Shown here piece by piece: positions 1-64,000 of a stretch of DNA of 64,000 bases. The notes beneath the pieces were generated by a model. That model did no database searches, was not told where the DNA came from, and saw nothing but the letters and a program-made list of their open reading frames with translations. How positions within the stretch are numbered: position 1 is the first letter of the stretch; every line of letters begins with the position of its first letter. The stretch spans positions 2,604,001 through 2,668,000 of the forward strand of contig NZ_BNEB01000005.1 in NCBI RefSeq assembly GCF_016860545.1. Direction: 5' to 3'. This DNA comes from Streptomyces asoensis. GTDB lineage: Bacteria; Actinomycetota; Actinomycetes; Streptomycetales; Streptomycetaceae. Both the position numbers and the translations under genes were made by a program.

Positions 1-648
1 GTCGGTCTCCAGACCGGTGTCGATCGACTCCTTCGCGGCCCGCAGCGCGATCGCCGGTCCCTGTGCCAGCTTCGCGGCCCAGCGGTGCGCCTCCTGGTAG
101 ACGTCGGCGGCGGGGACGACCCGGTCCACCAGACCGAGGGTGAGCGCCTCGTCGGCCTCGACCATCCGGCCCGTGAAGATGAGGTCCTTCGCCTTGGAGG
201 GCCCGACCAGCCGCGCCAGCCGCTGGGTCCCGCCCGCGCCGGGGATCAGCCCGAGCAGGATCTCCGGCTGGCCCAGCTTGGCGTTGTCCCCCGCGATACG
301 GAAGTCCGCGCACAGCGCGAGCTCGCAGCCGCCGCCGAGCGCGTACCCGGTCACCGCCGCCACGACCGGCTTGGGGATGCGGGCCACCGCGGTGAAGGCG
401 TCCTGGAGGGCGCGGGCACGCAGGACCATCGCGGTGTGGTCCATCGCCTGCATCTCCTTGATGTCCGCGCCCGCCGCGAACACCTTCTCCCCGCCGTACA
501 CGACGACCGCGCGGACGTCGTCACGGCGGGTCGCCTCCTCGGCGAGCTCCTTGAGCCGGTCCTGGGTGGCGACGTCCAGCGCGTTCATGGGCGGGCGGTC
601 GAGACGCAGCGTGCCGACGCCGTCGGCGACTTCGAGATTCACGGTCAT
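1..648 (-). CDS. enoyl-CoA hydratase/isomerase family protein (3' end cut by window)
   Basis: Crotonase-fold protein, probably hydrating 2-enoyl-CoA thioesters in fatty-acid or amino-acid breakdown in the cytosol. Translating the reverse strand from the ATG at 648 gives MTVNLEVADGVGTLRLDRPP followed by about 195 more residues. Visible hallmarks are the first oxyanion-hole segment AAGADIKEM, the second ALGGGCELALCADFRIA, and the catalytic loop GQPEILLGLIPGAGGTQRL, whose Glu matches the first catalytic acid of hydratases. The second acid position (KAKDLIFTG) is Asp rather than Glu, as in several actinobacterial EchA proteins. The C-terminus lies beyond position 1. The family is certain; the substrate cannot be told from sequence. 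Confidence 0.9.
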   Translation of the reverse strand, partial: MTVNLEVADGVGTLRLDRPPMNALDVATQDRLKELAEEATRRDDVRAVVVYGGEKVFAAGADIKEMQAMDHTAMVLRARALQDAFTAVARIPKPVVAAVTGYALGGGCELALCADFRIAGDNAKLGQPEILLGLIPGAGGTQRLARLVGPSKAKDLIFTGRMVEADEALTLGLVDRVVPAADVYQEAHRWAAKLAQGPAIALRAAKESIDTGLETD

Positions 649-720
649 GCCAGCAGGTTAACGGGGACTAACGCGGGCGGACCCGGTGCCGTCGGTCACA
701 GGCGGCCGCGGACCGACGAC

Positions 721-758
721 GACGGGCCCGGCGCCGTGGTCGCGGCACCGGGCCCGTC
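721..758 (-). terminator. hairpin terminator after first L,D-transpeptidase
   Basis: A 15-bp stem (arms 721-735 and 744-758) with an 8-nt loop lies 19 bp past the stop codon of the leftward transpeptidase gene and before the hydratase start. The single non-Watson-Crick position becomes a G-U pair only in the leftward transcript, which supports termination in that direction. There is no long U tract, as is usual in Streptomyces. Confidence 0.6.
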
Positions 759-776
759 GGGGGGCGGGGGCGGGAA

Positions 777-2024
777 CTACTTGGTCCAGTCCGCCCAGGA
801 GATGTTCCAGCCGTTGAGGCCGTTGGACGGGTCGACCACCGGGTCGGTGGAGTTCTTCACGACCACCACGTCGCCGACCATCGAGTGGTTGAAGAACCAC
901 GCGGCCGACACGGAGCTGTCGTAGCCGCCGCGCACGTCCCGCAGGCCGATGCAGCCGTGGCTGGCGTTGTAGTTGCCGAAGGCGTCGCCGCCCCAGTAGT
1001 TGCCGTGCACGAAGGTGCCGGAGTCGGTCAGGCGGATGGCGTGCGGGACGTCCTTGATGTCGTACTCGCCGTCGTAGCCGACGGTGTCGCCGTTCATCCG
1101 GGTCACGGTGAACTTCTCGCTCATGACCATCTGACCGTTCCAGGTCGCGTAGCCGGGCTTGCCGGTGGTGACCGGGATGGTCTTGACGACCTTGCCGTCC
1201 TGGGTGACCTTCATCGTGTGCTTCTTGGCGTCCACCACGGATACCTGGTCACGGCCGATGGTGAAGGTGACCGTCTTGGCCTGCTTGCCGTAGACGCCCT
1301 TGCGGCCCTCGACGCCGTCGAGGTTCAGCTTCACCGTCACCTTGGTGCCGGCCTTCCAGTACTTCTCGGGGCGGAAGTCGAGGCGGTCGTTGCCGAACCA
1401 GTGCCCCTGGACGTCGACGGCCGGCACGGTCGTGACGGTGATGGCCTTCTTCACGTCGTCCGGGTGGGTGATGCCCCGGGTGAAGCGCACCGAGAACGGC
1501 ATGCCGACGCCGACCGTGGAACCGTCCTCGGGCGTGAAGTTGCCGGTGAAGGTGTTCTGCGGGCTCAGCGTGGTGAAGGACGAGTCCTCGGCGGCCGTAC
1601 GGCCCGCGGAGTCCTTGGCGACCGCGTGCACCTGGTACTTGGTGGACGCCGCCAGGTGGGTGGCCGGCGTCCAGCCCGCGCCGTCCGCGGAGATCGCGCC
1701 GGTGACCGCGGTGCCCTTGTCGTCCTTGACGACGACCTCGGTCAGCTTGCCCTTGGCGGCCGTCACCTTCAGGACACCGCTGGTGTCGACGTCCTTGGCG
1801 CCGGTCTTCGGGGCGATGGTCACGACCGCCTCCGACTGCTTGCTCTCGGCGACGGCCGAGGCGCCCTTGCCGTCGGAGCCGGCGTCCTTCGCGGACCCGG
1901 AGTCCTTGTCCCCGCCCCCGCCGCAGGCCGTGACGGCCAGCAGCAGCCCCCCGACGATCAGCGCCAGCCGCCTGTCACGGCCGCGTGAGCGCCCCCCAAC
2001 CGACGCCCCCGATATCGGTCGCAC
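777..2024 (-). CDS. L,D-transpeptidase lipoprotein (Ig-like domains + YkuD)
   Basis: Cell-wall enzyme expected to make 3-3 (meso-DAP to DAP) peptidoglycan crosslinks outside the membrane. With the GTG at 2024 as start (GGAGAAG lies about 10 nt upstream) the protein has 415 residues. It opens with a basic region, a hydrophobic stretch and the lipobox AVTAC, placing the lipidated Cys near residue 34. A Ser/Lys/Asp linker and two Ig-like segments (about 55-270) follow. The YkuD catalytic domain ends with HGNYWGGDAFGNYNASHGC, whose Cys near residue 358 is the nucleophile and sits in the SHGCIGLRD motif. The C-terminal tail is Trp-rich (GWNISWADW). A paralogue lies immediately upstream on the same strand, with 176 bp between. 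Longer starts exist but lack a signal peptide at the N-terminus. Confidence 0.92.
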   Translation of the reverse strand: MRPISGASVGGRSRGRDRRLALIVGGLLLAVTACGGGGDKDSGSAKDAGSDGKGASAVAESKQSEAVVTIAPKTGAKDVDTSGVLKVTAAKGKLTEVVVKDDKGTAVTGAISADGAGWTPATHLAASTKYQVHAVAKDSAGRTAAEDSSFTTLSPQNTFTGNFTPEDGSTVGVGMPFSVRFTRGITHPDDVKKAITVTTVPAVDVQGHWFGNDRLDFRPEKYWKAGTKVTVKLNLDGVEGRKGVYGKQAKTVTFTIGRDQVSVVDAKKHTMKVTQDGKVVKTIPVTTGKPGYATWNGQMVMSEKFTVTRMNGDTVGYDGEYDIKDVPHAIRLTDSGTFVHGNYWGGDAFGNYNASHGCIGLRDVRGGYDSSVSAAWFFNHSMVGDVVVVKNSTDPVVDPSNGLNGWNISWADWTK

Positions 2025-2200
2025 GTTCAAAGTACTTCTCCCCACTCCCCCGGGCCCTCCCCGGGCCCGCACCGCGACGCGTCCCCCGCGTTCGCCGCAT
2101 ATTAACCACATGGTCAACGGCCCGGACGGGACAGGATTGTCACCGTTCAGTCCCAACTTGGACCATGGGAACGCGGGGAAGGTTGCCCTCGGGGACGAGG

Positions 2201-3442
2201 TCATTCCAGGGCGCCGGCGTTCCACTCCCTCCAGCTCAGGTTCCAGCCGCCGAGCCCGTTGTCCGGCGCGACCCGCTTGTCCCTGCTGTGGACGACCTCG
2301 ATGACGTCCCCGACGAGCGAGCGGTCGAAGAACCAGCCCGCGGGCGTGTCCGCCGCGCCGCCCTTGACGTCCCGCAGGCCCACGCAGCCGTGGCTCACGT
2401 TGGCCTTGCCGAAGACGTCGTCGGCCCAGTAGTTGCCGTGCAGGAAGGTGCCGGAGGCCGTCAGGCGCATGGCGTGCGGCACGTCCGGGATGTCGTACTC
2501 CCCCTTGCCGTCGGCCTTCTTGAAGCCGACCGTGGCGCCGTTCATCCGGGTCAGCTCGAGCATCTCCGTGACCACCATCTTCCCGTTGTAGGTGGTGTTC
2601 TTCGGCGAGCCCGCGGTGATCGGCACGGTGGCCAGCAGATCACCGTCGCGGCGCACCTGCATGGTGTGCTCCGCCGCGTCCACCAAGGAGACCTGACTGC
2701 GCCCCACGGTGAAGGAGAACGACTTGTCCTGGAGCCCGTAGACCCCGGGCGCCCCCTCGACGTCGCGCAGCCCGAGGGCGACGGTGACCCGGGTGCCGGG
2801 CGCCCAGTACTCCTCGGGCCGGAAGTCGAGCCGGGTGGAGCCGAACCAGTGGGGCCGCACGTCCACCGCCGGTTCGGCGGTGACCCGGACGGCCCGCTGG
2901 ACCGCGGCCCGGTTCTCGATCTCGCGGTTGAACTCCAGCGACACGATCATCCCGGTGCCCACGGTGGAGCGGTTCTCCGGCGTCACGTAGCCGATGAAAC
3001 GCTTTTCGGGGACGTAGGTGGTGAAGGTGGTGTGCCGGGCCGAGCGGTTGCCGTCGCGGTCCAGGGCCACCGCGTCGACGGTGTAGCGGGCGGCGAGCCC
3101 GAGCCGGTGGCCGTCCGGCCGCCAGCTCAGGCCGTCCGCGGCGATCCGGCCCGGCACCGGTGTCTCCTGGGCGTCCTGCGACCTGACGACCTTCACCGAC
3201 TCCAGCCGCCCGCCGGGCACCCGGACCAGCAGAGGGGTCTGCGGCCGCACGCCCTTGGCGCCGTCCTGCGGGGTGACCCGGATGACGTCCTCGGGGGCCG
3301 GGGGTTTGCCGAGCACCCGGTCGAGTCCGCTCCGGCTGTCCGCGCCGGTGCAACCGGCCGCCCCGGCGAGTAGTCCTGCCCATGTCAGTACGGCGGCCAG
3401 TGCGACCCCCGCGCGCCCTGCGCGCCCATGTACGTGCCTCAC
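2201..3442 (-). CDS. L,D-transpeptidase lipoprotein, paralogue
   Basis: Second 3-3 crosslinking transpeptidase, 413 residues from the GTG at 3442. The N-terminus is a clear lipoprotein signal (GVALAAVLTWAGLLAGAAGC, lipid-modified Cys near residue 31). Ig-like segments follow (motifs such as TPQDGAKGVRP), then the YkuD domain with HGNYWADDVFGKANVSHGC; the nucleophilic Cys is near residue 353. It keeps the same Trp-rich tail (GWNLSWREW) as its neighbour. Tandem arrangement and similar architecture point to an old duplication. It is divergent from glgX, with 153 bp between the two starts. The ribosome binding site of the GTG is weak, so the start is less certain than the signal peptide. Substrate preference relative to its paralogue is unknown. 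Confidence 0.9.
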   Translation of the reverse strand: MRHVHGRAGRAGVALAAVLTWAGLLAGAAGCTGADSRSGLDRVLGKPPAPEDVIRVTPQDGAKGVRPQTPLLVRVPGGRLESVKVVRSQDAQETPVPGRIAADGLSWRPDGHRLGLAARYTVDAVALDRDGNRSARHTTFTTYVPEKRFIGYVTPENRSTVGTGMIVSLEFNREIENRAAVQRAVRVTAEPAVDVRPHWFGSTRLDFRPEEYWAPGTRVTVALGLRDVEGAPGVYGLQDKSFSFTVGRSQVSLVDAAEHTMQVRRDGDLLATVPITAGSPKNTTYNGKMVVTEMLELTRMNGATVGFKKADGKGEYDIPDVPHAMRLTASGTFLHGNYWADDVFGKANVSHGCVGLRDVKGGAADTPAGWFFDRSLVGDVIEVVHSRDKRVAPDNGLGGWNLSWREWNAGALE

Positions 3443-3595
3443 ACTGTGCCCAACGAGCGGGCATGCTCCGGGGAAACGTGAGTGCGAGGGCCGCTCTGGG
3501 CAGAAATGGGGGGAGGACGACCTGACGAGGAGCCGCGGCCGGGACACCGCGCGCTCTTTTCCCCCGTCGTCCCACGAGCCGCGGGAGGCTGAACG

Positions 3596-5827
<2,232 letters not shown>

Positions 5828-5997
5828 CACGACGCCCCAGGTGACGACTCCCCCGGTGATACGGCTCTCCGGGTGACACGACGACCGGACGGCGGGGCGC
5901 CCCGGACGGTACGGCGCCTCGGTCGACGCGTGTCCCGCGACCGGCCGGACCCGCAGGTCGTAGGACCGATGGCCGAGCCCGACGGGACCAAAACCCG

Positions 5998-6027
5998 TTG
6001 GGCGTTGTCAGTGCCGGTCCGTAGGCT
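5998..6027 (+). promoter_or_regulatory. putative promoter, leaderless message for first ABC gene
   Basis: TTGGGC (5998-6003) and TAGGCT (6022-6027) are separated by 18 bp, matching the housekeeping sigma pattern. The presumed transcription start falls at or within a few bases of the GTG/ATG at 6033/6036, so the message would be leaderless. No Shine-Dalgarno is seen at this gene. The rest of 5828-6032 holds no gene; it contains loose repeats of GGTGAC near 5840-5880. Confidence 0.5.
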
Positions 6028-6032
6028 CGCGG

Positions 6033-7901
6033 GTGATGCCCAGGACACCTGCAACCCCCGCCGACCGTTCAGCCGTCCGCTCGCTGCTGCGTCTGTGGCC
6101 GTACGTGCGTCCGGTGCGCCTGCGGCTGTCCACGGCCGCCTTCGTCGCCGTCCTCGCGTCCTGTACGGGGCTGGTCATCCCGCTCGTCCTGAAGTGGATG
6201 GTGGACGGGCCGGTCGCCGACCGGGACACCGCCGGCGTGTGGCTCGGAGCGCTCTGGCTGCTGCTGCTCGGCTTCGCGGAGGCGCTGCTGTTCGGCATGC
6301 GGCGCTGGCTGGTGGCGCGTCCGCTGTCGCACGTCGAGGCGGAGATGCGGGCGGATCTGTACGGGCGGCTCCAGCGGCTGCCGGTGGCCTTCCACGACCG
6401 CTGGCCCTCGGGGCAGCTGCTGTCCCGGGCGACGGCCGATCTCGGGCTGCTGCGCATGTTCCTCGCGTTTCCCCTGACGTTCCTGCTGGTCAACTCGGTG
6501 ACGATCGTCCTCGGCGTCGCCGTCATGCTGGTCCAGGACTGGCGGCTGGGGCTGGTCGTCCTCGGCCCGGCCGTCCCCGTCGTGGTGATGTGCGTGCTCT
6601 TCGAGCGCCGCTACGCGCACGTGGCGCGGCGTGCCCAGGACCAGGTCGGCGATCTGACGACGGTGGTCGAGGAGAGCGTCCTCGGGATCCGGATCATCAA
6701 AGGCTTCGGCCGGCACCGCACCCAGGCGCGGGCCTTCCGGGAGCTGTCGCGGAGCCTGCGCGGCACGGAGCTGCGCAAGGCCCGGCTGCTGGCCACCATC
6801 TGGGCCGTCATCGTGACGCTCCCCGAGCTGGCCATCGGCGCCGCGCTGGTGCTCGGCGTCGTCCGGGTCGCGGACGGCGAGCTGTCCGCGGGCACCCTGG
6901 TCGCCTTCCTGTCCACCGCGCTGGCGCTGCGCTGGCCGGTGGACTCGATCGGGTTCCTGCTGGCGATGAGCCAGGAGGCGGCCACGGCGACGGAGCGGTA
7001 CTTCGAGGTGATGGACGAGGAGCCGGAGGAACCCGGCACACCCTCGGGCCGCACCGCGGACACGGGCGGCGCCGAGCGCCCCGCCGAAGACGCGCCCTCC
7101 GGCGGCGCCGGGCCGCCCGTGCCGTCCGGCGGAGGTCTGCGGTTCCACGGCGTCACCTTCCGCTATCCCGACGCCTCCCCCGACTCCCCGCCCACCCTCG
7201 ACGGCGTCGACCTGCACATCCGCTCCGGCGAGTCGATGGCGCTGGTCGGGGCGACCGGCAGCGGGAAGACCACCCTCACGGCCCTGGTCCCCCGGCTGCA
7301 CGAGGTGACCGCCGGCCGCATCACCCTCGACGGCGAGGACATCACCGCCCTGTCCCGCGCGCAGCTGCGCGCCCGCGTCGCCGTCGCCTTCGAGGAGCCC
7401 ACCCTCTTCTCGGCGACCGTCGGCGAGAACGTCCTGATGGGCGCCGACGACGACGCGGGCCCCGTCGAGCTGGAGCGGGCGCTGGACGTGGCGCAGGCCC
7501 GGTTCGTGCACGACCTGCCGCAGGGCGTCGAAACCCAGGTCGGCGAGCAGGGGCTCAGTCTCTCCGGCGGTCAGCGCCAGCGCCTCGCGCTGGCCAGAGC
7601 CGTCGTCGGGCGGCCCGGCTTCCTCGTCCTGGACGACCCGCTCTCGGCGCTGGACGTGCACACCGAGGCCGCCGTGGAGGCCGCGCTGCGCCAGGTCCTC
7701 AGCGGCACCACGGCGCTGATCGTGGCGCACCGCCCGTCCACCGTGCTGCTCGCGGACCGGGTCGCCCTGCTGTCCGGCGGGCGCGTCACCGCCGTGGGCA
7801 CCCACCACGAACTGCTGCGCACCAACAGCGAGTACGCCCACCTCATGTCCGGAGAGGAATCCGGCGCCCGGTTCGCGCACCAGGAGGCCGACCGCCGATG
7901 A
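6033..7901 (+). CDS. ABC exporter half-transporter A (degenerate catalytic Glu)
   Basis: Six-helix membrane domain fused to a nucleotide-binding domain, 622 residues, of the multidrug/lipid exporter class. The membrane domain spans about 25-320, followed by a Gly/Pro-rich linker (about 335-365). In the NBD the Walker A (GATGSGKTT, near 406) and signature (LSGGQRQR) are intact. The Q-loop reads FEEPTLF (Gln replaced by Glu) and Walker B reads LVLDDP, so the catalytic Glu is Asp. The switch His (VAHRPST) is present. It overlaps the next gene by ATGA, so the two are translationally coupled and should form a heterodimer in which this subunit supplies the degenerate ATP site. GTG 6033 or ATG 6036 could be the start. 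The transported compound is unknown. Confidence 0.9.
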   Translation: MMPRTPATPADRSAVRSLLRLWPYVRPVRLRLSTAAFVAVLASCTGLVIPLVLKWMVDGPVADRDTAGVWLGALWLLLLGFAEALLFGMRRWLVARPLSHVEAEMRADLYGRLQRLPVAFHDRWPSGQLLSRATADLGLLRMFLAFPLTFLLVNSVTIVLGVAVMLVQDWRLGLVVLGPAVPVVVMCVLFERRYAHVARRAQDQVGDLTTVVEESVLGIRIIKGFGRHRTQARAFRELSRSLRGTELRKARLLATIWAVIVTLPELAIGAALVLGVVRVADGELSAGTLVAFLSTALALRWPVDSIGFLLAMSQEAATATERYFEVMDEEPEEPGTPSGRTADTGGAERPAEDAPSGGAGPPVPSGGGLRFHGVTFRYPDASPDSPPTLDGVDLHIRSGESMALVGATGSGKTTLTALVPRLHEVTAGRITLDGEDITALSRAQLRARVAVAFEEPTLFSATVGENVLMGADDDAGPVELERALDVAQARFVHDLPQGVETQVGEQGLSLSGGQRQRLALARAVVGRPGFLVLDDPLSALDVHTEAAVEAALRQVLSGTTALIVAHRPSTVLLADRVALLSGGRVTAVGTHHELLRTNSEYAHLMSGEESGARFAHQEADRR

Positions 7902-9763
7902 CCGCTCCCACCACCGCTTCGGCCTCCGCCGTCGCCGACGACGACGCCGAGGCCGCCCCGCGGACCACCGCCGACGACCCCTTCGACAGGGACGTCCTGC
8001 CGGCCCCGCCCGGCGCGACGGGCGCGCTCCTGCGTTCGCTGCTGGCGCCCCTGCGGGCCCGGGTCGCGTTCACCTCGCTCCTGCTGCTGCTCCAGCAGGC
8101 GGCCGTGCAGGCGGGTCCGCTGCTGGTGGCGTACGCCATCGACCGGGCGGTGCCGGCGTTCCGCGCCGGCGACGACGGCCCGCTGGTCGCTGTGGGCGTC
8201 GGCTACCTGCTGTGCGCGCTGGCCTCCGGCGGACTCCAGTACGCGTTCCTGATCGCCTCCGCCCGCGTCAACCAGGACGTGCTCCTGGACCTGCGCGGCC
8301 GGATCTTCCGGCACGCGCAGGCGCTGAGTCTCGACTTCCACGAGCGCTACACCTCGGGCCGGCTGATCTCCCGCTCGACCAGTGACGTGGAGGCGCTGCG
8401 CGAGCTCCTCGAGGAGGGTCTCCAGGAGCTCGTGACGGTCGTGCTGTCCTTCCTGTCCATCTCCGCGATGCTGCTCTGGCTGGACCTCGGGCTGGGCGCG
8501 GTCGCGGTGGCCTCCTTCGGCCCGCTGTACCTCCTCGTCCGGCTCTACCAGCGGCGGGCCGGCCGGGTCTACGCCGCCCGCTCCACGGCGATCGCGGCCG
8601 TGATCGTGAAGTTCGTCGAGACGATGAACGGCATCCGGCCGGTGCGGGCCTTCCGCCGCGAGGCCGTCAACGACGAAGGCTTCCGCGTCCTGAACCGGCG
8701 GCACGAGCGCAGGAACGGCGACGCCCTGCTGGAGATGGCCCGTTACGTCGTCGGATCGCGGCTGGTCGCCAACAGCGCGGTCGCGGTGATCGTCCTGTGG
8801 GGCGCGATGCGGGTCGCGGACGGCTCGCTGGAGCTGGGAGTGCTGGCCGCGTCCGTGCTCTACCTGCGACGGCTGTACGACCCGATCGACCGGCTGGGCA
8901 TGTTCCTCAACTCCTACCAGTCGGCGGCCGCCTCGCTCCACAAGATCGCGGGGCTGCTCGCGCAGACGCCGTCCGTTCCCGAGCCGGCCGTTGCGCTGCG
9001 GCTCCCGCCCCTGGAGACCGAGCTGCCGGGCCGCGAGGTCGTCTTCGACGACGTCTCCTTCAAGTACCGCACGGGCGGCGAGGTCCTGCCCCGTTTCGGC
9101 CTCACCCTGCCCGCCGGGCAGACCGTGGCCGTGGTCGGCTCGACCGGCGCGGGCAAGTCCACACTGGCCAAGCTGCTGGCCCGTTTCTACGACCCGTCCG
9201 CGGGGCGGGTGCTGCTGGACGGGGTCGATCTGCGCGACCTGGACCTGCCCGAACTGCGGCGCGGGGTGGTCATGGTGACGCAGGAGGCGTTCCTGTTCTC
9301 CGGCACGGTCGCCGAGAACATCGCCATCGGGCGGCCGGACGCGGACCGGGCGGAGATCGAGCGGGCGGCCAAGGCGATCGGGGCGCACGAGTTCATCAGC
9401 GCGCTGCCCGACGGCTACGACACCGACGTCCGCAAGCGCGGGGGGCGCATCTCGGCCGGCCAGCGCCAACTGGTGGCCTTCGCGCGGGCGTTGCTCGCCG
9501 ACCCGGCGGTGCTGATCCTCGACGAGGCGACCAGCTCGCTCGACGTCCCGGGCGAGCGGGCCGTGCAGGCGGCGATGACGACGGTGCTGAAGGGCCGCAC
9601 GGCGGTGGTGATCGCGCACCGGCTGTCGACCGTGGAGATCGCCGACCGGGTCCTGGTCATGGAGCACGGCCGGATCGTCGAGGACGGCAGCCCGGACGCG
9701 CTGATCGCCGGCACCGGCCGGTTCGCGGACCTGCACCGGGCCTGGCGGGACAGTCTCGCCTAG
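7898..9763 (+). CDS. ABC exporter half-transporter B (canonical ATP site)
   Basis: Partner of the preceding half-transporter, 621 residues, starting at the ATG inside the ATGA overlap. A hydrophilic Ala/Asp-rich N-terminus (about 45 residues) leads into a six-helix membrane domain and an NBD with Walker A GSTGAGKST (near 413), Q-loop TQEAFLF, Walker B LILDEAT with the catalytic Glu, and His switch IAHRLST. The signature is altered to ISAGQRQ. The complete Walker residues here would pair with the intact LSGGQ of subunit A to form the one competent hydrolysis site. The gene is followed after 54 bp by a second ABC pair, which may belong to the same transcript. Substrate not deducible. Confidence 0.92.
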   Translation: MTAPTTASASAVADDDAEAAPRTTADDPFDRDVLPAPPGATGALLRSLLAPLRARVAFTSLLLLLQQAAVQAGPLLVAYAIDRAVPAFRAGDDGPLVAVGVGYLLCALASGGLQYAFLIASARVNQDVLLDLRGRIFRHAQALSLDFHERYTSGRLISRSTSDVEALRELLEEGLQELVTVVLSFLSISAMLLWLDLGLGAVAVASFGPLYLLVRLYQRRAGRVYAARSTAIAAVIVKFVETMNGIRPVRAFRREAVNDEGFRVLNRRHERRNGDALLEMARYVVGSRLVANSAVAVIVLWGAMRVADGSLELGVLAASVLYLRRLYDPIDRLGMFLNSYQSAAASLHKIAGLLAQTPSVPEPAVALRLPPLETELPGREVVFDDVSFKYRTGGEVLPRFGLTLPAGQTVAVVGSTGAGKSTLAKLLARFYDPSAGRVLLDGVDLRDLDLPELRRGVVMVTQEAFLFSGTVAENIAIGRPDADRAEIERAAKAIGAHEFISALPDGYDTDVRKRGGRISAGQRQLVAFARALLADPAVLILDEATSSLDVPGERAVQAAMTTVLKGRTAVVIAHRLSTVEIADRVLVMEHGRIVEDGSPDALIAGTGRFADLHRAWRDSLA

Positions 9764-9817
9764 CGGCCCGCGGGACGGGGAGGTCACGGGGATCACGGGT
9801 GCCGGAAGGACGGGTGG

Positions 9818-11626
9818 ATGATCGACGCGTACGAGGATCCCGGGACGCCCGACCGCCGCGGCGGCTGGGCGTACCTGGCCTGGCTGGTGCGCTGCCAGCC
9901 GTGGCGGTCGCTGGCCGGGGCGGCCTTGGCCAGCGTATGGATGGTGCTGCTGGCCGCGGCGCCCTACCTGCTGTCCAGGGCCGTGGACGACGGTCTCGAA
10001 CCCGGTGACACGGGGGCGCTGGTGGGCTGGACCACGGCGCTGTTCGTGGTGGGCGCGCTCAACGCATGGATCAGCATCATGCGCCACCGCACCATGACCC
10101 GGGTGCGCATGGACGCCTACCTCCGCACCACCAAGGTCGTCGTCGGACACACGGTCCGGCTCGGTGCCGCCCTGCCGCGCCAGGTGAGCACCGGGGAGGT
10201 CGTCACCATCGGCGTGAGCGACGTGCACACGATCGCGGGCGCCCTGACGGTGGTGGGGCCGGGCGTCGGCTCGGTCGTCGTCTACGTCTTCGTCGCCGGA
10301 CTGCTGCTGTCGGTGTCGCCGCTGCTCGCCGCGGTCGTCCTGCTGGGGATGCCGGCGGTCGCGGTGCTGGTCGGGCCGCTGATGTCACGGTTGCAGGGCA
10401 CGGAGACCGAGTACCGGGAGCGGCAGGGCGTGCTCACCGCGCGGATCGGTGATCTCGCGGCCGGGCTGCGGGTGCTCAACGGGCTCGGCGGCAAGGGGCT
10501 GTTCGCGGACTCCTTCGGCCGGGACTCGCGGCGGCTGCGCGAGCAGGGCTACCGGGTCGGCGCGGTCACCAGCTGGATGCAGGCGCTCGGGACGGGCCTG
10601 CCGACGCTGTTCCTCGCGGTGGTGACCTGGCTGGCGGCCCGGCTCGCCGCCCAGGGGGACCTGACGGTGGGCCAGCTGGTGTCGGTGTACGGCTATGTCG
10701 CCGTCCTGGTCGGGCCGGTGGCGTTCCTCGTGGACATGGGCTACCAGCTCGGCAGGGGGGTGGTGGCGGCCCGGCGCGTGGTGGACCTGCTGCGGCTGGA
10801 GCCGGATCCCGACACCGCGCCCGGCACCGTCCCCGGGGGCGCGGACGCGCCGGGCGAACCGGCGGCGCTGCACGATCCCGCCTCGGGTGTGCACGTGGCG
10901 CCGGGCCGGCTGACGGCCTTGGTCGGCGCGCGGCACGCGGAGGTGTCCGCCGTCGTGGACCGGCTCGGGCGCTACGGTCCCTCGGACGCCACCTGGGGCG
11001 GTGTACGGCTGGACGCCGTGCCGCTGGACCGGGTCAGGGCCGCGATCCTGGTCGCCGACCCCGAGGCCGACCTGTTCGCCGGATCCCTGCGCGAGGTGGT
11101 GGGCGGACGGCGCGAGCCCTCCCCGGCCCGGGTGGCGCGGGCGGTCCGGGCGGCGGCCGCCGACGACATCGTGCAGGGGCTGCCGCAGGGGCTCGCCTCG
11201 CCCGTGACCGCGCAGGGACGCAGCCTTTCCGGGGGCCAGCGGCAGCGGGTACGGCTGGTGCGGGCGCTGCTCGCCGATCCCGAGGTCCTGCTGGCCGTGG
11301 AACCGACGTCGGCGCTCGACGCCCACACGGAGGCGGCGGTCGCAAAGGGGCTGCGCACGGAGCGGGCCGGCCGGACCACGGTCGTGACCACGACCTCCCC
11401 GCTGCTGCTGGCCCGGGCGGACACCGTGCACTACCTGGTCGACGGGAAGGTGGCGGCGAGCGGCCGCCACCGGGACCTGCTGGAACGGGAACCGGGCTAC
11501 CGGACCCTGGTGGCCCGCGACACGGACGACACGGAAGCCCACGACGCGGAGACGGACGCGGACGCCGGGGCGGGTACGGACGCCGGGGCGGGTGCGGGCG
11601 TGGACACGGGGGAGGCCGTGCGATGA
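9818..11626 (+). CDS. ABC exporter half-transporter C with inactive NBD
   Basis: Six-helix membrane domain plus an NBD, 602 residues; GGAAGGA lies upstream of the ATG at 9818. The membrane domain (about 15-315) looks normal (for example LVGWTTALFVVGALNAWISI). The NBD has lost nearly every ATP-handling residue: Walker A reads VGARHAEVSAVV with no GKS/T (near 368), the Q-loop reads LVADPEADLF, Walker B reads LLAVEPTSALD (Asp to Val), and the switch His region reads VTTTSPLLL. The signature LSGGQRQR is perfect. This is the pattern of a subunit that only donates its signature to the partner. The C-terminus is an acidic Asp/Ala/Gly tail (about 565-602). It overlaps the next gene by ATGA. Confidence 0.9.
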   Translation: MIDAYEDPGTPDRRGGWAYLAWLVRCQPWRSLAGAALASVWMVLLAAAPYLLSRAVDDGLEPGDTGALVGWTTALFVVGALNAWISIMRHRTMTRVRMDAYLRTTKVVVGHTVRLGAALPRQVSTGEVVTIGVSDVHTIAGALTVVGPGVGSVVVYVFVAGLLLSVSPLLAAVVLLGMPAVAVLVGPLMSRLQGTETEYRERQGVLTARIGDLAAGLRVLNGLGGKGLFADSFGRDSRRLREQGYRVGAVTSWMQALGTGLPTLFLAVVTWLAARLAAQGDLTVGQLVSVYGYVAVLVGPVAFLVDMGYQLGRGVVAARRVVDLLRLEPDPDTAPGTVPGGADAPGEPAALHDPASGVHVAPGRLTALVGARHAEVSAVVDRLGRYGPSDATWGGVRLDAVPLDRVRAAILVADPEADLFAGSLREVVGGRREPSPARVARAVRAAAADDIVQGLPQGLASPVTAQGRSLSGGQRQRVRLVRALLADPEVLLAVEPTSALDAHTEAAVAKGLRTERAGRTTVVTTTSPLLLARADTVHYLVDGKVAASGRHRDLLEREPGYRTLVARDTDDTEAHDAETDADAGAGTDAGAGAGVDTGEAVR

Positions 11627-13488
11627 CGGTGGCCGACGGGACCGCGGGACGGCTGCCGGTCGCCGGGCCCGCCGAGGTGCGCCGGGCGGCGGCCCGGCTG
11701 CTGCGCGCCGACCGGCGCGCGTTCGCCGGCGTCCTCGCCCTGAACGTGCTCGCCGCCGGGGCCGGGCTGGCCGGCCCGTGGCTGCTGGGACGGATCATCG
11801 ACGAGGTGCGGGCCGGGCACGGCACCGCGTCCGTGGACCGGCTCGCGGCGGCCATCACGGTGTGCGCGGTCGCCCAGCTGCTGCTGACCCGCTGGGCGCG
11901 GTACGCGGGGCACCGCTTCGGCGAGCGGACGCTGGCCCGGGTGCGTGAGGAGTTCGTCGGGCGGGCGCTGGCGCTGCCCGCGTCCGTGGTGGAGCGGGCC
12001 GGCACCGGCGATCTGACCACGCGCGGCACGGCCGATGTGGCCGCCGTGGGCACGACCCTGCGCGACGCCGGGCCCGAGCTGCTGGTCTGCACGGTCCAGG
12101 CGCTGGTCACGCTCGGCGCGGTGTTCCTGATCGACCCGCTGCTCGGAGCGATCGGGGTGCTGGGGCTGACCCCGATCTGGTTCGCGTTGCGCTGGTACCT
12201 GCGGCGGGCCCGGGCCGCCTATCTCGCGGAGGGCGCGGCCACCTCGGAGGTCGCGGAGATCGTCGCCGCCACGGCGTCCGGGGCCCGGACGGTCGAGGCG
12301 TTCCGGCTGCGGGAACGGCGGACGGCGGCGAGCCGGGACGCGCTGGAGACCTCGCGCCGCACCCGCTTGCGCACCCTGGGCCTGCGCTCGGTGTTCTTCC
12401 CGGTGATCGAGGTGTCGTACTCACTGCCGGTGGCGGGCGTGCTGCTGCTGGGCGGCGTGCTGCACGCGCGCGGTGCGATGAGTCTGGGGGCGGTGGTGGC
12501 GGCCGCGCTGTACCTGCGTCAGTTCACCGAACCGCTCGACCAGATCCTGCTGCGCGTCGAGCAGCTCCAGAGCAGCGGCGCCTCGTTCGCCCGGGTGGAG
12601 GGGCTGGCCCGCGCGCCGCGCACCGGGCCTGCCGGCGGGGCGCCCGTCCCGGCGGACGACCGGATCGACGTGACCGGCGTGCGGTACGCGTACGAGCACG
12701 GCGGCGAGGTGCTGCGCGGAGTCGATCTGACGGTGCGGCCCGGGGAACGGCTCGCCGTCGTCGGTCCGTCGGGCGCGGGCAAGACCACGCTGAGCAGGCT
12801 GCTGGCCGGCGTGGACGCGCCGGGCACGGGCACGGTGACGGTGGGCGGGGTGCCGGTCGCGGATCTGGCGCCGGAGACGCTGCGCCGGCAGGTCGTGCTG
12901 GTCACCCAGGAACACCATGTCTTCCTCGGCACGGTCCGTGAGAACCTGCTGATCGCCGAACCGGCTGCCGACGACGCGCGGTTGTGGGCGGCGCTGGCCT
13001 CGGTCGGCGCCGCGGGCTGGGTCGGGGAGCTGCCCGGCGGCCTGGACACCGTGCTCGGTACGGGTGAACGCCGCACCGACGGATCCCAGGCGCAGCAACT
13101 CGCCCTGGCCCGGGTGGTGCTGGCCGACCCGCACACGCTGATCCTGGACGAGGCGACGGCCCTGCTGGACCCGACGACGGCCCGGCACACCGAACGCGCG
13201 CTGGCCGCCGTGCTCCGGGGCCGGACGGTCATCGCCATCGCCCACCGTCTGCACACCGCGCACGACGCGGACCGGGTCGCCGTCATGGAGGACGGCCGGC
13301 TCACCGAACTCGGCACCCATGACGCGCTGGTGGCGTCCGGCGGGCGGTACGCGGCGCTGTGGCGGACGTGGCACGGGGAAAGGGACGGGGCGGGAACCGG
13401 GGCCGCGGCAGAGGCCGGGGCTGGAAAAGGGGACGGCGCAGAGGGCGGCGACGACGCCGGGCGGAGCCGGAGCGAGAGCCCGGCCTGA
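11623..13488 (+). CDS. ABC exporter half-transporter D (active NBD, degenerate signature)
   Basis: Partner of subunit C, 621 residues. Walker A GPSGAGKTT (near 379), Q-loop TQEHHVFL, Walker B LILDEATALLD and switch His IAHRLHT are complete. The signature is degenerate: TDGSQAQQLALAR replaces LSGGQ. Its defects are exactly complementary to those of subunit C, so the dimer would have one full ATP site made of D's Walker motifs and C's LSGGQ. The C-terminus is a Gly/Ala/Glu-rich low-complexity tail (about 585-621). It is the last gene of the four-gene ABC group; about 300 bp without a gene follow before the first M4 protease. Confidence 0.92.
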   Translation: MTVADGTAGRLPVAGPAEVRRAAARLLRADRRAFAGVLALNVLAAGAGLAGPWLLGRIIDEVRAGHGTASVDRLAAAITVCAVAQLLLTRWARYAGHRFGERTLARVREEFVGRALALPASVVERAGTGDLTTRGTADVAAVGTTLRDAGPELLVCTVQALVTLGAVFLIDPLLGAIGVLGLTPIWFALRWYLRRARAAYLAEGAATSEVAEIVAATASGARTVEAFRLRERRTAASRDALETSRRTRLRTLGLRSVFFPVIEVSYSLPVAGVLLLGGVLHARGAMSLGAVVAAALYLRQFTEPLDQILLRVEQLQSSGASFARVEGLARAPRTGPAGGAPVPADDRIDVTGVRYAYEHGGEVLRGVDLTVRPGERLAVVGPSGAGKTTLSRLLAGVDAPGTGTVTVGGVPVADLAPETLRRQVVLVTQEHHVFLGTVRENLLIAEPAADDARLWAALASVGAAGWVGELPGGLDTVLGTGERRTDGSQAQQLALARVVLADPHTLILDEATALLDPTTARHTERALAAVLRGRTVIAIAHRLHTAHDADRVAVMEDGRLTELGTHDALVASGGRYAALWRTWHGERDGAGTGAAAEAGAGKGDGAEGGDDAGRSRSESPA

Positions 13489-13568
13489 GGTCCTGCCGGG
13501 GTCCGTCCCGGGCGGGAGCGGCCCGGAAACCACGGGTCCGCATATCGAACATGAATTCCCGGACAACG

Positions 13569-13605
13569 AACCGTTTCCGGCCAACTTTCTGACGCGCTCC
13601 TGACA
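13569..13605 (+). promoter_or_regulatory. motif shared by the upstream regions of both M4 protease genes
   Basis: GGCCAAC (13579-13585), 12 bp, then TCCTGACA (13598-13605), preceded by GTTTCC. The same arrangement with the same 12-bp spacing occurs at 16010-16046 before the second protease. It lies about 185 bp before the start codon. The rest of 13489-13789 is less GC-rich than average and holds no recognisable gene. Confidence 0.4.
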
Positions 13606-13789
13606 GACAGCGCAATCCACTGCCACTCTTCCCACTGCTGGTTCACAGCAACCCCACAGCTACGCCCGCTCCATGCGCACGCTCCACGTTCCGCCTTTGT
13701 TCTGCGTACCGCCTCTGTCGTGCCCGCACGGCTCACCCGCCGTCGGGTCTCCCCTGGCCGCGTGACCCGCGGCCGCGCAGAAGGAGTCA

Positions 13790-15835
13790 GTGTTGAGCAG
13801 CAGTCTCTCTCGCAGACGCACCCCCCACACCCCCCGTCGCGCCGCGGCCGTCGCCCTCGTCGGCGTCTGCGCGCTCATCGCCGCCGCCGTACAGTCCGGC
13901 GCCGCGGTCGCGGCCCCGGAGGGCACGCCGCAGGCGGGCCGGGCGAACCCGGGCGCCGAGTCCGTGCGCCTCACCCCCGCCCAGCGCGCCGCGCTGATCC
14001 ACGAGGCGGACGCCGGCAAGGCGGCCACCGCCAAGCAGCTGGGCCTGGGCGCCAAGGAGGCGCTCGTCGTCCGTGACGTCGTCAAGGACGCGGACGGCAC
14101 CCTGCACACCCGCTACGAGCGCACCTACGGCGGACTGCCGGTCCTCGGCGGCGACCTCGTCGTCCAGACCGCCGCGTCCGGCGCCACCGAGGACGTCACC
14201 AAGGCCACCCGGGCCGCCATCAAGGTCGCCTCGCTCTCGCCGGCCCTCAGCGCGGCCAAGGCGCAGAAGCAGGCGCTGAGCCTCGCCACGGCGGCCGGCG
14301 CCGAGAGCCCGGCCCTCAACCGGGCGCCGCGCACGGTGATCTGGGCGGCGAACGGCACCCCGGTCCTGGCGTACGAGACGGTCGTCGGGGGCCTCCAGGA
14401 GGACGGCACCCCCAACGAGCTGCACGTCGTCACCGACGCGGCCACCGGCAAGAAGCTCTACGAGTACCAGGGCGTCGAGACCGGCATCGGCAACACCATG
14501 TACAGCGGCCAGGTCACCCTGGGCACCACGCAGTCGGGTTCGACGTACAACCTGACCGACGCGGCACGCGGCGGACACAAGACGTACAACCTGAACCGGG
14601 GCACCTCCGGCACCGGCACCCTCTTCTCGGGCCCGGACGACACCTGGGGCAACGGAGCGGCGTCGAACACGGAGACCGCGGGCGCCGACGCCCACTACGG
14701 CGCGGCCCTGACCTGGGACTACTACAAGAACGTGCACGGCCGCTCCGGCATCAGGGGCGACGGGGTCGGCGCGTACTCCCGGGTCCACTACGGCAACAAC
14801 TACGTCAACGCGTTCTGGCAGGACAGCTGCTTCTGCATGACGTACGGCGACGGCTCGGGCAACACCCACCCGCTCACCGCCATCGACGTGGCCGGCCACG
14901 AGATGACGCACGGCGTCACCGCCAACACCGCGGGACTCAACTACAGCGGTGAGTCCGGCGGCCTCAACGAGGCCACCTCGGACATCTTCGGCACCTCCGT
15001 CGAGTTCTACGCCCAGAACTCCTCCGACGTCGGCGACTACCTCATCGGCGAGGAGATCGACATCAACGGCGACGGCTCGCCGCTGCGTTACATGGACAAG
15101 CCGAGCAAGGACGGCTCGTCGAAGGACAGCTGGTACTCCGGGATCGGGTCGGTGGACGTCCACTACTCGTCCGGCCCGGCGAACCACTTCTTCTACCTGC
15201 TGAGCGAGGGCAGCGGCGCGAAGGTCATCAACGGCGTGAGCTACAACTCGCCGACCTCGGACGGCCTTCCGGTCACCGGCATCGGCCGGGACAAGGCGGA
15301 GAAGATCTGGTTCCGCGCGCTCAGCACCAAGTTCACCTCGACCACCAACTACGCGGCGGCGCGCACCGGCACCCTCGCGGCGGCGGGCGAGCTGTACGGC
15401 ACGACCTCCACCGAGTACAAGGCGGTGCAGGACGCGTGGGCCGCTGTCGCGGTCGGCGCCCGGTCCGGCGGGGGCGGCGGCGGAGGCACCTCGTTCGAGA
15501 ACACGGCCGACGTATCGATTCCGGACAACGGGGCGGCGGTGACCTCCTCGGTCACCGTCTCCGGCCGGACCGGCAACGCGCCCTCGAACCTCGCGGTGGG
15601 CGTCGACATCGTGCACACCTACATCGGTGACCTCCAGGTGCAGCTGGTCGCCCCCGACGGCTCGGCGTACACGCTGAAGGCGTACGGCACCGGCGGCAGC
15701 ACGGACAACATCAACACCACGTACACCGTGAACGCGTCTTCCGAAGTCGCCAACGGTGTATGGAAGTTGCGGGTCCAGGACAACGCGGCCCAGGACACCG
15801 GCTACATCAACAGCTTCAAGCTGACCTTCCCGTAG
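13790..15835 (+). CDS. secreted M4 (thermolysin-type) metallopeptidase with P domain
   Basis: Extracellular zinc neutral protease, 681 residues. The GTG at 13790 lies only 3 nt after AAGGAG; TTG at 13793 has better spacing and is the alternative start. A signal peptide (about 1-45, AAAVALVGVCALIAAAVQSG) is followed by a pro-region with the FTP/PepSY-type fold (YERTYGGLPVLGGDLVV, about 107-125). The catalytic domain contains HEMTH (near 370-374) and the downstream zinc Glu in GGLNEATSDIFG. After a poly-Gly linker (near 562-568) comes a P/Homo-B type domain (NLAVGVDIVHTYIGDLQVQL), absent from the neighbour. A strong terminator follows at 15885. The tandem paralogue has long nearly identical DNA stretches, indicating duplication or gene conversion. 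Confidence 0.93.
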   Translation: MLSSSLSRRRTPHTPRRAAAVALVGVCALIAAAVQSGAAVAAPEGTPQAGRANPGAESVRLTPAQRAALIHEADAGKAATAKQLGLGAKEALVVRDVVKDADGTLHTRYERTYGGLPVLGGDLVVQTAASGATEDVTKATRAAIKVASLSPALSAAKAQKQALSLATAAGAESPALNRAPRTVIWAANGTPVLAYETVVGGLQEDGTPNELHVVTDAATGKKLYEYQGVETGIGNTMYSGQVTLGTTQSGSTYNLTDAARGGHKTYNLNRGTSGTGTLFSGPDDTWGNGAASNTETAGADAHYGAALTWDYYKNVHGRSGIRGDGVGAYSRVHYGNNYVNAFWQDSCFCMTYGDGSGNTHPLTAIDVAGHEMTHGVTANTAGLNYSGESGGLNEATSDIFGTSVEFYAQNSSDVGDYLIGEEIDINGDGSPLRYMDKPSKDGSSKDSWYSGIGSVDVHYSSGPANHFFYLLSEGSGAKVINGVSYNSPTSDGLPVTGIGRDKAEKIWFRALSTKFTSTTNYAAARTGTLAAAGELYGTTSTEYKAVQDAWAAVAVGARSGGGGGGGTSFENTADVSIPDNGAAVTSSVTVSGRTGNAPSNLAVGVDIVHTYIGDLQVQLVAPDGSAYTLKAYGTGGSTDNINTTYTVNASSEVANGVWKLRVQDNAAQDTGYINSFKLTFP

Positions 15836-15884
15836 GCCGCGCGCCCGCACGGGCCGCGCACAGACGTCTGCAAGGCAGCGCACA

Positions 15885-15932
15885 GGGTGCCGTCCCGGAG
15901 GTCCCACCCCTCCGGGACGGCACCCGCTTTTT
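15885..15932 (+). terminator. rho-independent terminator after first M4 protease
   Basis: Perfect 17-bp GC-rich stem (arms 15885-15901 and 15909-15925) with a 7-nt loop, followed by a run of five T (15928-15932). It lies 50 bp past the stop codon of the first protease. Confidence 0.85.
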
Positions 15933-16009
15933 ACCGCCGCCATACCCACGCCCTGTTGGCCTTTTACCGAGGTCAAGTCCGTTTACATTCCGGCAATGTT
16001 CACTCGGTA

Positions 16010-16046
16010 GACGGTTTTCGGCCAACATCACTTCGGGGTCCTGACA
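16010..16046 (+). promoter_or_regulatory. second copy of the M4-protease upstream motif
   Basis: ACGGTTTTCGGCCAAC ends at 16026, and TCCTGACA occupies 16039-16046 after 12 bp. This matches the spacing and sequence of the element at 13569-13605. It lies about 108 bp before the start codon of the second protease. Confidence 0.4.
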
Positions 16047-16153
16047 TGTACGCGCCTTGATGCCAGTCTTCGTGTCACCCGCCGCACAACTTCACAGCCG
16101 CCACGGCCGGCCGCCCCACGCCGACCGGGCACCCCCACACCCAAGGAGCTTGT

Positions 16154-17818
16154 GTGACCTCCCTCTACGCGCGTCACAAGCGCACCACTCTGGCCATCGC
16201 CACCGCCGTCGCGGCCGGAGCCCTGGTCACCACCGGACTGACCTCCGGTACCGCCGCCGCCCAGACCCCGGCTGAGGCCGGCGGCAAGTCCGCCCCGCTG
16301 GCCGCACCGGTCCAGCTGTCGGCCGCCGCCCGCACGACGCTCATCAAGCAGCAGCAGGCCGACGCTCCCGAGACCGCCCGGACCATAGGCCTCGGCACCA
16401 AGGAGGCCCTGGTCGTCAAGGACGTCGTCAAGGACGCCGACGGCACGGTCCACACCCGGTACGAGCGCACCTACGGCGGACTGCCGGTCCTCGGCGGCGA
16501 CCTCGTCGTCCACGAGTCCGCGAGCGGCGCGGCCAAGGGCGTCACCAAGGCCAACCCGGCCACCATCAAGGTGGCCACGCTGACCGCGAAGGTCGCCCCG
16601 GCCAAGGCCGAGAAGCAGGCCCTCACCGCCGCCAAGGCCGTGGGCTCCGAGTCCACCTCGGCCGACCAGGCACCCCGCAAGGTGATCTGGGCCGCGGGCG
16701 GCACCCCGGTCCTTGCCTTCGAGACGGTCGTCGGCGGTCTCCAGGACGACGGCACCCCGAGCGAGCTGCACGTCATCACCGACGCGGCCACCGGCAAGAA
16801 GCTCTACGAGTACCAGGGCATCGAGACCGGCACCGGCAAGAGCCTCTACTCGGGCACGGTCACGCTGGGCACGACGCTGTCGGGCTCGACGTACCAGCTG
16901 ACCGACGGCACCCGCGGCGGCCACAAGACGTACAACAAGTCGCACACCACGACCTCCTCGGCGGGCACGCTCTTCACCGACGCGGACGACACGTGGGGCA
17001 CCGGCGCGGCCTCCAGCTCCACCACGGACCAGACGGCCGCCGTCGACGCCGCCTACGGCGCGCAGGTCACCTGGGACTTCTACAAGTCCACCTTCGGCCG
17101 CAGCGGCATCAAGAACAACGGCGTCGCCGCCTACTCCCGCGTCCACTACGGCAACGCGTACGTCAACGCGTTCTGGGACGACAGCTGCTTCTGCATGACC
17201 TACGGCGACGGCTCGGGCAACACCCACCCGCTGACCTCGCTGGACGTGGCCGGCCACGAGATGAGCCACGGCGTCACCTCGAACACGGCGGGCCTGAACT
17301 ACAGCGGTGAGTCCGGCGGCCTCAACGAGGCCACCTCCGACATCTTCGGCACGGGCGTGGAGTTCTACGCGGCCAACTCCAACGACGTCGGCGACTACCT
17401 CATCGGCGAGAAGATCAACATCAACGGCGACGGCACGCCGCTGCGTTACATGGACAAGCCCAGCAAGGACGGCGGCTCGTCGGACTACTGGTCCTCCACC
17501 GTCGGCAACAAGGACGTCCACTACTCGTCCGGCGTCGCGAACCACTTCTTCTACCTCCTCTCGGAGGGCAGCGGCTCCAAGACGATCAACGGCGTCACGT
17601 ACAACTCGCCGACGTACAGCGGCACCGCGGTCACCGGCATCGGCCGCGCCAAGGCGCTCCAGATCTGGTACAAGGCCCTGACGACCTACTTCACGTCGAC
17701 GACGAACTACAAGTCGGCGCGGACGGGCACGCTCAGCGCTGCCTCGGCCCTGTACGGCTCCACCAGCACCGAGTACAAGGCCGTCGCGGCGGCCTGGACG
17801 GGCGTCAACGTCAGCTGA
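16154..17818 (+). CDS. secreted M4 (thermolysin-type) metallopeptidase, short form
   Basis: Extracellular zinc protease, 554 residues, from the GTG at 16154, which has AAGGAG (16143-16148) at ideal distance. The signal peptide (TTLAIATAVAAGALVTTGL) is followed by a propeptide with the same YERTYGGLPVLGGDLVV segment as the upstream paralogue. The catalytic domain has HEMSH (near 367-371) and GGLNEATSDIFG carrying the third zinc ligand. The protein ends right after the catalytic domain (AAAWTGVNVS) and lacks the P domain of its neighbour. The two genes have separate terminators and probably separate promoters, and share an upstream motif. Likely role: nutrient scavenging or morphological differentiation. 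Confidence 0.94.
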   Translation: MTSLYARHKRTTLAIATAVAAGALVTTGLTSGTAAAQTPAEAGGKSAPLAAPVQLSAAARTTLIKQQQADAPETARTIGLGTKEALVVKDVVKDADGTVHTRYERTYGGLPVLGGDLVVHESASGAAKGVTKANPATIKVATLTAKVAPAKAEKQALTAAKAVGSESTSADQAPRKVIWAAGGTPVLAFETVVGGLQDDGTPSELHVITDAATGKKLYEYQGIETGTGKSLYSGTVTLGTTLSGSTYQLTDGTRGGHKTYNKSHTTTSSAGTLFTDADDTWGTGAASSSTTDQTAAVDAAYGAQVTWDFYKSTFGRSGIKNNGVAAYSRVHYGNAYVNAFWDDSCFCMTYGDGSGNTHPLTSLDVAGHEMSHGVTSNTAGLNYSGESGGLNEATSDIFGTGVEFYAANSNDVGDYLIGEKININGDGTPLRYMDKPSKDGGSSDYWSSTVGNKDVHYSSGVANHFFYLLSEGSGSKTINGVTYNSPTYSGTAVTGIGRAKALQIWYKALTTYFTSTTNYKSARTGTLSAASALYGSTSTEYKAVAAAWTGVNVS

Positions 17819-17837
17819 CGCGGACGCAGTGCGCACA

Positions 17838-17875
17838 GGGCGGCACCCGGGACGTTCTCGTCCCGGGTGCCGCCC
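17838..17875 (+). terminator. terminator hairpin after second M4 protease
   Basis: Perfect 17-bp inverted repeat with a TTCT loop, beginning 20 bp past the stop codon. There is no T tract. Its right arm abuts TACGCT at 17876-17881, a possible -10 element for the next gene. Confidence 0.75.
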
Positions 17876-17889
17876 TACGCTTGGGCCCC

Positions 17890-18408
17890 ATGTCTTTGCA
17901 GGACTTCACCTACGCCGACGTCGGCGCGACCCGCGACCTGCCCGGCCACTGCCCCGAGGGCTTCCGCCCGCTCCACGTCCGCACCCGCCTCGGCGAGGGC
18001 CACGAGGTCTTCCGCCGCGCCGCCGAAGCGGTCATGACGTGGGAGATGCACCGCGCGCTGGGGGTCGGCATCGACACCTCGGCGCAGCGGGCGGCCCCCG
18101 ACGTCGACGTCACGGTCACCGTGGCGGGCCTCATACGGGCCCCCTGCCGGGTGGTCTGGACGGTGGACGAACACCGGCGCGCCGGCTGGGCCTACGGCAC
18201 CCTGCCCGGCCACCCCGAATGCGGCGAGGAGTCCTTCGTCGTCGACCGCACGGGAGACGGCACGGTGTGGCTGACGGTCTCCGCCTTCAGCCGGGCCGCC
18301 AAGTGGTACGCGAAGATGGGCGGCCCGGCCACCAGGGGCCTGCAACAGGCGTACGCCCGGCGGTGCGGGACGGTACTGCGGGGGCTCAGCGGCGGCGAGG
18401 AGTCGTAG
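17890..18408 (+). CDS. DUF1990-type conserved protein
   Basis: Soluble protein of 172 residues without signal peptide or membrane segment. It begins MSLQDFTYADVGATRD and contains RVVWTVDEHRRAGWAYGTLPGHPECGEESF, split here only by its natural turns, resembling the DUF1990 family of actinobacteria and plants. No catalytic residues are known to me. The ATG at 17890 lies 8 nt past a TACGCT hexamer and has no Shine-Dalgarno, so the message may be leaderless; TTG 17881 is an in-frame alternative. It stands alone between the protease terminator and the converging lipoprotein gene. The family assignment is from memory and moderately sure; the function is unknown. Confidence 0.75.
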   Translation: MSLQDFTYADVGATRDLPGHCPEGFRPLHVRTRLGEGHEVFRRAAEAVMTWEMHRALGVGIDTSAQRAAPDVDVTVTVAGLIRAPCRVVWTVDEHRRAGWAYGTLPGHPECGEESFVVDRTGDGTVWLTVSAFSRAAKWYAKMGGPATRGLQQAYARRCGTVLRGLSGGEES

Positions 18409-18474
18409 CCCAAAGCCCTCCCGGGCACGTCGCCACCCGCCCGCCGCCGGGGAGCGGCCCGCGGGCGTCCGGCC

Positions 18475-19038
18475 TCAACGGGGCGCCGGGGCCACCGTCT
18501 TCGCCGGGTCCCCCGGCTTCCACTGCGCCGAGGTCCACTCCGGCGTCGGGGCCGGACGGGCCGGGGCGGGCGGCGGATTCGAGCCACGGTGGGGGTTCTG
18601 CGGGACGGAGCCCTTCGCACCCGAACCGCCGTCCGTGGTACCGGACCCGTTCGACCCGGTGGAACCGCCGCCCCCGCCCCCGCCCCCGCCCCCGCCAGCC
18701 TCCTTGCGGGGAGCGGGGGTCTTCGACCGCGCAGGCGTCGCGGGCGGGGTCGGTGTCGGTGTCGGTGTCGGGGACACGGCAGCCGTCCGGCCCGGGACCG
18801 GGCTCGTCGCGGCGGGACCGCTCGGCGAACCCGCCGGCGCGGACACCGAGGCGGCGGCCGGTGCGCTCGCCCCGTCGGCCGGGTCGGCGCCGCCGCTGGC
18901 ACCGGCCGACGAGCATCCCGCCACGCCCAGCGCCACCAGGGCGACGGCGGTCCCCGTCACCGCCCACCGCAGCCGCCCCGCTCGCGGACTCCCCTGTCTC
19001 CCCGGTCGCCCCGCGCCGCCCGGTCCTTCTCCGCTCAC
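18475..19038 (-). CDS. low-complexity lipoprotein
   Basis: Predicted lipoprotein of 187 residues. The N-terminus is Arg/Gly-rich, then a hydrophobic stretch (WAVTGTAVALVALG) ends in the lipobox VAGC, with the lipidated Cys near residue 42. The rest is Ser/Pro/Thr/Ala-rich with a TPTPTPTP run, a poly-Gly run of about 11, and a C-terminal segment ending EWTSAQWKPGDPAKTVAPAP. No catalytic domain is visible. It converges with the DUF1990 gene, and its start is 132 bp from the stop of the VWA gene on the same strand. It is probably a surface-exposed, wall-spanning protein. Function unknown. Confidence 0.6.
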   Translation of the reverse strand: MSGEGPGGAGRPGRQGSPRAGRLRWAVTGTAVALVALGVAGCSSAGASGGADPADGASAPAAASVSAPAGSPSGPAATSPVPGRTAAVSPTPTPTPTPPATPARSKTPAPRKEAGGGGGGGGGGGSTGSNGSGTTDGGSGAKGSVPQNPHRGSNPPPAPARPAPTPEWTSAQWKPGDPAKTVAPAPR

Positions 19039-19170
19039 GTGCCCCGCCCCGCCCGTCCACCGCTCCGGAATCCTGTGCGGATCATTGTGACGGACTGTCC
19101 GTCCCCTGTGCCCTCCGGGTGGCGCCCCTGCCCCGCCGGCCGCGACCGCGTACCGGCCCGGCCGTGCGGG

Positions 19171-20445
19171 TCACCGCGCCGCAGCGCCGATCTCCACCAC
19201 CCGCGCCCAGGCGGGCGGGTCGTCCGGGACGTAGTCGGGGTCCTCCTCGTCGTAGGCCGCGGCGCCCCGCGGGAAGAGGCCGACGACCGTGCGGCAGGGC
19301 GGGCGGCTCTGCGGCCAGGGGGTCTGCCCGTCGGTGAGGACGACGATCACGTCGGGACGGGGCCTCGTCCCGAGCGCCCTGTCGAAGCCGGTGCGCAGAT
19401 CGGTGCCGCCGCCACCCAGCAGCGGGATCCCCTCGGAGCGGCACAGCGGGTGCGCGACCCGGGCCGCCGCGTCGCAGGGCACCACGGTGACCAGATCGCG
19501 CCGGCCGCCCACGGCACGGGCGATCGCCGCGACCTCCAGCAGCGCGCTGCCCAGCTCGGTGTCGCTGACGGAACCCGACGTGTCGATCACCACGCACACC
19601 CGGGGCGGCCTGCGCCGCAGACTCGGCAGGACGACACCGGGCAGCCCCGCCGAACGGCGCGCGGGGCGGCCGTAGACGTAGTCCTCGCCCGCGCCAGGAC
19701 CCGAGGCCGCCGAACGCACGGCCGCGCCCAGCAACTCCCGCCAGGGCTGCGGCGGATGGAAGGCCTCCTCCGCCCAGCGCTTCCACTGCCGCGGAGCGGA
19801 GCCCGGACTGCCGTTGATGCCCTGCGCCACCCGGAACCGCACCGCGTCCCGCTCCTCCTGGCTGAGCCCGCACGCGCCGTCGGGACCCAGTTCCCACTCC
19901 CGGTCCAGTCCGTCGGCGCCGCTGCCGCAGTCCAGCCAGGCGAGCCCCTCGGTGTGCGGTCCGAGCCGGAACCGGGTCAGGTACTCCTCCATCAGCTCCC
20001 CGTCGGGCAGCCCCAACGAGGCGGGGCGCACGGCGCCTTCGGGCTCGACCAGCCCGTCCCCGAACGCGTCGTCGTTGATCTCGCAGTCGGCGGCGATGTT
20101 CATCCGCAGCCGCTCCCCCGGCCCCGTCAGCCCGCGCTCCCGGGCCACCCGGTCGCTGCGCCCGTGATGGTCGCGCAGCAGGTGCGACACCTCGTGCACC
20201 CACACCGAAGCCAGTTCCTCCACCGGTGTCCGGTCCACGAACGCCGGTGAGACGTAGCAGCGCCAGTGCCGGTCGACCCCCATGGTCGGCACCTGCCGCG
20301 ACGCGACGACGTGCAGGGCGAACAGCGCGGTCGCCAGATAGGGCCGCGCCCGCGCGGCCTGAAGCCGGGCGGCGAGCAACTTGTCGAGGTCCAGCACCGG
20401 GGCCGGGGGCCGTTGTGACACCGGTGGCGTCGTGGGCGGGGTCAC
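19171..20445 (-). CDS. VWA-domain protein with HExxH metallopeptidase-like N-terminal domain (DUF2201)
   Basis: Cytosolic protein of 424 residues. The N-terminal part carries VWVHEVSHLLRDHHGRSD, an HExxH zinc motif near residue 83, and the C-terminal part is a von Willebrand A fold with the metal-ion site CVVIDTSGSVSDTE (near 286) and VLTDGQTPWP. This pairing is the DUF2201 architecture. VWA proteins next to MoxR ATPases usually act together in metal insertion, folding or assembly of a third component. The start GTG at 20445 overlaps the stop of the ATPase gene (GTGA), so the two are translationally coupled. The HExxH is present, but proteolytic activity has not been shown for this family to my knowledge. 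Confidence 0.85.
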   Translation of the reverse strand: MTPPTTPPVSQRPPAPVLDLDKLLAARLQAARARPYLATALFALHVVASRQVPTMGVDRHWRCYVSPAFVDRTPVEELASVWVHEVSHLLRDHHGRSDRVARERGLTGPGERLRMNIAADCEINDDAFGDGLVEPEGAVRPASLGLPDGELMEEYLTRFRLGPHTEGLAWLDCGSGADGLDREWELGPDGACGLSQEERDAVRFRVAQGINGSPGSAPRQWKRWAEEAFHPPQPWRELLGAAVRSAASGPGAGEDYVYGRPARRSAGLPGVVLPSLRRRPPRVCVVIDTSGSVSDTELGSALLEVAAIARAVGGRRDLVTVVPCDAAARVAHPLCRSEGIPLLGGGGTDLRTGFDRALGTRPRPDVIVVLTDGQTPWPQSRPPCRTVVGLFPRGAAAYDEEDPDYVPDDPPAWARVVEIGAAAR

Positions 20446-21749
20446 CGGCCCGTCCGCGTCGTCGCGGCGATCCGCGCGGTCGCCCGGCCCGCCGCCCGGT
20501 CCGCCCGCCGGGACAGGGCCACGACGCCCGCGAGGCTCTCGATGGAGACGGGCACGTCCCAGTCCTCCCGGCGCAGGGTGGCCAGGGTCGTCGCGGGGAC
20601 GACCACCAGGTCGGGGGCGCCCGTCTCCACCGCCTTGACCAGCAGCGCCCACGCCGCGTCCCAGCGGGGGCGGTCCGGCCGGGCGCGGACCGCCGCCACC
20701 ACACCGTCGAGCACGGCCTGCCGCAGGTCGCCCCGCTCCGGGAGCACGGCGGCCACCGGGTCCGCGAGCAGCGTCTCGGGGTCCGGGAGGTCCAGCCGGT
20801 CCAGGCTCGCGAGGAGCTCCAGCCCGGGCCCGTCCCCGACCGTGCCCCTGACCAGTTGGGAGAGCACGTCCCGGGAGGAGCCGGCCGCGGTGGCGAAGGC
20901 GATCAGGACCAGGGTCATCTCCCAGCTCCGGGGCGACGGCCAGGGCCCGCCCCGGCGCGCCTCGGCGCTCGGCAGCCGGTGCACGAGCGCGGGGCGTGCG
21001 GTGAGCAGCCCGCACACCGCGCGGCGGGCGAACTCCACGGCCTGCGGGAGCCGTTCCGGGTCGAGCCGGGGCAGCGTGGCCCGCGGCCAGGTCCCGCCGA
21101 GACCGCGTACGACGACCTCGTGGTCGTGGGTCCATTGCAGATGGACGAACCGGTTGGCCAGCGGCGGGCTCAGTTCCCAGCCGTCGGCGGCCGAGGACCG
21201 CGGGTTGGCGGCGGCCACGATCCGCACGCCGGGCGGCAGTCGCAGGGAGCCGATCCTGCGTTCGAGCACCAGACGGAGCAGGGCGGCCTGCACGGCAGGC
21301 GGCGCGGTCGACAACTCGTCGAGGAACAGCAGCCCCTTGCCGGCCCGCACCAGCCGCACCGCCCAGTCCGGCGGGGCCAGCGGCACGCCCTGCACGGCGG
21401 GATCGTCCCCGAGGACGGGCAGTCCCGAGAAGTCCGACGGCTCGTGGACGCTGGCGATGACGGTGGTCAGCGGCAGGTCGAGGGAGGCGGCGAGCTGGGT
21501 CAGGGCCGCGGTCTTGCCGATGCCCGGCTCGCCCCAGAGCAGCACGGGCAGGTCGGCGGCGACCGCCAGCGTCAGCGCTTCGAGCTGGGTGTCGGGACGG
21601 GGCTCGGTGGCGGAATCCCGCAGCAGGGCCGACAGATCGGCGGCCACGTCGAGTTGAGAGGCGGCGGGGTCGGCGGGACCGGCAGGGCGGGCCGTCCCGG
21701 CCGGGGCGAAGGGCTTGTCGGTGGGGTCCGGAGGGGTGCGCGTGGGCAT
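20442..21749 (-). CDS. MoxR-type AAA+ ATPase
   Basis: ATPase of 435 residues. After a Pro/Ala-rich N-terminus the AAA+ core shows Walker A GEPGIGKT (near 72-79), Walker B LLFLDELSTAP, sensor 1 AAANPRSSA and the MoxR-like segment LSPPLANRFVHLQW. MoxR proteins work with VWA-domain partners as chaperones or metal-insertion machines; the downstream GTGA-overlapping VWA gene is the obvious partner. The ATG at 21749 is followed by ordinary Streptomyces codon use. The gap of 118 bp to the upstream 496-aa gene suggests one operon. The client is unknown. An origin as a viral or phage-defence ATPase is not supported by the neighbourhood. Confidence 0.88.
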   Translation of the reverse strand: MPTRTPPDPTDKPFAPAGTARPAGPADPAASQLDVAADLSALLRDSATEPRPDTQLEALTLAVAADLPVLLWGEPGIGKTAALTQLAASLDLPLTTVIASVHEPSDFSGLPVLGDDPAVQGVPLAPPDWAVRLVRAGKGLLFLDELSTAPPAVQAALLRLVLERRIGSLRLPPGVRIVAAANPRSSAADGWELSPPLANRFVHLQWTHDHEVVVRGLGGTWPRATLPRLDPERLPQAVEFARRAVCGLLTARPALVHRLPSAEARRGGPWPSPRSWEMTLVLIAFATAAGSSRDVLSQLVRGTVGDGPGLELLASLDRLDLPDPETLLADPVAAVLPERGDLRQAVLDGVVAAVRARPDRPRWDAAWALLVKAVETGAPDLVVVPATTLATLRREDWDVPVSIESLAGVVALSRRADRAAGRATARIAATTRTGR

Positions 21750-21867
21750 GAGGGATCACCTTCGGGTGTGTGGAGGGGCATGGGGGCGCGGGGCGTGGCC
21801 CCGGAGAACGGGCGCTGCGCAACCGCCGGGCGACGGCGTCACCGGTCGGCGGGCGGTCGACGGGCGG

Positions 21868-23358
21868 TCAGCGGGAAATCGTGTGGCGGGGGTGTGAGCG
21901 GTGGTGCGCGGGACGGGTGGGGCCCGGGCGGTGCCGGTGGGGCCCGGGCCCGGACAGGCCCGCGCGGAACAGGCCGTAGGAGATCCGGCGCCGCGCGGCC
22001 GTCTCCAGGGCGTCCCGCAGCGGGCCGTCCCGCAGGACGGCCCCGGGTCCGAGCAGCCCCTCCACGACGTCCAGGGCGCCGTCGACGTCCCCGTGGACGA
22101 GGCGTTCGCGTACTCCGGTGAGGCAGTCGGGGCGGCGATGGGCGTCGTCGACGGCCTGAAGACAGGGCAGCGGGGTGCCGGTCAGCGCGGCCAGCAGTTC
22201 CTCGCGCCGGAGTTCGTCGGGGCCGTGGTCGAGCGGGGCCAGCACCCCGTCGACCAGCCCGATGCGGTGCGGCTCGCCCCGGCAGTCCACGACATGCTGC
22301 CGTGCGCCGCCCCGGGCCGGTGCCGGGGCCGGACCCGGCGGGCGGTCCGGGTCCGCCGGGTCCGGTAGCCGACCGGGCGTCAGGGCCGAGGCGACGAGGG
22401 GATGGAGCCGGTCGGCCGAGATCGCACCGGCGCGGATCAGCTCCAGATCGGGCGGCACCCAGGTCGCCGCGTCCGGCAGGACCGGCAGGGACCTCCCGCG
22501 CCCGCCACCGGCGGAGGCGGTGAGGATCCGCGGCCCCGGCACCTCGACACCCGGCCCGGTGCCGAGGCCGACGGCGGGGCCGGATCCCGGGACGGTGCCG
22601 AAGCCGACCGCGGGGCCCGGACCTGGGCCGACGCCGAGCACCAGCCGCTGCCGCCCTCCGAGCCGCACGAGGACGGCCCCCGTGGCGGGACCGTCCCGGG
22701 TCGGCGCCCCGGCCCGCAGCAGGATCCCGGCCTCGTCCGCCCACCGGTCGACGGCGCAGCCGTGCCCGTCGGGCACGGCCGGCCCGGGGCCCGGCAGGGT
22801 GCCGCCGCCGTTCCCGGCCCGCACCCGCAGCTCGTCCGCCCGGCGTGCGTCCCAGAGGTGACGGTGCAGGTCGAGCCGGAACCGCCGGCTGGGCCGCGGA
22901 TGGGGGTGCGCGCGGGCGTCGTGGGACCCGTCCCACAGGCCGAGGCTGAACCGCTGTCCGGCATCCGCCCAGGCGGGCGGGGTGCGGACCACGAGGTGCA
23001 CGGGCCACCGGGTGTCGTCCCGCCCCGCGCCGCCGCCCGCGTACCGGGCCAGCGAGACGGTCACGCCGGGCCGCAGCAGCCCGTCGGGGGCGACCCTCGG
23101 CATGTGCCAGCGCAGCAGGTCGGGCGCCAGGTGACGCAGGTCGGCCCGGAGCCGGGAGGTGAGGTCGCGGCCGTGCTCGCGCGCCACGGTCCGCAGGTCG
23201 AGATCGACGTCGATGCCCGCCGCGGCGCAGGCCCCCGCCCAGTCGCCGGCACGGCGACGGGCGGTCGCGGTCTCGATCATGGAGGCCGGCACGGCGAACT
23301 CGCGCACGCGCAGCCAGAAGGAAAGGCGGGAATCCTCGTTCGCGGTGGGGGTGAGCAT
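21868..23358 (-). CDS. unrecognised 496-aa protein, first gene of MoxR/VWA operon
   Basis: Not recognised. The ATG at 23358 follows AAGGTGAG at good distance. The N-terminal 200 residues look globular (FWLRVREFAVPASMIETATA, RTVAREHGRDLTSRLRADL), with no signal peptide or membrane segment. A middle region (about 240-270) is made of degenerate repeats around GSGPAVGLGTGPG. A C-terminal globular part holds CRGEPHRIGLVDGVLAPLDH and CLTGVRERLVHGDVDGALDVV, and the tail is His/Pro/Arg-rich. No nucleotide-binding or protease motif is evident. Position and strand suggest it is the client or adaptor of the MoxR/VWA pair downstream. Some frame-internal repeats are GC-driven, so the middle part is less certain. 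Confidence 0.7.
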   Translation of the reverse strand: MLTPTANEDSRLSFWLRVREFAVPASMIETATARRRAGDWAGACAAAGIDVDLDLRTVAREHGRDLTSRLRADLRHLAPDLLRWHMPRVAPDGLLRPGVTVSLARYAGGGAGRDDTRWPVHLVVRTPPAWADAGQRFSLGLWDGSHDARAHPHPRPSRRFRLDLHRHLWDARRADELRVRAGNGGGTLPGPGPAVPDGHGCAVDRWADEAGILLRAGAPTRDGPATGAVLVRLGGRQRLVLGVGPGPGPAVGFGTVPGSGPAVGLGTGPGVEVPGPRILTASAGGGRGRSLPVLPDAATWVPPDLELIRAGAISADRLHPLVASALTPGRLPDPADPDRPPGPAPAPARGGARQHVVDCRGEPHRIGLVDGVLAPLDHGPDELRREELLAALTGTPLPCLQAVDDAHRRPDCLTGVRERLVHGDVDGALDVVEGLLGPGAVLRDGPLRDALETAARRRISYGLFRAGLSGPGPHRHRPGPTRPAHHRSHPRHTISR

Positions 23359-23470
23359 CAGCACTCACCTTGCGCGGACGGGTCCCCCGATCTGTCGACA
23401 GAAGGAGTAGTCATCGCCGGGAAGCGTAGCCCTCCCGTTCGAGGCCCGCCAGGAGTTTTCCGGGTGCCCC

Positions 23471-24682
23471 TCAGGTACGGGACACCACGCCGCAGCCGTC
23501 CTCACGGTTGTCGTCGAGTTCCTTGCTGCGGTCGTACGGATCGGTGGTCGGCCCGGTCGCGGGCGCGCCGGTGGGCTCGTCCGTCGTCCCGTTCGTCGAG
23601 AAGGCGGGGTGCAGATAGCCGTCGTAGACGTCACAGGCCGAGTTGCCGATGTTCTCGTCGTACTTCGCGACGGAGAGCTTCCCCGGGGTGGCGACGTACT
23701 TGGCGGGGTCGTAGACCTCGATGTCGAGCACCCGGCGGACGATGGTCCGCACCACCTCGGGCGGGGCGTCCTTGTCGACGCGCGTCAGCGGGTAGACGAA
23801 GGTGTAGTCGGCGTGGACGACGAGGGAGGCGCGCTCGCCGGCGGCGAACGTCATCCGGCCGCGCGTCTTGACCACCGAGCCGGCCAGGCGCAGTTGCGCG
23901 GGGTCGAAGCGGCTGAACATCGACAGCGGGTCGTGGTTCTTGTCCGGCTTCTTCAGCGCGGTCGTCAGCCGGTCCAGCAGGTCCTTCTGATGGGGGTCGA
24001 GCAACGCGAGGGCGGTCTCGGGGCGTCCGCCGCGCAGGGTGACGGGGTCCAGGTTGGCGTCGATCAGGAGCTTCCTGGTCCGCTCGAGCGCCTGCTCGAC
24101 CTGCGCCCCGGACAGCTTCCCGACGGACTTCGCCTTCGGCAGGACGATGCCGGCCGCACCGTCGGCCCACTGCGCGGCCGGTGAGCCGGCGAACGGCCGG
24201 GCGAGGGTGGGTGTCTCGGGGTCGACGGCGGCGGGCGCGCCGCTCGGTGCCGCCGTCTCGGCGGGCAGCGGCGACGCGGCGACGGCGGGCTCGTGTCCGC
24301 CGGTGCCGAAGGGGTCGCCGGGCAGCAGCGACGGCCGCATGGCCACGGCCGCGAGCGCGACGGCGACGGGCAGCCCCAGGAAGATCCACAGCCGCCGCTT
24401 GCGCCGGGCCCTGGCGGTCGTCCCCCGCAGGTCCGGTACGCTGCGCCAGCCCTCGGGCAGCTCGCCCCGCGCCTCCTGCTGCCGCAGCCGCTCGGTGACC
24501 ATACGGGCCCGCGCGGACGGCTCCTTGGGAGCGGAGTCGGGTATGCCCGCCGCGCTCTCCCGGAGGAACGTCGCCCACTCCTCGTCGGATATGGAACCGT
24601 CGGCCCCCGAAGGCCCCCCGCCCTTGTCCCCCTCCCCCTTGTCCGAACCGGATCTGTGCTCCTCGGAAGATCTGTCGGACAC
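23471..24682 (-). CDS. single-span membrane protein, conserved-looking, unknown function
   Basis: Predicted type II membrane protein of 403 residues from the GTG at 24682 (CGAGGG upstream; TTG 24712 gives a longer form). The cytosolic N-terminus is acidic, Ser/Gly-rich and begins SDRSSEEHRSGSDKGEGDKG. A basic stretch RARRKRRL precedes one membrane helix (WIFLGLPVAVALAAVAM, about 98-114). The outer part starts with a Pro/Ala linker and continues into a globular domain (about 170-370) with VVKTRGRMTFAAGERASLVVH and YTFVYPLTRVD, resembling an extracytoplasmic sensor or assembly domain. The sequence does not reveal a family to me. It lies between the MoxR operon and glgP on the same strand, separated by 111 and 121 bp. 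Confidence 0.72.
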   Translation of the reverse strand: MSDRSSEEHRSGSDKGEGDKGGGPSGADGSISDEEWATFLRESAAGIPDSAPKEPSARARMVTERLRQQEARGELPEGWRSVPDLRGTTARARRKRRLWIFLGLPVAVALAAVAMRPSLLPGDPFGTGGHEPAVAASPLPAETAAPSGAPAAVDPETPTLARPFAGSPAAQWADGAAGIVLPKAKSVGKLSGAQVEQALERTRKLLIDANLDPVTLRGGRPETALALLDPHQKDLLDRLTTALKKPDKNHDPLSMFSRFDPAQLRLAGSVVKTRGRMTFAAGERASLVVHADYTFVYPLTRVDKDAPPEVVRTIVRRVLDIEVYDPAKYVATPGKLSVAKYDENIGNSACDVYDGYLHPAFSTNGTTDEPTGAPATGPTTDPYDRSKELDDNREDGCGVVSRT

Positions 24683-24760
24683 GCGCCCTCGGCCTCTCTG
24701 TGTGTAGGACAACCGAGCGCCAAAGCCTATGCCAGCCCGCCGGGGAGGCGTCGAGAGAAA

Positions 24761-24795
24761 GGGGGGCGCCGGCGTCGTCGACGGCGGCGCCCCCC
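24761..24795 (-). terminator. hairpin terminator after glgP
   Basis: An 11-bp GC stem (arms 24761-24771 and 24785-24795) lies 8 bp past the glgP stop codon in the leftward direction. AAAG and CTCTC follow it on that strand. Confidence 0.65.
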
Positions 24796-24803
24796 GAGGG
24801 CGG

Positions 24804-27428
24804 TCAGCGCAGGAGGACTCCCGCTCCTTCCGTCGCGTCCTCGGACGGTACTTCCACCAGGCCCAGTTCCGCTCCGGAGGCCAGCAGGCGGTGGGACGGG
24901 AGGATGCGGACCGTGTAGCCGTAGGGGCCTGTCCGGTCCAGGGAGAGCGGGCCCTCGTAGAGCCAGCGGCCCTCCATGTCCGGGCCGCCCGCCGGCTTCA
25001 GCGGGACCGTCGCCGCGTCCGTGATGCGGTCCTCCTCGTCGACCCGGCCCGAGACGGCCTGCACCTCGACGTCGTCGGGGGTGAGGTCGCCGAGGCCGAC
25101 GCGGACCCGCAGGGCGAGGGTGCTGCCGAGCTCGGCGTTGGTGGTGGCCACCGCCGTCTCGACGTGGTCCACCCGCACCGCGTGCCAGGCGGCACGCACC
25201 CGCTGCTTCCAGGAGGCGAGTTCGCGCGCCGTGTCGGGAACCATCGTCCGGTGCGCGTGGGCGGCGGGCGTGTAGAGCCGTTCGACGTATTCGCGGACCA
25301 TGCGCCCCGCCAGCACCTTCGGGCCGAGCAGGGTGAGGGTCTGGCGGACCATCTCGATCCAGCGGTCCGGCAGGCCCGCCCGTCCGCGCTCGTAGAAGCG
25401 CGGGGTGATGCGCTGCTCGAGGAGGTCGTAGAGGGCCGCCGCCTCGATGTCGTCGCGGTGGTCGGGGTCGGTGCCGATGCCGTCCGCGGTGGGGATGGCC
25501 CAGCCGAAGTCGGGCTTGAACCATTCGTCCCACCAGCCGTCCAGCACGGACAGGTTGAGACAGCCGTTGAGCGCCGCCTTCATCCCGGACGTGCCGCAGG
25601 CCTCCAGGGGCCGCAGCGGGTTGTTGAGCCAGATGTCGCAGCCCGGGTACAGCTTCTGCGCCATCGCCATGCCGTAGTCGGGCAGGAAGACGATCCGGTG
25701 CCGGACACGGGGGTCGTCGGTGAACCGGACCAGTTCCTGGACCAGCCGCTTCCCGCCGTCGTCCGCCGGGTGCGCCTTGCCCGCGACGACGATCTGGACC
25801 GGCCGCTCCGCGTGCAGCAGCAGGTCCCTCAGCCGGTCGCGGTCCCTCAGCATCAGCGTCAGGCGCTTGTACGAGGGGACCCGGCGCGCGAACCCGATGG
25901 TGAGGACGTCCGGGTCCAGGACGCCGTCGATCCAGCCGAGTTCCGCGGTCCCCGCGCCGCGCTGGCGCCAGGAGGCCCGCAGTCGCTTGCGCACCTCGAC
26001 CACCAGCTGCTCCCGCAGATCGCGGCGCAGTTCCCAGATGTCCTGGTCGGCGATGTCGGCGACGGCGTCCCAGCGGTCGGAGCCGCCGACGCTGAGGGCG
26101 TCCTCGGTGCGTCCGGGGCCGATCTGGCGGGCGCCGAGGCGCAGCACCTCGGGCGCGACCCAGGTCGGGGCGTGGACGCCGTTGGTGACGGAGGTGATCG
26201 GTACCTCCTCCGGGTCGAAGCCGGGCCACAGGCCGGCGAACATCTCCCTGCTCACCTGGCCGTGCAGCAGCGACACGCCGTTCGCGCGCTGGGCCAGCCG
26301 CAGGCCCATCACGGCCATGTTGAAGAGGTTCGGCTCACCGCCCGGGTAGGTCTCCATGCCGAGCCGCAGGACGCGGTCGACGGCGATGCGCGGCAGTTCC
26401 GCCTGGGGCCCGAAGTGGCGGGCGACCAGCTCGCGGTCGAAGCGGTCGATGCCGGCCGGGACGGGCGTGTGTGTGGTGAAGACGGTGCCGGCCCGGACGG
26501 CTTCGAGCGCGGAGTCGAAGTCCAGCCCGGTGTCGGACAGTTCGGCGATCCGCTCCAGACCGAGGAAGCCCGCGTGGCCCTCGTTGGTGTGGAAGACCTC
26601 GGGCGGGGCGTGGCCGGTCAGGCGGCAGTACGTGCGTACGGCCCGGACACCCCCTATGCCCAGCAGCATCTCCTGGAGCAGCCGGTGCTCGCTGCCGCCG
26701 CCGTAGAGCCGGTCGGTGACCCCGCGTTCGCCGAAGTCGTTCTCCTCGACGTCGGAGTCGAGCATCAGCAGCGGGACCCGGCCCACCCGCGCGAGCCAGA
26801 CCCGGGCGTGCAGCTGCCGGCCCGCGGGCAGGGCGAGGGAGATCCGGGCGGGGGTGCCGTCGTCCTCCCTCAGCAGGCTGACGGGCAGCTCGTTGGGGTC
26901 GAGGACGGGGTAGTGCTCCTGCTGCCAGCCGTCCCGGGAGAGCGACTGGCGGAAGTAGCCGTGCCGGTAGAGCAGCCCCACGCCGATCAGCGGGACGCCC
27001 AGGTCGCTGGCGGCCTTCAGGTGGTCGCCGGCGAGGATGCCGAGACCGCCGGAGTACTGGGGCAGCGCGGCCGTGACGCCGAACTCGGGTGAGAAGTAGG
27101 CGACGGCGGCGGGCAGCCCGGCGGAGCGGGGCTGTGCCTGGTACCAGCGGTCGCCGGTCAGGTAGTCGTGCAGGTCGTCGGCGGCGGCACCGAGCCTGCG
27201 CAGGAAGCGCCGGTCGTCGGCGAGCTCGGCGAGGCGCGCGGCGCGCAGGCCGCCGAGCAGTCTGACCGGGTCCCCGTCGGAGAGGGCCCAGCGCTCGGGG
27301 TCGACGGACTGGAAGAGGTCGCGGGTCTCCGCGTGCCAGGACCAGCGCAGGTTGCGCGCCAGGTCGCTGAGCGGCCTGAGAGGTTCGGGGAGGAGGGGCC
27401 GGACGGTGAATCGACGGATCGCCTTCAC
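24804..27428 (-). CDS. glgP: alpha-glucan (glycogen) phosphorylase, GT35
   Basis: Releases glucose-1-phosphate from the non-reducing ends of alpha-1,4-glucans in the cytosol. The protein has 874 residues from the GTG at 27428, which follows GAGGTGG. The N-terminal module (RRFTVRPLLPEPLRPLSDLA) is the DUF3417 type seen in actinobacterial phosphorylases. The catalytic part includes EFGVTAALPQYSGGLGILAG, HTNEGHAGFLGLERI and the pyridoxal-phosphate site EACGTSGMKAALNG, with the cofactor Lys near residue 616. It lacks the Arg-rich regulatory sites of muscle-type enzymes. It is transcribed away from glgE across an 816-bp gap; its product can feed or drain the same polymer that GlgE, GlgB and GlgX handle. 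Confidence 0.95.
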   Translation of the reverse strand: MKAIRRFTVRPLLPEPLRPLSDLARNLRWSWHAETRDLFQSVDPERWALSDGDPVRLLGGLRAARLAELADDRRFLRRLGAAADDLHDYLTGDRWYQAQPRSAGLPAAVAYFSPEFGVTAALPQYSGGLGILAGDHLKAASDLGVPLIGVGLLYRHGYFRQSLSRDGWQQEHYPVLDPNELPVSLLREDDGTPARISLALPAGRQLHARVWLARVGRVPLLMLDSDVEENDFGERGVTDRLYGGGSEHRLLQEMLLGIGGVRAVRTYCRLTGHAPPEVFHTNEGHAGFLGLERIAELSDTGLDFDSALEAVRAGTVFTTHTPVPAGIDRFDRELVARHFGPQAELPRIAVDRVLRLGMETYPGGEPNLFNMAVMGLRLAQRANGVSLLHGQVSREMFAGLWPGFDPEEVPITSVTNGVHAPTWVAPEVLRLGARQIGPGRTEDALSVGGSDRWDAVADIADQDIWELRRDLREQLVVEVRKRLRASWRQRGAGTAELGWIDGVLDPDVLTIGFARRVPSYKRLTLMLRDRDRLRDLLLHAERPVQIVVAGKAHPADDGGKRLVQELVRFTDDPRVRHRIVFLPDYGMAMAQKLYPGCDIWLNNPLRPLEACGTSGMKAALNGCLNLSVLDGWWDEWFKPDFGWAIPTADGIGTDPDHRDDIEAAALYDLLEQRITPRFYERGRAGLPDRWIEMVRQTLTLLGPKVLAGRMVREYVERLYTPAAHAHRTMVPDTARELASWKQRVRAAWHAVRVDHVETAVATTNAELGSTLALRVRVGLGDLTPDDVEVQAVSGRVDEEDRITDAATVPLKPAGGPDMEGRWLYEGPLSLDRTGPYGYTVRILPSHRLLASGAELGLVEVPSEDATEGAGVLLR

Positions 27429-27716
27429 ATTCCACCTCGGCGTGCGTGAGGAACAGACGCACGGCGGTGTGCGTCCACGTCGTCTACGACGGTACCGGCG
27501 TCGGAGCGGCCCCCGCTGAGGGCTGGCCGCCCCCGTACCCATGCTTTTCGGACCGACCCACGACAACGGGCCGAAACCTGTTTCGTCCCGGTAGGCCACC
27601 TTGTGACCTGCCGCCCCGCACGAGAGGCTGCGCAGTGGCGTACCCCGGCGGGGCCACAGGGGTCACGGACGCCCGTGCCGCCGTCGTGCGCCGAGTCGAG
27701 GAGGGGAACTCGAACC

Positions 27717-28154
27717 ATGGCACGGACGCGGACACGGCGTCTGCGCCGGGCGGTGGGCCGGCCGCGGTCGTCACGAGCGTCGTCTTTTCGGCCGTCGTCC
27801 CGCCCGCGGCGTGGCCCTTGCGGCCGTCGTCCCGCCCGCGTGCGCCGCGGCGGACGGCACGGCGCACGGCGCCGGGTGTCCCGGGTGTCCCGGCCGCCCC
27901 CGCCGGGCACCGCGACGGGAGCGGCCGGGCGGGCGCGGGCCGCGTCCGCGCAGGCCGGGCACGCGGCGGCCGTGGGCGGCGGCGGACGGCAGGGTCGGCG
28001 GCCGGGGGCCGGGTCCGCCGGAGGCGTTCCGCCGGGCCCGCTCTCCGGGCGGCAGAGCCCCGGGGCGGGCCCGGTCGGCCGCGGACATGGCCGGTCTTGT
28101 GTGGAGAAACGCGCACGAGTAGTTAACAAAGCGCCGGATTGCACACCCGAATAG
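27717..28154 (+). CDS. possible Arg-rich basic protein (doubtful)
   Basis: An open frame of 145 residues begins MARTRTRRLRRAVGRPRSSR behind a good GAGGAGGGG (27698-27706). It is rich in Arg, Gly and Pro throughout, with no domain I know. For: the ribosome binding site and the sharp Arg bias, which resembles small nucleic-acid-binding proteins. Against: the region is low-complexity, frames are open on both strands, it contains a 20-bp direct repeat, and the 3' end runs through the likely glgE promoter. It could equally be untranslated leader or spacer. Confidence 0.25.
   Translation: MARTRTRRLRRAVGRPRSSRASSFRPSSRPRRGPCGRRPARVRRGGRHGARRRVSRVSRPPPPGTATGAAGRARAASAQAGHAAAVGGGGRQGRRPGAGSAGGVPPGPLSGRQSPGAGPVGRGHGRSCVEKRARVVNKAPDCTPE
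27789..27840. repeat. 20-bp direct repeat in glgP-glgE gap
   Basis: CGGCCGTCGTCCCGCCCGCG occurs at 27789-27808 and identically at 27821-27840, a 32-bp period. It lies inside the doubtful Arg-rich frame. Confidence 0.8.
28097..28125 (+). promoter_or_regulatory. putative promoter of glgE-treS-pep2-glgB
   Basis: TTGTGT (28097-28102), 17 bp, then TAGTTA (28120-28125), in the only A/T-richer part of the gap and about 120 bp before the glgE start. It is the best sigma-70-like pair upstream of the operon; the long leader leaves room for further control. Confidence 0.45.
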
Positions 28155-28244
28155 GGTGGAAGGCTCCTCCGGTACTCCTCCGCAGGACCCCCTCCCCACC
28201 ACATCCATCCGCCTACCCCCCGTTCGATGCGGACAGGAGCGGTC

Positions 28245-30403
28245 ATGCCAGCAAGGCACCACCCGTCATCACCCCCGACGCCTCGCGACAAGAACAGCAA
28301 GAGCGGCAAGAGCGGCAAGGGCCTAGGGAAGGCCGAGGCCGCCGTGGATCCCGAGGCCCCCCGGAGCCCGCAGGCGCCCCGGAGCCGCGAGGGGACCGAG
28401 AGTTGCGGCGGCACCGCCGTGGGGCGCATACCCGTCCTCGACGTCCGTCCCCTGGTCCAGCAGGGGCGCCGGCCCGCCAAGGCGGTGACCGGTGAGACGT
28501 TCGAGGTCTCGGCCACCGTGTTCCGGGAAGGGCACGACGCGGTCGCCGCCAACGTCGTCCTGCGGGATCCTGAGGGCAGACCCGGCCCGTGGACGCCGAT
28601 GCGCGAGCTCGCCCCGGGCACCGACCGCTGGGGCGCGGACGTCACCCCGGACGCGCCGGGCCACTGGACGTACACCGTGGAGGCGTGGAGCGATCCGGTC
28701 GGCACCTGGCGCCACCACGCGGAGATCAAGATTCCCGCGGGCATGGACACGGAACTGGTCCTGGAGGAGGGCGCCCGGCTGTACGAACGGGCGGTCGGCG
28801 GGGTCCCGGAGAAAGCGGGCCGGACCGTGCTGCGGACGGCGGCCGACGCGCTGCGCGACGAGTCCCGTCCGGCCGTCTCCCGGCTGGCGGCGGCGCTGAC
28901 GCCGCAGGTGGACGCGGTGCTGGCCCGGTATCCGCTGCGGGAGCTGGTCACCGCGTCGCAGGCGTTGCCGCTGCTGGTGGAGCGGGAGCGGGCGCTGTAC
29001 GGCTCGTGGTACGAGTTCTTCCCCCGTTCGGAGGGGACGGCGCAGACTCCGCACGGGACGTTCCGGACGGCCGCGCGGCGGTTGCCGGCCATCGCCGCGA
29101 TGGGTTTCGACGTCGTGTACCTGCCGCCGATCCATCCGATCGGGACGACGTTCCGCAAGGGCCGCAACAACACCCTCGACGCCGGGCCCGACGACGTCGG
29201 GGTGCCGTGGGCCATCGGCTCGCCGGAGGGCGGCCACGACGCCGTCCACCCCGATCTGGGCACCCTGGAGGACTTCACCTGGTTCGTCGGGCAGGCCCGC
29301 GACCTCGGCCTGGAGATCGCCCTCGACTTCGCGCTCCAGTGCTCCCCCGACCACCCCTGGGTCCACAAGCACCCCGAGTGGTTCCACCACCGCCCCGACG
29401 GCACCATCGCGCACGCCGAGAACCCGCCGAAGAAGTACCAGGACATCTACCCCGTCGCCTTCGACGCCGACCTCGACGGCCTGATCGGCGAGACCGTCCG
29501 CGTCCTGCGCCACTGGATGGGCCACGGGGTGCGCATCTTCCGCGTGGACAACCCCCACACCAAACCGGTCGTCTTCTGGGAACGCGTCATCACCGAGGTC
29601 AACCGCACCGACCCCGACGTGATCTTCCTCGCCGAGGCCTTCACCCGCCCCGCGATGATGCACACCCTGGGCCAGATCGGCTTCCAGCAGTCCTACACCT
29701 ACTTCACCTGGCGCAACACCAAGGAAGAACTGACGCAGTACCTCACCGAACTGTCGGGGGAGGCCGCCTCCTACATGCGGCCCAACCTCTTCGCCAACAC
29801 CCCCGACATCCTGCACGCCTACCTCCAGCACGGCGGCCGCCCCGCCTTCGAGATCCGCGCCGTCCTGGCCGCGACCCTCTCCCCCACCTGGGGCCTGTAC
29901 AGCGGCTACGAACTGTGCGAGAACACCCCCCTGCGCGAGGGCTCCGAGGAATACCTCGACTCCGAGAAGTACCAGCTCAAACCCCGCGACTGGGACGCCG
30001 CCGAACGCGAGGGCACCACCATCGCCCCCCTCGTCACCCGCCTCAACGCCGTCCGCCGCGCCAACCCCGCCCTGCACCGACTGCGCAACCTGCACTTCCA
30101 TCCCACCGACAAGGAAGCGGTGATCGCCTACTCGAAGAGGATCGCGGACAGAAGCGGTTCGAACACGGTTCTGGTGGTCGTCAACCTCGACCCCCACCAC
30201 ACCCAGGAGGCGACGGTGTCGTTGGACATGCCGCAACTCGGCCTGGACTGGCACGAGTCGGTGCCGGTGCGCGACGAGCTCACCGGCGAGACCTACCACT
30301 GGGGCAGGGCCAACTACGTGCGCCTCGAACCGGGCACCCGGCCCGCGCACGTCCTCACCGTCCTGCGACCGTCCAACCCGCAGATCGGAGGGTCACCCAC
30401 AAC

Positions 30404-30407
<4 letters not shown>
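28245..30407 (+). CDS. glgE: maltosyltransferase GlgE (GH13_3)
   Basis: Transfers maltosyl units from alpha-maltose-1-phosphate to the ends of alpha-1,4-glucans; cytosolic. It has 720 residues from the ATG at 28245 (AGGAG at 28235-28239). The catalytic signature [14 protein letters not shown] places the nucleophile Asp at residue 434 and the acid Glu at 463 ([10 protein letters not shown]). The known S. coelicolor enzyme uses Asp394 and Glu423, so both residues are shifted by exactly 40: this protein carries a 40-residue N-terminal extension, basic and low-complexity ([17 protein letters not shown]). Domain order is N-terminal beta domain (about 60-170), helical insert, GH13 barrel, C-terminal beta domain. 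It is the first gene of an operon and overlaps treS by ATGA. It is also known as pep1. Confidence 0.95.
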
Positions 30408-32128
<1,721 letters not shown>

Positions 32129-32220
32129 AACTCCGGGCGGGGCGGTTTCCCCCGCCCCGCCCGGGGCACGCAACAGTAACGCCCCGCCCCCGACCCCCCG
32201 GGGAAAGGAATGTGACACCC

Positions 32221-33600
32221 ATGGCGGCAACTGTCACAGTCTCCGGCCGGACGGACCCCGGCCTCCTGATATCGCTGGACCCCCTGCTGCGCGAGTGGCT
32301 GCCGCGGCAGCGCTGGTTCGCCGGCAAAGGGCGCCCCATCAGCGGGTTCTCGCTGGTGGCGGCCACCGAACTGCTGCCCGTCGGCACCCGCCCCGGGCTG
32401 TACCACCTGCTGGTGCGCGCCCGGCAGCAGGCCGGGCCGGGCGACTGCTACCAGCTCCTGATCGGCGTCCGCACGGCCCTCCCGCCCCGGCTGGCACCCG
32501 CCCTGATCGGGCATGTGACCCAGGGGCCGCTGGCCGGGCGGACCGTCTTCGACGCCCTGTACGACAGCCGGCCCGCCGAAGTGCTCCTGGAGGCCCTGCG
32601 CACCGGGGCCCGGATCGGCGGGCTGCGCTGCGAGCGGGACCCCGGGCAGGAGATCCGGTCGGGACTGGTCCCGCGCCGGCTGACGGGCGAGCAGTCGAAC
32701 TCGTCCGTCATCTATGGAGATACGTTCATTCTCAAGCTGCTGCGGCGGGTCGTGCCCGGCGTCAACCCGGATCTGGAGCTGCCGCTGGCGCTCGCCCGCG
32801 AGGGCTGCGCCCGGGTGCCCGCGCCGACCGCGTGGATGTACGGGGACCCCGGTGAGGGCGAGACCGAGCCCTATGTCCTGGCCGTGCTCCAGCCCTATGT
32901 GCAGGGCGCGGCGGACGGCTGGGAGCTGGCCCTGCGGGAGATGGCCAAGGGCGAGGACTTCGCCGCCGAGGCACGCGCGCTGGGGCGGGCCACCGCCGAG
33001 GTGCACGGGGCATTGGCCCGGGCCCTGCCCACGGCGACCCTGGGCCAGGCGCAGATACGGCCGATGGTGCACGGCATGACCGAGCGGCTCGACGCGGCCG
33101 CGCAGGCGGTACCCGCGCTGCGCCCCTACGCGCCGGCCCTGCGCACGGCCTTCACCGCCCTGGCCGACCTGGCGGCGGAGGGGCACACCTGGACCGCCCA
33201 GCGGATCCACGGCGACCTGCACCTGGGGCAGTGCCTGCGGTCGGCCTCCGGGCAGTGGTCGCTGATCGACTTCGAGGGGGAGCCGGCCCGGCCGCTGGCC
33301 GAGCGGCGGATGCCGCAGCCGGCCGTACGGGACGTGGCCGGCATGCTGCGGTCCTTCGACTACGCCGCCCACTCGGCCGACCCCGCCTCCCCGGCCTGGG
33401 CACGGACCTGCCGGGCGGCCTACTGTTCCGGGTACGCCGAGGTGGCCGGCGCCGATCCGCGCACCGACCCCGTGCTGTTGCGGGCCCACGAGACGGACAA
33501 GGCGGTCTACGAGGTCGTCTACGAGGCCCGGCACCGGCCCGACTGGCTGCCCGTGCCCCTGTCCGCGATACACCGTCTCGCCGCCCCCGACCTGCCTTGA
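32221..33600 (+). CDS. pep2: maltokinase (Pep2/Mak)
   Basis: ATP-dependent kinase making maltose-1-phosphate, the donor for GlgE. It has 459 residues from the ATG at 32221 behind AAAGGA. The N-terminal cap begins [20 protein letters not shown], the usual maltokinase opening. The aminoglycoside-phosphotransferase-like C-lobe has [10 protein letters not shown] with the catalytic Asp (near residue 329) and SLIDFEGEP with the metal-binding Asp. It sits between treS and glgB, completing the TreS-Pep2-GlgE-GlgB route from trehalose to branched glucan. The gap of 92 bp to treS holds no clear terminator, so one transcript is likely. Confidence 0.95.
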
Positions 33601-33613
33601 GGAGGCTCCGCAC

Positions 33614-36103
33614 GTGACGTCCGGCAAGAAGAAGGCCACCGCGAAGAAGAAGGACGCCGCGAAGAAGGCGGCGACCCGGAAGGCCGCGGCCCAGCAGGCG
33701 GCCGACGGCAGGACGACGGGCGGGAAGGCGAAGGCGGCGGGCGGAAAGGCGAAGGCCGGGAAGCCGAAGGCCGGGAAGCCGGCGAGGGAGACGGCGGTGG
33801 CCGCGGCCGCCACGGACCGAGCGGCCGCGCAGCGCACCGCCGAGGAGCCGGAAGGGCACCCCATGGACACCACCGGAACCCCGCCCACGGACCCCGCCGG
33901 CACCCCCCGGGCGGCGGTCGACCCGGCCGCGGGGGCCGCCGACCGGGAGCGTCTGCTGCACGGGACCCATCACGACCCGCACTCCGTGCTGGGCGCGCAT
34001 CCGGTGCCCGGAGGGGTCGTCTTCCGGGCGCTGCGCCCGTACGCGCGGTCCGTGACGGTGCTGGCCGGGGACCTGCGCGCCGACCTGCACGACGACGGCG
34101 ACGGCTTCTTCTCCGCCCTGCTGCCCCTGACGGAGGTCCCGGCCCACCGGTTCGTGGTGACCTACGAGGACGCGACCGTGGAGACGGAGGACGCCTACCG
34201 CTTCCTGCCCACCCTGGGCGACCTGGACCTGCACCTGATCGGCGAGGGCCGGCACGAGCAGCTGTGGACGGTGCTGGGCGCGCATCCGGTGACCCACGAG
34301 GGCGTGAGCGGCACCTCGTTCTCCGTCTGGGCGCCGAACGCGCGCGGAGTGCGGGTGGTCGGCGGCTTCAACTTCTGGGACGGCACGGCGTACCCGATGC
34401 GGTCGCTCGGCTCGTCCGGGGTGTGGGAGCTGTTCGTGCCCGGGGTCGGGGAGGGCGAGCTGTACAAGTTCGACATCACCCGCCCCGACGGTTCGCACAC
34501 CCTGCGCGCGGACCCGCTGGCCAGGCGTACGGAGGTCCCGCCGGCGACCTCGTCGATCGTGCACGCCTCGCACCACGAGTGGGACGACGGGGAGTGGCTG
34601 GCCCGGCGGGCCGAGATACCCGTCCACGAGGCGCCGTTCTCCGTCTACGAGGTCCACCTCGCTTCCTGGCGACCGGGGTTGACGTACCGTCAGCTGGCGG
34701 AGCAGCTGCCCGCCTACGTCGGCGACCTGGGCTTCACCCATGTGGAGCTGATGCCGGTCGCCGAGCACCCCTTCGGCGGCTCGTGGGGCTACCAGGTCAC
34801 CGGTTTCTACGCGCCGACCGCCCGGCTCGGCACGCCCGACGACTTCAAGTTCCTGGTGGACGCGCTGCACCGGGCCGGCATCGGCGTCCTGATGGACTGG
34901 GTGCCGGCGCACTTCCCGCGCGACGAGTGGGCGCTCGCCGAGTTCGACGGGCGTCCGCTGTACGAGCACGAGGACCCGCTGCGCGCCGCCCATCCCGACT
35001 GGGGGACGCTGGAGTTCGACTTCGGGCGGCGCGAGGTGCGCAACTTCCTGGTGGCCAACGCGACGTACTGGTGCGAGGAGTTCCACATCGACGGGCTGCG
35101 GGTGGACGCCGTCGCCTCGATGCTCTACCTCGACTACTCGCGCGAGCCCGGCCAGTGGACCCCGAACGAGCACGGGGGCCGGGAGAACCTGGACGCGGTG
35201 GCGTTCCTCCAGGAGATGAACGCGACGGTCTACCGCCGCAACCCCGGGGTCGTCACCGTCGCGGAGGAGTCCACGGCCTGGGACGGGGTCACGCGGGCCA
35301 CGCACCACGCGGGTCCGAGCGGCTTCGGCGGGCTCGGGTTCGGGCTGAAGTGGAACATGGGCTGGATGCACGACTCGCTGGAGTACATGAGCCACGAGCC
35401 GGTGCACCGCAGGTACCACCACCACGAGATGACCTTCTCGATGGTGTACGCGTACAGCGAGAACTACGTGCTGCCCATCTCGCACGACGAGGTGGTGCAC
35501 GGGAAGCGTTCGCTGGTGTCGAAGATGCCCGGTGACTGGTGGCAGCAGCGGGCCGGGCTGCGGGCGTACCTGGCGTACATGTGGGCCCATCCGGGCAAGC
35601 AGCTCCTCTTCATGGGCCAGGAGTTCGCCCAGGGCGCCGAGTGGTCCGAGGCGCACGGCCCCGACTGGTGGCTGCTGGATCCGGCGTACGGCGCCGAGGC
35701 GGACCACCGGGGGGTGCGGGACCTGGTCCGCGACCTCAACACGGTCTACCGGGCGGCTCCGGCGCTGTGGCAGCGGGACACCGACCCCGCCGGATTCCAG
35801 TGGGTGGTGGGGGACGCGGCCGAGGACAACGTCTTCGCCTTCCTGCGCTACGACGCCGACGGCGCCCCGCTGCTGTGCGTCTCCAACCTCTCCCCCGTCG
35901 TCCGCCACGACTACCGCCTGGGCATACCCGACGACGTCCCCGCCTGGCACGAGGTCCTCAACACCGACGCCGAGCGGTACGGCGGCAGCGGTGTGGCCCA
36001 CGCCGACCCGGTGAAGCCGGAGCCGCAGGGCCTGCACGGCCGGCCGGCGAGCGTCCGGCTGACGCTGCCCCCGCTGGCCACGGTCTGGCTCCGTCCGGCC
36101 TGA
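33614..36103 (+). CDS. glgB: 1,4-alpha-glucan branching enzyme GlgB with histone-like N-terminal tail
   Basis: Introduces alpha-1,6 branches into the glucan made by GlgE. It has 829 residues from the GTG at 33614, which has GAGGAGG about 8 nt upstream. The first ~60 residues are a Lys/Ala-rich tail ([20 protein letters not shown]), like histone H1 or HU-S tails, then an Ala/Thr linker. A second start, Met84 at 33863, has GGAAGG before it and would give a usual-length enzyme of 746 residues. The body has the GlgB N-domain ([15 protein letters not shown]), CBM48, and GH13 regions [27 protein letters not shown] (nucleophile Asp near 497), AEESTAW (acid Glu near 550) and [11 protein letters not shown]. 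It is the last gene of the operon; a hairpin follows at once. Confidence 0.95.
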
Positions 36104-36123
36104 GCCCCGCGGGACCGCGGGGC
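36104..36123 (+). terminator. hairpin after glgB
   Basis: A perfect 9-bp GC stem with a 2-base gap at the apex begins directly after the glgB stop codon. It lies between converging genes and could act in both directions. Confidence 0.5.
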
Positions 36124-36162
36124 CGGCGCCATGCCCGCCCCGCGGACTTCCGCCGGCTTCCC

Positions 36163-38439
36163 TCAGGCCTCTTCCAGGGCCGCGGCCAGTGCCTTCGGCA
36201 GGGGCCTGCTGTGCAGCACCGCCAGCCGCTGGGTCGCCCGGGTCAGCGCCACGTACAGGTCGCTGGTGCCGTACCGGGCGGGTTCCACCACCAGCACCGA
36301 GTCGAACTCCAGGCCCTTGGACTGGCGCGGGTCGAGCAGGACGACGTTGCGGGTCAGGTCCGGCTCGGCGCCCGCGGTGACCCCGTCCAGCCGGGCCGCC
36401 AGCCTGCGGTGCAGGTCGCGCGGGGCGATGACGGCGAGCCGGCCCTCGGCGGGGGTCAGCTCCGCGACGGCCTCGGCGACCGCCGCGGGCAGGTCGCCGG
36501 TGGCGCGGGCCCAGGGCCGCACCCCCGTCGACCGCACCGAGCTCGGCGGCTCGAAACCGGGGTGCTCCGCGCGGACCACCGCGGCGGCCACGTCCATGAT
36601 CTCGGCCGGGGTGCGGTAGTTGACGCCCAGCCGGGTGTGCTCCCAGCGGTCCTCGACGTACGGCCGCAGGATCGCGTCCCAGGAGCCGACGCCGGCCGCC
36701 TCTGCCGTCTGCGCCGGGTCGCCGACCAGGGTCATCGAGCGGGTCGGGCTGCGCCGCATGAGCAGCCGCCACGCCATCGGCGACAGCTCCTGCGCCTCGT
36801 CGACGATGATGTGCCCGAACGCCCAGGTGCGGTCGGCGGCCGCGCGTTCGGCGGCGCTGCGGTGGTCGTCCTCCTCGTGGCGTTCGGCGAAGCGTTCGGC
36901 GTCGATGATGTCGTGCGCGGACAGGACCTCGGAGTCCTCCTCGTCCTTGTCGTCGAACTCGTAGGTGCGTGAGGCGTAGGAGACGTCCAGCACGCCCTGC
37001 GCGTAGGCGACCTGCGTCTCGCGCTCGCGCTCCGCGCGGGCCCGCGCCACCCGGTCGTCCTCGCCGAGCAGCTCGGCCGCCTCGTCGAGCAGCGGGACGT
37101 CCGCCACCGTCCACGCGCGGGTCACCGGCCGGCGGACGGCGGCCGCGTCGTCGTCGGAGACGTAGCCCACGGGGTCGGCGAGGAAGTCGGCGACCAGGCG
37201 CTGCGGGGTCAGCCGGGGCCACAGCTGGTCGATGGCGGCCCAGACCTCGGGGTTCTCGGCGAGTTCGTCGCGGATCTGGGTGATGTCACTCGGGTCGAGG
37301 AGGTTGGAACCGTCGTAGGGGTCGGTGCCGATGCGTTCGGCGACCATGTCGGTGAGCGTGTTGAGGATGTGCCCCTCGAAGATCTCGCGGGCCGCGTTGT
37401 GCGGCAGCCGGGCGGCGCGGGTGCGCTCGCGGGCCATGTTCACCAGGCCGTCGTCCAGCATCAGGATCTCGCGGTCGTGGGCGATCGCGATCACCGGATC
37501 GGGCAGCGCCTGCCAGTCGCGTACGACCTCCGCGAGGACGTCCGCCATGTCGGCGCGGCCCTTCACGGCAGCCGCCGCACGGGTGTCGGTGGCCGTCGCC
37601 TTCACGCCGGGGAAGAGTTCACCGACCGTGGCCAGCAGCACGCCGGTCTCGCCCAGCGCGGGCAGCACCTCGCCGATGTAGCCGAGGAAGGCGGGGTTGG
37701 GGCCGACGATCAGCACGGCCCGCTTGGCCAGGAGTTCGCGGTGTTCGTAGAGCAGGTAGGCGGCGCGGTGCAGGGCGACGGCCGTCTTGCCGGTGCCGGG
37801 GCCGCCCTCGACCACGAGGACCCCGCGGTGGGGAGCCCGGATGATCTCGTCCTGCTCGGCCTGGATGGTCTGCACGATGTCGTTCATCCGGCCGGTGCGC
37901 GCGGAGTCGAGCGCCGCGAGCAGGACGGCGTCGCCGGTCGGGTCCTCGTGGCCGGTGCGGGTGGTGTCGCCGATGTCGAGGATCTCGTCGTGCAGTGCGG
38001 TGACGGTGCGGCCCTCGGTGGTGAGGTGCCGGCGCCGGCGCAGGCCCATCGGGGTGTGGCCGGTAGCCAGGTAGAAGGGGCGGGCGACGTCGGCGCGCCA
38101 GTCGACGAGGACGGGGGTGCGTTCGGCGTCGTCGGCGCGCAGACCGATGCGGCCGATGTGGTGGCGGGTGCCGGAGGTGAGGTCGATGCGGCCGAAGCAG
38201 AGGGACCCGTCGACCGCGTTCAGCGCGGCGAGCAGCCCGGACCGTTCGGCGACCAGGATGTCGCGCTCCAGCCGGGCCTGCATGGGCGTGTTGCCCTGGG
38301 CGAGCGCGTCCGTGACGGCGCCCTCGGTGTCGCCGCGCAGGGCGTCCACGCGTGCGTACAGGCCGTCGATGAATTCCTGTTCGCTGCGCAATTCACTGTC
38401 AGGAAAGTCGGCGTTTGACAATTCCACTCCTGCCCGCAT
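36163..38439 (-). CDS. HelD/HelR-type UvrD-like helicase, RNA polymerase-associated
   Basis: Superfamily 1 helicase-like protein of up to 758 residues. Motifs present: Walker A GGPGTGKTAVALHRAAY (near 212), Walker B IIVDEAQELSP, motif III LVGDPAQTAE, motif IV LGVNYRTPAEI and motif VI LYVALTRATQRL. The coiled N-terminus (ELRSEQEFIDGLYARVDAL) and the segment LTSGTRHHIGRIGLRADD fit the HelD group, which binds RNA polymerase, recycles it, and in actinobacterial HelR displaces rifamycins. The ATG at 38439 has no Shine-Dalgarno; TTG 38421, preceded by GCAGGAG, may be the real start. No rifamycin-associated element was seen upstream, but an A/T-rich inverted repeat lies at 38464-38487. The helicase family is sure; a resistance role is inference. 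Confidence 0.88.
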   Translation of the reverse strand: MRAGVELSNADFPDSELRSEQEFIDGLYARVDALRGDTEGAVTDALAQGNTPMQARLERDILVAERSGLLAALNAVDGSLCFGRIDLTSGTRHHIGRIGLRADDAERTPVLVDWRADVARPFYLATGHTPMGLRRRRHLTTEGRTVTALHDEILDIGDTTRTGHEDPTGDAVLLAALDSARTGRMNDIVQTIQAEQDEIIRAPHRGVLVVEGGPGTGKTAVALHRAAYLLYEHRELLAKRAVLIVGPNPAFLGYIGEVLPALGETGVLLATVGELFPGVKATATDTRAAAAVKGRADMADVLAEVVRDWQALPDPVIAIAHDREILMLDDGLVNMARERTRAARLPHNAAREIFEGHILNTLTDMVAERIGTDPYDGSNLLDPSDITQIRDELAENPEVWAAIDQLWPRLTPQRLVADFLADPVGYVSDDDAAAVRRPVTRAWTVADVPLLDEAAELLGEDDRVARARAERERETQVAYAQGVLDVSYASRTYEFDDKDEEDSEVLSAHDIIDAERFAERHEEDDHRSAAERAAADRTWAFGHIIVDEAQELSPMAWRLLMRRSPTRSMTLVGDPAQTAEAAGVGSWDAILRPYVEDRWEHTRLGVNYRTPAEIMDVAAAVVRAEHPGFEPPSSVRSTGVRPWARATGDLPAAVAEAVAELTPAEGRLAVIAPRDLHRRLAARLDGVTAGAEPDLTRNVVLLDPRQSKGLEFDSVLVVEPARYGTSDLYVALTRATQRLAVLHSRPLPKALAAALEEA

Positions 38440-38463
38440 ATACTGTGGTCACTGAACTTCTTT

Positions 38464-38487
38464 GCGACTTAATTCAATTAAAGTCGC
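38464..38487. promoter_or_regulatory. A/T-rich inverted repeat upstream of helD-like gene
   Basis: GCGACTTAATT and AATTAAAGTCGC form an inverted repeat with a one-base bulge, in a stretch (about 38440-38510) far richer in A/T than the window. Its position 25-50 bp upstream of the start fits an operator of the helD-like gene. Confidence 0.45.
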
Positions 38488-38509
38488 GAACCATCGAATA
38501 TACGCAGAG

Positions 38510-38541
38510 AAATCCCCCGGGCGCAATTGCCCGGGGGATTT
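38510..38541. terminator. strong hairpin terminator between trx and helD-like gene
   Basis: Perfect 13-bp stem (38510-38522 and 38529-38541) whose arms end in AAA/TTT, giving U-tailed hairpins in both directions. It is 41 bp past the thioredoxin stop on the leftward strand. Confidence 0.8.
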
Positions 38542-38582
38542 CTTCGTTCCGGCGCAGGTCCGGACGGCCCGGTCCGGACGGC

Positions 38583-38930
38583 TCAGCCGACCCCTCCGGG
38601 CAGGACGTCCTCCAGTTCCGCCAGGAGCCGGCGCGCGGGCCGGGCACCGACCATCGACTTCACCGGCTCACCGCCGCGGAACACCATGAACGTCGGCATG
38701 GACAGCACCTGGTACGCGAGGGTGGTCTCCGGATTGGTGTCCACGTCCAGCTGCACCACCTTCAGCCGCTCGCCCTCCTGCGCGGCGAGCGCGGTGAGCA
38801 CCGGGCCCATCTGCCGGCACGGCGGGCACCAGTCGGCGGTGAACTCCACCAGCACCGGCAGGTCCGCCCCGAGCACCTCCCTCGCGAAGTCCGCGTCCGT
38901 CACCTCGGCCACCCCGTCCGCCTTGATCAC
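38583..38930 (-). CDS. thioredoxin
   Basis: Small dithiol oxidoreductase, 115 residues, without signal peptide, so cytosolic. The redox site reads TADWCPPCRQMGP, with Cys at 35 and 38; the usual Gly between the cysteines is Pro. The cis-Pro loop MPTFMVFRGGEPV and the C-terminal helix are complete. The GTG at 38930 overlaps the stop of the MerR gene (GTGA) and has GGGAGG upstream, so it is co-translated with its regulator. A strong terminator follows. With the MerR partner it forms a two-gene, probably redox- or electrophile-responsive operon. Confidence 0.93.
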   Translation of the reverse strand: MIKADGVAEVTDADFAREVLGADLPVLVEFTADWCPPCRQMGPVLTALAAQEGERLKVVQLDVDTNPETTLAYQVLSMPTFMVFRGGEPVKSMVGARPARRLLAELEDVLPGGVG

Positions 38931-39355
38931 CGTTCCTGCCCTCCCAGCTCGCACTCGGGCTCCGGACCCCCCGGAACCCGCGCCTCGGCGGCCAACTCGT
39001 CCCGCGCCAGCTCGGCCCGGACCAGCTGCCCGGCGACCGTCTCCCGCACCGCCTGCAACTCACCTATGAGCGCGTCGAGTTCGTCCAGCTTGCGCCGGTA
39101 GACCGCGAGCGAGGCCGGACACGAGTCACCGGCCGGATGCCCGGCCCGCAGACACTCCACGAAGGGCCGGGTCTCCTCCAGGTCGAACCCGAAGTGCTGG
39201 AGGGTCCTGATCTGCCGCACCAGCCGCAGATCGCCCTCGTCGTACGTCCGGTACCCGTTGTCGCCGCGCCGCGCGGGCAGCAGCCCGCGCGACTCGTAGT
39301 ACCGCAGCGTCCGGGTGGTGGTCTCGGCCCGTGCGGCCAGCTCGCCGATGCGCAT
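38927..39355 (-). CDS. MerR-family transcriptional regulator
   Basis: DNA-binding regulator of 142 residues from the ATG at 39355. The winged helix is typical: MRIGELAARAETTTRTLRYY then ESRGLLPARRGDNGYRTYDE. The dimerisation helix is followed by VECLRAGHPAGDSCPASL, with two Cys and one His that could sense metal, thiol stress or an electrophile. Eight bases separate the start from a TACGTT element, so the message is probably leaderless. The promoter has the unusually long 19-bp spacer and central palindrome expected for MerR control, so the protein should regulate its own operon with thioredoxin. The inducer is unknown. Confidence 0.92.
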   Translation of the reverse strand: MRIGELAARAETTTRTLRYYESRGLLPARRGDNGYRTYDEGDLRLVRQIRTLQHFGFDLEETRPFVECLRAGHPAGDSCPASLAVYRRKLDELDALIGELQAVRETVAGQLVRAELARDELAAEARVPGGPEPECELGGQER

Positions 39356-39362
39356 GCCCACG

Positions 39363-39393
39363 AACGTAAGCCTTGACGCCGACGTCAAGGCAA
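39363..39393 (-). promoter_or_regulatory. MerR-type promoter and operator of the merR-trx operon
   Basis: On the minus strand, TTGCCT (39393-39388) and TACGTT (39368-39363) are 19 bp apart, the over-long spacing that MerR proteins correct by twisting DNA. The near-perfect palindrome CCTTGACGCCGACGTCAAGG (39371-39390, plus strand) lies within it. The start site would fall at or next to the ATG at 39355. Confidence 0.75.
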
Positions 39394-39467
39394 GGGCCCG
39401 GAACACGGGACCGGGCGGCCGGGCCACGGGGAGGGCTCGGCCGCCCGGAGACGGTGGGGCTGGGCCC

Positions 39468-39504
39468 GGGTGTCCGGCCCCGGTTCAGGCGGGGCCGGAC
39501 ACCC
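39468..39504 (-). terminator. terminator hairpin after dicarboxylate symporter gene
   Basis: Perfect 15-bp stem with loop GTTCAGG lies 37 bp past the stop codon of the leftward symporter gene. No U tract. Confidence 0.7.
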
Positions 39505-39541
39505 GGAGTGGAAGGGCGCGCCGCACAGGGGCGCGCGGACC

Positions 39542-40939
39542 TCAGGCCTTGGCGAGTTCCTTCTCGCCGCCCTCGCGCTGCTCGGGCACATCCACGGGAG
39601 CGGCCGCGTCGTCGTCGTGGTCGAGCAGGGTCTTCTCGTCGAAGGGCAGCCCGCCGGCGAGCACCAGCCGGACCCGGGCCTTGTCGATCTCCTTCGTCCA
39701 GGTGCCGACCAGGACGGTGGCGACGGCGTTGCCCGCGAAGTTGGTGAGGGCGCGGGCCTCGCTCATGAAGCGGTCGATGCCGACGATGAGGCCGATGCCG
39801 TCCACCAGGGCGGGCTTGTGCGACTGGAGACCACCGGCCAGGGTCGCGAGGCCCGCGCCGGTGACACCGGCCGCGCCCTTGGAGGCGACGAACAGGAAGA
39901 GCAGCAGCGGGATCTGCTCGCCGAGCGACATCGGCGTGCCCATCGCGTCGGCGATGAACAGGGACGCCATGGTCATGTAGATCATGGTGCCGTCGAGGTT
40001 GAAGGAGTAGCCGGTCGGGACGGTGATGCCGACGACGGGCTTGCTGATGCCCAGGTGCTCCATCTTCGCGATGAGCCGCGGCAGCGCGGACTCCGAGGAC
40101 GAGGTGGACAGGATCAGCAGGAACTCACGGGCGAGGTACTTGAACAGGGAGAAGATGTTCAGGCCCGAGACGATCTTCAGCAGGGCGCCGAGGACGATGA
40201 AGACGAAGAGGAAACAGGTGACGTAGAAGCCGAGCATCAGCACGGCGAGGCTCTTGAGCGCGTCCACGCCCGACGAGCCGACGACCGCGGCCATGGCGCC
40301 GAAGGCGCCGATCGGGGCCGCCCACATCACCATCGACAGGACCCGGAAGACCAGCCGCTGGATGTGCTCGACACCCCGCAGGACCGGCTGGCCCGCCGCG
40401 CCCATGGCCTGGAGCGCGAAGCCGCAGAGCAGGGCGACGAGGAGGGTCTGGAGGACCTCGCCCCCGGTGAAGGCGGAGACGATCGTGGTGGGGATGATGC
40501 CCAGCAGGAACTCGGTGGTGTCCTTGGCCTCCGGCGAGACCTGCGCCTGCCCGGTCTCCTTCACGGCGTCCGTGATGGCGAGGCCCGTGCCCGGCTCCAG
40601 GATGTTGCCGACGACGAGGCCGATACCGAGGGCCACCAGCGACATGACCATGAAGTAGCCGAGGGCGATACCGCCGACGGCGCCGACCTTGGCGGCCTTG
40701 CGCACCGAACCGATGCCCAGCACGATCGTGCAGAAGATGATCGGCGAGATCATCATCTTGATCAGGTTGACGAAGCCGGTTCCGATGGGCTTCAGCTCGA
40801 CGGCGAAGTCCGGGGCGGCGAGACCCACGGCGATGCCGATGGCGACCGCGACGATCACAGCGATGTACAGGTAGTGGGTGCGGTCCCGCTTGACTGCGGG
40901 TGCGGCAGGTGCCGTATCGGGGGTGCTGCTGGCGGCCAC
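39542..40939 (-). CDS. dctA: cation:C4-dicarboxylate symporter (DctA family)
   Basis: Secondary transporter for succinate, fumarate or malate driven by protons or sodium, in the cytoplasmic membrane; 465 residues. The start is the GTG at 40939, with AAGGAGG 9-10 nt upstream. About eight membrane helices and two re-entrant loops are expected. The family signatures are visible: STSSSESALPRL (first hairpin, substrate site), GYSFNLDGTMIYM (cation-binding NMDGT-like motif) and VASKGAAGVTGAGLATLAG (second hairpin). The C-terminus is acidic (LLDHDDDAAAP). It is divergent from a DcuS/CitA-type sensor kinase across 150 bp, so the two-component system very probably controls it in response to external dicarboxylate or citrate. 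Confidence 0.9.
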   Translation of the reverse strand: MAASSTPDTAPAAPAVKRDRTHYLYIAVIVAVAIGIAVGLAAPDFAVELKPIGTGFVNLIKMMISPIIFCTIVLGIGSVRKAAKVGAVGGIALGYFMVMSLVALGIGLVVGNILEPGTGLAITDAVKETGQAQVSPEAKDTTEFLLGIIPTTIVSAFTGGEVLQTLLVALLCGFALQAMGAAGQPVLRGVEHIQRLVFRVLSMVMWAAPIGAFGAMAAVVGSSGVDALKSLAVLMLGFYVTCFLFVFIVLGALLKIVSGLNIFSLFKYLAREFLLILSTSSSESALPRLIAKMEHLGISKPVVGITVPTGYSFNLDGTMIYMTMASLFIADAMGTPMSLGEQIPLLLFLFVASKGAAGVTGAGLATLAGGLQSHKPALVDGIGLIVGIDRFMSEARALTNFAGNAVATVLVGTWTKEIDKARVRLVLAGGLPFDEKTLLDHDDDAAAPVDVPEQREGGEKELAKA

Positions 40940-41020
40940 GGCTGCCCTCCTTGACGTCTTCGTCGGCATCACCGGCGTGCGGCTCACGTCCGGGTTATGG
41001 GGGATAGCCGTGACTATCTC

Positions 41021-41037
41021 CCGCCCTGTGAGGGCGG
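41021..41037. promoter_or_regulatory. palindrome in the symporter / sensor kinase divergent region
   Basis: CCGCCCTGTGAGGGCGG is a perfect 7-3-7 inverted repeat. A weaker repeat, GATAG-N6-CTATC, sits at 41003-41018. Both lie between the two divergent start codons and are candidate binding sites for the response regulator. Confidence 0.35.
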
Positions 41038-41089
41038 TCACCCTTCCGTTCATTTAGTTCACGCCCGACGCCGGAGGCACACTGACGGC

Positions 41090-42745
41090 ATGCGCATCCC
41101 CGCCCTGCCCAGACCCCGCAGCCTGGCCGGCCAGCTCTTCGCCATGCAGGCCGTGCTGATAGCGGTGCTCGTCGCGGGGTACGCGCTGTTCACCTACGTC
41201 AGCGACCGCAACCAGGCCGAGGAGGCCGCGGGCCGCCAGGCCACGGCGGTGGCCCGCTCGGTCGCCGACTCCCCCTCCGTGCGGGCGGCGATCGGGACCG
41301 CGCACCCCACCGCCCAGCTCCAGCCGTACGCGCTGCGGGTCATGAAGGACACGGAGGTCGACTTCGTCACGATCATGAATCCGCAGGGCATCCGCTGGAC
41401 CCACCCGGACCGGGAGCAGATCGGCCAGCGCTTCCGCGGCAACACGGCGAGGGCGCTGAAGGGCGAGACGTTCACCGAGACGTACACCGGCACGCTCGGG
41501 GCGTCCGTCCGCGCGGTCACCCCGATCGGGGAGGGCGACCGGATCGTCGGCCTGGTCAGCGCAGGCATCAAGGTGGAGTCGATCAGCAAACGGGTGCAGG
41601 ACCAGGTGACCGCCCTGTTCGCGGTGGCCGTCGGGGCGCTCGCGCTCGGCGCGGTCGGCACGTACGTGATCAACGCGTCGCTGCGCCGGCACACCCACGG
41701 CATGAACGCCGCCGAGCTCAGCCGCATGCACGACTACCACCAGGCCGCGCTGCACGCCGTGCGGGAGGGGTTGCTGATGCTGGACGGGCAGTACAAGGTG
41801 GCGCTGATCAACGACGGAGGCCGGGAGCTGCTCGGCGTGACGGGAGAGGTGGTGGGCATGTCGGTGGCGGACCTGGGCCTGCCCGCCCCGCTGACGGGCG
41901 CGCTGCTCTCCTCGGAGCCCCGGGTGGACGAGGTGCATCTGACGGCCGACCGGGTGCTGGTGGTGAACACCTCCCCGGTGTCCGGCGGTGAACGCCGGGG
42001 CACCGTGGTCACCCTGCGCGATGTGACCGAACTCCAGTCCGTGATGGGTGAGTTGGACTCCGAACGCGGATTCACCCAGGCGCTGCGCTCCCAGGCCCAC
42101 GAGGCGGCGAACCGGCTGCACACCGTGGTGTCGCTGATCGAGCTGGGCCGCGCGGAGGAGGCCGTGGACTTCGCGACGGCGGAGCTGGAACTGGCCCAGG
42201 CGCTGACCGACCAGGTGGTCGCCGCGGTCAGCGAACCGGTCCTCGCGGCCCTGCTGCTGGGCAAGACGGCCCAGGCCAACGAGCGGGGCGTGGAGCTGGT
42301 GGTGTCCCAGGAGAGCACCCTCGACGACGGGCTGCTGCCGGAGTCGCTGCCGGCGAGGGACCTGGTGACGATCCTGGGCAACCTCATCGACAACGCGGTG
42401 GACGCCGCCCAGGGCAGCACCCGGGCGCAGGTCACGGTGACCGCGGCCACCGAGGGCGCCGAGCTGCTGCTGCGGGTGGCGGACACCGGAGCGGGCGTCG
42501 ACCCCGCGCACGCCTCGCTGGTCTTCGAGCGCGGGTTCTCGACGAAACCGGCGGGGCCGGGCGGCCGGGGTCTCGGGCTGGCGCTGGTCCGCCAGGCGGT
42601 CCAGCGCCACGAGGGCACGCTGTCGGTGGCGCAGGCCCCGGGCGGCGGCGCCGAGTTCCTCGTCCGCCTGCCGCTGCCGGCGCCGGCCGCGGCGGGCGCG
42701 GCCGGGTCCGGCGGGCGGGCCGGCGGGACGGGAGACGAGGGATGA
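41090..42745 (+). CDS. DcuS/CitA-type sensor histidine kinase
   Basis: Membrane sensor of 551 residues. Domain order: membrane helix 1 (AVLIAVLVAGYALFTYV, about 16-32), an extracytoplasmic sCache/PASp domain (about 33-165, with VDFVTIMNPQGIRWTHPD, the DcuS/CitA ligand-pocket segment), helix 2 (about 172-195), a cytosolic PAS domain (about 215-320, VREGLLMLDGQYKVALINDG), the phospho-acceptor helix ALRSQAHEAANRLHTVV with His near 337, and an ATPase domain with NLIDNAVDAAQG and GGRGLGLALVRQAVQRH. GGAGG at 41073-41077 precedes the ATG at 41090. It overlaps the response-regulator gene by ATGA. The neighbouring symporter suggests citrate or C4-dicarboxylate as ligand. Confidence 0.92.
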   Translation: MRIPALPRPRSLAGQLFAMQAVLIAVLVAGYALFTYVSDRNQAEEAAGRQATAVARSVADSPSVRAAIGTAHPTAQLQPYALRVMKDTEVDFVTIMNPQGIRWTHPDREQIGQRFRGNTARALKGETFTETYTGTLGASVRAVTPIGEGDRIVGLVSAGIKVESISKRVQDQVTALFAVAVGALALGAVGTYVINASLRRHTHGMNAAELSRMHDYHQAALHAVREGLLMLDGQYKVALINDGGRELLGVTGEVVGMSVADLGLPAPLTGALLSSEPRVDEVHLTADRVLVVNTSPVSGGERRGTVVTLRDVTELQSVMGELDSERGFTQALRSQAHEAANRLHTVVSLIELGRAEEAVDFATAELELAQALTDQVVAAVSEPVLAALLLGKTAQANERGVELVVSQESTLDDGLLPESLPARDLVTILGNLIDNAVDAAQGSTRAQVTVTAATEGAELLLRVADTGAGVDPAHASLVFERGFSTKPAGPGGRGLGLALVRQAVQRHEGTLSVAQAPGGGAEFLVRLPLPAPAAAGAAGSGGRAGGTGDEG

Positions 42746-43437
42746 CGGGCGACGAGCCGATCAGAGTGCTGGTGGTGGAGGACGACCCGGTCGCCGCGGA
42801 CGCCCATGTGATGTACGTGGGGCGGGTGCCGGGGTTCGTCGCGGTGGGCAAGGCGCACACGGGCGCGGAGGCCCGGCGCCTGCTCGACCGGACCCCGGTG
42901 GACCTGCTCCTCCTCGACCTGCACCTGCCGGACGCCCACGGGCTCCAGCTGGCCCGCTCGCTGCGGGCGGCGGGGTACCACGCGGACGTGATAGCGGTGA
43001 CGTCGGCGCGGGACCTGACCGTGGTGCGCGAGGGCGTCTCGCTCGGAGTGGTGCAGTACGTGCTCAAGCCCTTCACCTTCGCCACGCTCCGCGACCGGCT
43101 GGTGCGGTACGCCGAGTTCCGTGGCGCCGCGGGCGAGGCGAGCGGCCAGGACGAGGTCGACCGGGCCCTGGCCGCCCTGCGCGCGCCCGGTCCCGCAGCG
43201 CTGCCCAAGGGGCTGAGCGCGCCGACGCTGGAACGGGTGACGCAGACCGTGCGGGAGGCGGTGGAGGGGCTGACGGCGGCTGGGGTCGCCGAGGCGGTGG
43301 GCATCTCCCGCATCACGGCCCGGCGCTATCTGGAGCACCTGGTGGAGTCCGGCAGGGCCGAACGCAAGCCGCTGTACGGACAGGTGGGCAGGCCGGAGCT
43401 GGTGTACCGGTGGGTGCGGACGGCTCGCGGGAAGTGA
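42742..43437 (+). CDS. CitB/DcuR-type response regulator
   Basis: Cytosolic regulator of 231 residues. The receiver domain has the acidic pair VVEDDP, the phospho-acceptor Asp59 in LLLLDLHLPDAHG, and the conserved VLKPF Lys. The C-terminal part is not LuxR-type but a CitB-like winged helix (GVAEAVGISRITARRYLEHL) followed by GQVGRPELVYRW. It starts inside the ATGA overlap with the kinase gene, as expected for a cognate pair. It is likely to activate the divergent dicarboxylate symporter gene. Confidence 0.92.
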   Translation: MTGDEPIRVLVVEDDPVAADAHVMYVGRVPGFVAVGKAHTGAEARRLLDRTPVDLLLLDLHLPDAHGLQLARSLRAAGYHADVIAVTSARDLTVVREGVSLGVVQYVLKPFTFATLRDRLVRYAEFRGAAGEASGQDEVDRALAALRAPGPAALPKGLSAPTLERVTQTVREAVEGLTAAGVAEAVGISRITARRYLEHLVESGRAERKPLYGQVGRPELVYRWVRTARGK

Positions 43438-43483
43438 GCGGCCCGTAGGTTCGCACAACCGGTGACCATGTCCGAACTTCCCG

Positions 43484-43513
43484 TAGTCACCGCGTCCCCG
43501 GCGCCCCTACCTT
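43484..43513 (+). promoter_or_regulatory. putative promoter of XRE-type regulator gene, leaderless
   Basis: TAGTCA (43484-43489), 18 bp, TACCTT (43508-43513), then 7 bp to the GTG at 43521. No Shine-Dalgarno is present, so the transcript probably starts at the start codon. Confidence 0.5.
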
Positions 43514-43520
43514 GTCCCCC

Positions 43521-44300
43521 GTGCCCAGACCCCTGTCCCACACCCGTCAGCCCGGTCCCCCCTTCGACGCGGCGGCCGCCCGCCGGCTGCGCACCGCCCT
43601 CGGTATGACCCCGGACCACGTGGCCCACGGGCTGCGGGCGTCCTACGCGCTCGCGCACGCCACGGCCGATCTCGTCGTCGCCTGGGAACGCGGGGCCCTC
43701 ACCCCGGCGTATGCCGAACTCACCGCCCTGGCAGGCGTGTTGTGGTGTTCTCCGGGTGAGCTGATCGGACGGCCGCGCACCCTGCGCGAGCACCGCGTCG
43801 CCCAGGGACACGCACCCGAGGACGTCGCACGGGCCGTCGGACACGACTTCCCCGCGTACGCGCGGATGGAGGAGAGCGGGCAGTGGCACGGCACGGAACG
43901 GCAGACCGCCGCCCTCGCCGGACTGCTCCGTCTCTCGCTGCGCGACCTGATCACCGTCACCGGCCAGGAGGACAGGCTGGCCGAACTGCTGCGCGCCGCC
44001 GTGCGCACGCGCTGGCAGGCGTACGCGGGGCCCGTGCACACGATCGTCCCGCTGGACCGGCGGCTCCTGGAGGACACCCTCCGGGCCATGCACCGGGAGT
44101 ACCAGGGGCAAATGGCCGCCACCCTGAGCTGGAGCGACGGCGGCACGGCCGCCGACGCGGGCGACGCCGGCCGCACCTACCTGGACCGCGTCACGGACAC
44201 CTTCTGGACCACCCTCGCCCCCGCCGGCCACCCGGCCCCGCAACCGCGGGACCTGCCGTCCGGGAGTGAGAAGTCCGGGGGCTGGAAGCCCGGGGGCTAG
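43521..44300 (+). CDS. XRE-type helix-turn-helix regulator
   Basis: Probable DNA-binding protein of 259 residues. Two helix-turn-helix-like segments occur: the first about residues 12-82 (AAARRLRTALGMTPDHVAHG ... VVAWERGALTPAYAELTALAG) and the second about 90-150 (TLREHRVAQGHAPEDVARAV ... YARMEESGQWHGTERQTAAL). The C-terminal 100 residues have no recognisable ligand domain. The last residues (EKSGGWKPGG) are encoded by a short tandem repeat that runs on past the stop. It converges with pfkA. The start is chosen for the -10 element at leaderless distance; an in-frame TTG at 43512 is possible. Confidence 0.8.
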   Translation: MPRPLSHTRQPGPPFDAAAARRLRTALGMTPDHVAHGLRASYALAHATADLVVAWERGALTPAYAELTALAGVLWCSPGELIGRPRTLREHRVAQGHAPEDVARAVGHDFPAYARMEESGQWHGTERQTAALAGLLRLSLRDLITVTGQEDRLAELLRAAVRTRWQAYAGPVHTIVPLDRRLLEDTLRAMHREYQGQMAATLSWSDGGTAADAGDAGRTYLDRVTDTFWTTLAPAGHPAPQPRDLPSGSEKSGGWKPGG

Positions 44301-44325
44301 AAGTCCGGGGGAAGCCCGGGGGCTA
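44270..44325. repeat. 15-bp tandem repeat across two converging gene ends
   Basis: Units GAAGTCCGGGGGCTG, GAAGCCCGGGGGCTA, a shortened 11-bp unit, and GAAGCCCGGGGGCTA follow head to tail. The array supplies the last codons of the XRE-type gene (stop 44298-44300) and the stop codon of pfkA (44323-44325, opposite strand). Confidence 0.85.
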
Positions 44326-45348
44326 GAAGACGGACTCCGCCTCTTCGATGCGGTCCGCCGGGACGGTCTTCAGTTCGGTCACCGCGTCGGCGAGCGGCAC
44401 CATCACCACGTCCGTCCCGCGCAGCGCCGTCATCCGGCCGAACTCGCCGCGGTGCGCGGCCTCCACCGCGTGCCAGCCGAAGCGGGTCGCGAGGACACGG
44501 TCGTACGCGGTCGGGACGCCGCCGCGCTGGACGTGGCCGAGGATCACCGGCCGGGCCTCCTTGCCGAGCCGCTTCTCCAGCTCGTAGGCCAGTGCCGTAC
44601 CGATGCCCTGGAAGCGCTCGTGACCGAACTGGTCGATCGCGCCCTTGCTGTAGTCCATCGTGCCGTCGGCCGGGTGCGCACCCTCGGCGACGCAGACCAC
44701 CGCGAACTTCTTGCCGCGCGAGAACCGCTCCTCGACCATCTTCACCAGGTCGGCGGGGTCGAAGGGCCGCTCCGGCAGACAGATGCCGTGCGCGCCCGCG
44801 GCCATCCCGGACTCCAGCGCGATCCAGCCCGCGTGGCGTCCCATGACCTCGACCACCATCACCCGTTGGTGTGACTCCGCGGTCGTCTTGAGACGGTCCA
44901 TCGCCTCGGTGGCGACGCCGACCGCGGTGTCGAAGCCGAAGGTGCGGTCCGTCGACGAGATGTCGTTGTCGATCGTCTTCGGGACGCCGACCACCGGCAG
45001 ACCGGCGTCCGACAGCATCCGGGCCGCGGTCAGCGTGCCCTCGCCGCCGATCGGGATGAGCGCGTCGATACCGAAGTCGTGGATCATGTCGGAGGCGCTC
45101 TCGCAGGCCTCGCGCAGCCGGTCGCGCTCGAGGCGGGACGAGCCGAGGATGGTGCCGCCGCGGGCCAGGATGCCGCTCACCGCGTTGAGGTCGAGCCCGC
45201 GGTAACGGCCGTCCAGCAGGCCGGCGTAGCCGTCCTCGAAGCCGATGACCTCGTCGCCGTAGTTGTCGACGGCGCGGTGCACGACCGACCGGATCACTGC
45301 GTTCAGGCCGGGGCAGTCGCCACCTGCGGTGAGAACTCCGATGCGCAT
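44323..45348 (-). CDS. pfkA: 6-phosphofructokinase
   Basis: Phosphorylates fructose-6-phosphate to fructose-1,6-bisphosphate, the committing step of glycolysis; cytosolic, 341 residues. The ATG at 45348 has CAGGAG upstream. Visible signatures: MRIGVLTAGGDCPGLNAVIR (phosphate donor site), GGEGT (near 103) and PKTIDNDISSTDRTFGFDTA (substrate site with catalytic Asp), GRHAGWIALESGMAAGAHG and GHVQRGGVPTAYDR. The GGEGT/PKTIDND combination is the actinobacterial group III form, which is ATP-dependent where tested despite residues shared with pyrophosphate enzymes. It is divergent from pta-ackA. S. coelicolor has several pfkA copies; the one at this location is, from memory, called pfkA2. Confidence 0.95.
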   Translation of the reverse strand: MRIGVLTAGGDCPGLNAVIRSVVHRAVDNYGDEVIGFEDGYAGLLDGRYRGLDLNAVSGILARGGTILGSSRLERDRLREACESASDMIHDFGIDALIPIGGEGTLTAARMLSDAGLPVVGVPKTIDNDISSTDRTFGFDTAVGVATEAMDRLKTTAESHQRVMVVEVMGRHAGWIALESGMAAGAHGICLPERPFDPADLVKMVEERFSRGKKFAVVCVAEGAHPADGTMDYSKGAIDQFGHERFQGIGTALAYELEKRLGKEARPVILGHVQRGGVPTAYDRVLATRFGWHAVEAAHRGEFGRMTALRGTDVVMVPLADAVTELKTVPADRIEEAESVF

Positions 45349-45433
45349 CGTGCTGTGTCTCCTGCTCGCTGTTGATGCCGGTGAGCCGGATCCGATTGTT
45401 TCACGCCGCGGAACGGGCTGTCGCTTGACGGGC

Positions 45434-45462
45434 GCCTTAACTACGGCCGGAGGTATTGTCAA
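45434..45462 (-). promoter_or_regulatory. putative pfkA promoter
   Basis: On the minus strand a perfect TTGACA (45462-45457) is followed after 17 bp by TAAGGC (45439-45434), about 85 bp before the pfkA start. The -10 is weak. The opposite strand holds TTGACG at 45425-45430 without a good partner. Confidence 0.35.
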
Positions 45463-45471
45463 GAGGGATCT

Positions 45472-45487
45472 GCTCACCTAGGTGGGC
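45472..45487. promoter_or_regulatory. palindrome upstream of pta
   Basis: GCTCACCTAGGTGGGC has a perfect CACCTAGGTG core and matching outer bases, 37 bp before the pta start. It is a candidate operator or part of the pta promoter. Confidence 0.35.
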
Positions 45488-45523
45488 GATTTTTGTGCCC
45501 TCGTGAGGAAACGGAGAGCTCGC

Positions 45524-47614
45524 GTGACCCGCAGCGTGTACGTGACCGGAATCGACCGCGGCGACGGCCGCCAGGTCGTCGAGCTGGGAGTCATGGAACT
45601 CCTGACCCGGCAGGTCGACCGGGTGGGCGTCTTCCGTCCCCTCGTCCACGACGGGCCCGACCGGCTCTTCGAGCTGCTGCGGGCGCGCTACCGGCTGGCA
45701 CAGGACCCGGCCACGGTCTACGGCATGGACTACCACGAGGCCTCCGCCCTCCAGGCGGACCAGGGGACGGACGAACTGGTCTCCACCCTCGTCGAGCGCT
45801 TCCACCGCGTGGCCCGCGAGTACGACGTCGTCCTGGTCCTGGGGACGGACTACGCCGACACCCAGTTCCCCGACGAACTCGCCCTCAACGCCCGGCTCGC
45901 CAACGAGTTCGGCGCGTCCGTCGTCCCGGTGGTCGGCGGCCGCGGCCAGACCGTGGAGTCCGTGCTCGCGGAGACCCGCAACGCCTACCGCGCCTACCAG
46001 GCGCTCGGCTGCGACGTGCAGGCCATGGTGACCAACCGGGTGGCCCCGCAGGACCGGGAGGAGACGGCCGCCGCCCTCGCGACCCGGCTGCCCGTGCCGT
46101 GCTACGTCCTGCCCGACGAGCCCGCGCTCGCCGCGCCCACCGTGGCCCAGATCAGCCACGCGCTCGGGGCGAGGGTGCTTCTCGGCGACGACTCGGGGCT
46201 GGCCAGGGACGCGCTCGACTTCGTCTTCGGCGGGGCGATGCTGCCGAACTTCCTCGACGCGCTCACCCCGGGCTGTCTGGTGGTGACGCCGGGCGACCGG
46301 GCCGATCTGGTCATCGGCTCGCTCGCCGCGCACAGCGCCGGCACCCCGCCGATCGCCGGTCTGCTGCTCACCCTGGACGAGGTGCCGAGCGACGCGATCC
46401 TCACCCTGGCCGCGCGCCTCGCCCCCGGCACCCCCGTGGTCTCGGTGCCCGGCAACAGCTTCCTCACCGCCGAGCAGCTGTTCTCCATGGAGGGCAAGCT
46501 CAACGCGGCGACCCCGCGCAAGGCGGAGACCGCCCTCGGGCTCTTCGAGCGGTACGTGGACACGGGGGAACTGCTCGGACGGGTCTCCGCGCCCAGCACC
46601 GACCGGGTGACCCCGATGATGTTCGAGCACAAGCTCCTGGAGCAGGCGCGCTCCGACCGGCGCCGGGTGGTGCTGCCCGAGGGGACCGAGGAGCGGGTGC
46701 TGCACGCGGCCGAGGTGCTGCTGCGGCGGGGCGTCTGCGACCTGACCCTGCTCGGCCCCGTCGACCAGATCCGCAAGAAGGCCGCCGACCTGGGCATGGA
46801 CCTCGGCGACTGCACGCTGATCGACCCGGCCACCTCCGAGCTGCGCGACTCCTTCGCCGAGAAGTACGCGCAGTTGCGCGCCCACAAGGGCGTCACGGTG
46901 GAGCTGGCCTACGACGTCGTCTCGGACGTGAACTACTTCGGGACGCTCATGGTCCAGGAGGGCCTCGCCGACGGCATGGTCTCCGGTTCGGTGCACTCCA
47001 CCGCCGCCACCATCCGGCCCGCGTTCGAGATCATCAAGACGCGGCCGGACGCCGGGATCGTGTCGTCCGTGTTCTTCATGTGCCTCACCGACAAGGTCCT
47101 CGTCTACGGCGACTGCGCCGTGAACCCCGACCCGGACGCCGAGCAGCTCGCCGACATCGCCATCCAGTCGGCCGCGACCGCCGCCCGGTTCGGGGTGGAG
47201 CCGCGGATCGCGATGCTGTCGTACTCCACGGGCACGTCCGGGTCGGGCGCCGACGTGGACAAGGTGCGGGAGGCGACGAAGCTGGTCCGCGAGCGGCGCC
47301 CGGATCTGCGGATCGAGGGGCCGATCCAGTACGACGCGGCCGTCGAGCCGAGCGTCGCCGCCACCAAGCTGCCGGGCTCGGAGGTCGCCGGACAGGCGAG
47401 CGTGCTGATCTTCCCCGACCTCAACACCGGCAACAACACCTACAAGGCCGTGCAGCGTTCGGCCCGCGCGATCGCCGTGGGGCCGGTGCTCCAGGGCCTG
47501 CGCAAGCCGGTCAACGACCTGTCCCGGGGCGCCCTGGTCCAGGACATCGTCAACACCGTTGCCATCACGGCGATCCAGGCCCAGACCCCGAGCGAGAAGG
47601 CTTCCCGGCAGTGA
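45524..47614 (+). CDS. pta: phosphate acetyltransferase
   Basis: Interconverts acetyl-CoA and acetyl phosphate; cytosolic, 696 residues, the long form of the family. The GTG at 45524 follows GGAGAG. The N-terminal BioD-like P-loop domain (about 1-220) has lost a clear P-loop. A DRTGG domain (about 220-330, LTPGCLVVTPGDRADLV) follows, then the catalytic domain (about 370-696) with VVLPEGTEERVLHAAEVLL, GLADGMVSGSVHSTAATIRP and LIFPDLNTGNNTYKAVQR. The stop overlaps the GTG of ackA (GTGA), so the two are translated together and run acetyl-CoA to acetate with ATP gain, or the reverse. Confidence 0.95.
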   Translation: MTRSVYVTGIDRGDGRQVVELGVMELLTRQVDRVGVFRPLVHDGPDRLFELLRARYRLAQDPATVYGMDYHEASALQADQGTDELVSTLVERFHRVAREYDVVLVLGTDYADTQFPDELALNARLANEFGASVVPVVGGRGQTVESVLAETRNAYRAYQALGCDVQAMVTNRVAPQDREETAAALATRLPVPCYVLPDEPALAAPTVAQISHALGARVLLGDDSGLARDALDFVFGGAMLPNFLDALTPGCLVVTPGDRADLVIGSLAAHSAGTPPIAGLLLTLDEVPSDAILTLAARLAPGTPVVSVPGNSFLTAEQLFSMEGKLNAATPRKAETALGLFERYVDTGELLGRVSAPSTDRVTPMMFEHKLLEQARSDRRRVVLPEGTEERVLHAAEVLLRRGVCDLTLLGPVDQIRKKAADLGMDLGDCTLIDPATSELRDSFAEKYAQLRAHKGVTVELAYDVVSDVNYFGTLMVQEGLADGMVSGSVHSTAATIRPAFEIIKTRPDAGIVSSVFFMCLTDKVLVYGDCAVNPDPDAEQLADIAIQSAATAARFGVEPRIAMLSYSTGTSGSGADVDKVREATKLVRERRPDLRIEGPIQYDAAVEPSVAATKLPGSEVAGQASVLIFPDLNTGNNTYKAVQRSARAIAVGPVLQGLRKPVNDLSRGALVQDIVNTVAITAIQAQTPSEKASRQ

Positions 47615-48816
47615 CCGCAACCCGTGTCCTCGTCCTCAACTCCGGCTCCTCGTCGGTGAAGTACCAGCTGCTCGACATGCGGGACAGCAGCCGCCTGGCG
47701 AGCGGGCTCGTCGAGCGGATCGGTGAGCAGTCCTCCCGGCTCGCGCACACGCCCCTCGCGACCGGCGGCGGAAGCCGTGAGTGGACCGGGCCGATCGCCG
47801 ACCACGACGCCGCGCTGAAGGCGGTGGCGGAGGAGCTCGCGAAGGACGGGCTCGGTCTCGACTCCCCCGAGCTCGCCGCCGTCGGGCACCGCGTCGTGCA
47901 CGGCGGCAAGCACTTCACCGAGCCGACGGTGATCGACGACGCGGTCCTCGCCGAGATCGAGCGGCTGATCCCGGTGGCCCCGCTGCACAACCCGGCCAAC
48001 CTCACCGGCATCCGCACCGCGACGGCCCTGCGCCCCGACCTGCCCCAGGTCGCCGTCTTCGACACCGCGTTCCACACGACGATGCCGGAGTCGGCGGCCC
48101 GCTACGCCATCGACGTGGAGACCGCCGACGCGCACCGCGTGCGGCGCTACGGCTTCCACGGGACCTCCCACGCGTACGTCTCGCGGGCGACGGCGAAGCT
48201 GCTGGGCAAGGCCCCCGAGGAGGTGAACGTCATCGTGCTGCACCTCGGCAACGGGGCGTCCGCCTCGGCCGTCGAGCGGGGCCGGTGCGTCGACACCTCG
48301 ATGGGGCTGACACCGCTGGAAGGCCTCGTGATGGGTACGCGCTCCGGGGACACCGACCCGGCCGTCATCTTCCATTTGGCGCGCGTTGGCGGAATGTCCA
48401 TCGACGAAATCGACACTCTTCTCAACAAGAAGAGCGGGCTCGTGGGGCTGTGCGGTGACAACGACATGCGGGAGATCCGGCGCCGGATCGACGAGGGCGA
48501 CGCACGGGCGAAGCTGGCCTTCGACATCTACATTCACCGGTTGAAGAAGTACATCGGCGCCTATTACGCCGTACTCGGACACGTGGACGCGGTCGTGTTC
48601 ACCGCGGGCGTCGGGGAGAACGCGGCGCCGGTGCGGGCGGCGGCCCTGGCGGGACTGGACTCCCTGGGCCTGGCGGTGGACGCCGGACGCAACGCGGTAC
48701 GCGGCGACGAACCGCGGCTGATCTCGCCCGCGGGCGCGCGGGTGGCGGTCGCGGTGGTACCGACGGACGAGGAACTGGAGATCGCGACACAGACCTACGC
48801 ACTGGTGAGGCGGTAA
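47611..48816 (+). CDS. ackA: acetate kinase
   Basis: Makes ATP and acetate from acetyl phosphate, or the reverse; cytosolic, 401 residues. The ASKHA-fold signatures are all present: VLNSGSSSVKYQLLD (N-terminal phosphate site), VGHRVVHGGKHFTEP, FDTAFHTTMPESA, RRYGFHGTSHAYVS, VIVLHLGNGASASAV and MGTRSGDTDPAVIFHLAR, and VVFTAGVGENAAPVR. The start is coupled to pta by the GTGA overlap. The 127 bp after it hold the pyk promoter region with a 14-bp palindrome; no clear terminator separates ackA from pyk. Confidence 0.96.
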   Translation: MTATRVLVLNSGSSSVKYQLLDMRDSSRLASGLVERIGEQSSRLAHTPLATGGGSREWTGPIADHDAALKAVAEELAKDGLGLDSPELAAVGHRVVHGGKHFTEPTVIDDAVLAEIERLIPVAPLHNPANLTGIRTATALRPDLPQVAVFDTAFHTTMPESAARYAIDVETADAHRVRRYGFHGTSHAYVSRATAKLLGKAPEEVNVIVLHLGNGASASAVERGRCVDTSMGLTPLEGLVMGTRSGDTDPAVIFHLARVGGMSIDEIDTLLNKKSGLVGLCGDNDMREIRRRIDEGDARAKLAFDIYIHRLKKYIGAYYAVLGHVDAVVFTAGVGENAAPVRAAALAGLDSLGLAVDAGRNAVRGDEPRLISPAGARVAVAVVPTDEELEIATQTYALVRR

Positions 48817-48902
48817 TGATTGCGGCTCGGCGGCTCGGCCACGGAAGTAACCGGGCAGGAAAGCAACTGAGCACAAGCCCTCTCATTTGTATCTTCCGCC
48901 AG

Positions 48903-48916
48903 ACGGAATATTCCGT
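48903..48916. promoter_or_regulatory. perfect 14-bp palindrome at the pyk promoter
   Basis: ACGGAATATTCCGT is self-complementary over all 14 bases and A/T-rich in the centre. It covers the -35 region relative to the -10 candidate at 48932, an ideal place for a repressor or activator. Confidence 0.6.
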
Positions 48917-48931
48917 AGCGAAACAAACCGA

Positions 48932-48937
48932 TAGGAT
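48932..48937 (+). promoter_or_regulatory. -10 element of pyk, leaderless message
   Basis: TAGGAT followed by 6 bp and the ATG at 48944. There is no Shine-Dalgarno, so the transcript should begin at the ATG. Confidence 0.6.
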
Positions 48938-48943
48938 CGCCCC

Positions 48944-50374
48944 ATGCGCCGTTCGAAAATCGTCTGTACTCTCGGCCCCGCGGTCGACTCCCACGAAATG
49001 CTCGTGTCGCTGATCGAAGCCGGCATGAACGTGGCCCGCTTCAACTTCAGCCACGGCTCGCACGCAGAGCACCAGGGCCGCTACGACCGGGTCCGGGCCG
49101 CCGCCAAGGAGACCGGCCGGGCCATCGGTGTCCTCGCCGACCTCCAGGGCCCGAAGATCCGTCTGGAGACCTTCGCCGAGGGTCCCGTCGAGCTGGTGCG
49201 CGGTGACGAGTTCACCATCACCACCGAGGACGTCGCCGGCGACAAGACGATCTGCGGCACGACGTACAAGGGCCTGCCGGGCGACGTCTCGCGCGGCGAC
49301 CAGATCCTCATCAACGACGGCAACGTCGAGCTGAAGGTCCTGGACGTCGAGGGCGCGCGGGTGAAGACCATCGTCATCGAGGGCGGTGTCATCTCCGACC
49401 ACAAGGGCATCAACCTGCCCGGCGCGGCCGTCAACGTGCCCGCGCTGAGCGAGAAGGACATCGAGGACCTGCGGTTCGCGCTGCGCATGGGCGCCGACCT
49501 GGTGGCGCTGTCCTTCGTCCGGGACGCCAAGGACGTCACCGACGTCCACAAGGTCATGGACGAGGAGGGCCGCCGGGTCCCCGTCATCGCCAAGGTGGAG
49601 AAGCCGCAGGCGGTGGAGAACATGGAGGACGTCGTCGCGGCCTTCGACGCCGTCATGGTGGCCCGTGGCGACCTGGCCGTCGAGTACCCGCTCGAGAAGG
49701 TCCCCATGGTGCAGAAGCGCCTCATCGAGCTGTGCCGGCGCAACGCCAAGCCGGTGATCGTGGCGACCCAGATGATGGAGTCGATGATCACCAACTCCCG
49801 GCCGACCCGCGCCGAGGCCTCCGACGTGGCCAACGCCATCCTGGACGGCGCCGACGCGGTCATGCTGTCCGCCGAGTCGAGCGTGGGCGCGTACCCGATC
49901 GAGACCGTGAAGACGATGTCGAAGATCGTCACCGCGGCCGAGCAGGAGCTGCTCAGCAAGGGTCTCCAGCCGCTCGTGCCGGGCAAGAAGCCGCGCACCC
50001 AGGGCGGTTCGATCGCCCGCGCCGCGTGCGAGATCTCCGACTTCCTGGGCGGCCGGGGCCTGGTGGCCTTCACGCAGTCCGGTGACACCGCGCGCCGGCT
50101 GTCGCGCTACCGCGCGTCCCAGCCGATCATCGCCTTCACCACCGACGAGGGCACCCGCAACCAGCTGGCGCTCAGCTGGGGCGTCGAGTCGCACATCGTG
50201 CCGTTCGTGAACAGCACCGACGAAATGGTCGACATGGTCGACCAGGAGATCGCCAAGATCAACCGCTTCAACCCGGGCGAGATCGTCATCATCACCGCCG
50301 GCTCGCCCCCCGGCGTGCCCGGCACCACCAACATGCTCCGCGTCCACCACCTCGGCGGCGGCGCGCGCGACTGA
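48944..50374 (+). CDS. pyk: pyruvate kinase
   Basis: Transfers phosphate from phosphoenolpyruvate to ADP, the last step of glycolysis; cytosolic, 476 residues. Active-site elements: MRRSKIVCTLGPAVDSHEML, MNVARFNFSHGSHAEH, the substrate-binding DLQGPKIR, catalytic Lys in VIAKVEKPQAVENM, metal-binding MVARGDLAVEYPLEKVPMVQ, and IVATQMMESMITNSRPTRAE. The lid (B) domain is about 70-165 and the C-terminal allosteric domain about 345-476. The ATG at 48944 follows a TAGGAT element at leaderless distance. It lies in line with pta-ackA and is followed by a strong terminator, so overflow acetate metabolism and lower glycolysis are neighbours here. Confidence 0.96.
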   Translation: MRRSKIVCTLGPAVDSHEMLVSLIEAGMNVARFNFSHGSHAEHQGRYDRVRAAAKETGRAIGVLADLQGPKIRLETFAEGPVELVRGDEFTITTEDVAGDKTICGTTYKGLPGDVSRGDQILINDGNVELKVLDVEGARVKTIVIEGGVISDHKGINLPGAAVNVPALSEKDIEDLRFALRMGADLVALSFVRDAKDVTDVHKVMDEEGRRVPVIAKVEKPQAVENMEDVVAAFDAVMVARGDLAVEYPLEKVPMVQKRLIELCRRNAKPVIVATQMMESMITNSRPTRAEASDVANAILDGADAVMLSAESSVGAYPIETVKTMSKIVTAAEQELLSKGLQPLVPGKKPRTQGGSIARAACEISDFLGGRGLVAFTQSGDTARRLSRYRASQPIIAFTTDEGTRNQLALSWGVESHIVPFVNSTDEMVDMVDQEIAKINRFNPGEIVIITAGSPPGVPGTTNMLRVHHLGGGARD

Positions 50375-50451
50375 CCCCGCGGCCCCTTCCCGGGCCGGTG
50401 CGGCTCCCCCCGGGCGCCGCACCGTCCGGGAGCGGCTCCGGAACACACGGA

Positions 50452-50478
50452 GGGCGCCCCCTGTGACAGGGGGCGCCC
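50452..50478 (+). terminator. terminator hairpin after pyk
   Basis: Perfect 12-bp GC stem with a 3-nt loop (TGA), followed by TT. It lies between the converging pyk and secreted-protein genes and may work on both strands. Confidence 0.75.
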
Positions 50479-50543
50479 TTCGCGTCGTCGCGGCTCCCGG
50501 ACGGGCTCCTGGGGGCTCGGCGTCCCGGCCTCGCCCCGCGGTG

Positions 50544-51968
50544 TCAGTCGGTCGTGTACTGGTGCAGCCCGGGGACGGTGAGCGTGCCGCCGAACTGGCC
50601 GGCCTGCTGGACCTTCGCGTTGGTGAAGTAGATCAGCGGGATGTTCAGCGGGGGCGGGCTCTTCGGGCTGAACGTCACGGGGATCAGGCCGAACAGGTTG
50701 CCGGAGATGCTCTCCGTGTACATCACCGTGTCACCGTCCTTGATGGTGGACGTGGTGCCCTTGCCCGCCTGCACGTGGTAGGTCTTGCCGCTCTGCTTGT
50801 CGTTCACGGTCTGGTGCAGGTCGCCGATGTCGGTGCCGCCGGAGATGACGTACTTCAGCACCTCCTTGACCGTGCCGTTGGCGGTCTTGACCTTGACGAC
50901 ACCCTGGTAGTCGGCGCCCTTGAGGAGCAGCGAGCTGGCGTTCAGGAACCAGGGGTCGTCGGGCAGCCGGATCTTGTTGTCGATGCCGCCCTCGTCGTCC
51001 GTGGCGGCGGGGCAGTCCTCGGCGTCCGTGGTCGCGCTCTCCGAGGGGCTCGGCGACGCCGTGGCGTCCTCGGCGGCCTTCTCGGTGTCCTCGGTGGCCT
51101 TCCCGGCCGTGCCGGCGGCGTCCTTGGCGGTGTCCTTCACCGTGCCGGTGACGGCGTCGGTGGTGTCCTTCGTCGTGCCGGACGAACCGGACGTGCCCGT
51201 CGAGTCCTTGCCCGAGGAACCGGAGGAACCCGAGCCGGAGGACCCGGAGGTGTCCGAGGAGCCCGAGCCGGAGTCACCGGACGCGTCGCCGGCCGAGGCC
51301 GAGGCGGACGGCGAGGGACTCTGAGTGGCCGTCGTGCCGGAGTCCTTGCCGTCGAAGAGGTCGGTGATGGCGTCGCCGATGGTCTCCAGGACGTTCTTGC
51401 TCGTCTCGGTGGCCGAAGGGCTCGCCGTAGCAGTGTCGCCCGACGTCGCCGCCTTCTCCGGGGCGGCCGCCTCGGAGGACGCGCTCGGTGCGGGCTCGGC
51501 CGTGTCGTCGGAACCTGAATCCGACGAACCGGAACCGCCCGAACCGCTGGAGCCGCCCTTGGAGTCGTCCGCGGAACCGTCCGAGGAGCCGCCCTTGGAG
51601 TCGTCCTTCGCGTCGTCCTTGGAGTCGCCCTTCGAGTCGTCGGCGGACTCGCTCGCGCTCGCCGAGGAGGACGGCGACGGGGAGGCCGACGCGGAGGCGT
51701 CCGCGCCTTCCAGGGCCGCCACGCAGTCCTTGTACTCGTCGATGGTGAGGCTCTTGGACGCCGGCTGGTCCTCGGCGTTGGCGAGGGTGGGCGTGAAGCC
51801 CATGCCCATCAGGACGGCGGTGGGCATGGCCGCCAGGGCTATCGCCTTGCCGGCCGGCATGTGGAGCCTGGTGAAGAGGGGCTTCTTGGGTGCCGCGTGC
51901 CGCGGCCCGGTGGTTCTCACGCGGGCAGCGTCCACATCGCTCCCGGTGGAAACCTCGTCAGCCGGCAC
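50544..51968 (-). CDS. large Ser/Asp-rich secreted or membrane-anchored protein
   Basis: Exported protein of 474 residues. The GTG at 51968 has GGGAGG 5 nt upstream and overlaps the end of the DUF6114 gene by 11 bp. A long basic N-terminus is followed by a signal-like helix (AGKAIALAAMPTAVLMGMGF, near 45-65) and ANAED as possible cleavage site. Residues about 90-315 are low-complexity (SPSPSSSASASESADDSKGD and similar Ser/Asp/Gly/Lys repeats, typical of wall-spanning linkers). The C-terminal ~140 residues look globular (PDDPWFLNASSLLLKGADYQ, VKVKTANGTVKEVLKYVISG, LIPVTFSPKSPPPLNIPLIY). No enzyme motif is seen. It is the last gene of the DUF6230-DUF6114 group, so it is probably part of the same envelope function. 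Confidence 0.8.
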   Translation of the reverse strand: MPADEVSTGSDVDAARVRTTGPRHAAPKKPLFTRLHMPAGKAIALAAMPTAVLMGMGFTPTLANAEDQPASKSLTIDEYKDCVAALEGADASASASPSPSSSASASESADDSKGDSKDDAKDDSKGGSSDGSADDSKGGSSGSGGSGSSDSGSDDTAEPAPSASSEAAAPEKAATSGDTATASPSATETSKNVLETIGDAITDLFDGKDSGTTATQSPSPSASASAGDASGDSGSGSSDTSGSSGSGSSGSSGKDSTGTSGSSGTTKDTTDAVTGTVKDTAKDAAGTAGKATEDTEKAAEDATASPSPSESATTDAEDCPAATDDEGGIDNKIRLPDDPWFLNASSLLLKGADYQGVVKVKTANGTVKEVLKYVISGGTDIGDLHQTVNDKQSGKTYHVQAGKGTTSTIKDGDTVMYTESISGNLFGLIPVTFSPKSPPPLNIPLIYFTNAKVQQAGQFGGTLTVPGLHQYTTD

Positions 51969-52584
51969 TGTGCCTCCCGTTCGCCCCGTTGGCCGGGCTC
52001 GTTCCTGACAGATCGTGCAGATCGTGCGGCTCGCCGGCCCCGTCGTCCTTGGTGAAGGACGGCTTCGCGGTGGGGGCGGGGCCCGTGCTGTACGGGTTCG
52101 CCGTGAGGTCGCCGGCGGGGGGTGCAGGGAACACGCCCTCGGGGGCGTCTCCGGCGGTGGCTCCGGCCTCCGGCGCCGGAGCGGCGGGCGGGGTGCCCGG
52201 CGCCCAGGACACGGCCATGGCCCCGCCGACGAGCGCCAGCAGGAAGCCGATGAGGAAGCCGCCGAGGTTGGACACCGGGATCGACACCAGGCCGAGCAGG
52301 ATGGCCGCGACACCCGCGAAGACCTGGACGTGCTTCTGGAACCACAGACTGATGCCGAGGACGCCGAGCAGACCGCCGATGATCAGCGACCCGGCTCCCG
52401 CGGTGGTCGCCATCGCCAGGGTCAGGTGGCCCACCTGGAGGTGCGCGTAAGGGAAGTAGGCGATGGGGAAGCCGGCGAGTAGGACGAACAGGCCCGCCCA
52501 GAACGGCCTGGTTCCCCGCCAGGCGCGGAACTGCTGCCTCCGGCGGGTGAACTGGCCGGGGGCTACAGGGGTCTCGGCGCTCAT
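51958..52584 (-). CDS. DUF6114-type membrane protein
   Basis: Integral membrane protein of 208 residues. The ATG at 52584 has GGGAGCTG upstream. After a basic N-terminus (RRRQQFRAWRGTRPFW) come about four membrane helices: GLFVLLAGFPIAYFPYA, LAMATTAGAGSLIIGGLLGV, HVQVFAGVAAILLGLVSI and LGGFLIGFLLALVGGAMAV. The C-terminal ~80 residues are a Pro/Ala/Gly-rich cytosolic or external tail. Its position between a DUF6230 gene and a Ser/Asp-rich secreted protein recurs, as I recall, in other Streptomyces. The family name is from memory. Function unknown; it may anchor or export its partners. Confidence 0.85.
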   Translation of the reverse strand: MSAETPVAPGQFTRRRQQFRAWRGTRPFWAGLFVLLAGFPIAYFPYAHLQVGHLTLAMATTAGAGSLIIGGLLGVLGISLWFQKHVQVFAGVAAILLGLVSIPVSNLGGFLIGFLLALVGGAMAVSWAPGTPPAAPAPEAGATAGDAPEGVFPAPPAGDLTANPYSTGPAPTAKPSFTKDDGAGEPHDLHDLSGTSPANGANGRHSAG

Positions 52585-52658
52585 GGAAAACAGCTCCCTG
52601 GTGCGGCTTTGCTGTGGTGGTGAGTCGTACGTCTGGTGAAGCCCCTGGCTTCAGACTG

Positions 52659-52693
52659 GACGGGCGGGGGCGCCATAGGCTCCCCCGCCCGTC
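52659..52693 (-). terminator. hairpin between DUF6230 and DUF6114 genes
   Basis: Perfect 12-bp GC stem (52659-52670 and 52682-52693) with an 11-nt loop, 10 bp past the DUF6230 stop. It may attenuate rather than end transcription, since the next gene is on the same strand 75 bp further on. Confidence 0.55.
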
Positions 52694-52702
52694 AGAGAGT
52701 GC

Positions 52703-53335
52703 TTAGTAGCACTCCTTGACACCCGTCGACAGCGACATCTTCAGGCCGCTGAGCTTGAAGGTTCCGGCGGTGGTGGCCCACGCCGTCTGCTTCACGTCGG
52801 TCAGCGTGGCGGAGTCCGCCTGCTGGGCGAACCCGTACGGGTTGGCCGTGTCACCGCTCTTGAGGCCCGGACCCTTGGTGGCGTCCTTCGCGGCCACACC
52901 GATGTCGATGCCCCGGAACACGGCGTCCGCGCTCAGGTCCTCGACGTCGATGTACAGGTTCTCGGCCTCGACCGGAGTACCGTTGCCGCCCGCCTTCAGC
53001 TGAAGGCTGACGGAGCCGAGCAGCGGGATGTTCGGGGTGACCACGGACTGGCACATGTTCGTGATCGAGGCGCTCTTGAACGCCGAGACGGCGACGGGGT
53101 GAGCCGTCTTCTTGCCGTCGAGGGTGTAACCCGAGTCGATCGCGCCGTACTGCGAGAAGCCCGTGCCGTCGAGCCGGTCGGCGCTCACCTTGAACGACTG
53201 ACCGGAGACGCTGAACGACGCGGCCAGCGCACCCTGCGCGAGGGCGACACCTATACAAGCCGTAGCCGCGACGCTGGGCACCATGACCACAGCGAAGCGC
53301 TTCCATCTGGTCCCGCCACGCACCTGGGACTCCAT
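52703..53335 (-). CDS. DUF6230-type exported protein
   Basis: Exported protein of 210 residues. The ATG at 53335 has a consensus GAAGGAGG 5 nt upstream, predicting high expression. The N-terminal MESQVRGGTRWKRFAVVMVP and the hydrophobic AATACIGVALAQGALAAS form a signal peptide or anchor. The mature part (SFSVSGQSFKVSADRLDGTG ... QYGAIDSGYTL) is Gly/Ser-rich and beta-like, with two Cys (in NMCQSVV and at VKECY, the last but one residue), likely a disulfide. Older annotations of this family as cholesterol esterase have no catalytic motif to support them here. It heads the DUF6230-DUF6114-secreted-protein group. Function unknown. Confidence 0.87.
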   Translation of the reverse strand: MESQVRGGTRWKRFAVVMVPSVAATACIGVALAQGALAASFSVSGQSFKVSADRLDGTGFSQYGAIDSGYTLDGKKTAHPVAVSAFKSASITNMCQSVVTPNIPLLGSVSLQLKAGGNGTPVEAENLYIDVEDLSADAVFRGIDIGVAAKDATKGPGLKSGDTANPYGFAQQADSATLTDVKQTAWATTAGTFKLSGLKMSLSTGVKECY

Positions 53336-53711
53336 ATTTCCTCCTTCTCGGACGTACATCTCCTGCCCCTGACTGGCCCCCTGGTACGGCGGCTCAGCCG
53401 GGCAGGGATGGGAGAAGTGCTACGTCCTCGGGAAGGGGAGCGCCTGTTCCGGAGGCGCGAACCGCGCACCGATCACCGGCGATCACCCCCGAGCGACAAC
53501 CACTGGTCGCGCCTGACACGCATCACGCACAACCTTGCTGGACAGGCTTCGACGCAGCGAAGACCCCCCTGTCCAAGAGCCGACTCCACTGCCGGCGGCT
53601 CTGCTCGGTGGGGACCCAGGAAAACCCGTTGACCCAACCGGCTGTCGGGGTACGGGATTGGACCGAGCGTGGCCGATCGTGGTGCATTCTCGCCGCCCGC
53701 ACAAGGGGGTT

Positions 53712-53729
53712 CGTTACTCGCTAGTAACG
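53712..53729. promoter_or_regulatory. palindrome CGTTACT-CGCT-AGTAACG
   Basis: Perfect 7-bp arms around a 4-bp centre. It shares its TTACT/AGTAA half-sites with the site at 53844-53856. Likely a binding site for a dimeric regulator. Confidence 0.5.
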
Positions 53730-53843
53730 GCGGGATAACCGAACAACGACCCGCAGGTCTCGACCGGCAACACAGGGTGTCATCGGAGCCCGGGACAAAA
53801 CTGTTGATCGATGGACAGAAACCGACAGACCAACGCCCGACTC

Positions 53844-53856
53844 TTACTTGCAGTAA
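53844..53856. promoter_or_regulatory. palindrome TTACTTGCAGTAA
   Basis: Perfect 5-bp arms around TGC, directly next to the large hairpin starting at 53857. It is the second TTACT/AGTAA site in this gap, about 130 bp from the first. Confidence 0.45.
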
Positions 53857-53898
53857 CAGCGGCCGCGTTTACCAAGATTTGGTAAAGCGCGGCCGCTG
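53857..53898 (-). terminator. large hairpin after thioredoxin-TPR gene
   Basis: An 18-bp paired stem with one bulged base (arms CAGCGGCCGCGTTTACCA and its complement) and a small loop lies 83 bp past the thioredoxin gene stop on the leftward strand. It most simply ends that transcript, but its size and the adjacent palindrome leave an operator role open. Confidence 0.5.
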
Positions 53899-53980
53899 GG
53901 GAACCACCTCGGCGAAATTTTCACTCGGGCACCACGGGCTCCGACGTTTAGTGACTGGTCAGAACCGGCGCCCGGGCACC

Positions 53981-54955
53981 TCAGAACAGGGCGCGCGCCA
54001 GCGCACGCCGGGCCGCCGCCACCCGCGGGTCGTCCGGCCCCACCACCTCGAACAGCTCCAGCAGCCGCACCCGTACGGCGTCCCGGTCGTCGCCGGCCGT
54101 GATGCGCACGGTGTCGATGAGCCGCCCGAACGCGTCCTCGACATGACCCCCCACCAGGTCCAGGTCGGCAGCGGCGATCTGGGCCGCGGCGTCCTTGGGC
54201 GAGGCGGCGGCGTCCCCGCGCACCCGCTGCGGATCCATGCCGCCGACCCGCTCGAGCAACTCGGCCTGCGCGAGCCCGAGTCGCGCCTCGCTGTTGCCCG
54301 GGTCGTCGGCGAGCACGTTCTTGTAGGCCTGGACCGCTCCCCCGAAGTCACCGGCGTCCAGGGCCCGCACGGCCGCCTCGAGCAGCGCGTCGTACGGCCC
54401 GACGGGTTCGGCCTCGGCGGCCTCCGGGGCGCCGGGCCCCGCGTCGGCGTCGACCGTCAGGCCCGTGAGCCCGAACCGCTGCTCGGCGACCTGCACCAGC
54501 TGGTCGAGGGTCTGGCGGATCTGCCCCTCGCTCGCGGCCCCCTGGAAGAGCGGCAGCGCCTGTCCCGCGACGACCGCGAAGACGGCCGGGATGCCCTGCA
54601 CCCCGAACTGCTGCATCAGCATCTGGTTGGCGTCGACGTCGATCTTGGCGAGCAGGAAGCGGCCGTCGTACTCGACGGCGAGCCGTTCGAGGACGGGGCT
54701 CAGCTGCTTGCAGGGCTGGCACCACTCGGCCCAGAAGTCGATGACGACGGGCACCTCGGCGGAGCGCTGGAGAACCTCCCGCTCGAAGCCCGCCTCATCT
54801 ACGTCGATGACGAGATCGGCCGGGGAGACGGCCCCCGCGCCGCCCTGCCGTGCCGTTTCGGCGCGCGTCTGCTCCGCCTTCGCCTTGGCCTCCTGGGCCG
54901 CCTTCACCGCGGCGAGGTCGACGACTCCGCTCATGGACATGTTCCGTGGCTGCAT
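53981..54955 (-). CDS. thioredoxin-TPR fusion protein (CnoX/YbbN-like)
   Basis: Cytosolic protein of 324 residues joining a thioredoxin fold to a tetratricopeptide-like helical tail. The ATG at 54955 follows GGGAGGA. A coiled Ala/Glu/Lys N-terminus (KAAQEAKAKAEQTRAETARQ, about 18-37) leads into the thioredoxin domain with FWAEWCQPCKQL (Cys79 and Cys82) and GIPAVFAVVAGQ. The helical part (about 180-324) has ALDAGDFGGAVQAYKNVLAD and LGLAQAELLERVGGMDP, matching the CnoX/YbbN layout of holdase chaperones that protect against hypochlorite and hand clients to chaperonins. The keeping of both cysteines suggests redox activity. It is divergent from a TetR gene with a 17-bp palindrome between them. 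Confidence 0.9.
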   Translation of the reverse strand: MQPRNMSMSGVVDLAAVKAAQEAKAKAEQTRAETARQGGAGAVSPADLVIDVDEAGFEREVLQRSAEVPVVIDFWAEWCQPCKQLSPVLERLAVEYDGRFLLAKIDVDANQMLMQQFGVQGIPAVFAVVAGQALPLFQGAASEGQIRQTLDQLVQVAEQRFGLTGLTVDADAGPGAPEAAEAEPVGPYDALLEAAVRALDAGDFGGAVQAYKNVLADDPGNSEARLGLAQAELLERVGGMDPQRVRGDAAASPKDAAAQIAAADLDLVGGHVEDAFGRLIDTVRITAGDDRDAVRVRLLELFEVVGPDDPRVAAARRALARALF

Positions 54956-55091
54956 GCGTCTATCCTCCCCCGTCCGCGCGTGTACGTGAAAAGCGTTCCG
55001 AATACGTCCCGAACATCCCGAACACGAGCGCCGGGGTCCCCACCCCGCGCCCCGTCGGGCCACCGGCCCGCGCACGTCCAGCGCGAGCTTT

Positions 55092-55108
55092 CGCTACGAG
55101 TCGTAGCG
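55092..55108. promoter_or_regulatory. perfect 17-bp operator-like palindrome
   Basis: CGCTACGAGTCGTAGCG has perfect 8-bp arms around one base, midway between the divergent thioredoxin-TPR and TetR starts. TetR proteins usually bind such sites in their own divergent promoter. Confidence 0.6.
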
Positions 55109-55194
55109 TAATGGCACCGGGTGCCTGCGCAACACCACACCCCGGTGATCTCCCTCACCAAAGGCCATGACAAACCGCCGGTTATGGTCGGGGA

Positions 55195-55854
55195 ATGCAG
55201 ATCCGCACCCCCGCCTGCCGTCCCGGCCGTCCGCGCAGCGCCGCCGCGGACGCCGCGATCCTGGCCGCGACCCGGGAGGCGCTGGTCGAACTGGGCTGGT
55301 CGAAACTGACGCTGGGGGACGTCGCGACGCGCGCAGGGGTCGCCAAGACGACCCTCTACCGCCGCTGGGCCGGAAAGAACGAACTGGTCGTCGACGCGGT
55401 CGCCGAACTCTTCGGCGAACTCGAACTCCCCGACCGCGGCAGCCTCGCCGCCGACATCGAGGGCGTGGTCCTCCAGTTCGCGGCCATCCTGGCCCGGCCG
55501 GAGGCCAAGAGCGGGCTGATGGCGGCCGTCGCCGAGTCCACCCGCGACGACGCCCTGCGCGAGCGCATCCGCGCCTCCATCGTCGACCCGCAGAAGGATC
55601 TGGTCCTGGAGGGCCGCGCCCGCGCCCAGGCGCGCGGCGAGCTCCCCCCGCAGACCGACCCGGCCGAGGCCGCCCGCACGGTCGACCTCATCTTCGACGT
55701 CGTGGCGGGCGCGGTGGTGCACCGCACCCTGGTCAGCGCGGAACCGGCGGACGAGGAGTGGGTACGCAGCTTCACCCGGGTCCTGCTCCTGGGCCTCACG
55801 GCGTCCACCACCACGCCCGACGACCCGCCGTCCGGACCTCCCGCCCCGGCCTGA
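55195..55854 (+). CDS. TetR-family transcriptional regulator
   Basis: DNA-binding repressor of 219 residues. The helix-turn-helix is TLGDVATRAGVAKTTLYRRW (about 40-60), preceded by an Arg/Pro-rich N-terminus (RTPACRPGRPRSAAADAAIL). The C-terminal ligand domain has the layout of the TetR_C_11-like group (DPAEAARTVDLIFDVVAGAV). TATGGT (55183-55188) lies 6 bp before the ATG, so the transcript may be leaderless. The palindrome at 55092-55108 is the likely target, controlling this gene and the divergent thioredoxin-TPR gene. Ligand unknown. Confidence 0.92.
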   Translation: MQIRTPACRPGRPRSAAADAAILAATREALVELGWSKLTLGDVATRAGVAKTTLYRRWAGKNELVVDAVAELFGELELPDRGSLAADIEGVVLQFAAILARPEAKSGLMAAVAESTRDDALRERIRASIVDPQKDLVLEGRARAQARGELPPQTDPAEAARTVDLIFDVVAGAVVHRTLVSAEPADEEWVRSFTRVLLLGLTASTTTPDDPPSGPPAPA

Positions 55855-55874
55855 GCACACCCGCCGCACAAGCA

Positions 55875-55936
55875 GGCTCCACCGGCCCCGCGAGTCGGCT
55901 CCACCGGCCCCGCGAGTCGCACCCGGGCCCCGCGAG
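55875..55936. repeat. 22-bp tandem repeat, about 2.8 copies
   Basis: A 22-bp unit starting GGCTCCACCGGCCCCGCGAG occurs at 55875-55896 and identically at 55897-55918, followed by a degenerate third copy to 55936. It is non-coding, between the TetR and icmA ends. Confidence 0.8.
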
Positions 55937-56004
55937 CGGCCCCGACCCCGGCCTCGCTCGCGCCCCCTCGGCCTCACGCCCCGCGCCCCGCACCCCCGAG
56001 ACGG

Positions 56005-56049
56005 CGCTGCCGCCCGGACCGGGGGCGAAAACCCCGGCGGGCGGCAGCG
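56005..56049. terminator. hairpin between converging tetR and icmA
   Basis: Inverted repeat with a 12-bp outer stem (CGCTGCCGCCCG and complement) and an inner CCGGGG/CCCCGG pairing around GCGAAAA. Lying 19 bp past the icmA stop, it may serve both genes. Confidence 0.55.
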
Positions 56050-56068
56050 GCAGCGATGGTGGCGGCGG

Positions 56069-57769
56069 TCAGAAGCCCGGGGGCTCGGTGTAGATCCCCC
56101 ACTCGTCGCGCAGCACGTCGCAGATCTCCCCCAGGGTCGCTTCGGCCCGTACCGCGTCCAGCATCGGCGCGATCATGTTGGAACCGTCACGGGCGGCGGC
56201 CAGCATCGCGTCGAGCGCGCCCCGCACCGCCGTCTCGTCCCGGGCGGCCTTGCGCGCGGCCAGCGCCCGCACCTGCTCGCGCTCCACCTCGTGGCTGACG
56301 CGCAGGATCTCCAGGTCCCCGGTCACCGAACCGTGGTGCGCGTTGACGCCGACGACCCGCTTCTCCCCCTTCTCCAGGGCCTGCTGGTAGCGGAACGCGG
56401 ACTCCGCGATCTCCCCGGTGAACCAGCCGTCCTCGATCCCCCGCAGGATGCCGGAGGTGATCGGCCCGATCGGGTGCCGTCCGTCGGGGTGGGCCCGCAG
56501 CCCGCGCTCCCGGATCTGCTCGAAGATCTTCTCGGCGTCGGCCTCGATACGGTCCGTCAGCTGCTCGACGTACCAGGAACCGCCCAGCGGGTCGGCGACG
56601 TTGGCGACGCCGGTCTCCTCCATCAGCACCTGCTGGGTGCGCAGCGCGATCTCCGCCGCCTGCTCGCTGGGCAGCGCGAGGGTCTCGTCGAGGGCGTTCG
56701 TGTGCAGCGAGTTGGTCCCGCCGAGCACCGCCGCGAGGGCCTCCACGGCCGTGCGCACGACGTTGTTGTACGGCTGCTGGGCGGTGAGCGACACCCCGGC
56801 GGTCTGGGTGTGGAACCTCAGCCACTGCGCCTTGTCGGAGCGGGCCCCGTAGACGTCGCGCATCCAGCGCGCCCAGATCCTGCGCGCCGCGCGGAACTTG
56901 GCGATCTCCTCGAAGAAGTCGACGTGCGCGTCGAAGAAGAAGGAGAGCCCGGGGGCGAAGACGTCCACGTCGAGACCGCGGCTGAGCCCCAGTTCGACGT
57001 ACCCGAAGCCGTCCGCCAGCGTGTAGGCCAGCTCCTGGGCGGCCGTCGCGCCGGCCTCGCGGATGTGGTAGCCGGAGACGGACAGCGGCTTGTAGGCGGG
57101 GATGCCGGCCGCGCAGTACTCCATCAGGTCGCCGATCAGGCGCAGGTGCGGCTCGGGCTGGAAGAGCCACTCCTTCTGGGCGATGTACTCCTTGAAGATG
57201 TCGGTCTGGAGCGTGCCGTTGAGGACGCCCGGATCGACGCCCTGCCGTTCGGCGGCGACGAGGTACATGCAGAACACGGGGACGGCCGGCCCGCTGATCG
57301 TCATGGAGGTCGTGACGTCGCCCAGCGGGATGTCCTTGAACAGGACCTCCATGTCGGCGGCCGAGTCGATCGCGACGCCGCAGTGCCCGACCTCGCCGAG
57401 CGAGCGCCGGTCGTCGGAGTCGCGTCCCATCAGCGTGGGCATGTCGAACGCCACGGACAGTCCCCCGCCGCCGTTGGCGAGGATCATCTTGTAGCGCTCG
57501 TTGGTCTGCTCGGCGTTGCCGAACCCGGCGAACTGCCGGATGGTCCACGTACGCCCCCGGTAGCCGGTCGGGTACAGGCCGCGCGTGAAGGGGTACTCCC
57601 CCGGCCAGCCGATCCGCTCGAAGCCTTCGTAGGCGTCACCGGGCCGGGGCCCGTACGCCGGCTCCACGGGGTCCCCGGAGAGCGTCGTGAAGTCGGCCTC
57701 GCGCTTGCGCGATGCGTCGTACCGGGCCTGCCAGCGGCGGCGGCCCTCCTCGATGGCGTCAGCGTCCAT
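56069..57769 (-). CDS. icmA: isobutyryl-CoA mutase large subunit IcmA
   Basis: Coenzyme-B12-dependent mutase subunit interconverting isobutyryl-CoA and n-butyryl-CoA, linking valine breakdown and butyrate to polyketide and fatty-acid precursors. The protein is 566 residues, the length known for IcmA, and lacks the C-terminal cobalamin-binding domain of methylmalonyl-CoA mutase, which in this enzyme is the separate IcmB. Two substrate-determining residues are visible: Phe80 ([15 protein letters not shown]), where methylmalonyl-CoA mutase has Tyr, and Gln198 (EYIAQKEW), where it has Arg. These support isobutyryl-CoA specificity over methylmalonyl-CoA. No icmB lies in the window. The ATG at 57769 sits 8 bp from a 24-bp palindromic operator. 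Confidence 0.93.
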
Positions 57770-57776
57770 GCTTCGA

Positions 57777-57833
57777 ATTTACTAGGACGTCCAAGTAAAT
57801 GTCGATGGGAAACCGCTGGGACGTCCTAGTAAC
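57777..57833. promoter_or_regulatory. icmA operator: near-perfect 24-bp palindrome plus a second half-conserved copy
   Basis: A palindrome centred between 57788 and 57789 (ATTTACTAGGAC and GTCCAAGTAAAT) pairs at 11 of 12 positions per arm. A second copy centred 34 bp away at 57822/57823 keeps the GGGACGTCC core and one full arm (GTCCTAGTAAC). The spacing of about three helical turns fits cooperative binding. The site lies over the presumed promoter; TAGTAA on the minus strand is 9 nt before the icmA ATG. Confidence 0.7.
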
Positions 57834-57917
57834 TGTCCGTGACCACCGGTACGGGTGCGCGCCCACGGCGCCGTGCACCCGCGCGTGGCGTGCGTACCGC
57901 GCCGGGACCGGCGGGGT

Positions 57918-58256
57918 TCAGACCTTGGCGGCCACGGGCGCCTGGCCCGCGGAGCCGGCGTCGAGCTCGCGGCTGATCTTCCGCTCCACGAAGAAGGCGG
58001 CCGTCGGGACGGTCCCGGCGAGGAGCACCCACAGCTGCTTGCCGACCGGCCACTTCGCCTTGGAGCCCAGGTCGAAGGCGAAGACCAGGTAGAGGACGTA
58101 GAGCCAGCCGTGCGCGATGGCGACGACGCGGGTGAAGTCCGCGGCCCCGTCGACGTCCAGGCCGTACTTGGCGATCATGCCCAGGCACAGCAGGACCAGC
58201 AGCACACCGGTGACGTAGGCCAGGACGCGGTAGCGGGTCAGCACGCTCTTCTTCAT
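57918..58256 (-). CDS. DUF3817 membrane protein
   Basis: Small integral membrane protein of 112 residues. It begins MKKSVLTRYRVLAYVTGVLL and has three predicted helices: YVTGVLLVLLCLGMIAKYG, IAHGWLYVLYLVFAFDL and LLAGTVPTAAFFVERK. The motif GWLYVLYLVFAFDLGSKAKW is the DUF3817 signature. A second member of the family lies at 62649-62993. It stands between icmA and a MarR gene on the same strand, 43 bp after the MarR stop. Function unknown. Confidence 0.87.
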   Translation of the reverse strand: MKKSVLTRYRVLAYVTGVLLVLLCLGMIAKYGLDVDGAADFTRVVAIAHGWLYVLYLVFAFDLGSKAKWPVGKQLWVLLAGTVPTAAFFVERKISRELDAGSAGQAPVAAKV

Positions 58257-58299
58257 GCCGACGAGCGTAACGACCCGTTCCGGGAGATCTTGCCCCGGG

Positions 58300-58809
58300 T
58301 CACTCCTCGTCGAAGTCGCCCGCGGCCACCCGCAGCGGCCTGAGCATCGCGAAGATCTCCCCGCACTCCTCGGCGTCGTACACCCCGAGCCCGAAGTCCA
58401 TCGCCATCAGGTCGCGGGTGGCCGCCTCGACGACCTCACGGCCCTTGTCGGTGATGACGGCGAGGGTGCCGCGGCCGTCGTTGGGGTTGGGACGGCGGGC
58501 CACCAGACCCGACCTGACCAGCCGGTCGACGGTGTTCGTCACCGAGGTGGGGTGCACCTGGAGCCGCTCGCCGATCTTCGACATGGTCAGCTCGCCCTCC
58601 TTGGAGAAGGTGAGCAGCACCAGTGCCTCGAAGCGCGCGAAGGTCAGGCCGTAGGGCTTGACCACGGCGTCGACCCCGGCGAGCAGGATCTGGTGCGCGC
58701 GCATGATCGAGGTGATCGCGGCCATGGACGGCACGCTCCCCCAGCGCTGCTTCCAGAGCTCGTCGGCGCGGGCGATGGGGTCGAAGGGGAGACTGGGCGG
58801 TTTCGGCAC
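58300..58809 (-). CDS. MarR-family transcriptional regulator
   Basis: Winged-helix regulator of 169 residues. The domain shows YGLTFARFEALVLLTFSKEG, LTMSKIGERLQVHPTSVTNT and VDRLVRSGLVARRPNPNDGR with the wing DGRGTLAVITDKGREVVEAA. On the minus strand TAAGGT (58823-58818) lies 8 nt before the GTG at 58809, suggesting a leaderless message whose promoter lies within the end of the MFS gene. Candidates for its targets are itself with DUF3817 and, by proximity, icmA. No ligand can be inferred. Confidence 0.9.
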   Translation of the reverse strand: MPKPPSLPFDPIARADELWKQRWGSVPSMAAITSIMRAHQILLAGVDAVVKPYGLTFARFEALVLLTFSKEGELTMSKIGERLQVHPTSVTNTVDRLVRSGLVARRPNPNDGRGTLAVITDKGREVVEAATRDLMAMDFGLGVYDAEECGEIFAMLRPLRVAAGDFDEE

Positions 58810-58820
58810 GCCTCCAGACC

Positions 58821-60158
58821 TTACCGGCCGGTCACATCATGGTCAGCCCCGTCTCGCGTTTCGGTCCGCCGGACCTCCCGGGCCGCCAGGACGCAGCAGA
58901 GCGTGCCCAGCGCACCGGCCCCCGTGACCGCCCCCGTGACCCCCACCAGCTCCGCGGCCACCCCCGCCAGGGCCATGCCGACGCCCTGGAACGTCATGAG
59001 CCCGGCGGTGAGCAGCGTCATGGCCCGTCCGCGCAGCTCGTCGGGCACGTCCCGGACGATCCACTGGTCGAGGCCGAGGGTGTACGCCGACCCGGCGCCC
59101 GAGACCACCAGCAGGATCAGGGACACGGCGAGGCCGGGGTGGAGGGCGTACCCGAGGTAGGGCAGCAGGGTCACACAGACGAGCGGCAGCGCGACGCGCT
59201 CACGGGTGACGGGACGCAGCCGGGACCCCGCGTACAGCTCACCGGCGATCGCACCGGCCGGCAGCGCGCACATCAGCAGACCCAGGCCGGCGGACCCCGC
59301 ACCGAGCTCGTCGGCGTACGGCGCGGACAGCGCCTCCGGGGCGACCGTGAAGAACGGCGGCACCCAGAAGAGGAGCAGCAGCGCCCGCACCCTCCGGTCG
59401 GCGAGGATCCGCCCGGCGCCCTCGAGGGAGTCCGTGACCAGCGCGCCGCCGGTCCGGGCCCGCGCGGGCCTGCGGCGGGTGCCCAGGCGCAGCAGGGCGG
59501 CGGAGGCGAGGAAGGTGGCGACGGTGACCAGCAGGGCCTGCCGCGGGGAGGCCACGGTGAGCAGCAGCCCGCCCAGTCCGAAGCCGGCGAGCAGCGCGCT
59601 CTGCGCGGTGATGCGCAGCAGGGAGCGGCCGAGGACGAACAGGTCGCCGTCGCCGAGGATGTCCGCGAGGGTGGCCATCCGGGTGCCGGCGAAGACCGGC
59701 GAGACGACGGCGAGGCAGCAGCGCAGGGCGAGCAGTGCGGCGAGGGGCGCCCCTTGCGCCGTCATCGGCACCACGCACGCCGCGCACACCAGGTCGCAGG
59801 CCACCAGTACGCGCCGGGCCGGGAAGCGGTCGGCGACCCCGGCGAGCAGCGTGCCGCCGACGACGTAGGGCAGGAAGCCGAGGGCCCAGGCCAGGGCGCT
59901 CATCAGGGGCGAGCCGGTGAGGTCGTAGACCAGGACGGACAGCGCGACCTCGGCGACGATCACACCGAGCATGGAGAGCAGGTGCGCGGCGAACACGGCC
60001 CGGAACTCCCGGACGGCGAACACCCGGAGGTACCCGGCCGAGGCCGTCCCGGGCTCGGCGGGCGCGGCGGCGGGCGGGGACGCCGGGGGTACCGCGGCGC
60101 CGGCCCCCGTGGGGGGCATGGCGGGCGTGGCGGGTGGCGGGGTGGGGGCTTCTTGCAT
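58821..60158 (-). CDS. MFS transporter
   Basis: Major facilitator superfamily exporter, 445 residues from the ATG at 60158. After a Pro/Ala-rich 40-residue N-terminus about 12 helices are expected (VFAAHLLSMLGVIVAEVALS, SALAWALGFLPYVVGGTLLA, and others). LAGVADRFPARRVLVACD is the motif-A loop between helices 2 and 3. The group resembles MFS_3/enterobactin-exporter-like permeases. It is divergent from an ArsR-type regulator over 74 bp, with a TTCGGC-N4-GCCGAA palindrome between them, so that regulator probably controls it. Substrate unknown; drug or metabolite efflux is likely. Confidence 0.9.
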   Translation of the reverse strand: MQEAPTPPPATPAMPPTGAGAAVPPASPPAAAPAEPGTASAGYLRVFAVREFRAVFAAHLLSMLGVIVAEVALSVLVYDLTGSPLMSALAWALGFLPYVVGGTLLAGVADRFPARRVLVACDLVCAACVVPMTAQGAPLAALLALRCCLAVVSPVFAGTRMATLADILGDGDLFVLGRSLLRITAQSALLAGFGLGGLLLTVASPRQALLVTVATFLASAALLRLGTRRRPARARTGGALVTDSLEGAGRILADRRVRALLLLFWVPPFFTVAPEALSAPYADELGAGSAGLGLLMCALPAGAIAGELYAGSRLRPVTRERVALPLVCVTLLPYLGYALHPGLAVSLILLVVSGAGSAYTLGLDQWIVRDVPDELRGRAMTLLTAGLMTFQGVGMALAGVAAELVGVTGAVTGAGALGTLCCVLAAREVRRTETRDGADHDVTGR

Positions 60159-60197
60159 GGCAGCAGCGTGCTCGGACGGACCCGCAGGGCCTAAAGT

Positions 60198-60213
60198 TTC
60201 GGCCACAGCCGAA
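60198..60213. promoter_or_regulatory. palindromic operator in MFS / ArsR divergent region
   Basis: TTCGGCCACAGCCGAA has perfect 6-bp arms around CACA, 40 bp from the MFS start and 20 bp from the regulator start. It is the likely binding site of the ArsR-type protein. Confidence 0.6.
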
Positions 60214-60232
60214 TGTCCGGGAGGCCAGGTCC

Positions 60233-61219
60233 GTGCCGTCACATCTGCACTTCGGGGAGGACGACTTCCTGCGCTGCCGCTTCGCGGTGTCCCCGCTGTG
60301 GGAGACGCAGGAGGTCGCGCGGACCCTGAAACGGCCCGACCGGCAGGGCTACCACACACCCTGGCTGCGCCGGATCCGCACGGCCGCCGAGGCGCTCGAC
60401 CTGAGCGGGCTGTGGCTGCTGATGCCGCGCCGCGGCCACTCCCCCGACTGGCTGTGCCCCCCGCCGGTAGGACCCGCCGCCGGGTTCGAGGAGGAGATCG
60501 CGGCGGTCCGGGCCGCCGACCCGCGGGCCGCGGTCGCGGACACCGCCCGCTCCCTCGCGGACACCCCCGGCGCGCTGGACTCGCCCCGCGGCCGGGCCTG
60601 GCTGGCCGACCCGCAGCGGATGATCCGCGAGCTGACGGACGTGCTGGAGGAGATCTGGCACACCCTCCTCGCCCCGGACTGGCCCCGGCTGCGCGCCCTG
60701 CTGGAGGCGGACGTCGCCTTCCACTCGCGCCGGCTGGCCGAAGTGGGCCTGGGCGGGGTGCTGCCGGAGATCAATGCCCGGTGCGGCTGGCGGGCCGGGA
60801 CGCTGACCATCGACTCCAACGGCGACCACGAGCGTCACCTCGGCGGCCAGGGCCTGGTGCTGATGCCGAGCGTGTTCTCCTGGCCGGACGTCGTGAGCGG
60901 CTTCGACCCACCCTGGCAGCCGACGCTGGTGTACCCGGCGCGGGGTATCGGCGGTCTGTGGACCGAGGCCGCCGCGCACTCCCCCGAGACGCTGGTACGG
61001 CTGCTGGGCCGGGGCCGCGCCGCCGTGCTCACCGCGCTCGACGAACCGGCGACCACCTCGGTGCTCGCCCACCGGCTCGGCCTCGCCCCGTCCTCGGTGT
61101 CCGCGCACCTGACGGTGCTCCGCGACGGCGGACTGCTGGTGTCCCGGCGCTACGGCCACCAGGTGCTGTACGAGCGGACACCGCTCGGGATGGCGCTGGT
61201 GGCGGGCGGCGCCCGGTAG
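60233..61219 (+). CDS. ArsR-type regulator with large N-terminal domain
   Basis: Regulator of 328 residues from the GTG at 60233 (GGGAGG upstream). Residues 1-240 form a domain of the DUF5937 type (HLHFGEDDFLRCRFAVSPLW, LWLLMPRRGHSPDWLCPPP, PQRMIRELTDVLEEIWHTLL). The C-terminal 80 residues are an ArsR winged helix (TSVLAHRLGLAPSSVSAHLT, LRDGGLLVSRRYGHQVLYER). No Cys-based metal site of classical ArsR is seen, so it more likely senses a small organic ligand through its large domain. It is divergent from the MFS gene and probably represses it. It converges with the metzincin gene, only 9 bp apart. Confidence 0.88.
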   Translation: MPSHLHFGEDDFLRCRFAVSPLWETQEVARTLKRPDRQGYHTPWLRRIRTAAEALDLSGLWLLMPRRGHSPDWLCPPPVGPAAGFEEEIAAVRAADPRAAVADTARSLADTPGALDSPRGRAWLADPQRMIRELTDVLEEIWHTLLAPDWPRLRALLEADVAFHSRRLAEVGLGGVLPEINARCGWRAGTLTIDSNGDHERHLGGQGLVLMPSVFSWPDVVSGFDPPWQPTLVYPARGIGGLWTEAAAHSPETLVRLLGRGRAAVLTALDEPATTSVLAHRLGLAPSSVSAHLTVLRDGGLLVSRRYGHQVLYERTPLGMALVAGGAR

Positions 61220-61228
61220 GACCCGCGC

Positions 61229-62206
61229 TCAGTACAGGCTGCGCAGCCCCAGCACGTCGCCCTTGCCCAGGGTGCGGGCGCCCGTGGAGCAGGCGAAGGA
61301 GGTCGCGTACATCGTCAGGTTCTCGTGCCCCGGACCGGCGTGGCCGAGGCCGAAGACGTGTCCGGCCTCGTGCGTGGCCACGCTGCGGATGTCGTACGCG
61401 CGCGTGCAGCCGCCGGCGGGGCGGTCGGTGAACGGGAAGTCGTGCGTGTTGAACCGGACGTCCGCCTCCATCAGTTCCTCGGGGCCGTCCGGCACCGGGC
61501 GGCTCCACGAACAGGTCGTCGCCACCGTGTCGCCGCCGATGTCGCCCGCGTCCCAGACGCTCAGACCGTCCCGGCGCACGCAGCGGGCCTCCCGGTCGAT
61601 GCCCGCCTCGTTGCCGGTCATGGACAGGAACCTGGCCTTCGCCGCGACCCTGTCGTCGTAGCCGCAGTCGTTGCGGCTCGTGGTGATGGTGGCGATGGCG
61701 TCCTCGAAGGCCCGCCGGCCCTCGGCGAGGGAGATCCGGCCCGGCAGCGGTCCGTCGCCGATGAACCACTCGTAGGTGCCGTACTCCTTGCGGCCCGCCG
61801 TGGAGAAGGCGCCGTCGGCGCAGGGCGCGGGGGCGTCGGCGCGGGCCCGCGTGAGGGGTGCCGCCGTACGGGCGGCCTCGTACGCGTAGGAGACCGTCCC
61901 GTCGGCGGCGACCGTCAGGGTGAAATCGTGCGCCGAGCCGTCCGCCGTGAGCGCGTCGACGCTGACCGTCGTACCGGGTTCGGGCACCGCCACTCCGACG
62001 CCCCCGTGGGTGACCACCCGGCCGACGGCCCGGCAGCCGAGCGCGGACGAGCCGGCGGGCAGGTCGCCGACGGTCAGGTCGCCGCGGGTGAGCGCGCAGG
62101 CGGGCGGCCCGGGGGCCTCCCCCTCGCGGACCGCCGACAGCGACACCGCCACCAGGAACGCCGCGACCGCCCTGCCGACCAGCCCCGGTCCGCGCCGCCG
62201 TGCCAC
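61229..62206 (-). CDS. secreted metzincin-type zinc protease
   Basis: Exported metalloprotease of 325 residues. GGGGAG lies 6 nt before the GTG at 62206. The N-terminus is a signal peptide (ARRRGPGLVGRAVAAFLVAV). The zinc site is THEAGHVFGLGHAGPGHENL, a complete HExxHxxGxxH starting near residue 279, followed by the Met-turn LTMYATSF, which places it in the matrixin-like metzincins. A beta-rich N-terminal region (about 40-130) contains four Cys. The residues before the zinc site (EADVRFNTHDFPFTDRPAGG) match the matrixin fold. No propeptide cysteine switch was recognised. Substrate unknown. Confidence 0.88.
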   Translation of the reverse strand: MARRRGPGLVGRAVAAFLVAVSLSAVREGEAPGPPACALTRGDLTVGDLPAGSSALGCRAVGRVVTHGGVGVAVPEPGTTVSVDALTADGSAHDFTLTVAADGTVSYAYEAARTAAPLTRARADAPAPCADGAFSTAGRKEYGTYEWFIGDGPLPGRISLAEGRRAFEDAIATITTSRNDCGYDDRVAAKARFLSMTGNEAGIDREARCVRRDGLSVWDAGDIGGDTVATTCSWSRPVPDGPEELMEADVRFNTHDFPFTDRPAGGCTRAYDIRSVATHEAGHVFGLGHAGPGHENLTMYATSFACSTGARTLGKGDVLGLRSLY

Positions 62207-62301
62207 CGCACACTCCCCTTCGAAGCCACGCCGGGAGCGGGACTTGATCGACTCCGGGAGAGATTAGCGAGGCGGCACCGGCCGAACCGTCATCCGGGAT
62301 G

Positions 62302-62332
62302 ACCCGTTCGAGCGACTACCGCTCAAACGGGT
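62302..62332 (-). terminator. hairpin overlapping the end of the thiamine-binding-type gene
   Basis: A 13-bp stem (62302-62314 and 62320-62332) with a 5-nt loop. The one mismatch on the plus strand becomes a G-U pair in the leftward transcript, supporting that direction. It includes the stop codon at 62323-62325. Confidence 0.55.
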
Positions 62333-62652
62333 GTCCCGTGGCGGCCCGGGGCGCTAGGGGGCCGTTCCAGGTGGCGTTCCACCGTCTCGACCTTGGAGGT
62401 CAGGCCGTCCGTGACGCCGGGGCGGATGTCCGCCTTCAGCACGAGGGAGACCCGGGGGGCGCGCTCCTCGACGGCGGCGACGGCGCGCCGGACGACGTCC
62501 ATGACCTCGTCCCACTCGCCCTCGACGGAGGTGAACATGGCGTCCGTGCGGTTCGGCAGGCCCGACTCGCGGACCACCCGGACGGCGTCGGCGACGTACT
62601 CGCCGACGTCCTCGCCGACACCCAGCGGCGTGACCGAGAAGGCGACGATCAT
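62323..62652 (-). CDS. MTH1187/YkoF-type thiamine-binding protein
   Basis: Small cytosolic ferredoxin-like protein of 109 residues. It begins [20 protein letters not shown] and continues [20 protein letters not shown] and [18 protein letters not shown], matching the MTH1187/YqgV (DUF77) family, members of which bind thiamine or related compounds. The ATG overlaps the stop of the upstream DUF3817 gene (ATGA). The C-terminal [12 protein letters not shown] is extra relative to the compact fold. A role in thiamine handling is inference from the family. Confidence 0.87.
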
Positions 62653-62993
62653 GCGTTCACGACGCCTTCCTTGCGGGCGCGGGAGGCGATGACCGCGTCC
62701 TCGGCCTCGCGGCGCAGCCGGCGCTCGGCGAAGAAGCCGCCGGTCGGCAGGACCGACAGGACGAAGTAGAGGGCCGCGGTGCCCAGCGGCCACTTCGCGC
62801 GGTTCCAGGCGTCGGCCCAGAAGAGCACGTAGAGGACGAAGAGCACGCCGTGGACCATGCCCATCACGGGCACCGCGTTGAAGTCGGTGGTCCGCTTCAG
62901 CACCGAGCAGACCAGCAGCAGGAGGAAGGACACGGCCTCGGGGGCGGAGACCAGGCGCAGTCGGCGGAGGGCGGAGGCTGTCTTCAGGTCCAC
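62649..62993 (-). CDS. DUF3817 membrane protein, second copy
   Basis: Small membrane protein of 114 residues from the GTG at 62993. Three helices are predicted: [36 protein letters not shown] and [20 protein letters not shown]. It shares the family pattern HG-LFVLYV-FW-D-W-RAKWPLG with the protein at 57918-58256, but is clearly diverged. It overlaps the thiamine-binding-type gene by ATGA, so the two are made together. The 189 bp before it on the right hold the divergent promoter region with the AIM24 genes. Function unknown. Confidence 0.87.
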
Positions 62994-63170
62994 GGGTCAC
63001 CTTCGGGGTGGGGAGGCAGAGGTGGGGCGGCAAGGGTGGGGCGGCACGGCGGCGGACGGTTTGTGAACGCACGCACAAGCGTTCGTCCATTGTGGCAAAC
63101 CGTCCCTGTGAGGGTGCGTTCAGGGTCGTTCTCCACCCCTGGGTGCTGTTCGGCGCACCCCTGTGGCGGA

Positions 63171-63176
63171 TACCTT
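63171..63176 (+). promoter_or_regulatory. -10 element of AIM24 gene, leaderless
   Basis: TACCTT followed by 6 bp and the GTG at 63183. No Shine-Dalgarno; no clear -35. Confidence 0.4.
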
Positions 63177-63182
63177 CCCAGC

Positions 63183-63821
63183 GTGGCGATGTTTCGACTT
63201 CAAGGCAGCAAAGTGCTCGCCGTCGACATGACCGGGGACGCCGTGAAGGCGAAGAACGGCTCGATGGTCGCGTACGACGGGCAGATGGCGTTCAAGAAGC
63301 TCAGCGGGGGCGGTGAGGGCATCCGGGGGATGGTCACCCGCAGGCTCACCGGTGAGCAGATGACCATGATGGAGGTGAGGGGGCAGGGGATCTGCTGGCT
63401 GGCCGACCGGGCCTCCGAGATCAATCTCGTGCGGCTCCAGGGGGACAAGCTGTACGTCGAGTCGAGCAACCTGCTCGCGACCGACAGCGGGCTCAGGACC
63501 GGGACGAGTTTCACCGGCCTGCGCGGCGCGACGCAGGGCAACGGGCTGTTCACGACGACCGTCGAGGGCACCGGCCAGGCGGCGATCACCTCGGACGGCC
63601 CGGCGGTGGTGCTGCGGGTCAGCCCGCAGTTCCCGCTGACCGTCGACCCCGGCGCCTATGTCGCGCACCAGGGGAACGTCCGGCAGTCCTTCCAGTCCGG
63701 TGTGACCTTCCGCACCCTGATGGGCGAGGGCGGCGGCGAGGCCTTCCAGATCCGCTTCGAGGGGGACGGCCTGGTGTACGTCCAGCCGAGCGAGCGCAAC
63801 ACGATCGCGGGGGACGTGTGA
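63183..63821 (+). CDS. AIM24-family protein
   Basis: Beta-rich cytosolic protein of 212 residues from the GTG at 63183 (ATG 63189 also possible). It shows the AIM24/TIGR00266 pattern: [40 protein letters not shown] and the later [20 protein letters not shown]. Related bacterial proteins are of unknown function, with a fold resembling tryptophan-RNA-binding attenuation proteins. A TACCTT hexamer 6 bp upstream suggests a leaderless transcript. A second AIM24-like gene starts one base after its stop codon. Confidence 0.87.
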
Positions 63822-63822
63822 G

Positions 63823-64000
63823 ATGACCTTCCGTGAGATCAACTCCAAGATGGTCGAGGCGACCGTCGTCCCCGGTCAGCGGCTCTTCAGTCAGCGCGGG
63901 GCCATGCTGGCCTACCGCGGCGAGGTGTCCTTCACCCCCAACGTCCAGGGCGGCCAGGGCGGGGTGATGTCCATGATCGGGCGGCGGCTCGCCAACGAGG
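63823..64000 (+). CDS. AIM24-family protein, N-terminal part (cut by window end)
   Basis: The ATG at 63823 lies one base after the stop of the preceding AIM24 gene. The visible 59 residues begin MTFREINSKMVEATVVPGQR and contain LFSQRGAMLAYRGEVSFTPN, the same N-terminal pattern as its neighbour ([14 protein letters not shown]), so it is a paralogue in tandem. The rest lies beyond the window. It is probably co-transcribed and co-translated with the upstream gene. Confidence 0.8.
   Translation, partial: MTFREINSKMVEATVVPGQRLFSQRGAMLAYRGEVSFTPNVQGGQGGVMSMIGRRLANE

Follow-up and report, generated by a model that had tools for sequence, protein, structure and literature searches.

The window analyzed here, a stretch of 64,000 nucleotides of the Streptomyces asoensis genome (contig NZ_BNEB01000005.1, positions 2,604,001–2,668,000), encodes two adjacent half-exporters, C and D, which, judging from their sequences, are probably the halves of a heterodimeric ABC exporter of type IV (formerly "type I") in which only one nucleotide site is left. 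We assign this reading a probability of about 0.75. The gene of subunit C (602 residues) occupies positions 9818–11626 and that of subunit D (621 residues) positions 11623–13488, both on the forward strand, with the overlap ATGA. Both proteins exceed the Pfam cut-offs for an N-terminal ABC_membrane domain (PF00664) and a C-terminal ABC_tran domain (PF00005), and the match of C to PF00005 is restricted to profile positions 81–137. The transmembrane domain (TMD) precedes the nucleotide-binding domain (NBD) in each, and the two halves are separate genes. The open reading frames, Pfam matches, and alignments identify C as a half-exporter whose NBD lacks the A-loop and Walker A, and D as one in which the cis motifs of the ATP site are complete and the signature is degenerate.

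Alignment to solved chains confirmed the original prediction that C has lost Walker A, the Q-loop glutamine, the Walker B aspartate, and the switch histidine, and has kept the signature LSGGQRQR. The P-loop GGSGSGKS of a solved ABCB-type chain corresponds to GARHAEVS in C (residues 370–377, positions 10925–10948, forward strand as for all motifs given below), in which the inner glycine and lysine are lost. The alignment is gapless through the P-loop in HMMER, and MAFFT agrees. The A-loop and its aromatic residue are absent from C; near the expected site there is instead a DPxSG element, in the segment LHDPASG (residues 351–357, 10868–10888). The Q-loop region reads LVADPEADLF, without glutamine (residues 411–420, 11048–11077), and threonine replaces histidine in the switch region TTTSPL (residues 524–529, 11387–11404). 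The intact signature LSGGQRQR (residues 470–477, 11225–11248) would be the trans element for the site of D. In the segment LLAVEPTSALD (residues 491–501, 11288–11320), valine replaces the Walker B aspartate, and the glutamate and the SALD D-loop are kept. The proposal that C is a pure signature donor is strengthened by the retention of its D-loop, the other trans element, with the one limit that the Walker B glutamate remains and the loss of cis residues is thus not quite total.

Subunit D contains the full cis set, in line with the prediction that it retains its Walker elements: the A-loop VRYAYEH with Tyr357 (12679–12699), Walker A GPSGAGKTT (12763–12789), the Q-loop VLVTQEHHVF (12895–12924), the Walker B and D-loop segment LILDEATALLD (13138–13170), and the switch region IAIAHRLHT with His541 (13231–13257). 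Its signature, TDGSQAQQ (13075–13098), is degenerate. Read together, the motifs of C and D would provide one complete composite site, as had been proposed, and in 160 of the 162 loci that have a single copy of each, the two proteins are exact complements. The remaining two loci have SGGR or SGGE in C.

Chains of heterodimeric type IV exporters were found from C and D by sequence and from C by fold. Among the best 60 rows of a sequence search of the PDB, C was matched with YheI (BmrC) and TM287, and D with TM288 and TmrA; the assignment of halves within the YheI/BmrC, TM287/288, and TmrA pairs is the one we presume, with TM288 taken to be the consensus half. The fold search cannot separate the halves, because TM288 chains rank among the best Foldseek matches of C, and Foldseek and VIA-align both return chains of both halves for it. 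A shortening of the P-loop in the model of C was considered and dropped. A helix begins three residues past the first P-loop glycine in the models of both C and D, and the D model is of low confidence in the NBD; therefore, we make no structural claim on the P-loop.

The motif split is common to the relatives of C and D. Orthologues were collected at more than 34% identity and 250 bits for C and more than 43% and 230 bits for D, and a first motif table held 81 C and 79 D orthologues. The tally of relatives was built from open reading frames of at least 400 amino acids with near-full profile coverage; removal of identical and over-long rows reduced 296 C sequences to 244 distinct ones and 222 D sequences to 197. 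Locus L335, which is broken into short frames, is absent from the tally, and clades I and II were assigned in it by profile score rather than by Walker A. None of the 244 C relatives has the Walker A pattern G-x4-G-K-[ST] or the aligned lysine, whereas all 197 D relatives have both, a distribution that cannot be attributed to chance. The last P-loop glycine and the switch histidine are likewise missing from all 244 C relatives, and the Q-loop column holds glutamine in one. The A-loop tyrosine column is a gap in 243 C relatives and aspartate in one, with an aromatic residue in none. The trans elements SGG and the D-loop aspartate are both present in 244/244. All 197 D relatives have the A-loop tyrosine and the glutamine, aspartate, and histidine; the glutamate is present in 196, with one unreadable, and SGGQ in none. 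The Walker B glutamate of C is retained in 209 of 224 clade I and 5 of 20 clade II proteins, and the aspartate and glutamate occur together in 26 of the 224 clade I proteins. In clade II, 0 of 14 D partners retain the aspartate of the D-loop through which D would contribute to the dead site.

In each of the 80 named loci, a single open frame covers at least residues 30–540 of the C query. D follows downstream in 78 of them, where the alignment of D begins no more than 554 bases past the end of that of C, and the other two are at a contig end. No fusion of C and D was found in the loci examined, the 80 named ones included, in all of which the frames are separate. Gene adjacency and motif complementarity suggest that C and D pair physically. 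Relatives of C are present in 131 of 150 sampled Streptomyces genomes, so laboratory Streptomyces likely carry a C/D pair.

Selection on C and D, measured as pN/pS in motif stretches picked by hand, mirrors the motif split. The P-loop (0.329 in C versus 0.033 in D), Q-loop (0.269 versus 0.021), and switch (0.224 versus 0.021) are far more tolerant of change in C, whereas the C signature (0.052) and the C Walker B and D-loop stretch (0.032) are strongly constrained. The degenerate signature of D is still constrained (0.081), as expected for a lasting contact surface. The mirror is imperfect in that the A-loop stretch of D (0.347) is about as variable as the replacement stretch of C (0.412). Values for the TMDs are similar (0.402 in C and 0.373 in D).

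The tolerance of the P-loop region of C is also what might be seen if C were a decaying pseudogene or contained a local error, with D pairing with itself or with a different protein, and an apparently recent loss of Walker A is known in the same genome, in L186. Nevertheless, we consider this explanation very improbable. The open frame of C at all 80 named loci, the constraint on its signature and D-loop (0.03–0.05, with SGG and the D-loop aspartate invariant), and a TMD evolving like that of D all argue against a pseudogene. Recent decay was rejected, since Walker A is not intact in any distinct C relative, and D could not form a canonical site by pairing with itself, because SGGQ is missing from every D relative. 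A search for a frameshift or hidden motif in six frames over positions 10781–11110 found no G-x4-G-K-[ST]. Neither a sequencing error or frameshift nor recent decay appears to account for the motif losses of C.

The dead face of C has pN/pS values of 0.22–0.41, indicating purifying selection, and may therefore be doing more than idling. It is conceivable that the former nucleotide site has been re-used for another ligand or regulator, making C a sensor half, and the replacement residues are indeed conserved: D353, G357, and S527 do not vary across 17 divergent sequences. However, the same conservation is expected from constraints of the fold or from contact with D, and we regard a sensor role as quite unlikely.

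The Walker-A-less C proteins form one clade with support of 100/98 in a tree calculated with the motif columns left out, and the clade is present in all 200 bootstrap trees counted. Their D partners form a mirror clade with support of 100/100. This main tree contains 61 rows picked by hand from the 113 of a quick tree, which was built from sequences of 480–650 residues with clade I thinned to loci whose numbers are divisible by three. The closest outgroup is L185/L186, whose position beside the C clade is supported by 99/93, on long branches. A search for loci of the L185/L186 type gave a match in 36 of 61 genomes and 30 loci including its own copy. L186 itself reads GRSGAATS, whereas Walker A is intact in all 29 of the relatives read; an A-loop aromatic residue is present in none of the 30 loci. 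Among the weaker profile matches, no intermediate forms were found: each was either another C protein lacking Walker A or a half of the ordinary kind that has it.

The general plan of C/D, with two TMD-NBD halves and both a consensus and a degenerate composite site, is that of MsRv1273c/72c, TM287/288, BmrCD, TmrAB, and TAP. BmrCD and TmrAB keep Walker A and the A-loop. The placement of a degenerate signature on the consensus half, as in D, is of the TM287/288, TAP, and MsRv1273c/72c type. According to the respective reports, ATP is bound at the degenerate site of MsRv1273c through Walker A and the A-loop tyrosine (PMC12038006) and is also described at the degenerate sites of TM287/288 (PMC5216877) and TAP (PMC12422388). 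The authors of the MsRv1273c/72c study describe this ATP as glue and the degenerate site as essential (PMC12038006). C differs from MsRv1273c in having neither Walker A nor the A-loop. Loss of the catalytic Walker B glutamate on the degenerate half is called a hallmark of degenerate-site exporters in the abstract of PMC7544095; C departs from it in the window and in most of clade I, where the glutamate is kept.

These precedents favor an ordinary degenerate-site exporter, in which C would bind ATP unconventionally at the dead site and this ATP would be the usual glue. The retained Walker B glutamate of clade I fits such binding, as does the dead face, which shows a conservation pattern of its own (DPxSG, LVADxEADLF, and TSPL). 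However, few recognized adenine or phosphate contacts remain, because the losses of the A-loop aromatic residue, P-loop lysine, last P-loop glycine, switch histidine, and Q-loop glutamine from C, and of SGGQ from D, are universal or nearly so. We therefore judge this explanation unlikely.

Other systems resemble C in part. PMC7756269 describes fungal PDR transporters such as Pdr5, in which all motifs of one site deviate, including a change of the Walker A lysine to cysteine, with the partner signature LNVEQ; nucleotide contact is still described at the substituted site in PMC8421411. Pdr5 is a eukaryotic, NBD-first single polypeptide. C, for its part, has no A-loop and retains nothing of the P-loop pattern. 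ABCG5/ABCG8 has a degenerate site with altered Walker A and signature, as described in PMC7756269, but it is a G-family transporter and its Walker A change is only lysine to arginine. The first NBD of the human ABCB5 beta isoform is described as lacking Walker A in PMC3029322; this variant resembles a half-transporter, the full-length product of its gene carries two complete NBDs, and it is not a conserved family. No conserved Walker-A-less half-exporter was found described in the literature searched, which is weak evidence of absence since subscription journals lay mostly outside its coverage.

In the preferred reading, the single ATPase site would be composed of the A-loop, Walker A, Q-loop, Walker B, and switch of D and the signature and D-loop of C. 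At the mirror site, the usual cis nucleotide contacts of C are gone except for the Walker B glutamate, together with the signature of D and, in clade II relatives, the D-loop of D; because of these losses, C would act as a trans donor and transmembrane half. C probably binds no ATP, as its motifs suggest, and the dead interface is most likely nucleotide-free and kept together by protein–protein contacts replacing the ATP glue. Closure and opening of the NBDs would be driven by one ATP per cycle, bound and hydrolyzed at the C/D site, and the function of the pair is presumably export. With somewhat less confidence, we favor the broader view that C/D represents ancient, widespread exporters with one bound nucleotide per dimer, in which protein contacts took over from the ATP glue. 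If this is true, the degenerate-site ATP is dispensable for the heterodimeric exporter architecture. The C/D family would provide a natural test of the need for a second ATP, since a half that is implausible as an ATP binder separates contact at the interface from ATP bound there.

Two further half-exporters, A (6033–7901, forward strand) and B (7898–9763, forward strand), precede C and accompany it together in 60 of 80 orthologous loci. Like C/D, the pair has its degeneration divided between the halves: A has glutamate in place of the Q-loop glutamine and DD in Walker B, and B has complete cis motifs and the signature ISAGQ. Unlike C, A retains an intact Walker A (GATGSGKTT) and the A-loop tyrosine; by these motifs, A/B is an ordinary degenerate-site pair. 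The wider surroundings were surveyed in 20 loci with crude gene calls and a Pfam scan of 20 neighbor proteins. The contexts are mixed and provide no common clue to the substrate, and an M4 gene is found in 0 of the 20 loci. The relative at L361 lies within an NRPS/PKS cluster, the only multi-module biosynthetic cluster among the 20, which makes small molecules or peptides plausible substrates for some members. At L353, one condensation-domain protein is encoded nearby.

The genes of the half-exporters C and D are positioned on the forward strand at 9818-11626 and 11623-13488 of the window (G000:C5:2604001-2668000, a Streptomyces) and share an ATGA overlap. Both proteins, as well as the neighbouring half-exporters A and B, contain the Pfam domains ABC_membrane and ABC_tran, and the ABC_tran match in C begins at profile position 81, so that the Walker A part is missing. 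As read from the motifs, C and D would form one complete ATP site and a mirror site that is devoid of most cis motifs. The complementarity is conserved, the C proteins form one clade, and selection is maintained.

The segment of C that replaces Walker A, grltalvGARHAEVSavvdrlgr, pairs without gaps with GKTVAVVGGSGSGKSTVVSLIER of a solved ABCB chain in the HMMER alignment. The alignment of the 80 orthologous loci, 79 of which carry Streptomyces titles and one the title Actinobacteria bacterium, includes 81 C sequences. The column of the Walker A lysine is occupied in C by Ala (48), Thr (15), Ser (8), Val (6), Gly (2), Leu (1), and Cys (1), and in D by Lys in 79 of 79 sequences. In all 81 C sequences the A-loop columns are gaps, and the Q-loop has no Gln, Walker B no Asp, and the switch no His; the Walker B Glu and SGGQRQR are retained. 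All 79 D sequences retain the A-loop Tyr, Lys, Gln, Asp, Glu, and His, and none of them contains SGGQ.

A wider tally covered the fetched loci; duplicates of a sequence were discarded, and profile scores decided the clade. The C set numbers 244 sequences, 224 of clade I and 20 of clade II, and the D set 197 (183 and 14); the orthologous loci supply 71 and 72 of these, respectively. All 197 D sequences carry the motif G-x4-G-K-[ST], which is absent from all 244 C sequences. None of the 244 C sequences has the aligned Walker A Lys, the A-loop Tyr, or the switch His, and one has the Q-loop Gln; SGG is present in all 244 and SGGQ in 242, compared to 0 of 197 D. A single C and a single D are present in 162 loci: 160 of these pairs are exact complements, and in the other two C carries SGGR or SGGE. 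Of the 244 C sequences, 29 still have the Walker B Asp; the Walker B Glu is present in 209 of 224 clade I vs 5 of 20 clade II sequences. The D-loop Asp is found in all 244 C and all 183 clade I D, and in none of the 14 distinct clade II D sequences, which read AEAG or ADAG. The D-II proteins without the D-loop are from loci L180, L287-L294, L336-L338, L343, and L344, and their C-II partners keep TAVD or similar. The complementary loss thus extends to one more motif, and in clade II the trans contribution of D to the dead site is lost as well. The leftover Asp and the clade-dependent Glu do not fit simple erosion.

The ratios of non-synonymous to synonymous polymorphism (pN/pS) differ between C and D in the P-loop (0.329 vs 0.033), Q-loop (0.269 vs 0.021), and switch (0.224 vs 0.021). 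Constraint is tight on the trans elements of C, with pN/pS of 0.052 for the signature and 0.032 for Walker B and the D-loop. Median values for the whole transmembrane domains are similar (0.402 in C, 0.373 in D). The exception to the mirror pattern is the A-loop stretch of D (0.347), which is close to the replacement stretch of C (0.412). The pattern indicates that C is still maintained as a protein, with constraint shifted away from most of its cis ATP face. The degenerate signature of D is also under constraint (0.081), which indicates that it still has a role, probably in contact.

C and D would be expected to pair, with ATP bound and hydrolysed by D only and with C contributing the signature and D-loop to the site of D. 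The dead interface would be free of nucleotide, and its contact would be held by protein side chains. In reports on studied pumps, the degenerate site keeps ATP, which is said to stabilise the contact across the nucleotide-binding domains (NBDs) (PMC5216877, PMC12038006, PMC12422388). The C/D family appears to have done away with ATP at this site.

A midpoint-rooted tree was built with the motif columns left out; its deep branches are weak, and the clade of A has no firm place. The Walker-A-less C proteins form a single clade of 20 of 20 rows (ultrafast bootstrap 100, SH-aLRT 98; 100% of 200 bootstrap trees), and the D partners group into a mirror clade (18 rows, 100/100), which includes two partial clade II partners. 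A quick tree of 113 rows agrees. C adjoins halves with degenerate cis motifs that keep Walker A (L325/L327, L185/L186), and D adjoins consensus halves (L341, L342, B). A single loss of Walker A before the split of clades I and II would be the parsimonious reading. The nearest outgroup of the C clade is, with support of 99/93 and long branches, the L185/L186 family, in which the A-loop aromatic residue is already absent and Walker A is present in the 29 relatives read. L186 itself, a half-exporter of the window genome (G000:C5:314800-320000, ORF 317577-319487 on the minus strand of the contig), lacks the Walker A Lys and the switch His (GRSGAATSL, TRRTAT); the 29 relatives that keep Walker A are from other Streptomyces. 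The loss in L186 is apparently recent and independent of C. A recent, isolated loss of this type was rejected for C, which does not resemble the L186 pattern.

A C relative, either an orthologue or a member of a paralogue family of about 40% identity, was detected at E <= 1e-60 in 131 of 150 Streptomyces genomes. Of the 119 genomes in the order sample (104 Streptomyces), the C profile matched 116 at E <= 1e-70 and, counted from the matches listed, 108 at E < 1e-170, where clade I falls. In the class sample, 148 of 246 genomes matched at 1e-70 and, by the same kind of count, 95 at E < 1e-170. For these samples, motif readings cover only the loci that were fetched, and some of the weaker matches in the class are ordinary exporters that have Walker A. 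The phylum sample of 198 genomes gave 19 that reached 1e-90: eight are Streptomyces, one is another member of the class, and ten lie outside it. Seven of these ten lack Walker A (L332-L338), and three are ordinary halves that have it (L339, L341, L342). The window genome has three C/D-type pairs: that of the window, C2:1130905 (L072), and C5:1796710 (L180). In the paralogous pair L072 (G000:C2:1127800-1133700), Walker A is missing and Walker B (VLVLDEP) is still intact, suggesting that Walker A was the earlier of the two to be lost in this branch.

The AlphaFold2 models have mean pLDDT of 80 for C and 70 for D, the latter with a poor NBD. Residues 14-569 of the C model match heterodimeric exporters, and the top matches include chains of TmrAB, MsRv1273c/72c, TM287/288, and BmrCD, with both halves of some pairs. 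Because of near-ties and rmsd of 6-7 Å across both domains, the fold ranking carries little information. Sequence searches separate the halves better: among the best 60 rows, C matches YheI (BmrC) and TM287, and D matches TM288 and TmrA. The assignment of these four proteins to the halves of their pairs is presumed. Literature searches listed no conserved family that lacks both Walker A and the A-loop. The closest printed deviations found are Pdr5 with Walker A Lys replaced by Cys, ABCG5/G8 with Lys replaced by Arg (PMC7756269), and the beta isoform of human ABCB5, the first NBD of which is said to be without Walker A (PMC3029322); none of these is such a family. C/D shares the architecture of heterodimeric type IV exporters and departs from them in lacking the nucleotide-binding motifs that they keep at the degenerate site.

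D follows C in 78 of the 80 orthologous loci, and the contig ends in the other two. The A/B pair (6033-9763; A at 6033-7901 and B at 7898-9763, both on the forward strand) resembles an ordinary degenerate-site heterodimer, with FEEP and LDDP in A and ISAGQ in B. Its position directly upstream of C/D places two kinds of asymmetric exporter next to each other. Both A and B accompany C in 60 of the 80 loci, and A, B, or both in 69. Two M4 (thermolysin-type) metallopeptidase genes follow D in tandem in the window (13790-15835 and 16154-17818). Genes of this type are near C/D in 72 of the 80 loci, as summed from the listing. The 20 wider loci fetched for other C/D-type pairs have varied neighbourhoods and contain no M4 gene. 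In L361 (G067:C1:8322000-8340000), the C/D pair is located inside an NRPS/PKS cluster, flanked by one NRPS and one PKS module, a PLP enzyme, and an S15 peptidase that carries a TubC docking domain.
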